DNA of 64,000 nucleotides, from contig NZ_SSXU01000003.1 of assembly GCF_009469605.1 (NCBI RefSeq), positions 62,001 through 126,000 of the forward strand. Direction: 5' to 3'. Positions 1-64,000 of the stretch are shown piece by piece. The notes beneath the pieces are model-generated. The model had not been told where the DNA came from, did not search any database, and worked only from the letters and a program-made list of their open reading frames with translations. Each line of letters opens with the position of its first letter. The first letter of the stretch is position 1. This stretch comes from Zoogloea sp. 1C4 (GTDB lineage: Bacteria > Pseudomonadota > Gammaproteobacteria > Burkholderiales > Rhodocyclaceae). A program made the position numbers and the translations under genes.

Positions 1-1097
1 TAGTGCGGCATGTTGAGCCGCGCCTGCTGGCTGAAGCAGCCGTTGGCATCCCGCAGCCACACGCCACCACCCGGGCTCTCGACCAGATCGGCCAGCGCCT
101 TGACCACCGATTCGCCGAGGCTGAGCCCGTCCCCCGCCACCGACAGGGCCTGGGTCACGCCCAGCCACTCGGTGCGGTAGTCGTACCGGTAGGCGAAGAA
201 ATGCTTGGCGAGGAACACCCGCAGCCGGGCCCGGAAGGCCCCGGAGAAGAACACCACCCCCAGGAACAGCACGCCACCAAACAGCAGCGCCAGCTGCAGC
301 GCCTCGCCCCACTCGCCGCCGAAGTAGCGCATGTAGTAGCCGGCACCGGCAATGATCAGCAGGTACAGGCCCGACCCGGCCAGCGCGGTGGAATGGAACA
401 CCACGTGCCGCGAGACCGAGATCCGGAAGGTCCATTCCGGATTGCGCGACGCCGATACCGCCACCAGCGGCAGCGCCAGGGCGTGGGCAAAGCCGCGTAC
501 CCCCCAGATCACCGGGTGGATGCGGCTGAACAGCAGCATTTCAGAGTACAGGTAGACGTCAAAGGCGAACAGCCCGCCCAGCGCCAGCACCAGCGGCTTG
601 ACGCCCCAGCGGGAGCGCTCGATGACCGCCCGGTAGAAGAGTTCCAGCAGCACCAGGCCGAACACCGCGGTCATCAGCGCCGTGGCGGCCCAGGTGCGCA
701 GCGGCGTGCCGTACAGCGGCACACCCAGGGTGAAGCAGATCACGCCGATCGCCCCGAGGGTGACGATGGCCAGCATGCCCGGCTTGGGCCACGCCGGTAG
801 CCCGGAGTCGGGCCCGTCACCCGACGCCTGGGACAGCATGCTCAGGAGGAAGCCGAACCACGCTGCCATGCGCAGCACGTCCAGCAGATTGGCCAGCTGG
901 AACATCCAGACCCAGCCCGAGGTGGAAAACACCCAGTTCGCCACCGCCCACAGGGCACTGGCCACAACCGCCGCGATCAGCAGGATGCCCTGCCGGCCCC
1001 TGCGCCAGGCCACGCCGAGGTAAAGCGCAAACAGCCCGTGCAGCACCGCAGCAAAGGCGTAGCTCCACGCCGAGACCTGCGAAAGGATTGATTCCAT
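1..1097 (-). CDS. prsK: PrsK-type PEP-CTERM/exosortase histidine kinase, N-terminal part (runs off the left edge)
   Basis: Reverse-strand frame starting MESILSQVSAWSYAFAAVL stays open to the window edge, giving about 365 residues. GAGG stands 5 nt before the ATG. The visible part is a string of hydrophobic helices (roughly 7-8 membrane segments to about residue 290), then a charged start of a cytoplasmic, probably GAF-like, region. This matches the N-terminus of PrsK, the membrane sensor kinase of the exosortase A (PEP-CTERM) system, which pairs with the sigma-54 activator PrsR; the family is around 700 residues, so the kinase half lies outside the window. It follows the PEP-CTERM sugar transferase on the same strand after a terminator-like hairpin. 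The kinase domain itself is not seen, so the name rests on the N-terminal pattern and the neighbour. Confidence 0.75.
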   Translation of the reverse strand, partial: MESILSQVSAWSYAFAAVLHGLFALYLGVAWRRGRQGILLIAAVVASALWAVANWVFSTSGWVWMFQLANLLDVLRMAAWFGFLLSMLSQASGDGPDSGLPAWPKPGMLAIVTLGAIGVICFTLGVPLYGTPLRTWAATALMTAVFGLVLLELFYRAVIERSRWGVKPLVLALGGLFAFDVYLYSEMLLFSRIHPVIWGVRGFAHALALPLVAVSASRNPEWTFRISVSRHVVFHSTALAGSGLYLLIIAGAGYYMRYFGGEWGEALQLALLFGGVLFLGVVFFSGAFRARLRVFLAKHFFAYRYDYRTEWLGVTQALSVAGDGLSLGESVVKALADLVESPGGGVWLRDANGCFSQQARLNMPH

Positions 1098-1115
1098 CGA
1101 GCCTCAATAAAAGCA

Positions 1116-1139
1116 GACGCTCCCGGCAAGGGGAGCGTC
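1116..1139 (-). terminator. Hairpin between the sugar transferase gene and prsK
   Basis: Perfect 9-bp inverted repeat GACGCTCCC (1116-1124) and GGGAGCGTC (1131-1139) with a 6-nt loop. Read on the minus strand it is followed by TGCTTTTATT, a short T-rich tail. It lies just after the stop of the sugar transferase gene and before prsK, so it probably ends or attenuates that transcript. Confidence 0.6.
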
Positions 1140-1185
1140 CTGGGTTCAGACCATCCCCTGCCGGGGAACGCGACGCCTGACTGTT

Positions 1186-2571
1186 TTAGTGTGCACCGTC
1201 TCCGGTCAGCACAACCCGCACCGTCTCGAACAGGACCACGGTATCGAGGAACAGAGTGTGATTCTTGACGTAGTACAGATCGTACTGCAGCTTGTTGATC
1301 GCATCATCCACCGACGAACCGTACTGGTAACGGACCTGGGCCCAGCCGGTCACGCCCGGCTTGACGCAGTGGCGGACGGCGTAGAAGGGAATGTCGCGGG
1401 TGAGCTGATCGACAAAGAAGGGACGCTCCGGACGCGGGCCGACGAGACTCATGTCGCCTTTCAGCACATTGAACAGCTGCGGCAGTTCGTCAATGCGGCA
1501 CTTGCGGATGAAACGGCCGACGCGGGTCACGCGGTCATCGTTGGCGGTCGCCCAGCGGGGCTTGCCATCACGCTCGGCATCCCGGCGCATGCTGCGGAAC
1601 TTGGTCACCTTGAACAGGCGGCCACCCAGGCCGACACGCTCCTGGCGGTAGAACACCGGCGCGCCGTCCTCGATCACGATCAGGAGCGCCGCCAGCACCA
1701 TCACCGGCGCCGCAAGCACCAGCAGCAGCAGCGACACGAAGATGTCGAACACCCGCTTGACCAGCGTGCGGCCCCAGCCCTGACGGAAGCCTTCGCCGTA
1801 GATCAGCCAGCTGGCACGCAGGGAATCGATGCGCACCTGACCACGCACACGCTCGAAGAAGCTGGAGAGGTCGAGCACCTTGATGCCGGCCATCTTGCAG
1901 TCGAGCAGCTCACGCAGCGGAATGGCACCACCGCGACGCTCCTTGACCGCCACGATGATCTCATTGACGCGCAGGTGATTGGCCGCGGCAAGCAGGTTGC
2001 CATCGAAATGGATGACCCGCTTCGGATCGATGCGAATCTCGTCGCCGGCGCCGGCAGGGTAGAAACCCACCACCTGAAGGCTGGAGTTGGCGGGATGGGT
2101 CAGCGCATGCTCGACGGCTGCGGCGTCAGACCCGGTCCCGATCACCATGATACGTTTCACAAAAACCCCTGCACCCGTCCGCCGGGCAGTGAAACCACGG
2201 ACGGCGACCACGAAACCAAGAAGGGCGATCACGTTGAGTTCAAGCGCCTCATGTGCGAACTCGCCCCACGGAAGGACCTGAAATATACCGTAAGCCACAG
2301 GAACGCTCAGCACGATCGACATGCCGACACGCATCAGGGTCTGCCGGAAATCCGAGCCGAAACCCGCCCGATACAGGCCAAGGGCGCCGTTCAGGATCAT
2401 CATGGTCACCGCGAAGGCAAAGGCCGACGGCACCACAGTCGCCACCAGGCCACCATCCACCCGGGCCTGCAGCACGAACACGACAACCACCGCCACAAAG
2501 AGCAACAAGGCGTCAAAGACCAGTCGCTGGATCGTGCTGGACGGAACGTAATGATTGAAGAGTTTGAGCAT
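1186..2571 (-). CDS. PEP-CTERM-associated undecaprenyl-phosphate sugar phosphotransferase (TIGR03013-like)
   Basis: A 461-residue membrane enzyme expected to move a sugar phosphate onto undecaprenyl phosphate, the first step of exopolysaccharide assembly. The N-terminal half has about four to five hydrophobic segments and a CoA-binding-like loop ([13 protein letters not shown]). The C-terminal third is a bacterial sugar transferase domain: [14 protein letters not shown] membrane entry, [30 protein letters not shown] and PGVTGWAQV. The start at [16 protein letters not shown] matches the family N-terminus; a TTG-started extension of 26 residues is less likely. In exosortase-carrying betaproteobacteria this gene sits beside prsK/prsR, as here. 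Product class is firm; the exact sugar is unknown. Confidence 0.88.
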
Positions 2572-3037
2572 TCTGAGCACCGGCCGCCCTTGAAGGACAG
2601 CCTCCCATGCAAATTTGATCAAGCCGAGTGGCGGACAACTCAACCACAAGCCCCTACGAAAACCGCTTTTCCGAGCGGCCAGGAACGGCTACCGGACATG
2701 CCAGGCACGCGACGCATACTTGCAAAATGCGTGAAAATTCGTGCAGTCGAACGATAGCGCTTAAGTACCCTGCCTCCTGTGATGCCCGTCACAAGGGGGA
2801 TGACTTCGCCGACCCGACGTTCTACCACAACAAAATATCACCATCGAGACACCCGCCCGATTTACGGTCGGAAACACATCCAAAATGAACCGGCCGGCAA
2901 CGGCAGACAAGGCAGCGTCCCGCGCTTCCTCGCCCGACGACCCGGACCGGTTTCTGGCCGACGTTAAAGCCTGTCAGCACCAATTATTATAACGTCGTAA
3001 TGCCCGCTTTAGGTACTCTGCCAGTTGTCTAAAATTG
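2572..3037. other. Long intergenic region between kup and the sugar transferase gene
   Basis: 466 bp without a convincing gene. It should carry the promoter of the sugar transferase gene. A perfect TATAAT -10 hexamer on the minus strand (2986-2991) lacks a good -35 partner. A TTTCACG-N4-TTGCA string on the minus strand (2721-2736) resembles a sigma-54 site but lacks the essential GG at -24. No clear terminator follows kup. The segment is more AT-rich than the flanking genes, as expected for a regulatory leader. Confidence 0.5.
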
Positions 3038-4936
3038 TCAAAGCTCGACCTGCGTACCGAACTCGACCACCCGGTTGGGCGGGATGCTGAAGAAGTCGGC
3101 GGCGCTGTGGGCGTTCCGGAACATCAGGATGAACAGCCGGTCCCGCCACAGGGTGAGCGGCGAGGTCTTGCGCGGAATCAGCGTCTCCCGTCCAAGAAAG
3201 AACGAGGACTCCATCAGCTCGAAGGGCAAGCCCTGATCGGCGCACATCGCCAGCGCCGCCGGAATGTCCGGGTCGTCCTTGAAGCCGTAGCGCACGAACA
3301 CCCGATAGAAGCCGAAATCGAGCTCCTCCACCCGCACCCGCTCGCACACAGGCACGCACGGGATGTCCTCGGTCACCACATTCACCAGCACCACCCGGGC
3401 GTGCAGCACCTTGTTGTGGAGCAGATTGTGGAGGAGCGCCCGGGGCACGCCGTCCGGCGCAGTGGTCATGAACACGCCGGTGCCTGGCACGCGCAACGGG
3501 ATATCGTGGAACATCGACTGGATGAACAGGGCCAGCGGCATGGTGTCCTGGCGCATCCGTTCAGCCAGCGCCTCGCGGCCGCGCTTCCAGGTCATCAGCA
3601 GCCCGTGCACGCCCAGGCCCATCGCCAGCGGAAACCACCCACCGTCGAAGATCTTCACGCTGTTGGCGCTGAAGAACGCAAAGTCGACGATGAAGAACAG
3701 GATCAGGAAGCTCACCGACGCCAGCCAGCCCCAGCGCCACAGGGCCCGCACCACCACGAAGGCGAGCAGGGTGTCGATCATCATCGTGAGCGTCACCGCG
3801 ATGCCGTAGGCCGACGCCAGCGCGCTCGACGAATGGAAGCTGATCACCAGCGCCACCACCGCCCCCAGCAGCATCCAGTTCACGTTGGGCACGTAGATCT
3901 GGCCAATCTCCCGCTCGGAGGTGTGGATCACGTGCATCCGCGGGGAGTAGCCCAGCTGGATCGCCTGCTTGGTGAGGGAGAAGGCGCCGGAGATCACCGC
4001 CTGGGACGCGATGATCGTCGCCAGCGTGGCGAGGCCCACCATCGGCAGGATCAGCGCGTCGGGCACCAGATTGTAGAAGGGGTTCTTGACCGCAGTCGGG
4101 TCGTCGAGGATCAGCGCGCCCTGCCCCAGGTAATTGAGATACAGCGCCGGAAACACATAGCCGAACCACGCCACCTTGATAGGCCGGCGCCCGAAGTGGC
4201 CCATGTCGGCATACAGCGCCTCGCCGCCGGTGATCGCCAGCACCACCGCCCCCAGCGCCAGAAAACCGTGCCACTGGTTGTTGGCGAAGAAATCCATCGC
4301 ATAGACCGGATTGATCGCCCGCAGCACGTCCGGGTGGCGGGTGATGTTGACCGCCCCGAGCACCCCGAGGGTGGTGAACCAGAACAGCATCACCGGCCCG
4401 AAAACCGCCCCGACCTTGGCCGTGCCCTTGCGCTGGATCACGAACAGCCCGGTGAGCACCGCCAGGGAGATCGGCAGCACGTAGGGCCGGAAGGCCGGCG
4501 TGGCCACTTCAAGGCCCTCGACCGCGGAGAGCACCGAGATGGCCGGCGTGATCACCCCGTCGCCATAGAACAGCGCCGCCCCGAACAAGCCCAGTGCCGC
4601 CATGCCCGCCCCGAGCCGGGGCGAGTTGTTGGTGCGCAGGGCCAGCGAGGTGAGCGCCATGATGCCGCCCTCGCCCCGGTTGTCGGCCCGCATGATGAAC
4701 ACCACGTACTTGAGCGACACCACGATGGTCAGCGCCCAGAAGACCAGCGACAGGATCCCGATCACGTTGTCCGGCGTCACCGGCACCGCGTGGGGGCCGT
4801 TGAAGACCTCCTTCATTGTGTACAGGGGGCTCGTGCCGATGTCCCCGAATACAACACCCATCGCCGCCAGCGCAACGGGCAACACCCGCTCCGGCTTGGC
4901 GTGGGTGTTTTGTCCTTCAGCAAGCACCGTGGACAT
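3038..4936 (-). CDS. kup: Low-affinity potassium transporter Kup
   Basis: A 632-residue proton-coupled K+ uptake permease of the inner membrane (KUP/HAK/KT family). The N-terminus carries the signature GVVFGDIGTSPLYTMKE, followed by about 12 hydrophobic segments to roughly residue 450 and a soluble C-terminal domain of about 170 residues ending at GTQVEL. Length agrees with E. coli Kup (622). The ATG at 4936 has a textbook GGAGG 5 nt upstream; the further upstream in-frame ATG at 4972 has no such site. It diverges from the GGDEF-EAL gene across 239 bp. No potassium-responsive regulatory element was recognised. Confidence 0.95.
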   Translation of the reverse strand: MSTVLAEGQNTHAKPERVLPVALAAMGVVFGDIGTSPLYTMKEVFNGPHAVPVTPDNVIGILSLVFWALTIVVSLKYVVFIMRADNRGEGGIMALTSLALRTNNSPRLGAGMAALGLFGAALFYGDGVITPAISVLSAVEGLEVATPAFRPYVLPISLAVLTGLFVIQRKGTAKVGAVFGPVMLFWFTTLGVLGAVNITRHPDVLRAINPVYAMDFFANNQWHGFLALGAVVLAITGGEALYADMGHFGRRPIKVAWFGYVFPALYLNYLGQGALILDDPTAVKNPFYNLVPDALILPMVGLATLATIIASQAVISGAFSLTKQAIQLGYSPRMHVIHTSEREIGQIYVPNVNWMLLGAVVALVISFHSSSALASAYGIAVTLTMMIDTLLAFVVVRALWRWGWLASVSFLILFFIVDFAFFSANSVKIFDGGWFPLAMGLGVHGLLMTWKRGREALAERMRQDTMPLALFIQSMFHDIPLRVPGTGVFMTTAPDGVPRALLHNLLHNKVLHARVVLVNVVTEDIPCVPVCERVRVEELDFGFYRVFVRYGFKDDPDIPAALAMCADQGLPFELMESSFFLGRETLIPRKTSPLTLWRDRLFILMFRNAHSAADFFSIPPNRVVEFGTQVEL

Positions 4937-5175
4937 CCAGACCTCCAGAAACTGCACGGGCCCGCCAGTCATGCACGGGCGCCAAATCCATCAGCAGAGA
5001 CTGGTCGCCTCCGCGCGGACCGCGATACTACCGCATTGCAGCATTTGCGGGCGCCCTCCTTCGGGCACGGTATCTGCATGGTTCCGGGGGTCACGGAACG
5101 TCCCAGACGCACCCGAGCAGTTACAATGCAGCGATTGGCTGCCAGACACCCGCCTACCGTACTCAAACCGACCCG

Positions 5176-8100
5176 ATGCGCATCGCACCTGGCATTCGCC
5201 CGCAACTGGGCATCGCCCTCGCCTATACGGTCTGCGGGCTCATCGCACTTCACCTTGCCATCCCGCCGGGCTACGTGGCGCCGCTGTTCCCGGCCGCCGG
5301 GGTCGCGCTCGCGGCGATGCTCATCTACGGCTACGGCATCTGGCCGGCAATTCTTGCCGGCTCGATCGTCACCAACATCTACGCGGGCTTTCATGCCGGG
5401 CTGCCCGACCGCAGCCTGCTGCTGCCGCTTTACGTCGGCGTCGGCGCCTCGCTCCAGGCCTTCGCAGGCACCTTCATGGCCCGGCGCTGGATCCGTTTTC
5501 CGATCACCCTCGACACCGCGGATTCCATCGTCCGCCTGCTGTTTGCCGCCGCGCCGCTGAGCTGCCTCGTGGGCGCCACCATCGGCGTGGCCGCGCTGGT
5601 CGTGCTGGGCGGATTACCCCCGGCTGAAGCCGCCTTCAGCTGGTGGAGCTGGTGGGCCGGCGACGCCATCGGAATCCTCATCGCCGCGCCGCTCACCTTC
5701 GTCTTCATCGGCACCCCGCGCAACGAATGGGCACCGCAGCCGGCTGCCCATCGCCCTGCCCCTGGGCATCGCCCTCGTCCTGCTGGTGGGGCTCGAGATC
5801 CAGGTTGCCCGGTGGGAACAACAGCGCCTGCAATCCCGCTTCGAGCGCGACGCCAGCCACCTCGCCAGCCTCGTCCGCACACGCTTTGCCGACTACCTGG
5901 ACGTGCTCCAGGCCAGCGAGCGCGTGATGGTGGCCTCTCCCGCCATCGATACGCCCACTTTCGAACAACTCTCGTCCACCTGGCAGTCGCGCTACCCGGG
6001 GCTCCAGGCCATCGGCTGGATTGCCCTCACCCCCGCTGCCGGGGTTCCCGCCCTTGAACGCAGCGCCCGCACCTCGCCTGCCACCGCGGATTTCCGGGTT
6101 GTCGACCGGGACGGCCACAACCAGCTGGTCCCCCTCGCCCCGCGGGACGAATACTTCGTCATCCGCCACATCACCCCGCTCAGCCGCAACCGCCGCGCCC
6201 TGGGCGTCAACGTCAGCTCGATCCCCAACTCCTTCGACGCCGTCCAGCGCACCGTGGCCAGCGGCACCGCCGCCGCCACCCGCGCCTTCGAACTCACCCA
6301 GGAAACCGAGCACAAGCTCGGCGTGGTGATCTACCAGCGCACCCTCGCCCCCGGCAGCACGCTCCAGACCCCGCCGGCCGGCCTCGTGTTCGTCGCCCTG
6401 CGGCTCGAAGAGGCGGTCGAGAGCGTCCTCAGCCAGCAACCGGTGCCCGGGGTGGGCTACTGCCTCGAAGAAGTGACCATTGCCCAGCCCCGCGGCAAGC
6501 GCCTTGCCGGCCTTGCCCAGTGCCCCTCGGTGGGCCAGGCCGGCCCCGGCGGCATCCACACCTGGCAGGAAACCTTCGACTTCGCCGGCCAGACCTGGCG
6601 CCTCGGCTTTGCCCCCACACCGGCCTACGCCGCCCTCAACCGCGGCTGGGAAACCTGGACCCTGATCGCCATCGGCCTGGTGTCCACCGGCCTCCTCGGC
6701 GCCTTCCTCCTCGCCACCACCGGGCGTGCCCGACGCATCGAGGAGATGGTGGGCCAGCGCACCAGCGAGCTCGCCGACACCAGCCGGCGCCTCCAAGCCC
6801 AGCAGGCCATCCTCACCCACGCCGAGCGCATCGCCCGCCTCGGCTCATGGGAGGCCGACCCCATCACCGGCGCCAGCCACTGGTCGGCCGAGCTCTACCG
6901 GGTGCTCGGCATCCCCGCCGAGTGCGACAGCCAGCTCGGCGCCCTGCTCGACGCCGTGCTCCCGTCCGACCGCTCCACCCTTCGCGATGCCCTCCACCGG
7001 GTGGCCAACGGCCAGCCCAATGCCAGCCTCGACGTGCGCCTGCCCCCCGAAAACGGCGAGAGCCGCACCGTCCATTTCACCATCGAGGCCACCCCCAACC
7101 CCGCCGGCGGCACCCTGCTGCGGGGCACCGTGCAGGACGTCACCGCCAGTCGCGCCGCCGAAGCCCACATCCACTACCTGGCCCACTACGACACCCTCAC
7201 CGGCCTGCCCAACCGCACCCTCTGGATCAACCGCGCCGAACAGGCCCTCGCCTTCGCCCGCCGCAACCAGCTGCGCCTGGGCGTACTGTTCCTCGATCTC
7301 GACAACTTCAAGACCATCAACGACACCCTCGGCCACCCGGTGGGCGACCGCCTGCTCTCGGCCGTGGCCAAGCGGCTCTCCGGCAGCCTGCGCGACGAAG
7401 ACATCCTGGCCCGCATCGGTGGCGACGAATTCGTCGTGCTGCTGCCCCAGCTCGGCCGCCCCGACGACGCCGCCACCGTCGCCCGCAAGCTCATCGCCAG
7501 CCTCAACGCCCCCTTCCACGTGGGCAACCAGGATCTCGTCACCTCCACCAGCGTCGGCATCGCCCTCTATCCGGGCAACGGCGCCGACATCAACACCCTG
7601 CTCAAGCACGCCGACACCGCCATGTACGACGCCAAGAGCGAAGGCCGCAACGACTTCCGCTTCTTCACGCCCGACATGAACAGCCGCGCCTACGCCCGGC
7701 TCAAGCTCGAAAACGCCCTGCGCCGCGCCCTCGACCGCAACGAACTCATCCTCGAATACCAGCCCCAGTGGCAGATGCCCGGCCAGACCCTCGTCGGCGT
7801 CGAGGCCCTGGTGCGCTGGAACCACCCCGAGCGCGGCCGCGTCTCGCCCCACGAGTTCATCCCCATCGCCGAAGAGACCGGCCTCATCCAGCCCCTGGGC
7901 GACTGGGTGCTGCGCGAAGCCTGCCGCCAGCAGGCCGAATGGCAGACCCTGGCCCAGCGCACCGGCCACACCTGCCCGGTGGTCGCCATCAACATCTCGG
8001 CGCTGCAGTTCCGCAAGCCGGATTTCCTCACCCGGGTCCGCCAGATCATCGCCGACAGCGGCGCCACCCCCGACCGGCTGGAGCTCGAACTCACCGAGAG

Positions 8101-8500
8101 CGCCCTGATGCAGCCGACCCCCGAGATCGAAGCCCAGCTGGGCGCCCTGCGCGCCATGGGCATCGGCCTCGCGCTCGACGACTTCGGCACGGGCTACTCC
8201 AGCCTCGCCTACCTCAAGCGCCTGCCCCTCACCCACCTCAAGATCGACCGCTCCTTCGTGCGCGACCTCCCCGGCGACGCCGAAGACGCCGCCATTGCCG
8301 CCGCCACCCTCTCCATCGCCCGCGACCTGGGCCTCAAGGTCATCGCCGAAGGCGTCGAGACCGAAGCCCAGCGGGATTTCCTCCTCGAGCGCCAGTGCAG
8401 CGTGATGCAGGGCTTCCTGTTCGCCCGCCCGCTGCCTGCCGAAGCAATCGCGCAGCTACTCGCCGCCGGCTCAACCGCCCAGCAGACGGCGGGCCAGTAG
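5176..8500 (+). pseudogene. Frameshifted MASE1-CHASE-PAS-GGDEF-EAL cyclic-di-GMP enzyme
   Basis: The N-terminal frame from ATG 5176 encodes a MASE1-type membrane sensor (about residues 1-185, eight or so hydrophobic segments). Around 5735-5745 the homology moves to the +1 frame, which then runs open to the TAG at 8500. Removing one C from the CAGCCGG near 5739 joins WAPQ to RLPIALPLGIAL and restores about 1107 residues. The second part has a CHASE periplasmic domain (about 200-400), a membrane segment, a PAS domain (about 540-660), GGDEF intact at about 748-752 with an RDED inhibitory site 5 residues before it, and EAL intact at about 876 with DDFGTGYSS. Without correction the first frame would stop at 6057 after 293 residues. 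It is either a sequencing or assembly error or a real break separating sensor from enzyme. A TACAAT hexamer lies at 5122-5127, 48 nt before the start. Confidence 0.85.
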
Positions 8501-8812
8501 CGATTGCATGTCGCGGCGCCCGTCGATGATCAAATGAATGATGACCTCGCTGCCCGTGACGCGGTAGATCACGCGGTAGGGCTTGAAGAAGGTCTGGCGG
8601 AATTCCTTGATGCCGAGGCCAAGCAATTCCCTCGGATGACTGCCACGCTCGGGTGATATCGCCAAACTCTCCACCACGTCCATCAGCGCATCCAGCACGT
8701 AATTGGCGTTGGCCACGCAGTCAAACTCGGCGATGTAGTCGTGGATGGACTCCAGGTCGCGCTCTGCCCCTTCCGTAAGCAGAACATCGAACCGGGCCGG
8801 TGCGCCAGCCAT
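8471..8812 (-). CDS. RelE/ParE-family toxin
   Basis: 113 residues with the RelE/ParE plan: an N-terminal helical hairpin (RDLESIHDYIAEF), then the beta-sheet core KPYRVIYRVTGSEVIIHLIIDGRRDM and a short basic tail. ParE relatives poison gyrase and RelE relatives cut mRNA on the ribosome; which applies cannot be told here. The start codon shares one base with the antitoxin stop (TGATG), a normal sign of translational coupling. The last 30 bp overlap the end of the convergent GGDEF-EAL gene. Confidence 0.9.
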   Translation of the reverse strand: MAGAPARFDVLLTEGAERDLESIHDYIAEFDCVANANYVLDALMDVVESLAISPERGSHPRELLGLGIKEFRQTFFKPYRVIYRVTGSEVIIHLIIDGRRDMQSLLARRLLGG

Positions 8813-9087
8813 CAGGCCGAGGTCCGCTTGGCGCGCAGGCGGGCGACGACATCGGCCACCGGCTTGACCTTGCCAGCCGCCACCTCCTGGGTGCCCAGGG
8901 CCAGTATCTTGAGCAGGGCCAGGGTTTCCTGGGTCTCTTCGAATGAAGCGACGTCCTGCAGAACCGCCTTGGCTTCGCCATTCTGGGTGATGACCAGGGG
9001 TTCCCGCTGTTCGGCAAGCTGTGTCAAGACCTCGGCGGCATTGGCCTTGAGATAGCTGATTGGCTTGACTTGAGATGAATAGCGCAT
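8812..9087 (-). CDS. Phd/YefM-family antitoxin
   Basis: 91 residues beginning MRYSSQVKPISYLKANAAEVL, with ITQNGEAKAVLQDVASFEE, the typical Phd/YefM DNA-binding N-terminal fold. The C-terminal half is charged and helical and should wrap the toxin encoded immediately downstream. It would bind and silence the toxin and repress its own promoter. An AT-rich promoter candidate lies just upstream. The first gene of the two-gene operon is the antitoxin, the usual order. Confidence 0.9.
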   Translation of the reverse strand: MRYSSQVKPISYLKANAAEVLTQLAEQREPLVITQNGEAKAVLQDVASFEETQETLALLKILALGTQEVAAGKVKPVADVVARLRAKRTSA

Positions 9088-9114
9088 GATCGTGCCCCGG
9101 GAAAGAATGGGCTT

Positions 9115-9143
9115 AATATAGTCTTTTTATGGTCTTCAAACAA
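9115..9143 (-). promoter_or_regulatory. Candidate promoter of the toxin-antitoxin operon
   Basis: On the minus strand TTGTTT (9138-9143), 17 bp, TATATT (9115-9120) stand 28 nt before the antitoxin ATG in an AT-rich patch. The -35 match is poor and the -10 good. Antitoxin operators normally overlap such promoters, but no clear palindrome was seen. Confidence 0.4.
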
Positions 9144-9198
9144 GCTCGTGGAATAGGCCCGGAAGGTGCCATCACTCCGTTGTTCAATCGTGCCCCGC

Positions 9199-10137
9199 CT
9201 AGCCTTCGCCGCCGCCCATCCGGATCCGCGCCATCGCCACCGACGCGGCGGCGGTGCGGTTTTCGACGCCGAGCTTGGCGAAGACGTGCTCCAGGTGCTT
9301 GTTCACGGTGCGCGGGCTGGAGCCCAGGATCTCGCCGATGTCCGGGCTGGTCTTGCCCTTGATGACCCAGTAGAGCACCTCGGCCTCGCGGGTGGTGAGG
9401 CGGAAGGCGGCCTGGAGGGCCTCGATCATCGCGGTGTCGGATTCTTCGCGCAGGGCCAGCAGCCATTCGTCCTCGCCGGCCCGCTCGTGGAGCGTGAACA
9501 CCAGCCGCTTGGCGCCGCTGCTGATGGTGAGCGGCGGAAAGGCGTGGCCGTCGCGGCGGGCCTTGGCGGATTCGGCGATCCACGCGCGCACGGCCTGGGG
9601 GGCGTTGTCGTCGTCGATGCCGAAGTATTCGCCCAGCAGCTTGCGGGCCAGCGGCGTCTGCCACACCAGCCGGCCGGTCTCGGGCTGCACGGCCAGGGTG
9701 GCCTGGCCGAAGGCATCCAGCGCGCTGCGGGCCTGGCGCATCAGGCGGGCGCTCTGCATGTGGGCGGCGATGCGGGCCAGCACCTCCTGGGGGCGGATCG
9801 GCTTGGTGACGTAATCGGCGCCGCCGGCGTCGAAGGCGGCCACCACGTGCTCGGTCTCGGTGAGGCCGGTCATGAACACGATGGGGATGTGCTGGGTGGT
9901 GAAATCCGCCTTCAGCCGCCGCGCCACCTCGAAGCCGTCCATGCCCGGCATCACCGCGTCGAGGAGGATCACGTCCGGCACGCTGTGGCGGGCGCGCTGC
10001 AGCGCCGATTCGCCGTTGGTGGCAACGAGCACCGTGTAGCCGGCCTCGTCGAGGGCGTCGTGGAGCAGCGAGAGGTTCTCGGGGATGTCGTCCACGATTA
10101 ACACGAGATCGGAGTTGAGCCGGTCGAAATCAGGCAT
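9199..10137 (-). CDS. LuxR-family response regulator (REC plus C-terminal HTH)
   Basis: 312 residues. An N-terminal receiver domain (about 10-130) has the acidic pair VDD, phospho-acceptor D60 in DVILLDAVMPGMDG, and KP in YVTKPIRP. A middle stretch of about 110 residues is PAS-like. The C-terminus is a LuxR/GerE helix-turn-helix, LTTREAEVLYWVIKG followed by PRTVNKHLEHVFAKLGV. Its ATG lies inside the end of the transporter-kinase gene with an 8-nt overlap (ATGCCTGA), so it is almost surely the output regulator for that kinase. Target genes are unknown. Confidence 0.9.
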   Translation of the reverse strand: MPDFDRLNSDLVLIVDDIPENLSLLHDALDEAGYTVLVATNGESALQRARHSVPDVILLDAVMPGMDGFEVARRLKADFTTQHIPIVFMTGLTETEHVVAAFDAGGADYVTKPIRPQEVLARIAAHMQSARLMRQARSALDAFGQATLAVQPETGRLVWQTPLARKLLGEYFGIDDDNAPQAVRAWIAESAKARRDGHAFPPLTISSGAKRLVFTLHERAGEDEWLLALREESDTAMIEALQAAFRLTTREAEVLYWVIKGKTSPDIGEILGSSPRTVNKHLEHVFAKLGVENRTAAASVAMARIRMGGGEG

Positions 10138-13100
10138 GGCGGGCTTTGTCCAGCAAGGGCGGAATGGCGTCGAGGCGGAAGTTGCGGGTGAGGTCGCGGA
10201 GCTCGGCAACAAAGGGCGCGTAGGCAGCGTCGAGCGCCTCGATCTCGTCGAGCCGGCGCAGGATGCCCTTCACGTAGCCCATCTCGACCTGCTCGGCCAG
10301 ATCGGCGACCACCTCGGGCGGCGGATAGACCATGTCGACAGGCAGCGCCGGGGGCGGCTCGGGCTGGTTGGGCTCGAGCCAATCGAGCGACAGGCGCCGG
10401 CCGATCCAGTCGATCAGTTCGGCCACCTGCACGGGCTTGAGGAAGAAATCGTTGCTGCCGATGGCGAGGTCGTTGTCGTCGGAATGCAGGCCGCGCTCGT
10501 AGGCGTTGGCCGAGATGATCGCCACCGGCACCGCGGCCATCTCGGCACCGCCCTCGCCCGCGCGGATGCGCCGCACGACCTCCCAGCCGTCCATGCCCGG
10601 CATCGCCAGATCCATGAACACCAGATCGGGCTTGAAGCGCGGCAGCACCCTCAGGCATTCCTGCCCGTTGGCAGCCTGGGCCAGCGAAAAACCCAGGGGC
10701 TCCAGCAGGGTGATGAGGAACTCCCGATCGACCCGCTCGTTATCCACCACCAGGATGCGCCGGCGCTCGCCCCGGTAGCCGACGCGGTTGCGCGGCAGCT
10801 CGCGCACGGCCACCTCGCCGCGCACCTGGGGCAGGAACAGGCGCACCCGGAAGGTGCTGCCCGCGCCCGGCTGGCTCTTGACGGTGAGCTCGCCGCCCAT
10901 CACGTCGGCGAACATCCGGCTGATGGTGAGGCCCAGCCCGGCGCCGCCCGCCCCCTGGGCCGAGGTGCCGCGGGAGAAGGGATCGAAGATGCGTTCGATC
11001 TCGGCCTGGGAGATGCCCGGGCCGGTGTCCTCCACCTCGAAGGTCGCCATCTCCATGCGGTAGGTGAGGCGCAGGCAGATCGAGCCCTTGGCGGTGAACT
11101 TCACCGCGTTGCCCAGCAGGTTGATGAGGATCTGGCGCACCCGCTTGCCGTCGGCGCGCACCACCGGCGGAATCTCGCCGATGGGCTCGAAGCGGAAGCT
11201 GAGGCCCTTGTTGCGGGCCTGGACCTCGAACATGCCGACGATCTGCTGGAGGAAATCCTTGAAATCGATCGGCTTCACATCCAGCGCCAGCTTGCCGCCC
11301 TCGATGCGGGCGATGTCCAGGGTGCCCTCGATCACCGACAGCAGGTGGTCGCCGCTGCGCCGGATGACATTGATGGCCTGCCGCCGGTGGGGCGGGATCG
11401 CGTCGTCGCCGTCGAGGATCTGGGCGTAGCCGAGGATGCTGTTGAGGGGCGTGCGCAGCTCGTGGCTGATGGCGGTGATGTAGCGGCTCTTGGCCTGGTT
11501 GGCCAGCTCCGCCGCCTGCTTGGCCCGCTGGAGCTGCTCGTCGGTGCGGCGGTGGGATTCGATCTCGCGCATCAGGAGGCTGGTCTGGCGGTTGGATTCC
11601 TCCTGCGCCACCTGCCGGCTCTTGTGGGTGAGCACCAGCCACCACACCACCAGCCCACTCACCAGCAGCAGGCTCATGTAGGCCTTGATGAAGGCCAGGC
11701 GCAGGGCTTCGACGGCCTCGGCCCCGTCGGTGCCGAGCAGCTGGACGCCCTGCTGGTAGAGCAGCCACACCAGCACCGCCAGGGCCGGCGCCAGCACGCC
11801 CATCAGCAGCAGGTAGTGGCCGAGGCCGCTCTCCACGTAGGGCCACGCGGCCTCGGGCAGCACCCGGCGCATCGCCCCGGCCCACTGCACGGAGAGTCGC
11901 GCGTCCGGCTTGCACAGATCGTTGCAGCGGGCGTCCAGCGAGCAGCACAGGGAGCAGATCGGCCCCTGATAGGCGGGACAGCGGGCCAGGTCGTCGGCTT
12001 CGTATTCGCGCTCGCAGATCACGCAGCGCCCGTCGCCGGTGGCCGCGTGGGGCGGGCGGGCGAGGTAATAACGCCCGCCGGTGGCCCAGGCGATCAGCGG
12101 CGAAGCCACAAAGGCGGTGACCAGCGCGATGAGCGCCGAGAACGCCTGGGGCCCCGGCCCGAAGGCGCCCGCCCAAGCCGCCACCGACAGCAGCGAGGCA
12201 ATCCCCATCGCCCCCACACCCACCGGATTCACGTCGTAGAGGTGCGCCCGCTTGAACTCGATGCCCGGCGGCGACAGGCCCAGGGGCTTGTTGATGACCA
12301 GATCGGCCACCACCGCCATCATCCAGGCGATGGCCACGTTGGCGTACAGGCCCAGCACCTTGCCGAGGGCCTGGAACACGTCCAGCTCCATCAGCATCAG
12401 CGCGATGGCGGTGTTGAACACCACCCACACCACCCGCCCGGGATGGCTGTGGGTGAGCCGGGCGAAGAAGTTCGACCACGCCAGCGAGCCGGCGTAGGCG
12501 TTGGTCACGTTGATCTTGAGCTGGGAGATCACCACGAACAGCGCCGTAGCCGCCACCGCCCAGCGCAGGTCGGGGAAGACGTATTCGTAGGCGGCGAGGT
12601 ACATCTGGTTCGGGTCCACCGCCCGCTGGATGGGCACCGCGTTGCTGATTGCCAGATAGGCCAGCAGCGCCCCGCCGAGCATCTTGACCACGCCCAGCAG
12701 CACCCAGCCGGGGCCACCCACCAGCACCGCAGCCCACCAGCGGCGGGTGTTGGTGGCGGTCTTTTCGGGCATGAAGCGCAGGTAGTCGGCCTGCTCGCCC
12801 ATCTGGGTGATGAGCGCGATGCCGACCGTGAGCGCCGCGCCGAATGCGTGCAGGTTGAAGCCCGCCCCCACGCCGTGCTCACCGCCGTAGCCGGCCAGCT
12901 CCGAGAGGATGCCGGGCCGGGCGGCGAACACGAACACGAAGGGCACCACCAGCATCAGCACCCACAGGGGCAGCGTGATGGACTGGAGCCGGCTGATGGC
13001 CGTAACCCCGTGGGTGACCAGCGGGATCACCACCACCGCGCACAGCAGGTAACCCCAGGCCGGCGGTATGTCGAAGGCCAGCTCCAGGGCGTAGGCCATG

Positions 13101-13519
13101 ATCGCCGCCTCGAGGGCGAAGAAGATGAAGGTGAACGAGGCGTAGATCAGCGAGGTGAGCGTCGAGCCGATGTAGCCGAAGCCCGCGCCACGGGTGAGCA
13201 GATCCATGTCCACCCCGTAGCGGGCGGCGTAGATGCTGATGGGCAGGCCGGCCAGGAAGATGATCAGCCCGGTGGCGAGGATCGCCCACAGGGCGTTGAG
13301 GAAGCCGTAATCCACCAGCAGCGTGGCGCCCACGGCCTCCAGCACCAGAAAGGACGCCACCCCGAAGGCGGTGTTGGCCACCCGCAGCTCGGACCAGCGC
13401 CGGAAGCTGCGCGGGGTGAAGCGCAGGGCGTAGTCCTCGATGGTTTCGCGGGCGACCCAGGTGTTGTAGTCGCGGCGGATCTTGACGACCCGCTGGACGG
13501 CATCCGGTTCGCTGTCCAT
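10130..13519 (-). CDS. NCS1-type permease fused to a hybrid histidine kinase with receiver
   Basis: 1129 residues. The first ~480 look like a purine/cytosine permease (NCS1) transporter with about 12 membrane helices and motifs such as GLPISIYAARYGVDMDLLTRGAGFGYIGS. A cysteine-rich zinc-binding-like knot follows at about 500-541 (CVICE...CPAYQGPICSLCC...CNDLC). Two more hydrophobic segments and a coiled coil lead to HisKA with H686 in SHELRTPLNSILGY, an ATPase domain (GGAGLGLTISRMF) and a receiver with D970 (LVFMDLAMPGMDG). The tail of ~80 residues is helical. The ATG at 13519 overlaps the pilR stop (TGATG) and has AAGGAG before it. It is analogous in design to CbrA-type transporter-kinases. 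Whether it transports, or only senses, its ligand is unknown. Confidence 0.88.
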   Translation of the reverse strand: MDSEPDAVQRVVKIRRDYNTWVARETIEDYALRFTPRSFRRWSELRVANTAFGVASFLVLEAVGATLLVDYGFLNALWAILATGLIIFLAGLPISIYAARYGVDMDLLTRGAGFGYIGSTLTSLIYASFTFIFFALEAAIMAYALELAFDIPPAWGYLLCAVVVIPLVTHGVTAISRLQSITLPLWVLMLVVPFVFVFAARPGILSELAGYGGEHGVGAGFNLHAFGAALTVGIALITQMGEQADYLRFMPEKTATNTRRWWAAVLVGGPGWVLLGVVKMLGGALLAYLAISNAVPIQRAVDPNQMYLAAYEYVFPDLRWAVAATALFVVISQLKINVTNAYAGSLAWSNFFARLTHSHPGRVVWVVFNTAIALMLMELDVFQALGKVLGLYANVAIAWMMAVVADLVINKPLGLSPPGIEFKRAHLYDVNPVGVGAMGIASLLSVAAWAGAFGPGPQAFSALIALVTAFVASPLIAWATGGRYYLARPPHAATGDGRCVICEREYEADDLARCPAYQGPICSLCCSLDARCNDLCKPDARLSVQWAGAMRRVLPEAAWPYVESGLGHYLLLMGVLAPALAVLVWLLYQQGVQLLGTDGAEAVEALRLAFIKAYMSLLLVSGLVVWWLVLTHKSRQVAQEESNRQTSLLMREIESHRRTDEQLQRAKQAAELANQAKSRYITAISHELRTPLNSILGYAQILDGDDAIPPHRRQAINVIRRSGDHLLSVIEGTLDIARIEGGKLALDVKPIDFKDFLQQIVGMFEVQARNKGLSFRFEPIGEIPPVVRADGKRVRQILINLLGNAVKFTAKGSICLRLTYRMEMATFEVEDTGPGISQAEIERIFDPFSRGTSAQGAGGAGLGLTISRMFADVMGGELTVKSQPGAGSTFRVRLFLPQVRGEVAVRELPRNRVGYRGERRRILVVDNERVDREFLITLLEPLGFSLAQAANGQECLRVLPRFKPDLVFMDLAMPGMDGWEVVRRIRAGEGGAEMAAVPVAIISANAYERGLHSDDNDLAIGSNDFFLKPVQVAELIDWIGRRLSLDWLEPNQPEPPPALPVDMVYPPPEVVADLAEQVEMGYVKGILRRLDEIEALDAAYAPFVAELRDLTRNFRLDAIPPLLDKARHA

Positions 13520-14892
13520 CACTCCTTGATGCCCAGCCGTTCGAGCCGGTAGCGCAGCGAGCGGAAGGTGACGCCCAGCGCCCGGGCCGCGGCGGTGCGG
13601 TTGCCGCCGGATTTTTCGAGGGCCTCTTCGATCACGTGGCGCTCCACCTGGTCGAGGTATTCCTGCAGGTCGGCGCCGCCCGGGGTGGCCGGCGCTGCAG
13701 GGCTGGCCTCGCCCATGTCGGAGGGGTCGAGGAGCAGGTCGTCGGCCTCGATGAACTCGCCGGATGACAGGGCCATCGCCCGCTCGAGGATGTTCTCCAG
13801 CTCGCGTACGTTGCCCGGGAAGGCATAGGCCTTGAGCGCCCGCAGCGCCCCCTCGCTGAGGCGCACCGGCGGCAGGCCGGACGATTCGGACAGCCGGGCG
13901 AGGAGGATTCCGGCGAGCTGGGGGATGTCTTCGGCGCGCTCGCGCAGCGGCGGCATGCGCAGCTCGATGACGTTGAGGCGGTAGAACAGATCCTGCCGGA
14001 AGCGGGTGGCCTCGACCATCGCCTTGAGGTTTTGATGGGTGGCGCTGAGGATGCGCACGTCAACCTGGGTCTCGGTGGTGTCGCCCAGGCGGCGGAACTT
14101 CTTCTCCTGGATCGCCCGCAGCAGCTTGACCTGCATCGGCAGCGGCAGATCGCCCACCTCGTCGAGGAACAGGGTGCCGCCGTGGGCCGCCTGGAAGAAG
14201 CCTTCCCGGTCGGCGTCGGCGCCGGTGAAGGCGCCCTTCCTGGCCCCGAAGAACTCGCTCTCCATCAGGTTCTCGGGGATCGCCCCGCAGTTGACCGCCA
14301 CGAAGGGCGCCGCAGCACGCGGGCCGAGGTCGTGGATCATCCGGGCGGCGCGCTCCTTGCCGCTGCCGGATTCACCCGAGATGAACACCGGCGCCTGGCT
14401 GCGGGCGAGCTTCTCGATCAGCGAGCGCACCTGCACCATCGCCGGCGACTCGCCGGTGAGGCTGGAGGTGTCCTTCTTGCTGTCGTCGTCATCCTTGGCC
14501 GTCACCGAGAACACCGACTTGACCAGCGCCCGCAGCTGGTCGATGGAGACCGGCTTGGAGAGGTAGTCGAAGGCCCCGGCCTTGAGGGCCGTGACCGCGT
14601 TGTCCATGCTGCCGAAGGCGGTGATCACCGCCACCGGCAGGTCGCGGCAGGTTTCGGAGATGTAGCGCACCAGCTCGAGCCCGTCGCCATCGGGCAGGCG
14701 CATGTCGGTCAGGCACAGGCGGTAGCGCTTCTGGCCGAGCAGCGCCCGGGCCTCGGCCAGGGTGGCGGCGCCATCGCTGGAAAGACCGAGGCGCAGCAGG
14801 CTCAGTTCGAGCAGCTCGCGGATGTCGTCCTCGTCATCGACGATGAGCACGTCGGGGCCGCTGGAGCGGGCCCGTCTTTCGATCTGGGTCAT
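13519..14892 (-). CDS. pilR: Sigma-54-dependent response regulator PilR
   Basis: 457 residues: receiver with D63 in CLTDMRLPDGDG, AAA+ domain with Walker A GESGSGKE (173-180), the sigma-54-contacting GAFTGA loop (220-225), and a Fis-type helix-turn-helix at the C-terminus (GNRTAAARALGVTFRSLRYRL). The receiver closely resembles PilR of Pseudomonas, which activates pilin transcription. ATG 14892 overlaps the pilS stop by 4 nt. The downstream transporter-kinase gene overlaps its stop, so all are probably co-translated. The pilR name depends on the PilS partner and on similarity; other NtrC-family roles are possible. Confidence 0.85.
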   Translation of the reverse strand: MTQIERRARSSGPDVLIVDDEDDIRELLELSLLRLGLSSDGAATLAEARALLGQKRYRLCLTDMRLPDGDGLELVRYISETCRDLPVAVITAFGSMDNAVTALKAGAFDYLSKPVSIDQLRALVKSVFSVTAKDDDDSKKDTSSLTGESPAMVQVRSLIEKLARSQAPVFISGESGSGKERAARMIHDLGPRAAAPFVAVNCGAIPENLMESEFFGARKGAFTGADADREGFFQAAHGGTLFLDEVGDLPLPMQVKLLRAIQEKKFRRLGDTTETQVDVRILSATHQNLKAMVEATRFRQDLFYRLNVIELRMPPLRERAEDIPQLAGILLARLSESSGLPPVRLSEGALRALKAYAFPGNVRELENILERAMALSSGEFIEADDLLLDPSDMGEASPAAPATPGGADLQEYLDQVERHVIEEALEKSGGNRTAAARALGVTFRSLRYRLERLGIKE

Positions 14893-16484
14893 GGTTTCAC
14901 GCGTCCGATGATCCGGAAATGGGCTCCCGGCAGGGCTGCGGTGGTGCCGGCTTCGGCCGGCGGCGTCACGCACAGTTCGAGCACCGCGCCGTTGGCTTCG
15001 GCGAGTTCCCGCGAGATGTAGAGCCCGAGGCCGGTGCCTTTCGAGTGGGTGGTGAAGAAGGGTTCAAAAACCTGCGCCCGCAGCGCCTCGGCAATCCCCG
15101 GGCCGTCGTCGGACACATCCAGCGCTACGCGTCCATCATCTCGCAGCGCAGCATCGATTTTTACCGCAGCAGGCGCGCCGCTGCAATGACGTCGTGCATT
15201 GCCGACGAGATTCCACAGAATCTGGCGCAGATGGGCCCGGTCCATGGCCATCTCGAGCCCCGGCGGCACGCGATTCACCACCACTCCGCGGGCACCGCTC
15301 TCGGCCACGTCGAACTCCTCGATGAACTCATCGACAAACTCCGCCAGCGGCAGCGCCTCGGGCAGCGCCTCGTCGCGCCGGCCGAGGGCCAGCACGTCGG
15401 CCACCAGCCGGTCGATGCGCTGGGCGTTGTTGCCGATGATGCGGATCAGCCGGGCCTGCATGTCGCCGCGCTTCTCCTCGCGCAGCAGCTCGGCCGCCTG
15501 ATAGACGGACGCCAGCGGGTTGCGGATCTCGTGGGCGATGCTGGCGGTGAGCCGCCCCAGCGCCGCCAGCTTGACCTGCTGGATCTGGCGGTGGATGCGG
15601 TCGAAGTCTTCCAGGTAGACCAGCGTTTCGTTGGCCTCGCCGGCGGGCAGGAAGCGCGCCAGCAGCATCTTGCCGCTGCCGTCGGCCCGCAGGCTGTGGG
15701 CCGAATCGCCGTGCTCGGCCCGGCGCCGGAGTTCGCGCTCCAGGGCCGGGGCGTGTTCGCCGAGGGTTGCGCCCTCGCGCAGCTCGGCCCCCAGCAGCGC
15801 CACCGCCTGGGGGTTGAACTGGCGCACCACGCCACCGTCGCCCACCACCAGCACGCCGTCCTGCATGTCCTGGATGATCTGGCGGTTCAGGCGCAGCTGG
15901 CTGGCCAGATCGACGCCCCGCTGGCGGGCCAGATTCTCGTTGGCGATGGCCCGCAGCGCCAGCAGGCGCGCCACCTGGGCAATGGCGAAGAAGCCGATGC
16001 AGGTGATGCCGACGGTGAAGAAATCCACCGTCTCGCGCCCCGACAACAGCCGGAACATGTTCTCCAGCAGCACCGCCACGGTGGCGTAGGCCGCGTAGAA
16101 CAGCACCATCCGCCCCTGCCCCACCAGCCCGGCGCCGGCGAGCGCGATGAGGATCAGGATCGGGATGCCGCTGCGGTAGCCGCCGCTCGCCCACATGATG
16201 AGGGTGAGCGAGGTGACATCCACCAGCACCTGGACGGTGACCAGGCGGTTGTGCCCGAGCAGCCGGGCCGCATCGGGAAAGCCGAAGCTGAGCACCGCCG
16301 CCACGTAGGCAAACGAGACACCGAAAAAGATGGTGGGCGAATCGCTGCCCAGATGCAGGGACGGCCCCGCCACCAGAAACAGCCCGGCGAGGGTCAGGCG
16401 AAACAGGTTGAGATAGCGCAGCGGCTCGGAGCGGCTGAAGTCGTCGGCCAGGCCGACATCCCGCTGGGGCAGCTCGAGCTTCAC
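14889..16484 (-). CDS. pilS: Membrane sensor histidine kinase PilS
   Basis: 531 residues with about six hydrophobic segments (25-180), a PAS-like domain (about 205-290), HisKA with H318 in ASIAHEIRNPLASVYQ, and an ATPase domain ending FFTTHSKGTGLGLYISREL. This is the PilS plan: a polar membrane kinase that controls PilR and type IV pilin expression. The start is a GTG 9 nt after the stop of the preceding small gene, without a strong ribosome site, which suggests coupling. The 4-nt overlap with pilR supports pairing. Confidence 0.87.
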   Translation of the reverse strand: MKLELPQRDVGLADDFSRSEPLRYLNLFRLTLAGLFLVAGPSLHLGSDSPTIFFGVSFAYVAAVLSFGFPDAARLLGHNRLVTVQVLVDVTSLTLIMWASGGYRSGIPILILIALAGAGLVGQGRMVLFYAAYATVAVLLENMFRLLSGRETVDFFTVGITCIGFFAIAQVARLLALRAIANENLARQRGVDLASQLRLNRQIIQDMQDGVLVVGDGGVVRQFNPQAVALLGAELREGATLGEHAPALERELRRRAEHGDSAHSLRADGSGKMLLARFLPAGEANETLVYLEDFDRIHRQIQQVKLAALGRLTASIAHEIRNPLASVYQAAELLREEKRGDMQARLIRIIGNNAQRIDRLVADVLALGRRDEALPEALPLAEFVDEFIEEFDVAESGARGVVVNRVPPGLEMAMDRAHLRQILWNLVGNARRHCSGAPAAVKIDAALRDDGRVALDVSDDGPGIAEALRAQVFEPFFTTHSKGTGLGLYISRELAEANGAVLELCVTPPAEAGTTAALPGAHFRIIGRVKP

Positions 16485-16493
16485 GGGCGCGGC

Positions 16494-16757
16494 TTAGCTG
16501 CGCGGGCCGAGACGGCGATGCTCCTCGGAGCAGTAGAAGCTGCCACCGCCCCGCACGCTCTCGCTCTCGGGCACGTGCAGGCCGCAGTGGGCGCAGGCCA
16601 CCATCTGTTCGATCTCGGCCACCGGGGCGCCGCGCTGGGGCGCCGGCTCGTCATCCTGCCGCGGGGCCTGGGGGCCGGGCGCGCCGGGCCGGCGCAGGGC
16701 GCGCCGCACGTAGTAAAGGCCGATCAGGAACAGGATGAACAGGAGGATATTGCGCAC
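16494..16757 (-). CDS. PP0621-family small membrane protein with a zinc-ribbon-like motif
   Basis: 87 residues. An N-terminal membrane helix (RNILLFILFLIGLYYV), a proline-rich linker, then CAHCGLHVPESESV and FYCSEEHRR, a CxxC plus C-x3-H arrangement likely to bind a metal. It fits the PP0621 family that sits directly before pilS in many Pseudomonas and betaproteobacterial genomes. GTG start with GGAG 9 nt upstream. Function unknown. Confidence 0.8.
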   Translation of the reverse strand: MRNILLFILFLIGLYYVRRALRRPGAPGPQAPRQDDEPAPQRGAPVAEIEQMVACAHCGLHVPESESVRGGGSFYCSEEHRRLGPRS

Positions 16758-16787
16758 GTCGAGGGCTCCAGCGGTAAGCCGCCGAGT

Positions 16788-17948
16788 TTAGCAGAAGCGC
16801 CGGAGCCGCTCGAAAGCCGCCTCCAGCGTCTCGTCGCGCTTGGCAAAGCAGAAGCGGATCACCCGCTCGTCGCGCCCGTCGCCGAAGAAGGCCGACAGGG
16901 GGATCGCCGCCACGCCCACCTCGCGGGTCAGCCACTGGACGAAGTCGGTGTCGGGCGCATCCGAGATCGCCCCGTAGCGGACGGTCTGGAAGTAGGTGCC
17001 GGTGCACGGCAGGAGCTCGAAGCGCGTGCCCGCCAGCCCGGCCCGGAAGACATCCCGCTTGGCCTGATAGAAGGCCGCCAGCCCCAGGTGGCGCGACGCA
17101 TCCATCATGTAGTCGGCCAGCGCCAGCTGCACCGGGGTGTTCACGGTGAACACGTTGAACTGATGCACCTTGCGGAACTCGGCCATCAGCGCCTGCGGGG
17201 CCAGCACGTAGCCCACCTTCCAGCCGGTCACGTGGTAGGTCTTGCCGAAGCTCGACACGATCACGCTGCGCTCGGCCAGATCGGGATACAGCGCCGCGCT
17301 CTCGTGGCGCCGGCCGTCGAAGACGATGTGCTCGTACACCTCATCGGCCACCACGATGATGCCGGTGCCGCGCACCAGATCGCACAGGGCCCGCATGTCG
17401 TCCGGCGACCACACGGTGCCGCTCGGGTTGTGGGGCGTGTTGATCATGATCATGCGGGTCTTCGGCGACACCAGCGCCCGCACCGCGGCCCAGTCGGGGC
17501 GGTAATCCGGTGCCGACAGCCGGGCGCGCTTCACCACGCCGCCCGCCAGCTCGATGGACGGCACGTAGGAGTCGTACACCGGCTCGAAGACGATCACCTC
17601 GTCGCCCGGATGCACCAGCGCCGCCACCGCGGTGAACAGCGCCTGGGTCGCCCCCGCGGTCACGGTGATCTCGGTTTCCGGGTCGTAGCTCGCACCATAG
17701 AGCGCGGCGACCTTGGCGGCGATGGCCTCGCGCAGCGCCGGCACGCCAGACATCGGCGCGTACTGGTTGTGGCCGGCGCGCATCCAGTGGGAAACGCGCT
17801 CGAAGAGCAGGTCTTCCGCGCTGAAATCCGGAAAGCCCTGGGAGAGGTTGATCGCCCCGCACTCCTGGGCCAGGCGCGACATCACGGTGAAGATCGTGGT
17901 GCCCACCGCGGGCAGACGGGAAACCACAGGGGCGGGAAAACGGGGCAT
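16788..17948 (-). CDS. PLP-dependent methionine (KMTB) aminotransferase
   Basis: 386 residues, fold-type I aminotransferase closely resembling E. coli YbdL. Features: AINLSQGFPDF, NQYAPMSGVPALREAIA, NTPHNPSGTVW, DEVYEHIVFDG, and the PLP lysine K236 in SSFGKTYHVTGWKVGY. The family makes methionine from 4-methylthio-2-oxobutanoate, the last step of methionine salvage. It is transcribed divergently from mtnA across 133 bp, which supports that role. ATG 17948 has GGAG 8 nt upstream. Kynurenine or other aromatic substrates are also known in the family. Confidence 0.87.
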   Translation of the reverse strand: MPRFPAPVVSRLPAVGTTIFTVMSRLAQECGAINLSQGFPDFSAEDLLFERVSHWMRAGHNQYAPMSGVPALREAIAAKVAALYGASYDPETEITVTAGATQALFTAVAALVHPGDEVIVFEPVYDSYVPSIELAGGVVKRARLSAPDYRPDWAAVRALVSPKTRMIMINTPHNPSGTVWSPDDMRALCDLVRGTGIIVVADEVYEHIVFDGRRHESAALYPDLAERSVIVSSFGKTYHVTGWKVGYVLAPQALMAEFRKVHQFNVFTVNTPVQLALADYMMDASRHLGLAAFYQAKRDVFRAGLAGTRFELLPCTGTYFQTVRYGAISDAPDTDFVQWLTREVGVAAIPLSAFFGDGRDERVIRFCFAKRDETLEAAFERLRRFC

Positions 17949-18081
17949 GACGATCACTCCGGGCTGGATCAACGCAAAAAGGCGGGCCGATTCTGGCAGA
18001 TGACGCCCCCGCCGGCCAGCCACCCGGTGCGCCGGCCCCGATACAATCGCGCCTTCGCCCATCCTCCTGAAGCACCCCACC

Positions 18082-19137
<1,056 letters not shown>

Positions 19138-19159
19138 TCCCGGACTGGAGCAAGTGATC

Positions 19160-19840
19160 ATGAACGAGAACGTATTGCGGGCCGGCCTCCTCGACACGGC
19201 CCGGGAGATGGCCCACTGCGGACTCAACGCTGGCACCGCCGGCAATGCCAGCGTGCGCTGCACCAGGGGCTTCCTGATCACGCCCACCGGCCGCCCCTAC
19301 GACGAACTCAGCCCCGACGACATGGCCCTGATGGGGATGGACGGCAGCTGGCACGGGCCCTTCGCTCCGTCGTCCGAGTGGCGCATCCACCGGGACATCC
19401 TCGCCGCGCGGCCCGACGTGGGCGCCGTGCTCCACGCCCACTCGCCTTTCGCCACCGCGCTGGCCTGTCACCGACGCGCCATTCCGGCCTTCCATTACAT
19501 GATCGCCCGCTTCGGCGGCACCGACGTGCGCTGCGCGCCCTACGCCACCTTCGGCACCCAGGCGCTCTCCGACGGGGCCATCGCCGCCCTCGAAGGCCGC
19601 CGCGCCTGTCTGCTCGCCAATCACGGCATGCTGGTGCTGGGCGGCGACCTGCGCGGCACCCTGGCGCTGGCCGTCGAGTTCGAGAACCTCTGCGAGCAAT
19701 ACTGGCGCGCCTGTCAGCTGGGCGAGCCGCACATCCTCTGCAGCGCCGAGATGGACGAAGTCCTCACCCTGTTCAAGACCTACGGCCAGCCCCGCCCGAC
19801 CGCCCCGACCCCGCTGGCGGCCGAACCCGGCCCGGCCTGA
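19160..19840 (+). CDS. Class II aldolase/adducin-family protein, probable methylthioribulose-phosphate processing
   Basis: 226 residues with the zinc aldolase/epimerase fold: [11 protein letters not shown] phosphate loop, E in [17 protein letters not shown] with two metal histidines, and ANHGMLV with the third. It resembles L-fuculose-1-phosphate aldolase. Directly after mtnA it may be either an MtnB-type dehydratase or the aldolase (Ald2) that splits methylthioribulose 1-phosphate into DHAP and methylthioacetaldehyde (DHAP shunt). Aldolase is my preference from overall resemblance, but sequence alone does not settle it. ATG 19160 has GGAG 9 nt upstream. Confidence 0.82.
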
Positions 19841-19853
19841 ACGCCCCGCTCCG

Positions 19854-24553
<4,700 letters not shown>

Positions 24554-24554
<1 letters not shown>

Positions 24555-25705
24555 TGCATCCCATCGACAGTCATCGCCCTCTCATCCTCGTCGTGGATGA
24601 CGCGCCGGAGTCGATCGAGCCGATCGTCGACTGCCTGCAACGCGCCGATTTCCGTACGCGCATCGCCACCAGCGGCAACCGCGCCCTTCAGCTTGCCAGC
24701 AGCAAGCCGGTGCCCGATCTGATCCTCCTCGACGTGAGCATGCCGGACATGGACGGCTACGAGGTGTGCAGCCAGCTCATGAATGACCCGGTCACCGCCA
24801 ACATCCCGGTGATCTTCCTCACGATCCGCAACGAAGAGATGGACGAGCAGCTCGGCTTCGACGCCGGTGCGGTGGACTACATCACCAAGCCCATCAGCCC
24901 GCCGCTGGTGCTCACCCGCATCCGCAACCACCTCACCCTCAAGGCCGCCAGCGATTTCCTGCGCGACCGCAACAGCTACCTCGAACAGGAAGTCACCCGC
25001 CGCACCCGCGAGCTCTCCCTGATCCAGGACGCCACCATCGTCGCCATGGCCTCCCTGGCCGAAACCCGCGACAACGAGACCGGCAACCACATCCGCCGGA
25101 CCCAGTCCTACCTGCGCGTGCTGGCCCGCCACCTGCAGTCCAACCCCCACTACGCCGCCGAGCTCACCGACGAGAACATCGACCTGATGTACAAGTCGGC
25201 GCCGCTCCACGACATCGGCAAGGTCGGCATTCCCGACCGCATCCTCCTCAAGCCCGGCAAGCTCACGCCCGCCGAGTTCGAGGTGATGAAGACCCACACC
25301 ACCCTCGGCCGCGAAGCCATCAGCCGGGCCGAAGCCCTGTTCGGCGTCTCCGCCCGCTTCCTGCGCTTCGCCAAGGAGATCGCCTACTCCCACCAGGAGA
25401 AATGGGACGGCAGCGGCTATCCGCTGGGCCTCTCGGGCGAACGCATCCCCCTCTCGGCGCGCCTGATGGCGGTGGCCGATGTCTACGACGCGCTGATCAG
25501 CAAGCGTGTCTACAAGGCGGCAGTGAGTCACGATGAGGCGGTCGAGGAACTCCGCGCCGGCAGCGGCACCCACTTCGACCCGAACATCATCGAGGCCTTC
25601 CTGGCCCTGCAGGACGAGTTCCGGAACATCGCCCAGCGCTTCGCCGACGTGGACGTGGACGAAGCCGCCGAGGCAGCGCGGCTGCGGCTCGTCTTTGGCG
25701 ACTGA
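24554..25705 (+). CDS. Response regulator with HD-GYP phosphodiesterase domain
   Basis: 383 residues. Receiver with D60 in LILLDVSMPDMDGYEV and K in YITKPISP, then an HD-GYP domain: ETRDNETGNHIRRTQ, HDIGKVGIPDRIL (H219-D220), HQEKWDGSGYPLGLSG (GYP at 288-290) and ADVYDAL. All expected metal ligands appear intact, so it should hydrolyse cyclic di-GMP under control of phosphorylation. Start overlaps the hybrid kinase stop by one base, so the two form a two-component pair. Confidence 0.94.
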
Positions 25706-25743
25706 CGCGCCCTTCCAGAACTCAAGATTCAGCACTGGCGTCC

Positions 25744-25787
25744 GTAAAAGACCAGCCGGCCTGAGGGCCGGCAAAGTCCGCTTTACG
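25744..25787. other. Nested stem-loop in the leader of the GGDEF-EAL gene
   Basis: Inner 7-bp stem GCCGGCC (25755-25761) / GGCCGGC (25766-25772) with a TGAG loop, enclosed by an outer 6-bp pair CGTAAA (25743-25748) / TTTACG (25782-25787). It ends just before the ribosome site of the next gene. It lacks a T-run, so it is not a standard terminator, and it does not show the conserved boxes of the GEMM cyclic-di-GMP riboswitch. It may control translation or be an mRNA processing structure. Confidence 0.45.
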
Positions 25788-25803
25788 TCCGACAGGAGAC
25801 CTG

Positions 25804-28584
25804 ATGCCCCACCGCCCGACGCCCCGACCGGTCGCCGCCCACCTTCGCCGTTACGGGCTGGCGCTTCTGGTCTTCGCGGTTGTGCTGGCCCTCACCGTGG
25901 ACAACTATCGCACCGCGCTGCTCGAGGAGGCCACCGCCACCCGGGAACGTCTGCACCTGCTCGCTCAGGAACAGGTCATCCACCTGCGCGAGCGCACCGA
26001 CAGCCTCCTGCGCCAGGCCGACATCCTGAGCGGCCAGCTGGCCATCGCCCCCCATAGCAGCCGCGCCCAGCTCGGGCGCATGGTCACCCCGGTCTTCACC
26101 CACAACCCCGAGATCCTGCGGATCGGCATCGTGCATGTGGATGACGGCAAGGCCGCGATCACCGCCAGCACCACCCGCGACGCCGCAGACAGCAGTCCGC
26201 CAGCAACCGCGAGCAGATCCGCCATTCACGATGCCCTCCTCGCCGCCGCCGTGGCCGCCGAGCACACCGAGGCCATCAGCGCCACCATCCCCTTCGCCCT
26301 GCCCGCCATCGGTGGCCCCCAGCAGACCTCGGTGCTCATCCTCAGCCCGATCCCCGGCGACCACACCCACGCCGGCGGCCGGGAGCTGCTGTTCATCCAG
26401 ATGTCGGTGAGCACCCTGCTCGAACAAGCTTTTGCGGTCACCTATCCGACCAACGGCCCCCGCCCCTTCGAGCTCGAGATCGTCGATGCCGACGCCAGCG
26501 CAAACCTGCCGGTCCATCGCAGTCCGTCCTTCCGCATCGGCAAGACCTCCTTCGCCGACAGCGTCTCCTTCGCCGATCGCCGCTGGCTGGTGATCGCCGC
26601 CGCAGACAATGAAATGGACAGCCTCGTCGTCGGCCGGGACGCGGGCGCCCAGCTGCTCTCGGGCCTCGCCCTGGCAACCCTGGCGGCGCTGATGATTTAT
26701 GTGCTGCAGACCCGCGCCGACGCAGTGCGCCGGCAGGTCGACGAAAAGACCGTCGCCCTGGGCGACGCCAACGCCTCGCTGGAACAGTACGTCAAGGCCC
26801 TTGGCGACACCAACCGCCTGCTCGAGAGCGAAGTCGAAAAGCACGCCCGCTCCGAATCCCTGCTGCGCGAGACCACCACGCTCCAGAGGGCCATCCTCGA
26901 CTGCGCCGAATACGCCATCGTCTATACCGACGCCTCCGGCATCATCCGCGTCCTCAACCCCGCGGCCGAGCGGATGTTCGGCTACCGCGCCGACGAACTC
27001 ATCGGCAGCGAGACCCCGCTCATCTTCCACACCCCCGAAGACATCGCCCGCTGGGCGCTCACCGACAAGACCGGCGGGTTCGCCGCGATCTCCGCCGCCG
27101 CCATGGGGCCCACCCACGAAGTCAGCCTGCGGCGCCGCGACGGCAGCATCTTCCCGGCCAACCTCAGCATCTCGGAAGTGCGCGACGCCCACCGCCACGT
27201 GCGCGGCTACCTGGGCATCGTCGCGGATGTCACCCAGCGCCACGACGCCGAGCGGCGCATCCGCCACCTGGCCCACTACGACAGCCTCACCTCCCTGCCC
27301 AACCGCACCCTGCTCAACACCCACCTCACCGAGGTCATCAACACCGCCCGGGAACGCCGCCGCGGCGCCGCGGTGCTGTTCACCGACCTCGACCGCTTCA
27401 AATACGTGAACGACACCCTCGGCCACCACGCCGGTGACGAGCTCCTGCTTGCCGTGGCCCAGCGCCTGCGCGGCTGCGTGCGCGACGGCGATCTGGTCGC
27501 CCGCACCGGCGGCGACGAGTTCGTGATGGTCCTCGACAACCTCGACAAGGGCTCGATGCCCGAAGACGTGGCGGAGCGCATCCTGGCCAGCCTGTCCCGC
27601 CCCTTCGAGCTCCACGGCCGCCAGTTCACCATCTCGCTCTCCATCGGCATCGCCCTCTTCCCCAACGACGGCCACGACGGCGCGGCCCTCATCAAGCACG
27701 CCGACGCCGCCATGTACCTGGCCAAGGAACGCGGCCGCAACAACTACCAGTTCTTCGACCACGGCCTGTCCGAACGCTTCAGCGAACGCCTCGACCTGGA
27801 AAACCGCCTGCGTCAGGCCGTCGAGGAAGACCAGTTGGCCCTGTTCTACCAGCCCCAGGTGGACACCCTCAGCGGCGAACTCATCGGCATGGAAGCCCTC
27901 ATCCGCTGGCGCCAGCCCGACGGCAGCATGATCCCGCCGGACGTGTTCATCCCCATCGCCGAAGAATCCGGCCTGATCGTGCCCATCGGCGCCTGGGTGC
28001 TCCATCAGGCGTGCCGGCAGAACCAGGCCTGGCAGTCCGAAGGCCTCAGCCACGTGCCGATCAGCGTCAACCTCTCGGCCCGCCAGTTCGACGACGCCGG
28101 CCTCCTCGACACCATCCGCAAGGCCCTCGCCGAAACCGGCCTCGCCCCCGCCTTCCTGGATCTGGAGCTCACCGAGAGCCTCGTGATGCGCAACCCCGAG
28201 CACACCCGCAACCTGCTCGCCGAATGCAAGAAGCTCGGACTGCAGCTGTCGGTGGATGACTTCGGCACCGGCTACTCCAGCCTCGCCTACCTCAAGCGCT
28301 TCCCCATCGACCGGCTGAAGATCGACCGCTCCTTCATCGACGAGATCGTCACCAAGGCCGACGACGCCGCCATCGCCCAGACCATCGTCGCGATGGCCCA
28401 CACCCTGCGCCTGGAAGTGGTCGCCGAAGGCGTCGAGACCGACGCCCAGCTCGCCCTGCTGCGCCGCTGGCGCTGCGACGCCTACCAGGGCTACCTGTGC
28501 AGCCGCCCCATGAGCGCCGACGACATGACCCGCCTCCTGCGCACCCGCCGCGCCACCCGCGAGGTCTCCCTCGCGGTCGCCTGA
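25804..28584 (+). CDS. Membrane PAS-GGDEF-EAL cyclic-di-GMP protein
   Basis: 926 residues. Membrane helix at about 15-35, a periplasmic sensor region of ~260 residues without a family I can name, a second membrane helix at about 285-300, coiled coil, PAS (about 355-480), GGDEF at 569-573 in [10 protein letters not shown] with RDGD inhibitory site before it, and EAL at 697-699 (GMEALIRW) with ELTESLVM and DDFGTGYSS. Both enzyme domains look intact, so it can be a synthase, a phosphodiesterase, or both. AGGAG stands just before the ATG. It follows the HD-GYP gene by 98 bp in the same direction. Confidence 0.92.
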
Positions 28585-28598
28585 TCAGGCGCCGGGTT

Positions 28599-28922
28599 TC
28601 AGAGCAGCCACTTGAAGCAGTAAAGCGCCGCCATCCCCACCCCGATGGTGGCCAGCACGCTGCCGGTGCGCCACGCCACCAGCGCGGCTACCAGCGCCGC
28701 CCAGGGCTTGGGCGCCATCAGTGACAGCACCACCTCGCCCCCGTGGATGAACAGCTCGCCGGCGGTCAGCGCCGCAAAGCTCGCCGGCGCAATGTGCCTG
28801 CACAGGGCGTGCAGCCAGCCCGGCAGACGCCGCCCGGCAAACAGCCCGATCATCGCGTAGCGGTACAGAAAGGTGACGATGCCCACCGTCACCAGCAGGC
28901 CGACCAGTGCCCCCGTCGTCAT
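28599..28922 (-). CDS. azlD: AzlD-family branched-chain amino acid exporter subunit
   Basis: 107 residues with four hydrophobic segments (TTGALVGLLVTVGIVTFLYRY at the N-terminus). AzlD is the small partner of AzlC in export of branched-chain amino acids and analogues. The ATG overlaps the azlC stop by 4 nt. Convergent with the GGDEF-EAL gene, 14 bp apart. Confidence 0.88.
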   Translation of the reverse strand: MTTGALVGLLVTVGIVTFLYRYAMIGLFAGRRLPGWLHALCRHIAPASFAALTAGELFIHGGEVVLSLMAPKPWAALVAALVAWRTGSVLATIGVGMAALYCFKWLL

Positions 28923-29620
28923 GGCCGACTCCGCTTCGCGGCCATCACCCCGGCCAGCAAGCCAAGCACGATCGCCACCACCAGCCCCAGCCGGAAGGGC
29001 AGCGCCGCCAGCGCCAGCGCGGCCACGGCCGCCACCAGCGCCGCCGCCTGCCCGGCCCGCTCGCGCATCAGCAGGGTGAGGAGCGCGATGAAGGTGAGCG
29101 GCACCGCAAAGTCGATGTCCCACTCCGCCGGCACCGTCGCGCCAAACAGCAGCCCGGCCGCGGTGGAGAGCTGCCAGGTCGACCACAGGGTGAAGCCACA
29201 GCCCAGAAAGTACCAATGCCGGTTGTCCGGCCCGGCCTCGGGTTGCGGCCTGGACTGATAGCGCAGGATCGCCACCGCGTAGGCCTCGTCGGTCAGCAGG
29301 TAGGCCAGCAGCATCCGCCAGCGCCGGGGCAGATGGCGCACATGCTCGGCCATCGACACGCTGTACAGCACGTGACGCAAATTGAGCAGGCCGGCGGTGA
29401 GCCCGATCGGCAGCGCCCCGGCACCCGCCGCCAGCATCTGCACGATGACCAGCTGGGCCGCCCCGGCAAACACCACCGCCGACGCCGCCTGGGCCAGCCA
29501 GGGCGGCATCCCGGCCGCCAGCGCGCCGATGCCGTAGAGCATCCCGAAGGGCACCACGCCCAGCTGCAGCGGCGCCTCGTCGCGGCAGCCCGCGAGGAAT
29601 TCGGACAATCTGGAAGACAT
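28919..29620 (-). CDS. azlC: AzlC-family branched-chain amino acid permease
   Basis: 233 residues. Typical AzlC features: GVVPFGMLYGIGALAAGMP, FAGAAQLVIVQMLAAGA, NLRHVLYSVSMAEH, LLTDEAYAVA. About seven to eight membrane helices. Together with AzlD it forms the LIV-E type exporter. The start chosen is MSSRLSEFLAGC at 29620; a longer reading frame upstream has no family support. Confidence 0.9.
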   Translation of the reverse strand: MSSRLSEFLAGCRDEAPLQLGVVPFGMLYGIGALAAGMPPWLAQAASAVVFAGAAQLVIVQMLAAGAGALPIGLTAGLLNLRHVLYSVSMAEHVRHLPRRWRMLLAYLLTDEAYAVAILRYQSRPQPEAGPDNRHWYFLGCGFTLWSTWQLSTAAGLLFGATVPAEWDIDFAVPLTFIALLTLLMRERAGQAAALVAAVAALALAALPFRLGLVVAIVLGLLAGVMAAKRSRP

Positions 29621-29675
29621 GCAGAAGATCCAGCCGGCCTCCCAAAACGGAAAGGCCGGCGGCAGGGAATCGAAA

Positions 29676-30176
29676 CTAGAACTGCTCGGAAGGCGCCTTG
29701 GCAGGCCGCCCGTCGCGGAAAAGCTTCGCCGGGTCGAGCTCGCCCTTTTGGTCGAAGTCATAGCCACCAAAATTGCCCGTCACCAGCCGCCCCTTCAGCC
29801 GGTATTCCAGCTTGTCCAGCCCCTTGCCCAGGTTCTTGAACTGGCGCATCACCAGCCCGGCGATGCCCGCGGTGGCCTTCACCTCCACCAGCGCCTCGCC
29901 CAGCGCGGGGATCGTCACCGGCTTGTTGCCCACGCCGCGTGCAAAGGGCTCGCCGGCCACGTCGAGCGTGAAGCTCAGCCCCTCGACGGGGATCTCGAAG
30001 CGGTTGGGGTTGGTCACCCGCAGGGTCAGCAGGAAGCGCTGCTCCAGCAGGTTGCCGCCCTCCCCGCGGATGTCCGCCACCGAAACCTCGGGCTTGAGCG
30101 GCCGGAAGGTGGAGCCGGCACAGCCTCCCAGCAGCGCCCCGGTCAGCGCCAGCACAACAAAACGACGACGATCCAT
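29676..30176 (-). CDS. LEA14-like (WHy domain) lipoprotein
   Basis: 166 residues. N-terminal lipoprotein signal RRFVVLALTGALLGGCAGS with a lipobox cysteine at about residue 21, then a WHy/LEA type 2 beta-sandwich (TLRVTNPNRFEIPVEGLSFTLDV). Such proteins are outer-membrane-linked and thought to act in desiccation or stress tolerance. GAGGG precedes the ATG. It begins just after the stop of the upstream dehydrogenase gene. Role in this organism unknown. Confidence 0.82.
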   Translation of the reverse strand: MDRRRFVVLALTGALLGGCAGSTFRPLKPEVSVADIRGEGGNLLEQRFLLTLRVTNPNRFEIPVEGLSFTLDVAGEPFARGVGNKPVTIPALGEALVEVKATAGIAGLVMRQFKNLGKGLDKLEYRLKGRLVTGNFGGYDFDQKGELDPAKLFRDGRPAKAPSEQF

Positions 30177-30184
30177 CACAGCCC

Positions 30185-31063
30185 TCACTCCAGTCTTTCC
30201 AGCGGCGATTCGAGCACCCTCAGCAGGCTGGACGTATCCAGCCTGCCCCCGCCCAGCCCCATCAGCGCGTTGAGCTGCTGCCAGGTCTGCACCGCGATGG
30301 GCAGCGGCGCGCCAAGCGCACGGGCTTCGTCCATCAGGATCGCAAAATCCTTGTGATGCAGGCGCGACTGGATGCCGGCAACGAAATCCCGCCGCGCCAT
30401 GCGCCCGCCCATTACATCCAGCACCCGCGATCCGGCCGACCCGCCCGCCAGCGCAGCGATCACCTTGGTCGCGTCCAGCCCGTGGGCGCCCGCCAGCCGC
30501 ATCGCCTCGGCCGAGGCCTGGATCACATTCACCATGATCATCTGGTTGCACGCCTTGGCCACCTGACCGGCGCCGGCCTCGCCGATGTGCACCACCGTCT
30601 TGCCGAGGCAGTCGAACAGCGGACGCACCTTATCCAGCACCGCCGCCTCGCCGCCCGCCATGATCGCCAGCGTCGCGTCCCGCGCGCCCACCTCGCCGCC
30701 GGAAACCGGCGCATCCAGCCAGCCGATGCCCCGCTCGGCGTAGGCCGCAGCCAGCTTGCGGGCCGTGGCCGGGGCAATGGTGCTCATGTCCACGTGGATG
30801 CCGCCCGGCGCAAAGCCGCCGATCAGCCCGTCCGGGCCGAGGGCCAGGTTTTCCACGTCGGCGCTGGCGGTGATGATCGAGATCACCACCTCGCTACGCG
30901 CGGCCAGCTGGGCCGGGGTTGCGCACACGGCGGCACCGGCAGCGGCGATGTCAGCGGTGGCTTCCGGGCGTCGCGCCCACACCGCCACGTCGTGCCCGGC
31001 CCTCAGCAGGTGGCCCGCCATCGGCAGGCCCATCACGCCCAACCCCACAAAACCGACGCGCAT
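30185..31063 (-). CDS. NAD(P)-dependent beta-hydroxyacid dehydrogenase (first of two paralogues)
   Basis: 292 residues of the 3-hydroxyisobutyrate/tartronate semialdehyde reductase family: Rossmann motif [39 protein letters not shown], catalytic lysine in [13 protein letters not shown], and FAILMDEA. Substrate cannot be fixed: 3-hydroxyisobutyrate, tartronate semialdehyde, or succinate semialdehyde (GHB dehydrogenase type) are possible. It lies one base after the stop of its paralogue, so both are one operon with the LEA14 gene. Confidence 0.85.
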
Positions 31064-31064
31064 T

Positions 31065-31937
31065 TCAGCCCCCCGACAGGCCTTCGAGCAGCTTCAGCGC
31101 GGCGATGGAATCCTCCTCGCCCAGGCCGCTGCCGACCATCCCGTTGAAGAGCTGCGCCGTGGCCGCGCTGGTGGGCAGCATCAGGCCCAGGCGGTGCGCC
31201 TCCTGCACCACGATGTTCATGTCCTTCTGGTGCATCCAGGCCTTGAAGCCAGGCTTGAAGTTGCGCTCGAGCATGCGCTGGCCGTGGTTCTCGAGGATGC
31301 GGCTGTAGGCAAAGCCGCCCAGCAGCGCCTCGCGCACTTTGCCCGCATCCACACCGCTCTTGCGAGCAAAGTTGAAGGCCTCGGCCACCGCCATCACCGT
31401 CACGCCGGTGAGGATCTGGTTACAGGCCTTGGTCACCTGGCCGGCACCGGCGCCGCCGATCAGATTGACCGACTTGCCCATGCAGGCCAGCACCGGCTTC
31501 GCTTTCTCGAAGGCCGCCTCATCGCCGCCCACCATGATGGTGAGCCCGGCGTTGATGGCGCCCACCTCGCCGCCCGACACCGGCGCGTCGAGCATGGTCA
31601 CGCCCTTTTCGGCGAGCCGCGCGGCGATCGACTGGGCCGCCGCCGGCGCGATGGTGCTCATGTCGACGTAGATCAGGCCCGGCTTCGCGCCTTCGGCCAC
31701 GCCACCAGCGCCGAGGGCCACCGCCTCCACATCCGGCGCGTCGGAAACCATCGACACCACGATGTCACAGGCCGCGGCCACCTCGGCCGGGCTGGCCGCG
31801 CCCTTCGCGCCGGCCTCCAGCAGCGGGGCCATGGATTCGGCCCGGCGCGCCCAGACGGTCAGATCGAACCCGCCCTTCAGAATGTTGAGCGCCATCGGAC
31901 GCCCCATGATGCCCAGACCGACGAACCCGATTTTCAT
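31065..31937 (-). CDS. NAD(P)-dependent beta-hydroxyacid dehydrogenase, tartronate semialdehyde reductase-like (second paralogue)
   Basis: 290 residues, same family as the next gene: [39 protein letters not shown], lysine in GAGQVTKACNQIL, and HQKDMNIVVQEA. The GIMG.PMA.NL-type start is closest to GarR/GlxR (2-hydroxy-3-oxopropionate reductase, glyoxylate metabolism). The tandem arrangement suggests gene duplication followed by specialisation. ATG 31937 is the family start. Confidence 0.87.
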   Translation of the reverse strand: MKIGFVGLGIMGRPMALNILKGGFDLTVWARRAESMAPLLEAGAKGAASPAEVAAACDIVVSMVSDAPDVEAVALGAGGVAEGAKPGLIYVDMSTIAPAAAQSIAARLAEKGVTMLDAPVSGGEVGAINAGLTIMVGGDEAAFEKAKPVLACMGKSVNLIGGAGAGQVTKACNQILTGVTVMAVAEAFNFARKSGVDAGKVREALLGGFAYSRILENHGQRMLERNFKPGFKAWMHQKDMNIVVQEAHRLGLMLPTSAATAQLFNGMVGSGLGEEDSIAALKLLEGLSGG

Positions 31938-32026
31938 GCCCTGCTCCCGCGCTCAAAAAAGCGAGAGGTTAGCGGCCCGCCCCAGGCAAGGGAAGTAGGG
32001 AAACCGGCAGGCCGCCGGCCTGACCA

Positions 32027-32896
32027 TCAGTTCACCTGGAACTTCAGCGTCTCCAGCTCGAATCGGGCGATCGCCGTCACGGCGCCGCTGCTGCCGCCGC
32101 TCGGATCGAAACTGAACCCCGAGAGGCCGATGGTCTGGAAGCTCAGGTTCGCCAGCACCGTCTTGAGGGTGGTGTCGCGCAGCTCCACGCCGATCGCCAC
32201 CAGATCGCCGTGCGCCCCGCTGGCGGTCAGCTTCAGCACCGCGTCGCGCCACTGGGCGCAATCCTGGCCGGTCACGGTCAGGGCCAGCGGCGAGAAGCCG
32301 AGGGCGCCCACCAGCCGCCGTCCGCCAAACCGGTCGTCCTCCTGCACCAGGCTGCGCGAGAGCGTGACCGCGCCGATCCGGCTGATCCGCCCGCTCGGCA
32401 GGCCCGGCACCGTCACCACGAAGTTCGACGCCAGCCACTTCTTGGCGCGTCCCGGTGCGGCCGACTTCACCGCCCCGCCAAGCGGCCCGGCCTCCACGCG
32501 CTCCGGTTCGAACACCGCCTCGATCGCGTAGATCTCCTTGCCCGCCGCCAAGCACTCGGGAAGGCGCAGCTCGGTGAGGATGCAGCCCTTCAGAACGAGA
32601 TGGTGGCGCACCTTGCCGTTCCCGTCGGTGTGCAACACGCCCAGATCGACCGGATCGCCCCGGCCGCTCGTCAACCCTTCCAGCCAGCCCGCCAGCGGCG
32701 CCATCGACGGCGGCGTGAAGCGCACCGTCAGCTGCCCGAAGCGAACCTGCCTGAGCCGGCGCCCGCCGTCCTGTGCCGGCAGCGGGATCACATCCCAGCT
32801 GATGTCCGGCAGCACACAGGCCATCAGCGGATAGGCCAGGCCATTCACGTCAAGATAAGTCGTCCCGATCTGGGTTGTGGCAGCAACGGGTGGCAT
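32027..32896 (-). CDS. Orphan protein resembling a duplicated phage tail-tube (gp19-like) protein
   Basis: 289 residues, no signal peptide or membrane helix. Two halves of similar plan: beta-strand runs RQVRFGQLTVRFTPP, WLEGLTSGRGDPVDLGVL, YAIEAVFEPERVE in the first and VTLSRSLVQE, WRDAVLKLTASGAHGDL, VTAIARFELETLKFQ in the second. This pattern recalls tail-tube proteins of contractile phages and injection systems, which have an internal repeat in some families. No other phage gene is nearby. ATG 32896 has AAGGAG 7 nt upstream, so it looks expressed. The similarity is by eye and could be wrong; function unknown. Confidence 0.55.
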   Translation of the reverse strand: MPPVAATTQIGTTYLDVNGLAYPLMACVLPDISWDVIPLPAQDGGRRLRQVRFGQLTVRFTPPSMAPLAGWLEGLTSGRGDPVDLGVLHTDGNGKVRHHLVLKGCILTELRLPECLAAGKEIYAIEAVFEPERVEAGPLGGAVKSAAPGRAKKWLASNFVVTVPGLPSGRISRIGAVTLSRSLVQEDDRFGGRRLVGALGFSPLALTVTGQDCAQWRDAVLKLTASGAHGDLVAIGVELRDTTLKTVLANLSFQTIGLSGFSFDPSGGSSGAVTAIARFELETLKFQVN

Positions 32897-33084
32897 GGGC
32901 CTGCTCCTTCCGGCGGTGATTTCTGGGAATTGGAAACCGCCCGGCATCACGCGGCGGCCTCAAGGCAAGATAGCTCCCCGCCAGCGCAATGGAAAGGGTG
33001 ACGGAAAGTAAGCCTTACGCGCGTCCCCTCGCCCGGGCCTTCCGCTACACTCGGTGGCTCATCCCACTGCACCTGATTCCCGCC

Positions 33085-34011
33085 ATGTCCTACGCCCCCT
33101 TCATCAAGGAGATCGGCCGCGGGCCGAAAGGCTCCAAGCCCCTCAGCACCGAACAGGCCGAATCCCTCTTCGGCGACATGATGGACGGCCGCGTGCCCGA
33201 TCTCGAACTGGGCGCCATCATCCTGTCGATGCGCATCAAGGCCGAATCCCAGGACGAACTGCTCGGCTTCCAGCGCGCCCTCGACGCCCGCACCGCCCGC
33301 GTCGCCGTGCCCGCTGGCCCCCGGCTGGTGGTGCTGCCCACCTACAACGGCGCCCGCCGCCAGGCCAACCTGATGCCGCTGGTGGCCCTGCTGCTGGCCC
33401 GCGCCGGCGTGCCGGTACTGATCCAGGGCCGTCATGACTTTGAAAGCCGGGTGAGCCCCTTCGAGCTCCTCGACGCCCTCGGCATCCAGCCCGCCGCCAG
33501 CATCACCGAGGCCGAAACCCAGCTTTCCGATCGCCGCCTGGCCTGCCTGCCCCTCGACGTGCTCGCCCCGGGGCTCGAACCGATCCTCGCCACCCGGGTG
33601 CGCCTGGGCGTGCGCAACAGCGCCCACACCCTCGCCAAGCTCCTCGACCCTGCCCCCGGCCACAGCGTGCGGGTGGTCTCGGTGACCCACCCCGAATACC
33701 TCGAACGGATGCACGCCCACCTGGTGGCCCAGGGCGGCACCGGCATGCTGCTGCGCGGCACCGAGGGCGAAGCCTTCGCCAACCCCCGCCGCCGGCCCCA
33801 GCTCGAAGCGTTTGCCAACGGCGTTGCGAGCATCGCCTTTCCGGCCGAGGAAGGGGGCGCACCGCCCGTCGAGGGCCTGCCCGACAACCCGGAAGTTTCC
33901 GCCAACGCGGCCCTGATCCAGGCCATGCTGGCCGGTGATATCCCCGTTCCAAAGCCCGTTCTCGACCAGGTCAGCGCCTTGCAGGCCCTCGCCGCCGTGC
34001 CCCGGCAGTAA
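33085..34011 (+). CDS. ybiB: DNA-binding TrpD2-family protein YbiB
   Basis: 308 residues, close in length to E. coli YbiB (320). N-terminus YAPFIKEIGRGPKGSKPLSTEQAE, then MMDGRVPDLELGAIILSMRIKAES, and a core resembling anthranilate phosphoribosyltransferase (LPTYNGARRQANLMPLVALLLAR). YbiB lacks transferase activity and binds nucleic acid; it belongs to the LexA regulon in E. coli. A TACACT -10-like hexamer lies at 33046-33051, 34 nt before the ATG. It diverges from the gp19-like gene. Confidence 0.88.
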   Translation: MSYAPFIKEIGRGPKGSKPLSTEQAESLFGDMMDGRVPDLELGAIILSMRIKAESQDELLGFQRALDARTARVAVPAGPRLVVLPTYNGARRQANLMPLVALLLARAGVPVLIQGRHDFESRVSPFELLDALGIQPAASITEAETQLSDRRLACLPLDVLAPGLEPILATRVRLGVRNSAHTLAKLLDPAPGHSVRVVSVTHPEYLERMHAHLVAQGGTGMLLRGTEGEAFANPRRRPQLEAFANGVASIAFPAEEGGAPPVEGLPDNPEVSANAALIQAMLAGDIPVPKPVLDQVSALQALAAVPRQ

Positions 34012-34085
34012 GGGCACAAAGGTTTTCTGTCCCTAGGTCAACCCTTCATCGGATAGCCATTGATCTTTCATGCAGCTCTGCTTAA

Positions 34086-34136
34086 CTGAGCTCAGAGCGT
34101 TTGTCATTTCCCGGGCCGCTCCGTCGCGGACGGCCC
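34086..34136 (+). promoter_or_regulatory. Palindrome and stem-loop in the caspase gene leader
   Basis: A perfect 10-bp palindrome CTGAGCTCAG (34086-34095) and, 17 nt further, a strong stem GGGCCG-c-TCCG (34113-34123) / CGGA-CGGCCC (34127-34136) with a TCG loop. It stands 4-5 nt before the GGAAGGAG ribosome site region. They could be an operator and a translational control hairpin; no clear -35/-10 pair was seen. Confidence 0.4.
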
Positions 34137-34158
34137 ATTCCCCGGAAGGAGATCGACC

Positions 34159-34959
34159 ATGACCAAGAAGGCACTGTGCATCGGCATCAATGATTATCCC
34201 GGCACCCAGAACGACCTCAACGGCTGCGTCAACGACGCCAACGACTGGGCCGCGGCGCTTGCTGCCCGTGGCTTCGCCGTCACCAAGCTGCTCGACGCCC
34301 AGGCTACCAAGGCGGCCATGGTGAGCGCGATGAGCGGCCTCATCTCCGGCGCCGCCAAGGGCGACACCGTGGTCATCACCTATTCCGGCCACGGCACCTG
34401 GGTGCCCGACCAGAACGGCGACGAACCCGACGGCCGCGACGAAGCCCTGTGCCCGTGGGACATCGGCTCGGGCAAGGTGCTGCTCGACGACGAGATCGCG
34501 GTGATCTTCACCAACCACGCGCCCGGCGTGCGGGTGCTGCTGATCTCCGACAGCTGCCACTCGGGCAGCGTCACCCGCGGCGACGACAGCGACCTCGACC
34601 CCGGCATGCCCCGCGCCCGCTTCCTGCCGCCTGGCGTATGGATGAAACCCGACGCCCTGGCCCCCGCCGCCAAGGCCCTCACCCTGCCCACCCTCAGCGG
34701 CCTGTCGCGCAGCGGTGGCGACCTGCTGATGGCCGGCGCCAAGGACAGCCAGTTCAGCTGGGACACCAGCTTCAAGGGCCGCCCCAACGGCGCCTTCACC
34801 TATTACGCCCTCAAGGCCCTCGCGGCGCTGCCGGCCAACGCCAGCTACGCCGACTGGTTCAAGGCCATCACCCCCACCTACCTGCCCACCAACCAGCTGC
34901 CGCAGGATCCGCAGCTCTTTGGCAGCCGCACCGCCAAGGCCTGGAAGGTCTTTTCCTGA
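34159..34959 (+). CDS. Metacaspase-like caspase family protease
   Basis: 266 residues, a single caspase (C14, type I metacaspase-like) domain. N-terminal strand KKALCIGINDYPGTQNDLNGC is the usual opening, the catalytic histidine is H78 in ITYSGHGTWV and the cysteine is C133 in LISDSCHSGSV, with the acidic pocket-forming motif DGRDEALCPWD between. No signal peptide, so cytoplasmic. GGAAGGAG stands 7 nt before the ATG. The next gene, 85 bp on, encodes a CHAT-domain protein, another caspase-fold protease, which suggests a proteolytic cascade. Prokaryotic caspases are known effectors or triggers in programmed cell death and phage defence; the role here is inference. Confidence 0.92.
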   Translation: MTKKALCIGINDYPGTQNDLNGCVNDANDWAAALAARGFAVTKLLDAQATKAAMVSAMSGLISGAAKGDTVVITYSGHGTWVPDQNGDEPDGRDEALCPWDIGSGKVLLDDEIAVIFTNHAPGVRVLLISDSCHSGSVTRGDDSDLDPGMPRARFLPPGVWMKPDALAPAAKALTLPTLSGLSRSGGDLLMAGAKDSQFSWDTSFKGRPNGAFTYYALKALAALPANASYADWFKAITPTYLPTNQLPQDPQLFGSRTAKAWKVFS

Positions 34960-34988
34960 GCCCAGCCTCACGTAACCCCCACCCAACC

Positions 34989-35014
34989 CCGGCCCGCCGT
35001 TCGCGGGCCGGTTT
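34989..35014 (+). terminator. GC-rich hairpin with short T-run between caspase and CHAT genes
   Basis: Perfect 9-bp stem CCGGCCCGC (34989-34997) / GCGGGCCGG (35003-35011), loop CGTTC, followed by TTT. The T-run is short, so it may end only part of the transcripts and lower expression of the large downstream gene relative to the caspase. Confidence 0.5.
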
Positions 35015-35044
35015 GCCAATCGGCCCCCGATCTGGAGTCCCGTT

Positions 35045-38000
35045 GTGAATACCCCGGCCCTGCCCACCCTGCGCCTCGTTGCCGCCCCCGAAACCGACGC
35101 CAGCCACAAGCCGGCACGCCTCGCAGCCCTTGCCCAGGCGGGCAGCCGGGGCGACAGCGGCGACCTCCTCGACCCGCTGCTGTCCACGGTGATCGTGGCG
35201 GAGAGCTGGGAGATCGGCCCCCGCTCCCGGGGCGACGACAGCCGCCAGGTGGACGTACCGCCCGACACCCGCCTGCTGGCCCTCGAGGCCGACGACGGCA
35301 CCACGGTCTTCATCCGCGCCGACACGCTGGCCGAACGCCTCGCCAACCTGGCCGTCACCCGCCCCGAACTGCGCGGCGACGACAACACCCTCGACCTCAC
35401 CGCCCTGCGTCCCCGGGACGCCCGGAGCCGGGGCATCGGCGAATGGGTGTGGCGCCGGCTCTCCGCCCTCGTCGTACAAGAGGACGCGATCACCAAGGCC
35501 GCCCACGCCAGGCTCGCGGATCTCACCGGCACGGTGGTCGAAGACCTCGTCGTCGCCGGTGGCACCTATGCCGGGGCCAAGGCCATCGTGTGGGCCATCG
35601 AAGTTCGCGGCCGCAAGGCCCCGGGCCTCTATACCTGGGACGGCGGCGCCATCGACGCAGAAACCCCGCTGGCGGACAAGGCACCAGCCGTCCTGGCGCT
35701 CACGGCGCACCCCGGCCTGATCTTCATCCACGGCACCGGCTCCCACACCCTGGGCGGCTTCGGACAGCTACCCGGCAGCCAGAGCTGGCAGAAGCTGGTG
35801 GGCCAGTTTGAGGGTGGCCTGTTCGGGTTCGAACACCACACCTTCTCCGAGAGCCCCATCGACAACGCCCTGGCCCTGGCCCGGGTGCTACCGGTCAATG
35901 CAAAGTTCAGCATCGTCACCCACTCCCGCGGCGGGCTCGTCGGTGATCTGCTGTGCATCGACGCCAGCCCCGACAACGCCGACACCCTCAACGCCCTGAT
36001 CCGCGACTACCGCCCGGCGCCCCGCCAGGACGACAGCCTCGACCCCACGGCCAAGGCCGATCTGGAGCGCTTCATTGAGCAGGAGCAGGCCAAGCTCGGC
36101 GAACTCATCCAGCTGCTGCGCACCAAGCGCTTCCAGATCGGCCGCTACGTGCGCGTCGCCTGCCCGGCCCGGGGCACGGCGCTGCTCACCGACAATCTGG
36201 AAGTCTTTCTCTCCGGCCTCCTCAACCTCATCCGCAAGGCGGGTGGCTGGGCGGCCGGCGCTGCCATCGGCGCGGCCTCCGGCCCCATCGCCGGGGCCAA
36301 GGCGAAGGCCGCCACCGACAAGGGCGTCGCGGTGCTCACCCGCATCGTCATCGAGATCGCCAACCGGCGCCTCGACCCGCGGCTCCTGCCCGGCATCGAA
36401 GCCATGCTCCCCGACGCCGCCATGGGCATGCTGCTGGCGTCCGTCCCCCATCGCCCCGACACCCGCATGGCCATCATCGCCGGCGACATCGAGGGCGGCG
36501 GCCTCGCCAAGCGCCTCGGCACGATGTTCACCGACTGGATGTTCTTCGATAAAGCCAACAACGACCTGGTGGTGGACACCGCCTCGATGTACGGCGGCCT
36601 GGCCTACCAGGCGCAGGCCCGGGCGATCTTCGTCCAGGGCGAGAACGTCAATCACTTCCGCTACTTCCGCGACGACACCGCCACCGCCGACGGCCGCCCG
36701 CTGCCTTCCGCCGTGCACCGCTGGCTGACTGCCGACCAACCCACCGAATTGCCCGAATGGGCCACCCGCGCCCAGCCGGAAATCGATCGCGACGACCGGG
36801 TGGCGCCCCCGGCGGCCCCAAAATCCCGCGGCGACACCCGTGCGCCCATCCTCGTCTTCCTGCCCGGCATCATGGGCAGCAACCTCGACGCCGACGGCAA
36901 CCGCGTCTGGCTCGATCCCCTTGGCCTTGCCCGCGGCGCCCTCAGCCGCATCGCCATCGACAGCAAGGCCAGGGTGGCCGAAGCCGGGCTGGTGGGCATG
37001 GCCTACGGCAAGCTCGTCAAACAGCTCGGCAAGACCCATCAGATCGAACTCTTCGACTACGACTGGCGCCAGCCCATCGCCAAGCTCGGCGAGCAACTGG
37101 CCGGCCGGCTGAGCGATCTCCTCGACAAGCACCCCGACACCCCGGTACGCATCCTCGCCCACAGCATGGGCGGCCTGGTGGTGCGTGCCGCCATCGCCCA
37201 CAAGCCGGCCCTGTGGGACGCCATCATCGCGCGGCCCGAGGGCCGGCTGGTGATGCTCGGCACTCCCCACCACGGCTCGCACCTGTTCGTCGACACGCTG
37301 CTCGGCCAGTCCGACACCATCCGCCTGCTGGCGCGGATGGACTTCCGCCACAAGATGCAGCAGATCCTCGACATCGTCGCGGGTTTTCCCGGCGCAGTGC
37401 ATCTGCTGCCAGCCCCGGGCTTCCTCGACACCGGCAACACCGCCGTGCGCGACTACTACCGCCCGGAAACCTGGGAAGCCCTCGCTGCCAACAACAACGA
37501 TTTCTGGTTTGGTCGCACGCTGGGCGGCAGGCCTTCGGCCAAGGTGCTCACTCAGGCCGCCGATTTCTGGAACGCCGTCGCCGACACCAGCTGGGTGGCC
37601 AAGGCCCCCGAGCGGATCGCCTACGTCTTCGGCCAGAGCGACAACACCCCCTGCGGGATCGTCGAGCAGCAGGGCGGCGGCAGCATCGTGCTGCGCGGCA
37701 CGCCCGAGGGTGACGGCTCGGTCACCTGGGCCTCGGGCCACCTGCCGGGCCTGCCCAACGACCGCAAGTGGCTCATGCCCGTCGACCACATGGGGCTCAC
37801 CAGCACCGAAGCCTATTTCGACGAGATCGAGACCCTCCTCGAGCGGGGCGCCCCGCGCAAGCTCGGCCCCCTGCCGGTGAGCCGCGGGGGCGACGCCGCC
37901 GTGGTGCGGGAATACCGGGCCGGACCGCCCGCGGGCTTCCCGTCCCAACCCGAAGCCACCGCCCGCCTGCTGGGCGGCCGCCTGCGCCCGGTGGCGCCGC

Positions 38001-41000
38001 GCAGCCGCAACCGCAGCCTGAAGGTCTCGGTCACCGCGATGGACCTGCGTTTCGTGCATATCCCGGTGCTCTGCGGCCACTACCGGGGCGACCCGATCGC
38101 CGCCGCCGAAGGGGTGATCGACCGCTACCTCGTCCGTGGCGCCCTCAGCCAGCGCCAGCGCCTGGGCATCCACACCGGCGAGATCGGCAACGCCTCCATC
38201 GTGCTGATGCCCCGCAACCTGGCCGAGCGCCAGCGCCACACCGGCCGCGGCGCGGTGGTGGTGGGCCTGGGCGAGATGGGCAAGCTCACCGCCGACGGCG
38301 TCAGCGAAGCCGTGCGCGGCGGCGTGCTGCGCTACCTCCTCCACGCCGCCGACCGCTACGGCGAGGAGCAGGCCGGCAGCACCACCGACAGCCCCGACGG
38401 CGACACCCTCCACCTCAAGCTCGCCTCGCTGCTCATCGGCACCAATTCGGCCCTGCAGCTCGACGTGGCCGAATCGGTGAAGGCCGTGGCGCTGGGCGTG
38501 CTGATGGCCAACCGGGATTTCGCCACCGGCGAAGGCGGTTCGGCCCAGAACACCAACGCCCGCCGCGCGCTGGTGTCCGAGCTGCAGTTCATCGAGGTCT
38601 TCCACGACAGCGCGATCTCCGCCGCCCACGCGGTAAGCCAGCTGGGCTCGACCCTCGCGAGCGAGCTCAAGCAGATGAACTTCCAGCTCGAAACCGCCGA
38701 CGAGCTGTTCATCGGCGAAGGCGTGCGCCAGCGCCTCAGCGTGTCGCCCTTCTCGGATTACTGGCCGCGCCTCGTGGTGTGCGACGCCGACCGCGAGGAC
38801 ACCGATTTTCCGGCCGACGCCACCACGCCGCGCTTCCAGCCCCCCATCCCGCCCGAAAACCTGCGCCAGCTGCTGCGCATCTACGGCTGCGCCGACAAGG
38901 TGAGCGACGGCAGCCTGCCGACGCCCTTCTGGCTCGAAAGCGCCCCGACGATCCGCTACGCCAGCCGGCTCAAGTTCATCTACATGGGCGACAAGGCCCG
39001 CGCCGAGAGCATCGTCCAGATCCGCCAGCCGGGCCTCGTCGAAAAGCTCTGCGACGACCGCCTGAAGAGCCGCAACCCCACCCTCTACGCCAAGGATTCC
39101 GGCTTCGGCACCACCCTGTTCCAGCTCCTGGTGCCGCGGGATTTCAAGGCCGCCGCCCGCCAGGCCAACAACCTGCTGCTGATGGTGGATGAGACCACCG
39201 CCAACCTGCCCTGGGAAATGCTCGAGGTGGACGGCCGGCCGATGGTGCTGCACACCCGCGTGGTGCGCCAGTTCATGACCAGCCGCTTCCGCCGCCAGGT
39301 GGTGCGCACCGACAGCCTCTCCGCCTGCGTGATCGCCGAGCCCTCCACCGAGGGCTTCCACGCCCAGTTTGGCGGCCCCGGCTGGAAGCCCCGCATCGGC
39401 GCCGACGGCCAGCCCGAGTCCGACTGCCTCGACGCCCTGCCCGGCGCCGCGGCCGAAGGCAGCACCGTCACGCGGGTGCTCTCCGAGGTCGGCTACGAAG
39501 TGACCTTCGTCCCGCCCGACGCCCAGGCCGCCGACGTCTTCACCCGCCTCTACGCCCGGCCCTACCGCCTGCTGATGGTCTCGGCCCACGGCATCCACGG
39601 CAAGCGGGCGGCGGACGGCACCTGCCGCAGCGGCGTGGTGCTCTCCAACGGCCTGCTCCTCACCGCCGCCGAGATCGGCCAGATGGAAAACGTGCCGGAT
39701 CTCGTCTTCCTCAACTGCTGCCACCTGGGCAAGATCGGCACCGGCAGCAGCCGGCTCGCCGCCAGCCTCGCCCGGGAGCTCATCGACATGGGCGTGCGCT
39801 GCGTGGTGGCCGCCGGCTGGGAGGTGCACGACGGCGCGGCCCGCACCTTCATCGAAACCTTCTTCGAGCAGATGGCCCAGCGCAACGCCAGCTTCGGCGA
39901 GGCCATCACCGTGGCCCGCGCGACCACCTTCGAAGCCTTCCCCGACCACAACACCTGGGGCGCCTATCAGGCCTATGGCGACCCGGCCTTCCAGCTCAAG
40001 GTACGGCGCAACCCGGCCAGCGACGATGCCCCCATGCGCGCGCCCAACGAGCTCATCGACTGGATCGAGCAGCGGCGCATCGAATCCCGCCTGCCCGACG
40101 CCAGCCAGATGCTCCAGTCCGCCGGCAAGGACAGCGGCTTCAAGCAGATCGCCCAGCGCATCAAGACCCGCCTGCGCCATGTGCCCGAGCGCTGGATCAA
40201 CCTGCCGGAGGTGCAGCAATCCCTCGCCCGCCTCCATGCCGAGTTCGGTCGCGATGGCTTCGACGAGGCCCGCAAGGCCTGGTTGCGGGCCATCAGCGAC
40301 GATTCATCCCGCGGCCTCGTGCCCCTCTCGGCCATCGAACAACTCGCCAACCTGGAGGCCCGGCAAGCCGAACGCCTCAGCGCCGATCCCGCAAACCTGG
40401 ACGCCGCCCAGGCACTGGCCGACAGCGCCCTGACCCGGCTGCGCTTCCTCATCGCCCTTTCAACCGAACGCCCGGACGCCACAGCTGCCGGCAGCGCAAG
40501 CGGCAACCCCGAACGGCTGGCGATCCTCGGCAGCGCGCTCAAACGCAAGGCCATCGTCCTCGTCCGCAGTGGCAAGCCCTGGAAGGAAGCGGTCGCGCCG
40601 CTGCTGGCCGAAGCCCGTGATGCTTACGCCCACTGCGAGGGCAGCCCTGACGGATCTCCCGACTGGAACCCCTACAACTATCTCAACCGACTGCAACTGG
40701 ACGCCCTGCTCGACACCCGGACCGACTACGAGACCGCATCCCGGGCCTGCCAGGGCGCCGCTCACGCGCGCTTCGAACGCACCTTCGACTTCTTCGATGC
40801 CGTCATGTCGGCCGATGCCCAGCTTGCCTGCTGGCTGCACACGGAGGAAGGCACAGCCGATACGCTGGCGGCCCTCTATCGCGACGCGATGAAGGACGTC
40901 ACCGTCACGCCCCGGGAGCTCGAGTCCGTCACCGCCCAGATCCGCATCCTCGGCGCGCTGCTCAGGTGCCGCGGCACTCCGGGCGACGCCGATCGCGCCC

Positions 41001-41164
41001 AACAGCTCGAAACGCTGATCAACATCCTCCACAGCCCCAATCGAGCCGCCGCAGCCCCTGCCACCTCACGATCCGTCGCAGCGCCGACGGCCGCAAAGTC
41101 CAGATCGAAGAAAGCAGCAGCCGGCACGCCCAAAGCTGGTGCAGGCAAGAAGAAGGAAAACTGA
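35045..41164 (+). CDS. Giant dual alpha/beta-hydrolase and CHAT protease protein
   Basis: 2039 residues. Region 1 (about 200-560): alpha/beta-hydrolase with LIFIHGTGSH and nucleophile elbow THSRGG (S294), and a Gly/Ala-rich segment near 405-425. Region 2 (about 598-850): LCAT-like lipase/acyltransferase with FLPGIMGSNLDADGNRVW, elbow AHSMGG (S707) and GTPHHGS. Region 3 (about 995-1310) is of unknown fold. Region 4 (about 1340-1660): CHAT peptidase with H1515 in MVSAHGIHG, C1559 in FLNCCHLGKIG, and AGWEVHDGAA. The last ~380 residues are helical, possibly tetratricopeptide-like, with a Lys/Ala tail. GTG start with GGAG 8 nt upstream. No signal peptide. Paired with the caspase upstream. Likely a protease-controlled esterase or lipase effector, or one that is cleaved by the caspase; this is inference. 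Confidence 0.88.
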   Translation: MNTPALPTLRLVAAPETDASHKPARLAALAQAGSRGDSGDLLDPLLSTVIVAESWEIGPRSRGDDSRQVDVPPDTRLLALEADDGTTVFIRADTLAERLANLAVTRPELRGDDNTLDLTALRPRDARSRGIGEWVWRRLSALVVQEDAITKAAHARLADLTGTVVEDLVVAGGTYAGAKAIVWAIEVRGRKAPGLYTWDGGAIDAETPLADKAPAVLALTAHPGLIFIHGTGSHTLGGFGQLPGSQSWQKLVGQFEGGLFGFEHHTFSESPIDNALALARVLPVNAKFSIVTHSRGGLVGDLLCIDASPDNADTLNALIRDYRPAPRQDDSLDPTAKADLERFIEQEQAKLGELIQLLRTKRFQIGRYVRVACPARGTALLTDNLEVFLSGLLNLIRKAGGWAAGAAIGAASGPIAGAKAKAATDKGVAVLTRIVIEIANRRLDPRLLPGIEAMLPDAAMGMLLASVPHRPDTRMAIIAGDIEGGGLAKRLGTMFTDWMFFDKANNDLVVDTASMYGGLAYQAQARAIFVQGENVNHFRYFRDDTATADGRPLPSAVHRWLTADQPTELPEWATRAQPEIDRDDRVAPPAAPKSRGDTRAPILVFLPGIMGSNLDADGNRVWLDPLGLARGALSRIAIDSKARVAEAGLVGMAYGKLVKQLGKTHQIELFDYDWRQPIAKLGEQLAGRLSDLLDKHPDTPVRILAHSMGGLVVRAAIAHKPALWDAIIARPEGRLVMLGTPHHGSHLFVDTLLGQSDTIRLLARMDFRHKMQQILDIVAGFPGAVHLLPAPGFLDTGNTAVRDYYRPETWEALAANNNDFWFGRTLGGRPSAKVLTQAADFWNAVADTSWVAKAPERIAYVFGQSDNTPCGIVEQQGGGSIVLRGTPEGDGSVTWASGHLPGLPNDRKWLMPVDHMGLTSTEAYFDEIETLLERGAPRKLGPLPVSRGGDAAVVREYRAGPPAGFPSQPEATARLLGGRLRPVAPRSRNRSLKVSVTAMDLRFVHIPVLCGHYRGDPIAAAEGVIDRYLVRGALSQRQRLGIHTGEIGNASIVLMPRNLAERQRHTGRGAVVVGLGEMGKLTADGVSEAVRGGVLRYLLHAADRYGEEQAGSTTDSPDGDTLHLKLASLLIGTNSALQLDVAESVKAVALGVLMANRDFATGEGGSAQNTNARRALVSELQFIEVFHDSAISAAHAVSQLGSTLASELKQMNFQLETADELFIGEGVRQRLSVSPFSDYWPRLVVCDADREDTDFPADATTPRFQPPIPPENLRQLLRIYGCADKVSDGSLPTPFWLESAPTIRYASRLKFIYMGDKARAESIVQIRQPGLVEKLCDDRLKSRNPTLYAKDSGFGTTLFQLLVPRDFKAAARQANNLLLMVDETTANLPWEMLEVDGRPMVLHTRVVRQFMTSRFRRQVVRTDSLSACVIAEPSTEGFHAQFGGPGWKPRIGADGQPESDCLDALPGAAAEGSTVTRVLSEVGYEVTFVPPDAQAADVFTRLYARPYRLLMVSAHGIHGKRAADGTCRSGVVLSNGLLLTAAEIGQMENVPDLVFLNCCHLGKIGTGSSRLAASLARELIDMGVRCVVAAGWEVHDGAARTFIETFFEQMAQRNASFGEAITVARATTFEAFPDHNTWGAYQAYGDPAFQLKVRRNPASDDAPMRAPNELIDWIEQRRIESRLPDASQMLQSAGKDSGFKQIAQRIKTRLRHVPERWINLPEVQQSLARLHAEFGRDGFDEARKAWLRAISDDSSRGLVPLSAIEQLANLEARQAERLSADPANLDAAQALADSALTRLRFLIALSTERPDATAAGSASGNPERLAILGSALKRKAIVLVRSGKPWKEAVAPLLAEARDAYAHCEGSPDGSPDWNPYNYLNRLQLDALLDTRTDYETASRACQGAAHARFERTFDFFDAVMSADAQLACWLHTEEGTADTLAALYRDAMKDVTVTPRELESVTAQIRILGALLRCRGTPGDADRAQQLETLINILHSPNRAAAAPATSRSVAAPTAAKSRSKKAAAGTPKAGAGKKKEN

Positions 41165-41192
41165 GCGACGCACCGGTCTGGCTCACCGATTC

Positions 41193-41224
41193 CCCATCCT
41201 GGTGCCAGAATCCGCCAGGATGGG
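41193..41224. repeat. Perfect 10-bp inverted repeat upstream of the nasA promoter
   Basis: CCCATCCTGG (41193-41202) and CCAGGATGGG (41215-41224) with a 12-nt spacer. It has no T-run. It is centred about 45 bp upstream of the sigma-54 promoter and just after the CHAT gene stop. It could be an activator site for nasA or a 3' end hairpin for the CHAT mRNA. Confidence 0.55.
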
Positions 41225-41246
41225 CGGAAAACAAGGCTCCGAGGCA

Positions 41247-41261
41247 TGGCACATGGTTTGC
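41247..41261 (+). promoter_or_regulatory. Sigma-54 promoter of nasA
   Basis: TGGCAC (41247-41252), 5 bp, TTGC (41258-41261): the invariant GG and GC are exactly 10 bp apart and 9 of 10 fixed bases agree with consensus. Predicted transcription start is near 41273, giving a leader of about 15 nt that includes AAGGAG. This implies control by an NtrC-type activator and hence by nitrogen status. Confidence 0.85.
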
Positions 41262-41287
41262 TTGTGACATGCATCAAAGGAGCATTC

Positions 41288-44020
41288 ATGGCCGAAACGA
41301 AATCCACCTGCTGTTACTGCGGCGTCGGCTGCGGTGTTGTCATCGAACACGAAGCCGGCCGCATCACCGGCGTCCGGGGCGACCCGGATCACCCGGCCAA
41401 CTTCGGCCGGCTGTGCACCAAGGGCTCGACCCTGCATCTTTCGGCCTCACCCGAAACCCTCGCCGCCCGCGCCCTCTACCCCGAGCTGCGCGCCAGCCGC
41501 ACCGACGCCCGTGCCCGCGTGAGCTGGGACGAGGCCCTCGACACCGCCGCCGATAAATTCGCCGCGATCATCGCCGAGCACGGCCCCGACGCCGTGGCGA
41601 TCTACGGCGCCGGTCAGTTGCTCACCGAGGACTACTACGTCTTCAACAAGCTGATGAAGGGCCTCATCGGCAGCAACAACCTCGACACCAATTCGCGCCT
41701 GTGCATGTCCAGCGCCGTGGCCGGCTACAAGCTGAGCCTGGGCGCCGACGCGCCGCCCTGTAGCTACGAAGACATCCGCCACACCCAGGCCCTGTTCATT
41801 TCCGGCAGCAACACCGCCTTCGCCCACCCGATCGCCTTCCGGCGCGTCGAGGATGCGCGAAAGGCCAACCCGGACATGAAGCTGGTGGTGATCGACCCCC
41901 GCCTCACCGACACCGCCGAAGCGGCCGACCTGCACCTGCCCCTCATCCCCGGCACCGACATCGCCCTCTACAACGCGATGCTCCACGTGATGCTGTGGGA
42001 AGGCTGGGTGAACCGCGACTACATCGACGCCCACACCGAAGGCTTCGACGCCCTGAAAAAGATCGTTCGCGAATACACGCCTGCCATGGCCGCGTCGATC
42101 TGCGGGCTCGACAAGAACGCCATCGAGCAGGCCGCGCAGATCTTCGCCACCTCGAAGGCGACGATGTCCATGTACTGCCAGGGGCTCAACCAGTTCTCCT
42201 TCGGCACCCATAACAACTCGGCGCTCATCAACCTGCACCTGGCTACCGGCCAGATCGGGCGTCCGGGCGCCGGACCGTTCTCGCTCACCGGCCAGCCCAA
42301 CGCCATGGGCGGGCGCGAAGTGGGTGGCCTCGCCAACCTGCTCTCGGCCCACCGGGACATGGCCAACCCGGCCCACCGCGCCGAAGTCGCCGCCCTATGG
42401 GGCGTGGACAGCGTGCCCGCCACGCCGGGCAAGAGCGCCGTCGAACTCTTCAAGGCGCTCAAGTCGGGCGAAGTGAAGGCCGTGTGGATCGCCTGCACCA
42501 ACCCGGCCCAGTCGATGCCGGACCAGGCCCTGATCCACGAAGCCCTGAAGAACGCCGAATTCGTCATCGTGCAGGAAGCCTTCGGCCACACCGAAACCTG
42601 CGCCTACGCCGATCTCCTCCTGCCCGCCACCACCTGGGGCGAGAAGGAAGGCACCGTCACCAACTCGGAACGCGCCATCACGCGCGTCCGGGCCGCCGTG
42701 TCCGCGCCGGGTGAAGCACGCCACGATTGGGCGATCGTGGTGGATTTCGCCCGGCGTCTGGGCACTCGCCTGGGCAAGGGAGCGCTCGCCGAGCGCATGT
42801 TCCCTTACGCCAGCCCCGAAGAAATCTGGAACGAGCACCGGGAATCCACCCGAGGCCGCGACCTCGACATCACCGGCATGAGCTACGCCATGCTGGAGCA
42901 GGCCGGCCCGCAGCAGTGGCCCTTCCCGGAAGGCGCCAGTGCCGGCAAGGTGAGGCTCTACGAAGACGGCGTGTATCCCACGCCGACTGGCCGCGCGCGC
43001 TTCGTGGCCACCGAACACCGCATCACCGCCGAATCCCCGTCGGCGCGCTATCCGCTGCACCTCAACACCGGCCGCCTGCGCGACCAGTGGCACGGCATGA
43101 GCCGCACCGGCCTCGTCGCCCGCCTCTACAGCCACGAATCCGAACCCCTGCTGCACATGCACCAGGACGACATGGAACGCCGCCGGCTGGCCGATGGCGA
43201 TCTGGTCAAGGTGAAGAGCCGGCGTGGTGATGTTGTGCTGAAAGTGCTGCAATCCGCCACGGTGCGCCCGGGGCAATGCTTCGTGCCGATGCACTGGGGC
43301 GGCAACACCATGGGCGGCCAGGGCGTGAACGTGCTGATGCCCTCCGACTTCGATCCGACCTCAAAACAGCCCGAACTCAAGCACGCCGCAGTGCAGGTGG
43401 AAAAGTACACCGCCGGCAAGTCGCTGGTGGTGATGCGCCGCAGCGAGGCCGACGCCGACGGCAAGCTCCAGCCCAATCCGCTGGCGGTGATGGACCGCCT
43501 GCGCCAGTGGCTGCCACACTTCCCCTATGCCAGCCTCACCCTTTCCGGCCGCAACTCGCCGGTGGTCGTGCTCAAGGCCCGTGGTGAAGAACTGTCGCCC
43601 GAACTCATCGAGGCCCTCGACCGGGAAATCGCCCTCGACGACCCAACCCGTGTGCTCTCGTACCAGGACAGCCGGAAGGACGTGGCCAAGCGCGCCCTCG
43701 TCGAAGGCGATTCACTCACCGCGGTGCGCCTCGCCGGCGAGACCAAGGCCGCCGACTGGCTCGCCGACATGATGGTGCAGGGGCACTCCGCCGCTGCTGT
43801 GCGGCAATGGCTGCTCGCCCCGCTCACCCAGCCGCCTGCCGGCCAGGCAGCCCGCGGCAAGGTGATCTGCAACTGCTTTGACGTGGCCGAAGACGACATC
43901 CTCGCCGCCTTCCGGGCGGGCGAATCCCTCGACGGCCTGCAGGCTCGCACCAAGTGCGGCACCAACTGCGGCTCGTGCGTGCCGGAGCTCAAGCGCCTTC
44001 GCCAGAGCGTCAGCAACTGA
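41288..44020 (+). CDS. nasA: Assimilatory nitrate reductase catalytic subunit with C-terminal BFD-like [2Fe-2S] domain
   Basis: 910 residues. It reduces nitrate to nitrite in the cytoplasm for assimilation. N-terminal [4Fe-4S] ligands C8, C11, C15 (CCYCGVGC) plus the cysteine in GRLCTKG. A molybdopterin guanine dinucleotide domain follows, with Mo ligand cysteine in NSRLCMSSAVAGY, which fits nitrate reductases rather than formate dehydrogenases. A C-terminal bacterioferritin-ferredoxin-like domain has CNCFDVAEDDI and CGTNCGSCVPEL. AAGGAG is 7 nt before the ATG. A sigma-54 promoter lies just upstream and a strong terminator follows, so it is a single-gene unit here. No nirB, nirD or transporter gene lies in the window. 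Confidence 0.93.
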   Translation: MAETKSTCCYCGVGCGVVIEHEAGRITGVRGDPDHPANFGRLCTKGSTLHLSASPETLAARALYPELRASRTDARARVSWDEALDTAADKFAAIIAEHGPDAVAIYGAGQLLTEDYYVFNKLMKGLIGSNNLDTNSRLCMSSAVAGYKLSLGADAPPCSYEDIRHTQALFISGSNTAFAHPIAFRRVEDARKANPDMKLVVIDPRLTDTAEAADLHLPLIPGTDIALYNAMLHVMLWEGWVNRDYIDAHTEGFDALKKIVREYTPAMAASICGLDKNAIEQAAQIFATSKATMSMYCQGLNQFSFGTHNNSALINLHLATGQIGRPGAGPFSLTGQPNAMGGREVGGLANLLSAHRDMANPAHRAEVAALWGVDSVPATPGKSAVELFKALKSGEVKAVWIACTNPAQSMPDQALIHEALKNAEFVIVQEAFGHTETCAYADLLLPATTWGEKEGTVTNSERAITRVRAAVSAPGEARHDWAIVVDFARRLGTRLGKGALAERMFPYASPEEIWNEHRESTRGRDLDITGMSYAMLEQAGPQQWPFPEGASAGKVRLYEDGVYPTPTGRARFVATEHRITAESPSARYPLHLNTGRLRDQWHGMSRTGLVARLYSHESEPLLHMHQDDMERRRLADGDLVKVKSRRGDVVLKVLQSATVRPGQCFVPMHWGGNTMGGQGVNVLMPSDFDPTSKQPELKHAAVQVEKYTAGKSLVVMRRSEADADGKLQPNPLAVMDRLRQWLPHFPYASLTLSGRNSPVVVLKARGEELSPELIEALDREIALDDPTRVLSYQDSRKDVAKRALVEGDSLTAVRLAGETKAADWLADMMVQGHSAAAVRQWLLAPLTQPPAGQAARGKVICNCFDVAEDDILAAFRAGESLDGLQARTKCGTNCGSCVPELKRLRQSVSN

Positions 44021-44065
44021 TCCGGGCCAATCCGTGCGGCGAGCGCTGCGCGGCTCCAAGAACAA

Positions 44066-44092
44066 AACGCCGGGCTTGACCCGGCGTTTTTT
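44066..44092. terminator. Bidirectional rho-independent terminator
   Basis: Stem AACGCCGGG (44066-44074) / CCCGGCGTT (44080-44088), loop CTTGA, followed by TTTTTT on the plus strand and by TTTTGTT on the minus strand. It ends nasA from one side and the acyl carrier protein gene from the other. Confidence 0.9.
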
Positions 44093-44126
44093 GGTTCAGG
44101 GCGTCTTCGACGCGGAGCCCGGCAGA

Positions 44127-44384
44127 TCAGGCCTGGGCTGCCAGCTTTCCATCCACGAACTCGACCAGAGAGCCCACGGAAGCGAAGGTGGAACCATCGA
44201 TTTCGTCATCCTCGATCACAAAACCGAAATGCTCTTCGATGAAGTTGATCAGGCCGACCACCGCCATCGAATCCAGATCCGGCAGCGCACCCAGCAGAGG
44301 CGTGTCGAGATCAAACTGAGCCGCAGCGCCGCCCAGGCTCAGAACCTCGTCGAGAATCGACAGCACTTCCTTCTTCGTATCCAA
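44127..44384 (-). CDS. Acyl carrier protein, exosortase-module associated
   Basis: 85 residues of typical carrier-protein length. The phosphopantetheine serine is S39 in LPDLDSMAVVGLINFIEEHFG, and the protein is acidic. The start must be the TTG at 44384: the frame has a TGA stop two codons upstream and no ATG before the serine motif, and GGAG lies 7 nt before the TTG. It diverges from an AMP-forming ligase and PLP decarboxylase of exosortase A loci, where such carrier proteins recur, so it probably carries the ligase product. It is not the fatty acid synthesis AcpP, which sits beside fab genes. Confidence 0.88.
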   Translation of the reverse strand: MDTKKEVLSILDEVLSLGGAAAQFDLDTPLLGALPDLDSMAVVGLINFIEEHFGFVIEDDEIDGSTFASVGSLVEFVDGKLAAQA

Positions 44385-44433
44385 AAGTCACTCCAGTCCG
44401 AAAAACCCACCGCAAAACCTGATACCGCGCCTT

Positions 44434-44480
44434 GCGACCTTGCAAGCACAAGCCTTTATCATTATAAGCGACAAGGTCGC
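44434..44480. repeat. 9-bp perfect inverted repeat around overlapping divergent promoters
   Basis: GCGACCTTG (44434-44442) and CAAGGTCGC (44472-44480), 29 bp apart. The arms sit on the -35 of the plus promoter and beside the -10 of the minus promoter. Arm starts are 38 bp apart, close to an integral number of helix turns short of four. A likely operator for a dimeric or looping regulator. Confidence 0.55.
44440..44468 (+). promoter_or_regulatory. Candidate sigma-70 promoter for the acyl ligase gene
   Basis: TTGCAA (44440-44445), 17 bp, TATAAG (44463-44468). Leader to the ligase ATG would be about 120 nt. It overlaps a promoter in the opposite direction. Confidence 0.5.
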
Positions 44481-44488
44481 ATTCTGAA
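44461..44488 (-). promoter_or_regulatory. Candidate sigma-70 promoter for the acyl carrier protein gene
   Basis: On the minus strand TTCAGA (44483-44488), 16 bp, and a perfect TATAAT (44461-44466). It shares the -10 region with the divergent ligase promoter, so only one may fire at a time. Confidence 0.5.
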
Positions 44489-44595
44489 CCGTGATCTACG
44501 TCGTGCGCCACCCCTCCGGGGCTGTCAAAAACAGTGCATTCACCGGGCTGGCGCAGGATTCCGGCTGGCCAGACCCCATAACCGCTTCAAGATCG

Positions 44596-46190
<1,595 letters not shown>

Positions 46191-46194
<4 letters not shown>

Positions 46195-47435
46195 GCGACA
46201 CCCTCCGCGAAAAGCCGACCCACGCCCCAATGGACCAGTTCCGATCCAAGGACGGCGAACTCATCATCGGCAACATCCCCCTTCGCCGCCTCGCAGCCCG
46301 GGTTGGCCAGACGCCCTTCTACGCCTACGACCGCGAACTGCTGACCCAGCGTGTCGCCGCGCTGCGGGCCGCACTGCCGGCCGGCATCAAGATCCATTAC
46401 GCGATGAAGGCGAACCCCATGCCCGCCCTCGTCGACCACATGGCCAGGCTGGTGGACGGGATCGACGTGGCGTCTGCCAACGAGCTGAAGGTTGCCCTCG
46501 ACAGCGGCGCAGATCCCCACGAAATCAGCTTCGCTGGCCCGGGAAAGCGCCACGAGGAGCTCCGCCAGGCGGTCGCTGCCGGCATCCTGATCAACATCGA
46601 ATCCTTCCGCGAAATCACCGAACTCCGCGCAATCCGGCAGGCCACCGGCTGGCAGGTTCGCGTGGCGGTACGGGTCAATCCGGATTTCGAGCTGAAGAGC
46701 TCCGGAATGAAGATGGGCGGCGGCCCCAAGCAGTTCGGCATCGACGCCGAGCAGGCGCCCCAGGCACTCGACGAAATCCACAGCGCCGGACTCAGTTTCG
46801 AAGGCTTCCACCTCTTCGCAGGCTCGCAGAACCTGCGCGCCGAAGCGATCATCGAGGCCCAGCGCAAGAGCTACGAGCTGGCGCTGAAGCTCGCGGAGCA
46901 CGCGCAAACGCCCGTAAAATTCCTCAACCTCGGTGGCGGCTTCGGCATTCCCTACTTTCCAGGCGAACGCCGGCTCGATCTCAGCGGGATCGCTGCCAAC
47001 CTTGCGGAGATTCAGGCCGACGCAAAGATCAGGCTCCCAGAAGCACAGATCGTCATCGAGCTCGGGCGCTACCTCGTCGGCGAGGCCGGCATCTACGTCT
47101 GCCGGATTCTCGACAAGAAGGTCTCACGCAACCACTGCTTCCTCGTGACCGATGGCGGCCTGCATCACCACCTGTCGGCCTCCGGAAATTTCGGCCAGGT
47201 CATCCGGAAAAATTACCCGGTGACGATTGGCGACCGGATGGACCAGCCGCTCACCGATCCGGTATCCGTCGTCGGCCCGCTGTGTACGCCGCTGGACCTC
47301 CTCGCCGAGAAGATGGCGCTGCCCGAATGCGACCCCGACAACCTCGTCGTTATCTTCCAGTCCGGTGCCTATGGTGCAACCGCCAGCCCTCGCGGTTTCC
47401 TCAGCCATCCCGATCTCGTCGAGATCCTCCTCTGA
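46191..47435 (+). CDS. PLP-dependent decarboxylase, exosortase A-associated (TIGR03099-like)
   Basis: 414 residues, fold-type III (alanine racemase-like barrel) of the diaminopimelate/ornithine decarboxylase class. PLP lysine K73 in IHYAMKANPMPALV, GGGFGIPYF phosphate-binding loop, ELGRYLVGEAGIYV, and VVGPLCTPLD with the active-site cysteine. It likely decarboxylates an amino acid, giving an amine tail for a product tied to the ligase and carrier protein. Start overlaps the ligase stop by 4 nt. Strong terminator directly after. Confidence 0.88.
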
Positions 47436-47439
47436 AAAT

Positions 47440-47474
47440 AAAAAAGGTAGTGCGAACATCGCACTACCTTTTTT
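47440..47474. terminator. Strong bidirectional rho-independent terminator
   Basis: AAAAAAGGTAGTGCGA (47440-47455) and its perfect complement (47459-47474) with a 3-nt ACA loop, giving a 16-bp stem with A-runs and T-runs on both sides. It separates the decarboxylase gene from the convergent DUF3579 gene. Confidence 0.92.
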
Positions 47475-47520
47475 ATTCCAGCCTCACAAGCCACATCCAC
47501 AGCGCGCGGCGGAAAATCCA

Positions 47521-47814
47521 TCAATCAAAATAGCTGTCTGGCAGCGTCTCGACCTGCAGATCATTGTCTTTCGCAAAATTGCGCAGGAAGTTATACGCGA
47601 GTGGCTCGATGTCGTGAATCTTCGCATCCACGAGAACCGTCTTGTCACCCCTCAGATTACAGGCCGGCCGCACATAAGGCGAATAAGTCATCCGGTTATC
47701 CGAACCGAAAACCGACATGATCCCGCACAGCCGGTCCGCCCAATCACTCGGCCGAAAAGTCCTGCCGTCGCTTGTTCTCCCAACAATCACAAAATTTTCA
47801 GCTTTTTGAATCAT
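47521..47814 (-). CDS. DUF3579 family protein
   Basis: 97 residues, cytoplasmic. IQKAENFVIVGRTSDGRTF, FRPSDWADRLCGIMSVFG and YSPYVRPACNLRGDKTVLVD fit the betaproteobacterial DUF3579 family. Function unknown. Weak ribosome site before ATG 47814. It is not part of the nuo transcript, which is stopped by a hairpin upstream. Confidence 0.85.
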   Translation of the reverse strand: MIQKAENFVIVGRTSDGRTFRPSDWADRLCGIMSVFGSDNRMTYSPYVRPACNLRGDKTVLVDAKIHDIEPLAYNFLRNFAKDNDLQVETLPDSYFD

Positions 47815-47991
47815 GAGCGATTACGGACTTTGTTGAATGAAACTCAGGACAACTCGCCAGAACTGACGAACCGGACAACATTCGTTCAATTCTAACAGGA
47901 GGCATCTAGGCCTGGGTTGAACCACCACTTGCCAGATTCTCAACGGGCTCCAGCGGCGAAACTTGACCCAAATCGATAACCCGGCTGCCTG

Positions 47992-48018
47992 AAAACAAAA
48001 CCCGGGAGGTTCCCGGGT
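47992..48018 (-). terminator. Terminator of the complex I operon
   Basis: Stem ACCCGGGA (48000-48007) / TCCCGGGT (48011-48018) with a 3-nt loop. On the minus strand it is followed by TTTGTTTTC. It lies 16 nt after the DUF2818 gene. Confidence 0.78.
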
Positions 48019-48033
48019 GTTGTTGTGAAACGT

Positions 48034-48330
48034 TCAAACCGCACTTCGTTTCCAGAGATAGCGATACACGAAGCCCGGAAATACTGCCACCAGCATTACG
48101 CAGCCTGTAATCGCGTAAAACTCCCATCCCTGACTGTACGCCGAGCCATGTGAACTGGCCTCAAGCAGGCGCAACCCGAACATCAGCGCAATTGCGATGA
48201 CCGCCAACTCGAGCAACCGGCCCCCGAGCCCCTTGCCCCCACCTCCCAGCCTGACCAGGCCAAAGAAGCGATCACTGACGAAGATCGCATTCACCAGCCC
48301 AACCAGCACCGAGAAGACAGCGTAGAACAA
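48034..48330 (-). CDS. DUF2818 family membrane protein
   Basis: 98 residues with three hydrophobic segments (SVLVGLVNAIFVSDRFFG, LELAVIAIALMFGLRLLE, ITGCVMLVAVFPGFVYRYLW). DUF2818 proteins follow nuoN in many betaproteobacteria and may assist complex I; no function is shown. There is no ATG: the best start is TTG 48330 with GAG 6 nt before, 21 nt after the nuoN stop and in the same frame; ATT two codons earlier is an alternative. Confidence 0.8.
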   Translation of the reverse strand: MFYAVFSVLVGLVNAIFVSDRFFGLVRLGGGGKGLGGRLLELAVIAIALMFGLRLLEASSHGSAYSQGWEFYAITGCVMLVAVFPGFVYRYLWKRSAV

Positions 48331-48351
48331 GATAATCTCGAACGTCGAAGA

Positions 48352-49818
48352 TTACAGCGAGCCAAGCAGCGAGTACGCGCAGAGCGACATGAGCGCCTGC
48401 GGCACGAGCCCGAGCACCGCAACGGCAACACCATTCATCGACAGCAGCACGCGCATGTCAGCAGGCGCATTGATCGGGGTCGCGTCAGCCGGTTCGTCGA
48501 AGAACATCACCTTGACGACACGGAGATAGTAGAACGCACCGATGAGCGACATCACCACCGCAAGCACGGCAACCCAGTAGTAACGGGCGGCGACCACGGC
48601 CTGGAGCACGGAGAACTTGGCAAAGAAGCCGATGAAGAACGGAATACCGGCCATCGAGAACATGACCATCGCCATCACCCCGGCGAACCAGGAATTCCGC
48701 TTGTTCAGCCCCTTGAAGTCGTCGATATTCTCCGCTTCAAACCCGGCACGGGACAGCAGGATCAGGACACCAAAGGCACCCAGGGTCATCAGCACGTACG
48801 AAACAACATAGAACATCGACGAGCTGTACGCGTTCAGCGCGAAATGCCGATCACCACCCACAACGCCGGACATCAGGCCGAGGAGCATGAAGCCCATGTG
48901 CGAGATACCCGAGTAACCGAGCATGCGCTTGATGTTCGTCTGCGCGATGGCCGCGAGGTTACCCAGAACGATCGACAGCACGCCCAGGAACATCAGCATC
49001 GACTGCCATTGATCAGCCAGCTCGAACAGGCCATTTACCAGCAGGCGCATCGCCATGCCGAACGCAGCCAGCTTGGGCGCCGAGGCTATCATGAGCGTCA
49101 CCGAAGTGGGCGCGCCGTGATAGACGTCCGGGATCCACATGTGGAACGGAACGACACCCAGCTTGAACGCCAGACCAGCCACGACAAACACCAGACCGAA
49201 CATCAGGACATTCTTGTTGGCCGCCTGATGATAGACAGCCTGTGCAACGCCGGAGATCTCCAACGTACCAGTGGCACCGTAAAGCATCGAAATGCCGTAA
49301 AGCAGCAGACCGGAAGCCAGCGCACCCAGGACGAAGTACTTCATCGCTGCTTCAGTCGCACGAGCCGAGTCACGCTGAAGCGCAACCATCGCATACAGGG
49401 ACAGGGACAACAGCTCCAGACCGAGATAAAGCGTCAGGAAATGGTTGGCCGCGATCATGACCATCATGCCGAGGGTCGCGTAGATCGCCAGGACGTAATA
49501 CTCGGTCGTCTCCATGCGACGATCGATCATGTACCCACGGGAGTACAGCAGGACGACCGCCACGGCGAAGTACAGCATCAGCTTGAGGAAATCGCCCATC
49601 AAGTCGTCCACGTACATGTTGCTGAACGTGAATCCAACCTGACCGTCCATCGAAAACAGAGTAATGGCGCCCGCCCCGATCAGCGTCAGCTGCGTCAAAT
49701 AGTACGCCAAGCCCTTGGAGTCCTTGGCGAAGGTTCCCGCCATGAGAACAACAAACGACATCGCAACAACAAACAACTCTGCTGCTGCTGGATAGAAATC
49801 GGGAATCACAAAGTTCAT
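48352..49818 (-). CDS. nuoN: NADH-quinone oxidoreductase subunit N
   Basis: 488 residues, about 14 membrane helices, one of the three antiporter-like proton-pumping subunits of the complex I membrane arm. Seen: [20 protein letters not shown], the broken-helix lysine region [19 protein letters not shown] and [17 protein letters not shown] 49818 follows nuoM by 39 nt. Confidence 0.97.
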
Positions 49819-49857
49819 ATCAACGCCACAGTCCTAAGGGATCTTTCGCGATTTGGA

Positions 49858-51345
49858 TCAAAGCTTGCTGGTAGCAACGTGCTTGAGCAGATCATTGACC
49901 GACGCATGCATAACTTCCGTGACGGGGAAGGGATAGATACCCATCACGAGGACGCAAACAGCTAAGACGAGAAGGAACACAAACTCTCGATTATTGATGT
50001 CAGTGAGCTCCGCCACATGGTGATTGCTGATGGCGCCGAACACCACGCGCTTGTACATCCAGAGGGTATACGCGGCGCCAACGATGAGGGTCGTAGCAGC
50101 AGCAAAGCCCACCCAGAAGTTGAACTGCACTGCACCAAGCGCAACCATGAACTCGCCGACGAAACCGGAGGTCGCTGGCAAACCGGAGTTAGCCATGGCG
50201 AACAGCATGAACAGGGCCGCAAACTTCGGCATCACATTCACAACGCCGCCGTAATCCGCGATCTGGCGGGAGTGCATCCGGTCATACAGCACACCGATAC
50301 ACGCAAACATGGCGCCCGACACAAAACCGTGGGAGATCATCTGAACCAGCGCACCTTCGACACCAAGCGGATTGAAGATGAAGAAGCCCAGAGTCACGAA
50401 ACCCATGTGGGAGATCGACGAATAAGCTACCAGCTTCTTCATGTCGGTCTGAACCAGCGCGACGAACCCGATATAGATCACTGCGATCAACGACAGCGTA
50501 ATCATCATCGGCGCAAAGGCATGGCTGGCATCCGGTGCAATCGGCAGGGAAAACCGGAGGAAACCATACGCGCCGAGCTTGAGGCCGATCGCAGCCAGCA
50601 CGATCGAACCGCCGGTCGGAGCTTCAACGTGTGCATCCGGCAGCCAAGTGTGCACCGGGAACATCGGAACCTTCACCGCAAACGAGACGAGGAACGCCCA
50701 GAACACTAGGGACTGAACATCCATGCCCAACTTCAGTTGGTGCCAGTCGAGGATACTGAAGCTACCACCCGACTCCATGAAGAGGTACAGCAGAGCGACC
50801 AGCATCAACAGCGAGCCGGCAAGCGTGTAGAGGAAGAACTTGATCGCGGCGTAAACACGATTCGGTCCGCCCCATACGCCGATGATGATGAACAGCGGAA
50901 TCAGGGATGCCTCGAAGAAGACGTAGAACAGCACACCATCAAGAGCGCTGAAGATCCCGTTGATCAAACCAGACATGATCAGGAAACCTGCCATGTACTG
51001 CGCGACCTTCTCCTGAATCACTTCCCAGCCAGCCACAACAACAATCACAGTGATGAAACTGTTCAGCAGAACGAACAGCACGGAAATGCCATCCACCCCT
51101 AGAACGTAGTTAATGTTGAAGCGAGGAATCCATGGGTAGGACTCCAAGAACTGCATGGCACTGGTCGTAACATCAAACGACGTGTATAGCGGAATGCTTA
51201 CCGCCAGACCTGCCAAGGCAGAAAGCAACGCCAAGAACCTCGCGGCCGAGGCATTACGATCAGAACCCGTCGCAAGTGTCAGCAACCCACCAACGATCGG
51301 GACCCAGATCGCAAGGCTAAGGAATGGAATAGGATTACCCGTCAT
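49858..51345 (-). CDS. nuoM: NADH-quinone oxidoreductase subunit M
   Basis: 495 residues, antiporter-like membrane subunit. Characteristic stretches are FFEASLIPLFIIIGVWGGPNR, KVPMFPVHTWLPDAHVEAPT with the coupling lysine and histidine, and YSSISHMGFVTLG. It pumps protons in the membrane arm between NuoN and NuoL. 81 nt separate it from nuoL, the widest gap in the distal part of the operon. Confidence 0.97.
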   Translation of the reverse strand: MTGNPIPFLSLAIWVPIVGGLLTLATGSDRNASAARFLALLSALAGLAVSIPLYTSFDVTTSAMQFLESYPWIPRFNINYVLGVDGISVLFVLLNSFITVIVVVAGWEVIQEKVAQYMAGFLIMSGLINGIFSALDGVLFYVFFEASLIPLFIIIGVWGGPNRVYAAIKFFLYTLAGSLLMLVALLYLFMESGGSFSILDWHQLKLGMDVQSLVFWAFLVSFAVKVPMFPVHTWLPDAHVEAPTGGSIVLAAIGLKLGAYGFLRFSLPIAPDASHAFAPMMITLSLIAVIYIGFVALVQTDMKKLVAYSSISHMGFVTLGFFIFNPLGVEGALVQMISHGFVSGAMFACIGVLYDRMHSRQIADYGGVVNVMPKFAALFMLFAMANSGLPATSGFVGEFMVALGAVQFNFWVGFAAATTLIVGAAYTLWMYKRVVFGAISNHHVAELTDINNREFVFLLVLAVCVLVMGIYPFPVTEVMHASVNDLLKHVATSKL

Positions 51346-51426
51346 CTCAACTGTCCGTTCTAAGCACTCAATTGCAGCGCAAAAGTCCTAAATCTCTTAG
51401 TTACGCATTACCACGACTGGCTCTGA

Positions 51427-53469
51427 TCAACCACGGCTGAACCAGAAGGTCAGCAACACAAACACCCCGATGATCATCGAAAACGCGTACTGGTAGATGT
51501 GCCCGCTCTGGAACAACCGCGAAAGCTGAGCGATAAGACCAACAGCCTTGGCGGAACCGTTTACCACCATTCCGTCAATCAGCGTCTGATCGCCAATCTT
51601 CCAGAGCCCCTTACCGAGGAGACGAGCGCCACCTGCGAAAACAACTTCATTGAACTTATCGAAGTAGTACTTGTTCTCGAGCAGCGTATGAATCGGCTTG
51701 AAGGTCTTCATGATTGCAGCCGGAATTGAAGGCGCAACCATGTAGAAGACGAAGGCAACAACAACTCCACTCATCGCGAGGAAGAACGGCAGCGAGGTGA
51801 AACCATGCAGCGCCATACCAACGGCACCATGGAACTCCTCACCGAGCTCAGCCATAGCGTGGTGATGCTCCGCAAAATGGATCACGCCCTTGAAGAAGTC
51901 ACCGAAAAGCATGGGCTCGATCGTGAAGAAACCAATCAACATCGACGGGATAGCCAGCAGAACCAACGGCAAAGTGACGACCCACGGAGACTCATGCGGC
52001 TTCTGACCCGGCGCGAGACCATGGTGGTGGTCGTCCCCACCGGCGTCATGCTCGTCGTGCGCATCTGCGTGGTGTTCATCCTCGTGATGCTCAGCGTGGT
52101 CATGGGCGTGACCGAAGCGCTCCTCGCCGTGGAATACCAGGAAATACATCCGGAACGAGTAAAACGCGGTAACGAACACACCAGCAATCACGCAGAAGTA
52201 GGCGTAGCCAGACCCCGGAATGTGAGAGAGCGCCACAGCTTCGATGATCGTGTCCTTGGAGTAGAAACCCGACAGGAACGGGAAGCCGATCAGAGCCAGC
52301 GAACCAACAAGTGACGTGAACCAGGTGATAGGCATGTACTTCCACAGACCACCCATGTTCCGCATGTCCTGATCATGGTGCATCCCGATGATCACGGAAC
52401 CGGCACCGAGGAACAGCAGCGCCTTGAAGAAGGCGTGGGTCATCAGATGGAAAACTGCTGCCGAATACGCAGAAACACCCAGAGCAACCGTCATGTAACC
52501 AAGCTGGGAGAGCGTCGAATACGCAACGACGCGCTTGATATCGTTCTGAACGATCCCGAGAAAGCCCATGAACAGCGCAGTCGTCGCGCCAATCACAAGA
52601 ACGAACGACAGTGCGGTCTCGGAGAGTTCGAACAGCGGGGACATCCGGGCGACCATGAAGATGCCAGCGGTCACCATCGTTGCCGCATGGATGAGTGCAG
52701 AAATCGGGGTCGGACCCTCCATCGAATCCGGCAGCCAAACGTGCAGAGGAACTTGGGCGGACTTGCCCATTGCACCAATGAACAGACCGATACAGATGGC
52801 AGTGATCAGCGGCCAACCCGTTTCCGGGACGACCATCGAGACAAGCTCGGGGCTCTTGGCAAAAACCTCAGCGTAATTCAGCGTTCCCGCGTAAGCGGCG
52901 ACGAGACCAATACCGAGCAGGAAACCGAAGTCGCCAACACGATTGACAAGAAACGCCTTCATGTTTGCGAAAATCGCAGTCGGCCTCGTGTACCAGAAAC
53001 CGATAAGCAGATACGAAACCAGACCAACCGCTTCCCAGCCGAAGAACAGCTGAAGGAAGTTGTTAGACATGACCAGCATCAGCATCGAAAACGTGAACAG
53101 CGAGATGTAGCTGAAGAATCGCTGGTAGCCGGGATCCTCGGACATGTAACCAATGGTGTAGATGTGCACCATGAGCGACACAAACGTGACGACGAGCATC
53201 ATCATCACAGTGAGCGAATCCACAAGGAAGCCAACTTCAAGCTTCAGGGCTCCAGAGGTAGCCCAAGTGTAGAGGGTCCCGTTGAACACGTTCCCTGCGG
53301 CGACATCCTGGTAGATGTAGATGGACGCAACAAATGCAACAGCAACACCGAGAATCGTCACGGTGTGGGCACCTGCACGCCCAATGGCCTTGCCGAACAG
53401 ACCCGCCACAATTGCCCCAAACAGCGGGGCAAGAGGTACGAGCAGATAGAGCTTCTGAATCCCTGTCAT
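51427..53469 (-). CDS. nuoL: NADH-quinone oxidoreductase subunit L
   Basis: 680 residues, the distal antiporter-like subunit with the long lateral helix at the C-terminus. Seen: GWEAVGLVSYLLIGFWY, KSAQVPLHVWLPDSMEGPTP and YSTLSQLGYMTVALG. Compared with E. coli NuoL (613) it is longer, largely because of a His/Asp/Glu-rich hydrophilic loop at about residues 451-485 (HAHDHAEHHEDEHHADAH and onward) between membrane helices. That loop may bind metal or be a neutral linker. Confidence 0.97.
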   Translation of the reverse strand: MTGIQKLYLLVPLAPLFGAIVAGLFGKAIGRAGAHTVTILGVAVAFVASIYIYQDVAAGNVFNGTLYTWATSGALKLEVGFLVDSLTVMMMLVVTFVSLMVHIYTIGYMSEDPGYQRFFSYISLFTFSMLMLVMSNNFLQLFFGWEAVGLVSYLLIGFWYTRPTAIFANMKAFLVNRVGDFGFLLGIGLVAAYAGTLNYAEVFAKSPELVSMVVPETGWPLITAICIGLFIGAMGKSAQVPLHVWLPDSMEGPTPISALIHAATMVTAGIFMVARMSPLFELSETALSFVLVIGATTALFMGFLGIVQNDIKRVVAYSTLSQLGYMTVALGVSAYSAAVFHLMTHAFFKALLFLGAGSVIIGMHHDQDMRNMGGLWKYMPITWFTSLVGSLALIGFPFLSGFYSKDTIIEAVALSHIPGSGYAYFCVIAGVFVTAFYSFRMYFLVFHGEERFGHAHDHAEHHEDEHHADAHDEHDAGGDDHHHGLAPGQKPHESPWVVTLPLVLLAIPSMLIGFFTIEPMLFGDFFKGVIHFAEHHHAMAELGEEFHGAVGMALHGFTSLPFFLAMSGVVVAFVFYMVAPSIPAAIMKTFKPIHTLLENKYYFDKFNEVVFAGGARLLGKGLWKIGDQTLIDGMVVNGSAKAVGLIAQLSRLFQSGHIYQYAFSMIIGVFVLLTFWFSRG

Positions 53470-53481
53470 CGAAAAGCTTCC

Positions 53482-53787
53482 TTATCCCTTGAGACTGTCC
53501 AGATCATCGACATGAATCGTGCGCAGGTTCCGGAACAAAGCAACCAGAATCGCCAACCCGATAGCAGACTCTGCAGCCGCGACCGTCAAGATGAAAAATA
53601 CAAAAATCTGCCCCGCGGCATCCCCGAGATAGTAAGAGAACGCTACGAAATTCAAATTAACAGCCAGCAACATCAACTCGATCGCCATGAGCAGAACGAT
53701 CAGGTTCTTTCTGTTCAGAAAGATACCGACCACACTGATGGCGAACAAAATGGCGCCCAATATCAAATAATGAGACAACGAAAGCAT
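53482..53787 (-). CDS. nuoK: NADH-quinone oxidoreductase subunit K
   Basis: 101 residues, three membrane helices. [21 protein letters not shown] contains the conserved membrane glutamate used in proton transfer, and [17 protein letters not shown] carries the second. Gap of 12 nt to nuoL. Confidence 0.97.
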
Positions 53788-53820
53788 CTGGTTTCCCTTC
53801 CTGGACGATCGCTAGCTGAC

Positions 53821-54423
53821 TTAACGCTTTTCCGAAGTCATCGACAAAATGCGAACCCGATCGTCACGCTTAACGGAAATCTGCTGCGCAGGATCGACCT
53901 TCTTGACATTCTTTCTCTTGCGAAGCGTCAGCGCCACTGCGGCCACCATAGCTACGAGCAAAACAATGGAGGCAAGCTCAAACGGGTATACATAATCTGT
54001 GTAGATCAGACGCCCGAGTTCCTTGGTGTTGCTGTAGCCAGCCGGCGCGGGGCCCGGTTCAGGCATTCCTTCCAGACCAAAATAACGCCCACCGAGAACC
54101 ATGATCATTTCGACTACCATCAACACGCCAACCAGCGCGCCAACGGGCAAGTAGCTCCAGAACCCCTGCCGGATGCGCTCAAGATTGATGTCGAGCATCA
54201 TCACGACGAACAGGAAGAGAACCATAACCGCACCGACATAAACCATCACCAGTGCAATTGCCAGGAACTCTGCGTGCAAGAGCATCCAGATACCGCCGGC
54301 GCTGAAAAAAGCGAGCACAAGAAAGAGCGCCGCGTGCACCGGGTTCCTGGCGGTAATGACTCTGAGCGACGCCAGAACCATCACAGCGGAGAAGAAATAA
54401 AATACAACCGTCTGAAAATCCAT
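53821..54423 (-). CDS. nuoJ: NADH-quinone oxidoreductase subunit J
   Basis: 200 residues, five membrane helices. ARNPVHAALFLVLAFFSAGG and VYVGAVMVLFLFVVMMLD with the pi-bulge helix are the family markers. The C-terminus carries a basic soluble tail. Placed between nuoI and nuoK as usual. Confidence 0.97.
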   Translation of the reverse strand: MDFQTVVFYFFSAVMVLASLRVITARNPVHAALFLVLAFFSAGGIWMLLHAEFLAIALVMVYVGAVMVLFLFVVMMLDINLERIRQGFWSYLPVGALVGVLMVVEMIMVLGGRYFGLEGMPEPGPAPAGYSNTKELGRLIYTDYVYPFELASIVLLVAMVAAVALTLRKRKNVKKVDPAQQISVKRDDRVRILSMTSEKR

Positions 54424-54462
54424 GACCGCGTCCGTTTCGATGTAAGACAGCTCGAGCTTCTA

Positions 54463-54951
54463 TCAGCGATAGCGAGAGTCAGTCTCGCGATCCTTTGCAA
54501 TTTGGGACTCGTACTTATCTCCGACCGCTAAAAGCATCTGCTTCGTGTAGTAGAGATCCCCGCGCTTCTCACCGTGGTACTCGAAAATCCGGGTTTCCAC
54601 GATTGCATCCACCGGACAGGCTTCCTCACAAAAACCGCAGAAGATGCACTTCGTCAGATCAATGTCGTAACGGGTGGTCCGACGCGATCCGTCGTCCCGA
54701 GCATCCGATTCGATAGTGATCGCCATTGCCGGGCAAACCGCCTCACAAAGCTTGCATGCGATACAGCGCTCCTCGCCATTCGGATAACGTCGCAGCGCAT
54801 GCAGCCCCCGGAAACGCGGGCTCTGCGGCGTCTTCTCATCCGGATACTGGACAGTAATCTTCCGCGCGAAGAGGTGACGCCCGGTAAGCGCCATACCCTT
54901 GAGTAATTCCTTGAGGAAGAGGCTTCCTACGTAATCTTTCAAAGCACCCAT
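54463..54951 (-). CDS. nuoI: NADH-quinone oxidoreductase subunit I (2x[4Fe-4S])
   Basis: 162 residues, peripheral-arm ferredoxin subunit. Two cluster motifs, [12 protein letters not shown] and [12 protein letters not shown], hold N6a and N6b, which pass electrons to NuoB. An amphipathic N-terminal helix ([20 protein letters not shown]) ties it to the membrane. Eight nt after nuoH. Confidence 0.97.
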
Positions 54952-54959
54952 TTAGAGCC

Positions 54960-56009
54960 TCACTTCCAAATCGACAGCGGCGACATGATCCAAACCGCGA
55001 CAACCACGACCCAAAACAGCGTGAGCGGAATGAACACCTTCCAGCCCAGACGCATGATGTGGTCGTACCTGAAGCGCGGGAAGGTCGCACGGAACCACAG
55101 GAACAAGAACAGGATGAACGAGGTCTTCAGTGCCAACCAGACAAAACCATCAGGCAGGAAACCCACGGGAGACAGCCAGCCACCAAGGAACAGCAGGGAG
55201 GTGAGCGCCGAGACGAGAATCATGTTCGCGTACTCTCCGAGGAAGAAGAGTGCGAAAGCCATACCCGAATACTCCACCATGTGACCCGCAACGATTTCCG
55301 ACTCGCCTTCAACCACGTCAAACGGAGCGCGATTGGTCTCGGCGATGCCAGAAATCAGATACACCAGGAACATCGGGAACAGCGGCAGCCAGTTCCAGCT
55401 TAGGAATCCGAAACCCCAGTCGGCCCACTGCCCCTTACCCTGACTATTCACGATATCCGTCAGATTCAGGCTCGAAGAAATCATCAGCACGCAGACAAGG
55501 GCAAAACCCATGGCGATTTCGTAAGAAACCATCTGTGCTGCCGCGCGCATCCCGCCAAGAAATGCGTACTTCGAATTAGAAGCCCAGGCCGCAATGATCA
55601 CGCCGTAGACTTCGATCGAGGTGATCGCGAGCAGGAACAGCAGACCAGCATCCACATTCCCAATGACCCAGCCTTCGCTAAACGGGACAACCGCCCATGC
55701 AGCCAGAGCGGGCCCCAACGCTAGAACGGGGCCGATGATGAAGAGGCTTTTATTCGCACCCGACGGAACGATGATTTCCTTGAGCAGGAGCTTCACACCG
55801 TCGGCGATCGGCTGAAGCAGCCCCCTCGGCCCGACACGATTGGGGCCGATACGTACCTGCATGTAGCCGATCACCTTACGCTCAGCAAGCGTCAGGTAAG
55901 CAACGCAAAGGAACAGCGGCGCAATAATGCCGATGATCTTGAGCAACGACCAGATCAGCGGCCAAGCGGGGCCGAAAAACTGGGCTACCGGGTCAATGTA
56001 GGCTTCCAT
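54960..56009 (-). CDS. nuoH: NADH-quinone oxidoreductase subunit H
   Basis: 349 residues, about eight membrane helices; it joins the two arms and forms the quinone channel. Seen: [39 protein letters not shown] with the acidic E-channel residues, and [21 protein letters not shown] 56009 overlaps the nuoG stop (TGATG); a GTG one codon earlier is not needed. Confidence 0.97.
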
Positions 56010-58363
56010 CACACCTGCTCCACGCTGATTTCACCATGCCAGCCACCGAGCTGAGCAGTGCTGGAATGCGCAGCTGCAAGACGCACGCAACCCTCCGCAA
56101 CCCCAGCATCCTCAACCAGCGCCACGACAGCACTCCCTGCTGCGGAGCTTACCTTCACGTTCCCGCCGACCTTCAGACCAAGAGCATCTGCGGTGCGCGG
56201 ATTCATTCTTGCTACCGGCGCTGTCGCATCGACGGTTTGCTGCAGCGGCGCAGCCCGCCGAGCGATGGGATCAGCAAAGTAAATCGGCACATCGGCAACT
56301 CGTTCGATTGCAGCCGACTTGACCGGAAGCTTCTCAAGTTTCGCACCGACATCATTAGAAAGTCCGCTCACGTCGCCCGAGAAGACCGGAGCCATGCGAG
56401 CACGCACATCTTCAACCGTTTCGAACGAGAAGTCGGAAAGTCCCAGGGTGGAACCGAGAACGCGCAGGGCCTTCCAGCCCGGACGGGATTCACCAAGGCT
56501 CTTCACAACAGGGAAGAAGCTCTGCACCCGCCCTTCACAGTTCACAAAAGTACCAGCGGTCTCAGTGAAAGGAGCGATCGGCAGCAGCACATCCGCAACT
56601 TCCATCAATTCAGCAGACTTGAACGGCGAAAGGACAGCAACCATCTCTGCCTCGCGAATGGACGACAGCGCGGTGGCGCCAGCGGCCATATCCAGGCTTG
56701 GCTCAACGCCGAGCAGAAGATAGGCTTTGATCTTCGATGCGAGCATCTCAGAGACATTCTTGCCCTTGACGTCACCAACGAACGGTACAGCCCCTGCGAG
56801 GTAGCCACCCACGCTGTTGGCTGCCTCGCCAATCACTCCCAATTTAGCCCCGGCCAGACGTGCAACCTCGGAAGCGAGCACATGGATAAGGCCAGCTTGT
56901 TCGTGCTGAACAGCGAAGTTACCAAGCCACACGGCCGTCTTACGACCAGACGCAAGGCTACGGGCAATGGCAAGAGCGCTCTCGGACACATCCAGTCCAG
57001 AACACACATCAGCCACGGGACCAGACAGGCTCAGCTCCTTTTCGGCAGCAAGTGCCTTGACCACGGAGGCCAGGAAGGCTGGGATGCCACTCGGAGCAAC
57101 AATCGCCTTGTTGGTAAGATTGAGCTGCCAGTCGTCAAAGGCTGGATTGACCGCGGAGATCTTCAGACCGCGTTTTGCCGCCTGACGCACACGCTGCGCG
57201 ATCAGGGGGTGATCCTTCCTGAAAAAGCTTCCGACAATGAAGAGGCGGTCGAGGGAGCCGATATCAGCAACCGGCATCCCGAGCCACGGTGCCCCACCCC
57301 GCTGACCGTCGAGAGAAAAATCAGATTGACGGAGACGGAAATCGACGTTCCCGGAACCGAGCCCCCGGACCAGGGATTGCAGAAGATTCAGTTCTTCCAG
57401 CGTGCTGTGCGGCGAAGCCAGTGCACCGATTGCCTCTGCGCCGTGATCAGCCTTGATGGACTTCAGGCCGTTGGCGACGTACTCGATCGCAGTCTGCCAA
57501 TCAGTCTCGATCCAATTGCCGCCCTGCTTGAGCATCGGGCGAGTCAAACGATCAGCTGAATTCAAGGCGTCATAGGAGAAACGGTCCTTATCGGACAACC
57601 AGCATTCGTTCACCGCTTCGTTTTCGAGGGGAAGCACGCGCTTTACCGTATCGTGCTTGACCTGAACAACGAGATTGCTACCAAGCGAGTCATGCGGACT
57701 GACGGACTTGCGCCGGGACAGTTCCCAAGCACGAGCGCCGAAGCGGAAAGGCTTCGAAGTCAAAGCACCAACCGGACAAAGATCGATGATGTTGCCCGAC
57801 AATTCGGTCTCGATTGTCTTCTCGACAAACGGCATGATCTCGGCATGCTCGCCGCGGAACGCCTGACCAAGCTCCATCAGACCGGCAATCTCCGACGTAA
57901 ATCGGACACAACGCGTGCAATTGATGCAGCGGGTCATGTCCGTGGAAACGAGCGGCCCTAAGTCCTTATTGCCGACAACGCGCTTCTCTTCCTGGTAGCG
58001 GGATTCCGAGCCACCGTAACCGACGGACAGATCCTGCAGCTGGCACTCGCCACCCTGGTCGCAGATCGGGCAGTCCAACGGGTGATTGATCAGGAGGAAC
58101 TCCATCACACCCTTTTGAGCCTTCACCGCCTGCTCGGAATGGGTCCAGACCTTCATCCCATTTGTAACGGGCGTAGCGCACGCCGGAAGCGGCTTGGGCG
58201 CCTTCTCAACCTGAACCAGACACATCCGGCAGTTAGCCGCGATGGAGAGCTTCTTGTGATAGCAGAAGTGCGGAACATAGGCCCCAACCTTGGTAGCGGC
58301 CTCCATGACGGTACTGCCGTCAGGAACCTGCAACTGCTTTCCGTCAATTTCGATTTCTAGCAT
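56009..58363 (-). CDS. nuoG: NADH-quinone oxidoreductase subunit G
   Basis: 784 residues, the largest peripheral subunit. N-terminal [2Fe-2S] ferredoxin-like domain ([20 protein letters not shown]), [18 protein letters not shown] for a [4Fe-4S] with a histidine ligand, [10 protein letters not shown] with a later cysteine, and a molybdopterin-like domain that has lost its cofactor. It carries electrons from NuoF towards NuoI. Seven nt after nuoF. Confidence 0.97.
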
Positions 58364-58370
58364 GTCGAGC

Positions 58371-59681
58371 CTACGCTACAAAAATCTTGCTGCCGTCGCG
58401 CTGAACATCAGGCGCTACGAAGCATTTTTTATGTTCGATGTGATAAGCAAATTCGTCGCCGAAATGCTTCACGAAACTTTGAACCGGCATGGACGCAGCA
58501 TCGCCGAGCGCACAGATGGTGCGTCCCATGATATTCGCGGTCACGCTATTGAGTAGATCGAGGTCATCAGGGCGGCCGAGGCCGTTTTCAATCCGATGCA
58601 CCACACGGTACAACCAGCCGGTTCCTTCGCGGCAGGGCGTACATTGCCCGCACGACTCCTCGAAGTAGAAGTACGACAATCGCTCCAAGGCCTTGACCAT
58701 ACACGTCGATTCGTCCATCACGATCACGGCACCGGAACCAAGCATCGAACCAGCCTTGGAAATGGAGTCGTAATCCATGGTGCAATCCATCATGACAGCG
58801 CCAGGAAGCACAGGTGCCGACGAACCACCGGGAATCACAGCTTTCAACTTGCGGCCGCCGCGCACACCACCAGCCATTTCGAGCAGCGTGGAAAACGGCG
58901 TTCCAAGGGGAATCTCGTAGTTGCCGGGACGATTTACGTGACCAGAAACCGAGAACAACTTAGTACCACCGTTGTTAGGTTTCCCGAGCGCAAGAAAAGC
59001 ATCCCCGCCTTCACGAATGATGTAGGGAATCGAGGCAAACGTCTCGGTGTTGTTAATCGTGGTCGGCTTGCCGTACAGACCGAAGCTGGCAGGAAACGGC
59101 GGCTTGAATCGCGGCTGCCCCTTCTTGCCCTCAATAGACTCCAGCAGTGCGGTTTCTTCACCGCAGATGTACGCCCCGTACCCGTGATGCGCAAACAGAT
59201 CGAAACTGAAATCAGAGCCGAGAATGTTCTTCCCGAGGAGCCCTGCGTCCCGAGCTTCCTGGAGCGCCTCCTCGAAGCGCTCATAGACCTCGAAGATTTC
59301 ACCGTGGATATAGTTGTAGCCGCGCTCACACCCCATGGCGTAGCCAGCGATGATCATGCCTTCGATGACGGAGTGCGGGTTGTACCGAAGGATATCGCGA
59401 TCCTTGAAGGTACCCGGCTCACCTTCATCCGAATTGCAGGCGAGATACTTGGCACCCGGAAAGGCGCGCGGCATGAAGCTCCACTTCAGCCCCGTCGGGA
59501 AACCCGCACCGCCTCGTCCGCGGAGAGCCGACTTCTTCACCTCACCGATGATCTGATCCGCGGGAATCTTTTCCGCAATAATTTTCTTGAGAGCGTCGTA
59601 GCCTTGCCGTTTGACGTAATCATTCAAACGCCAGGTGCGATCGCCGTCAAGCCCAGAAAGAATAATTCTTTGAGAGGTCAT
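58371..59681 (-). CDS. nuoF: NADH-quinone oxidoreductase subunit F (NADH and FMN site)
   Basis: 436 residues. It oxidises NADH with [20 protein letters not shown] and [11 protein letters not shown] bind the nucleotide and flavin; [16 protein letters not shown] with a later cysteine binds the N3 [4Fe-4S] cluster. Its ATG overlaps the nuoE stop by 4 nt. Confidence 0.97.
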
Positions 59682-60154
59682 TTTGCGAGATCAGCCAGAA
59701 GTTGATCGATTTTCTCTTCAGTCATCCAGCTGCACATCCGGTGGTTATTCACCAGCAACACGGGCGCATCACCACAGGCCCCCATGCATTCACCTTCCTT
59801 CAAGGTGAATCGTCCGTCCGGAGTCGTCTCATTAAAGTCGATTCCGAGCTTTTTCTTGATGTAATCCGCAGCGTGGACACCACCGGAAAGCGCGCACGGT
59901 AGATTCGTACAGACAGTGATCTTTCGCGCCCCAACCGGAGAGAGATCGTACATGTTGTAGAAACTCGCTACCTCGTACACCGCAATCGGCGGCATCTCCA
60001 GGTAGGCTGCCACAAACTCAATCGTCTCGTTGGAGAGCCAGCCTTTCTCCACTTGCGCGATACGCAACGCAGCCATCGAAGCAGACTGCTTTTGATCAGC
60101 TGGATACTTGGCGATCTCACGATCAATTTTCTTCAGGGATTCTGGACTCAACAT
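59678..60154 (-). CDS. nuoE: NADH-quinone oxidoreductase subunit E ([2Fe-2S])
   Basis: 158 residues, thioredoxin-like fold. The N1a cluster cysteines lie in [11 protein letters not shown] and [16 protein letters not shown]. The N-terminal helical part [17 protein letters not shown] is typical. Gap of 58 nt to nuoD upstream. Confidence 0.97.
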
Positions 60155-60212
60155 TTTTGTCTACTGTCATCAGAATGTCGATCGGAACTCCGGATGCTGA
60201 CCAGATACAACA

Positions 60213-61466
60213 TCAGCGGTCCACGTCTCCAAATACGATATCCATGGTTCCGATAATGGCAACTACGTCAGCAATCATGTGGCCGCGAGACATCTCATCC
60301 ATCGCTGAAAGATGGGTGAAACCAGGAGACCGCAGCTTGAGACGATAAGGCTTGTTCGCGCCGTCAGAGATCGCATACACGCCGAACTCACCCTTCGGGT
60401 GCTCGACAGGCGCGTAGACCTCACCCGGGGGCACGTGCATCCCTTCAGTAAACAACTTGAAGTGATGGATCAGTTCTTCCATGTTGCTCTTCATCCGCTC
60501 ACGCGACGGCGGGGCAACCTTGTGATTGGTCGAGATGACCGGTCCGGGGTTCTTCCGCAGCCACTCGATACACTGCTTCATGATCCGGTTCGACTGACGC
60601 ATCTCTTCAATACGGCAGAGGTAGCGGTCATAGCAATCACCTTCCACGCCAACCGGGATGTCAAAATCCAGCTGGTCGTAGACTTCATACGGCTGCTTCT
60701 TGCGGATATCCCATTCGATACCGGAACCGCGCAACATTACGCCGGTGAAACCGAGCGCAAGCGCCTTCTCCGGAGAGACAACTCCGATACCCACCGTCCG
60801 CTGCTTCCAGATACGGTTATCGGTCAGCAGCGTCTCGTACTCATCGACATATTTCGGGAAGCGGGCTGTGAAGTCTTCAAGGAAATCCAGCAGCGAACCC
60901 TGCCGATTCTCGTTGAGTTCGGAAACAGTCTTGGCGCTCTTCCACTTGGAAACCTCATACTGGGGCATCCGATCCGGAAGATCACGATATACACCACCCG
61001 GCCGATAGTAGGCGGCATGCATCCGTGCGCCGGAGACGGCCTCATAGGCGTCCATCAGATCCTCCCGCTCACGGAAGGTGTACAGCACCATCGTCATCGC
61101 ACCGATATCCAGTGCGTGTGTACCGACAGCCAGCAGATGGTTCAGAACCCGAGTGATCTCGTCGTAGAGAACGCGAATGTACTGGGCCCGAAGAGGAACT
61201 TCCAACCCGAGGAGACGCTCGATTGCCATGCAATAGGCGTGCTCGTTACACATCATGGACACGTAGTCGAGACGATCCATGTACGGAACCGACTGAACCC
61301 AGGTCCTGGTCTCGGCAAGCTTTTCAGTGCCACGGTGAAGGAGGCCGATATGCGGATCAGCGCGCTCCACAACTTCGCCATCAAGCTCAAGAACCAAGCG
61401 AAGTACCCCGTGGGCAGCGGGGTGCTGGGGACCAAAGTTGATTGTGTAGTTACGAATCTCAGCCAT
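60213..61466 (-). CDS. nuoD: NADH-quinone oxidoreductase subunit D
   Basis: 417 residues, the 49-kDa-type subunit that forms the quinone site with NuoB. The start [20 protein letters not shown] is the family N-terminus with the quinone-site histidine region. It overlaps the nuoC end by 8 nt. NuoC and NuoD are separate, unlike the fused NuoCD of E. coli. Longer in-frame starts upstream are not supported. Confidence 0.96.
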
Positions 61467-62061
61467 GACCGACATTCCCATAATTTTCGTCACGCACGAT
61501 GCGCGGCGTGTTCTCACGCGGCTCAATGCTGACCGGCTGATAAACGACACGACCAAGCTCTTGGTCGTAACGCATTTCTACATAACCAGAGATCGGGAAA
61601 TCCTTGCGGAAAGGATATCCAACAAAACCGTAATCGGTGAGAATTCTGCGCAGATCCGGGTGGCCAGAGAACAGGATGCCGAAAAGGTCGAAGGCCTCGC
61701 GCTCAAACCAATTCGCGCTCGGCCAGATTTCGCAAAGCGAGGCCAGCACAGGGAACGACTCATCCTCAGCAAAAACCTTCAGCCGGAGACGATAATTATT
61801 CTTGACCGACAGTAGATGAACCGACGCGGCAAAACGCCCACCCTGGCCTTCTCCGGCATAACTGGAGTAATCCACACCAGTCAGATCGATGAGCTGCTCG
61901 AAGTGGAGAGCGGGATCATCCCGAAGCTCAGCGGCAACAGCCAGATAATCAGCTGCCGAAACAACGACTGTAACCTCACCACAGGCATTCACCACCCGTT
62001 TGGCGCGCTCTCCGAGCTTTTCAGTCATCAATTGAGCCAGAAGCTCTAGCTTTTCAGTCAT
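61459..62061 (-). CDS. nuoC: NADH-quinone oxidoreductase subunit C
   Basis: 200 residues from ATG 62061 (a GTG at 62073 directly after the nuoB stop would add 4 residues; neither has a strong ribosome site). [32 protein letters not shown] is split by the usual 30-kDa-subunit signature ERE.(F/Y)D..G, and [12 protein letters not shown] follows. Structural subunit of the peripheral arm. Confidence 0.95.
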
Positions 62062-62073
62062 GATGGTCTGCAC

Positions 62074-62550
62074 TCAACAGGCAATCGTGTATTCACGCTT
62101 GATTTTGTTCTGGAGCTGAACGATGCCGTACAGCAAGGCCTCGGCAGTCGGGGGGCATCCGGGAACATACACGTCAACCGGAACAATCCGGTCACAACCG
62201 CGGACCACCGAGTACGAATAGTGGTAATAACCGCCGCCGTTCGCGCACGACCCCATCGAGATCACCCAGCGCGGCTCAGACATCTGGTCGTAGACCTTGC
62301 GAAGCGCGGGCGCCATCTTGTTGCAGAGCGTGCCGGCGACAATCATCAAGTCGGACTGCCGCGGACTGGGACGAAAAACCACACCAAAGCGGTCCAAGTC
62401 ATAACGGGAACAGCCCGCATGAATCATCTCTACCGCGCAGCACGCAAGACCGAAGGTCATGGGCCACAGCGAACCTGTGCGAGTCCAGTTGATTACCGTA
62501 TCAAGCGAAGTGGTGACAAACCCTTCCTTGAAGACACCCTCGATGCTCAT
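62074..62550 (-). CDS. nuoB: NADH-quinone oxidoreductase subunit B (N2 cluster)
   Basis: 158 residues. [26 protein letters not shown] and [14 protein letters not shown] hold the four cysteines of cluster N2, the last before quinone. ATG 62550 has AAGGG 5 nt upstream and gives the family start [17 protein letters not shown]; an in-frame GTG two codons earlier is less likely. Confidence 0.97.
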
Positions 62551-62596
62551 AGACACCCTTTAACCAACAATTTATGCAGCACGGCAGCCCGACCGA

Positions 62597-62971
62597 TCAC
62601 TCCCAGTCGAGAGCGCCCTTTTTCCACACGTAGATATAACCGAGCAGAAGAATGCCGAGAAAGACAATCATTTCAAAAAACCCAAACAAGCGAATGGATT
62701 CGTTCGCAGCAATTTCCCGAAGAATGGTCGCCCACGGGAAAAGGAAGGCAATTTCAAGATCGAAGAGAATGAAGAGAATAGCCAGAAGATAGTAACGGAC
62801 ATCAAACTTGATGCGCGCATCTTCAAAAGGCTCGAAGCCACACTCAAAGGGAGAGAGCTTCTCGGCATCCGGCTTGCTCGGACCCAGAATCCAGCCAGCT
62901 ACAATAGGAATAAAGCCGAACGCAGCTGCAAACAGGATAAAGACAAGGACTGGAAAATAGGATTCCAACAT
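62597..62971 (-). CDS. nuoA: NADH-quinone oxidoreductase subunit A
   Basis: 124 residues, three membrane helices. [20 protein letters not shown] and [16 protein letters not shown] are diagnostic. First gene of the 14-gene operon. GGGAGC is 6 nt before the ATG. It lies 82 bp downstream of the tRNA-Leu end. Confidence 0.97.
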
Positions 62972-63020
62972 ACTTTAGCTCCCGCAACCGAATAGCAGTT
63001 TAGCGCTGCCTGCAAGCAAA

Positions 63021-63039
63021 CGCCCGCGTACTGCGGGCG
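63021..63039 (-). terminator. Hairpin between tRNA-Leu and nuoA
   Basis: Perfect 7-bp stem CGCCCGC (63021-63027) / GCGGGCG (63033-63039), loop of 5, followed on the minus strand by TTTGCTTG. With so short a T-run it may be a weak terminator, or an RNA processing or attenuation structure for the nuo transcript. Confidence 0.42.
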
Positions 63040-63053
63040 AATCACTTATTTTA

Positions 63054-63138
63054 TGGTGCCGACGATGAGACTCGAACTCATACGGCTTTCGCCACTACCC
63101 CCTCAAGATAGCGTGTCTACCAATTTCACCACGTCGGC
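63054..63138 (-). tRNA. tRNA-Leu (anticodon GAG)
   Basis: 85-nt class II tRNA with encoded CCA. Acceptor GCCGACG pairs with CGTCGGC; D arm GTGAAATTGGTAGACAC; anticodon stem CTATC/GGTAG around loop TTGAGGG gives anticodon GAG; the long variable arm TGGCGAAAGCC is a leucine feature; T arm GTTCGAGTC. It decodes CUC and CUU. Confidence 0.95.
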
Positions 63139-63158
63139 CAGCTTGTTTGTTGCCGCGC

Positions 63159-63187
63159 ATTATAAAGGCAATCACCCTCTGCGCCAA
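63159..63187 (-). promoter_or_regulatory. Sigma-70 promoter of tRNA-Leu
   Basis: On the minus strand TTGGCG (63182-63187), 17 bp, perfect TATAAT (63159-63164). The expected start near 63152 is about 14 nt before the mature tRNA end. It may also read into nuo if the downstream hairpin leaks. Confidence 0.7.
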
Positions 63188-63200
63188 GCATTACTTATTT

Positions 63201-63563
63201 TTATCGGGGGATATCCTTGGCCTTGGAGCCAGCTTCAACTGGGGCGACCGGGGTCTGCTCGGGCGCGGCGGCAGGCGCAGAAACAGGAGCACCTTCCATC
63301 ACGCTCTTGCTGGCAGGCGCCTTGGCACCAGCGAGGTAGCTCAGACCCAGACTGGTCACAAAAAACACGGCAGCAAGCGCACCCGTCGTACGGCTCAGGA
63401 AGTTTGCCGAGCCGGACGAGCCAAACAGGCTACCCGACGCACCACTACCGAAGGCCGCACCCATGTCCGCACCCTTGCCGTGCTGCATCAGAACCAGACC
63501 AATAACCCCAAGACCAGCCAGCACATGAATCGTCAGAACGATCGAAAAAACAACACCACCCAT
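63201..63563 (-). CDS. secG: Protein translocase subunit SecG
   Basis: 120 residues. Two membrane helices (VVFSIVLTIHVLAGLGVIGLV and GALAAVFFVTSLGLSYLAG) around the conserved cytoplasmic loop LMQHGKGADMGAAFGSG, then an Ala/Pro-rich tail. It aids SecYEG export by topology change during SecA cycling. ATG 63563 has GGAG 7 nt upstream. Starts 18 nt after the tpiA stop, as is common in betaproteobacteria. Confidence 0.95.
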   Translation of the reverse strand: MGGVVFSIVLTIHVLAGLGVIGLVLMQHGKGADMGAAFGSGASGSLFGSSGSANFLSRTTGALAAVFFVTSLGLSYLAGAKAPASKSVMEGAPVSAPAAAPEQTPVAPVEAGSKAKDIPR

Positions 63564-63581
63564 GAATATCTCCAAGACAAC

Positions 63582-64000
63582 TCAGCGCGCAGCAGCTGCC
63601 GCGCAAATTGACGAAAAACTGTCAGCAACGAGCGACGCACCACCTACGAGAGCGCCGTCGATATCGGGCTCCGCAAAAAGCTGCGAAGCAGTGGCAGCGG
63701 TTACACTGCCGCCATAAAGAATCTTTACACCCTCAGCGGCCACACCGCGGCGCTCAAGATGCATGCGAATTTCCTTGTGCATTCCCTGAGCCTGTTCCGG
63801 CGATGCCGTCTTGCCGGTGCCGATCGCCCAAACAGGCTCATAGGCCACGACCACACCGGCAAACCGCTCCGCTCCCAGTACATCGACAACACGATCAAGC
63901 TGGGCGCGCACCACGACCTCGGCGTCGCCAGCTTCACGCTGCGCGAGGGACTCACCCACACACAGTATCGGCGACAGGCCGGCATCAAGCGCTGCCAGCA
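63582..64000 (-). CDS. tpiA: Triosephosphate isomerase, C-terminal part (runs off the right edge)
   Basis: About 139 residues of the C-terminal half. It interconverts DHAP and glyceraldehyde 3-phosphate. The catalytic glutamate lies in VVAYEPVWAIGTGKTA, the phosphate-binding motifs are KILYGGSVTAA and DIDGALVGGASL, and PILCVGESL is upstream. The N-terminal half with the lysine and histidine lies beyond the window. Confidence 0.96.
   Translation of the reverse strand, partial: LAALDAGLSPILCVGESLAQREAGDAEVVVRAQLDRVVDVLGAERFAGVVVAYEPVWAIGTGKTASPEQAQGMHKEIRMHLERRGVAAEGVKILYGGSVTAATASQLFAEPDIDGALVGGASLVADSFSSICAAAAAR

Follow-up and report, generated by a model that had tools for sequence, protein, structure and literature searches.

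What does a bacterium do with a metacaspase whose gene is followed, 85 bases downstream on the shared strand, by that of a 2039-residue protein with two α/β-hydrolase domains and a protease of its own? The question is raised by a locus (Table 1) in a window, the stretch of 64,000 nucleotides analysed here (G000:C75:62001-126000), that is part of the 5.0 Mb genome of a floc-forming bacterium; the closest named relatives of the giant protein are Zoogloea records. The pair has ybiB and a nitrate-assimilation gene as its neighbours, the latter starting 81 bases beyond the giant gene, and a scan for promoters and terminators returned a single promoter-like site, which is on the minus strand, and a single terminator-like site against an expectation of 3.4. 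A sequence-only reading had proposed a cell-suicide or phage-defence module in which one protease activates the other or frees an esterase or lipase that attacks membranes.

Table 1. Features of the metacaspase and giant genes; positions are counted from the first letter of the window.
Feature	Position	Strand	Evidence
Metacaspase, 266 aa	34159..34959	+	Peptidase_C14 1.6e-22
Caspase catalytic H78	34390..34392	+	44/44 in clade alignment
Caspase catalytic C133	34555..34557	+	44/44 in clade alignment
TRGDD, candidate processing site, residues 139-143, just past catalytic Cys	34573..34587	+	clade alignment
Giant protein (hydrolase-hydrolase-macro-CHAT-TPR), start codon GTG, 2039 aa	35045..41164	+	
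R35 linker arginine	35147..35149	+	group A 28/28, group B 1/29; 2 residues ahead of a pLDDT<50 segment
R62 linker arginine	35228..35230	+	55/57 giants; inside a pLDDT<50 segment
Hydrolase 1 (DUF7379), residues 225-541, S294, D507, H537	35717..36667	+	DUF7379 3.4e-29
R595 linker arginine	36827..36829	+	54/57 giants; inside a pLDDT<50 segment
Hydrolase 2, PLA2/LCAT-like, residues 598-942, S707, D890, H915	36836..37870	+	PGAP1 1.4e-5
R947 linker arginine	37883..37885	+	56/57 giants; inside a pLDDT<50 segment
Macro-fold domain, residues 989-1211	38009..38677	+	
CHAT protease, residues 1355-1646, H1515 and C1559	39107..39982	+	CHAT 1.2e-25, 91 bits vs cut-off 24
TPR-S region, residues 1739-1885	40259..40699	+	Pfam 5.6e-7; Foldseek: TPR domains of LGN, kinesin light chain

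Both proteins are what that reading had taken them to be. The Peptidase_C14 profile reaches 80.8 bits on the metacaspase (cut-off 21.4), which places it in the caspase fold, and the closest solved chain by sequence is GSU0716 (3bij, 2.9e-33), with metacaspases next; the His-Cys dyad formed by H78 and C133 is intact. A second Peptidase_C14 gene lies elsewhere in the same genome (G000:C59:46872-47540; L003, L167). NCBIfam profiles give no match for the giant and a match below cut-off for the caspase, and the PADLOC models return only a generic caspase model plus, across the giant's CHAT region, a weak match to BovA. The hydrolases of the giant resemble phospholipases and lipases by fold, as the suggested esterase or lipase would have it: hydrolase 2, with phospholipases as its nearest folds, fits an LCAT/PLA2-like lipase by fold and by its Ser-Asp-His triad, and since the Pfam LCAT profile reaches 15.8 bits against a cut-off of 21, it is filed as LCAT-like only. 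The nearest fold to the CHAT is SAVED-CHAT. Pfam finds no nuclease domain in the giant and, up to an E value of 1, no SAVED domain, and none of the 50,697 phage records searched by tblastn matched the giant.

Conservation was read from an alignment of 57 giants, made up of the window's own and 56 of the 82 distinct ones longer than 1300 aa (those below 1760 aa were dropped, as were L122, L123 and L132), which were split into group A (n = 28, more than 38% identity) and group B (n = 29). Both catalytic residues of the CHAT are kept in 57/57, as are the Asp and His of each hydrolase triad (D507, H537, D890 and H915); the nucleophile S294 is kept in 56 and S707 in 54, the three exceptions at S707 (L125, L013 and L080) having Gly, which in L125 also stands at S294.

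The two genes recur as a pair. In a family sample of 199 genomes, with the caspase counted at E<1e-80, it is present in 32 and the giant in 51, all 32 falling within the 51 (Fisher 4.9e-24, not corrected for phylogeny); by genus, the giant occurs in 14/14 with the caspase versus 22/68 (2.6e-9), and by hand count it is present in 11 of the 56 genomes whose caspase matches are all more distant. Directly upstream of the giant sit 24 of the 33 caspases in the family genomes, non-adjacency being less certain for G020 and G187, whose caspase contigs are short; rare adjacency, which would have told against the pairing, is thus not what is seen. A separate search for relatives gave 14 giant loci, 12 of them with the caspase directly upstream (the exceptions are a Moraxellaceae MAG and a Chromatiales MAG), and the pair is also present in a Desulfobacterales MAG (L014). 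Giants without the caspase exist as well: in a class sample of 274 genomes the giant is found in five (E<=1e-60) and the caspase in the window's genome alone, which leaves four giants unaccompanied. Several of the genome matches cross one stop codon. Overall, caspase and giant very probably make up one functional unit.

Within Zoogloea the picture is more layered. The caspase is present in 19 of 23 genomes, a giant of the window's kind in 13 (type A, a count that includes split or partial matches in G006, G007, G011 and G016) and a type-B giant of about 35% identity to the window's in 10, the two types tending toward mutual exclusion (p 0.003). Six of the 19 caspase genomes have no adjacent type-A giant, and 6/6 of these carry type B elsewhere; in G001 and G009 a giant is present with no caspase match. 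Among the loci from the search for relatives, six of Zoogloea include both flanks (L005-L010), and in all of them ybiB and the nitrate-assimilation gene enclose the pair; L068 and L069 keep the caspase at this place, with TRGN as its loop, but have lost the giant. These two and L070 are orphan Zoogloea caspases, whose loop has drifted to TRGN or TRGA. In one Zoogloea MAG (L009 8001-14064) the giant is split over three frames, by assembly error or decay. A mobile defence island in the window was considered and rejected, the site flanked by ybiB and the nitrate gene being stable within Zoogloea, unlike many defence loci.

So fixed a place, together with lipase-like folds, would suit a housekeeping enzyme of lipids or storage granules, its turnover controlled by a protease and its gene retained next to those of nitrate assimilation. 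Constant association with one housekeeping pathway does hold inside Zoogloea, but it fails in the other genera fetched, where the neighbours are different; moreover, the giant is patchy (51/199 family genomes, 5/274 in the class sample), has plasmid copies, and in some relatives shares an operon with genes of quite another kind (iSTAND, MoxR-like, vWA and TIR-CHAT), so that a housekeeping role is improbable.

That operon is found in three g67 genomes (L011/L073, L074 and L094), in which the caspase and the giant follow genes for a DUF4062-iSTAND protein, a MoxR-like AAA protein, a CoxE-type vWA protein and a TIR-CHAT or longer CHAT protein, with an extra TIR gene in two of the three; the full Pfam run was made on L074 only (DUF4062-iSTAND, AAA, VWA_CoxE, TIR-CHAT). 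Ternary iSTAND-MoxR-vWA systems with caspase-like and TIR effectors have been described (PMC7159879, section 20; Kaur et al. 2020), and this conflict-system core accompanies the pair in the three relatives, the window itself offering no defence-island setting. The iSTAND, MoxR and vWA genes are absent beside the window pair, which differs from the ternary arrangement in standing alone with the core on another contig: the window's genome carries a complete DUF4062-iSTAND, MoxR-like, vWA and TIR-CHAT set at L163 4311-11163 (G000:C86), unlinked to the pair; the L074 proteins served as tblastn queries, and MoxR was called from context and from AAA_5 in L074. The same core is present in three further Zoogloea genomes (L164-L166), which were examined because of a CHAT match. 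An iSTAND match at 1e-15 occurs in 5 of the 199 family genomes, spread over three genera, and 5/5 of these have both caspase and giant (chance ~8e-5). That the caspase is obligatorily bound to the iSTAND core was rejected, an iSTAND match at that threshold being absent from 27 of the 32 genomes with the caspase.

Other partners were counted for those of the 93 distinct giants that have 2 kb or more of flanking sequence, 50 in all (the flanks of the other 43 were too short), and since the queries were drawn from the very loci counted, the numbers are descriptive. The caspase adjoins 28 of these giants, an M15 peptidase 8, a GH46 protein 2, an amidase 1 and a TIR gene 7, all listed partner matches sharing the giant's strand; cell-wall hydrolases thus adjoin 11/50, and 7 of the 8 M15 genes fall in caspase loci. 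The TIR association is weak because TIR genes are common in part of these genomes (65 matches in 31 genomes); M15_3 is rarer, with 9 matches in 31 genomes, 2 of them adjacent to a giant. Two further genes have no Pfam match: one of 383 residues, read as lysozyme-like, adjoins 3/50 giants, and one of 200 residues, read as SLOG-like and possibly nucleotide-binding, adjoins 7/50. None of the Zoogloea loci in this set, the window's included, has a TIR, cell-wall hydrolase, 383-residue or 200-residue partner gene.

Some single loci may be recorded here. Members of the family of about 200 residues lie beside giants or caspases in L017, L080, L086, L101, L109, L147 and L148. On an Azotobacter plasmid the giant (L089) lies near type I restriction genes, and on Paracoccus plasmids it is preceded by a 1090-residue gene (L088 6550-9834; L090 4609-7884; 48% alike), with an SBP_bac_3 match in L088. 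In the reoriented locus L103 (1001-3958), a caspase of 40% identity with TRGDD adjoins an opposite-strand gene of 985 residues whose start looks DUF4062-like by eye.

What is new in the giant is a set of single near-invariant arginines, R62, R595 and R947 and, in group A, R35, in the variable linkers that flank the two hydrolases. Each linker was put through 20 rounds of residue shuffling and realignment, and the best Arg column was compared: the real value was 1.00 in the R62 linker against at most 0.32 in the 20 shuffles, 0.91 against at most 0.44 in the R595 linker, and 0.93 against at most 0.82 in the R947 linker; the Arg columns are not reproduced by shuffling, clearly so for R62 and R595. 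If the best column of any residue is taken instead, shuffled sequences do at least as well as the real ones in the R595 and R947 linkers. A conservation-outlier list over the 57 giants places R62 second, R595 third and R947 seventeenth (outside the top 25 in group A), with L561 first and the isolated residues P578 and W810 also scoring as high. The arginine-context statistics come from related aligned sequences, so that their P values are not independent tests. A small-R-small context is found at 92 of 112 site arginines versus 408 of 4936 other arginines in group A, and at 46 of 82 versus 473 of 4767 in group B. An acidic P2' occurs at 45/112 sites versus 53/4936 others in group A and is not a mark of group B (2/82 versus 88/4767), where W often precedes the Arg at site 595. 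The predicted model of the giant has 12 segments of pLDDT<50 in total.

The near-invariant linker arginines around both hydrolases thus favour the earlier idea that a protease frees the lipase; as for the cutting, we infer that the giant is cut at its linkers with somewhat better than even probability. The arginines could be structural, docking the hydrolases to another domain, in which case the CHAT and the caspase would cut other proteins and the hydrolases would act within the whole giant. Docking would fit the isolated conserved residues found within or close to the linkers (L561 and P578, for example), but the small-R-small context at the sites in both groups and their position in low-confidence loops argue against it, and we consider it unlikely. 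A strict SRGD/TRGD code dependent on the caspase was dropped as well: most giants do not have the strict motif, the arginines are also found where the caspase is missing, and group B has no acidic P2'.

If the giant is cut, which protease would do so? The linker arginines are retained in giants without an adjoining caspase (among them L017, L018, L114 and most of group B), so the CHAT is the likelier cutter, with the caspase as putative target and amplifier. In the caspase, the loop that follows the catalytic Cys resembles the linker sites: across a clade of 44, its TRGDD has R/K in 44/44, T/S in 42/44, G in 39/44 and D in 30/44. The caspase may be cut at this loop, and the likeness to the giant's linkers may be taken as weak evidence of it, distant caspases also having a basic residue there. 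The order might also be reversed, the caspase initiating and cutting the giant at its arginine linkers with the CHAT acting downstream. Metacaspases favour Arg or Lys at P1, the family sample contains no caspase without a giant, and the caspase is better conserved than the giant (85% versus 63% in L008, for example), all of which would suit a caspase that acts first; the persistence of the arginines in caspase-less giants speaks against it and makes this order rather unlikely.

With the CHAT as cutter, the two genes would be the effector unit of a cell-suicide (conflict) system, a scheme that, as worded in full, falls at best a little short of an even chance. The giant would be a dormant polyprotein. 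Trouble in the cell would act through a trigger that switches on the CHAT; in some genomes this would be a TIR gene or the DUF4062-iSTAND/MoxR/vWA/TIR-CHAT set, and the signal might reach the CHAT through the TPR region or as an NAD-derived ligand that the macro-fold domain recognizes. The CHAT would cut after the conserved linker arginines and release the DUF7379 hydrolase (~63-595) and the phospholipase-like hydrolase (~596-947); it would also cut the caspase at its TRGD loop, whereupon the caspase would amplify the cascade, and the freed lipases would attack the membranes of their own cell. Damage to membranes by the freed hydrolases is about an even proposition, and service in phage defence is a tentative proposal, a shade below even. 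Points for the polyprotein scheme are the pairing, the linker arginines, the low-confidence loops, the folds of the CHAT and of hydrolase 2, the iSTAND operon, and the cell-wall hydrolases next to some giants; points against it are the high-scoring residues other than Arg, the rank of R947, the any-residue shuffle result in two of the three linkers, the group B sites without an acidic P2' and with W often ahead of site 595, the Gly at S707, the window pair's lack of an adjoining TIR or cell-wall hydrolase, the 27 caspase genomes with no iSTAND match, and the stable locus.

The trigger can be worded more narrowly. DUF4062 is described, in the abstract of a 2026 preprint (PMC13174449), as a TIR-like NADase that releases ADP-ribose, which suggests, and no more than suggests, a ligand for the macro-fold domain. 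A complete chain would then run from an NAD-consuming DUF4062 or TIR sensor through an ADP-ribose-type signal read by the macro-fold domain to a CHAT that cuts its own protein at the four arginine linkers, frees two lipases and activates the caspase, ending in lysis with the help of cell-wall hydrolases in some lineages; taken as a whole, this chain is unlikely.

Hydrolase 2 could also act like the type VI effector Tle4, the giant being a toxin for export into nearby bacteria. Inspection short of a dedicated search showed neither a secretion marker nor an immunity gene next to the pair, and the protease and TPR parts suit an internal system, which makes delivery very improbable.

SAVED-CHAT cuts a caspase-like partner. 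No CRISPR genes were noticed near the window pair, and the giant has a macro-fold domain and TPRs in place of the SAVED of the type III CRISPR proteins (PMC11229360, PMC11417357), for which the first of these papers speaks of 'a cascade of proteolytic activity'. The canu caspase-nuclease antiphage system (PMC12799240) likewise has a caspase gene beside an effector proposed to be dormant until cut; that effector is an MBL-type nuclease, and in the present pair its counterpart combines two lipases and a CHAT protease. Type IV Thoeris (PMC12847820) joins a TIR gene to a caspase-like protease and thus recalls the giants with an adjoining TIR (7/50); the window pair, in contrast, has no adjacent TIR, and its effector would be a lipase polyprotein. 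The combination of a caspase with an α/β-hydrolase is already in print for the ternary systems (PMC7159879), as is the canu arrangement (PMC12799240), and in the VMAP sister systems an α/β-hydrolase gene is said always to adjoin a caspase (PMC7159879); a double-hydrolase CHAT giant and linker cutting are not mentioned in the passages of PMC7159879 consulted. No existing description of this caspase-giant pair was found in the literature searched, most subscription papers and all supplements lying beyond its reach.

Protease-unleashed effectors are a fast-growing theme in bacterial conflict systems, and those described so far in the consulted parts of these texts are nucleases, NADases, membrane proteins and general protein cutting. 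If the reading of a self-cut polyprotein with two lipases is true, its cut sites would be recognizable by conservation alone and the targets of a metacaspase would become directly testable, with four candidate sites in the giant and one in the caspase itself. In addition, the predicted iSTAND ternary systems, whose killing step is undefined in the text consulted, would gain a membrane-attacking effector in floc-forming bacteria.
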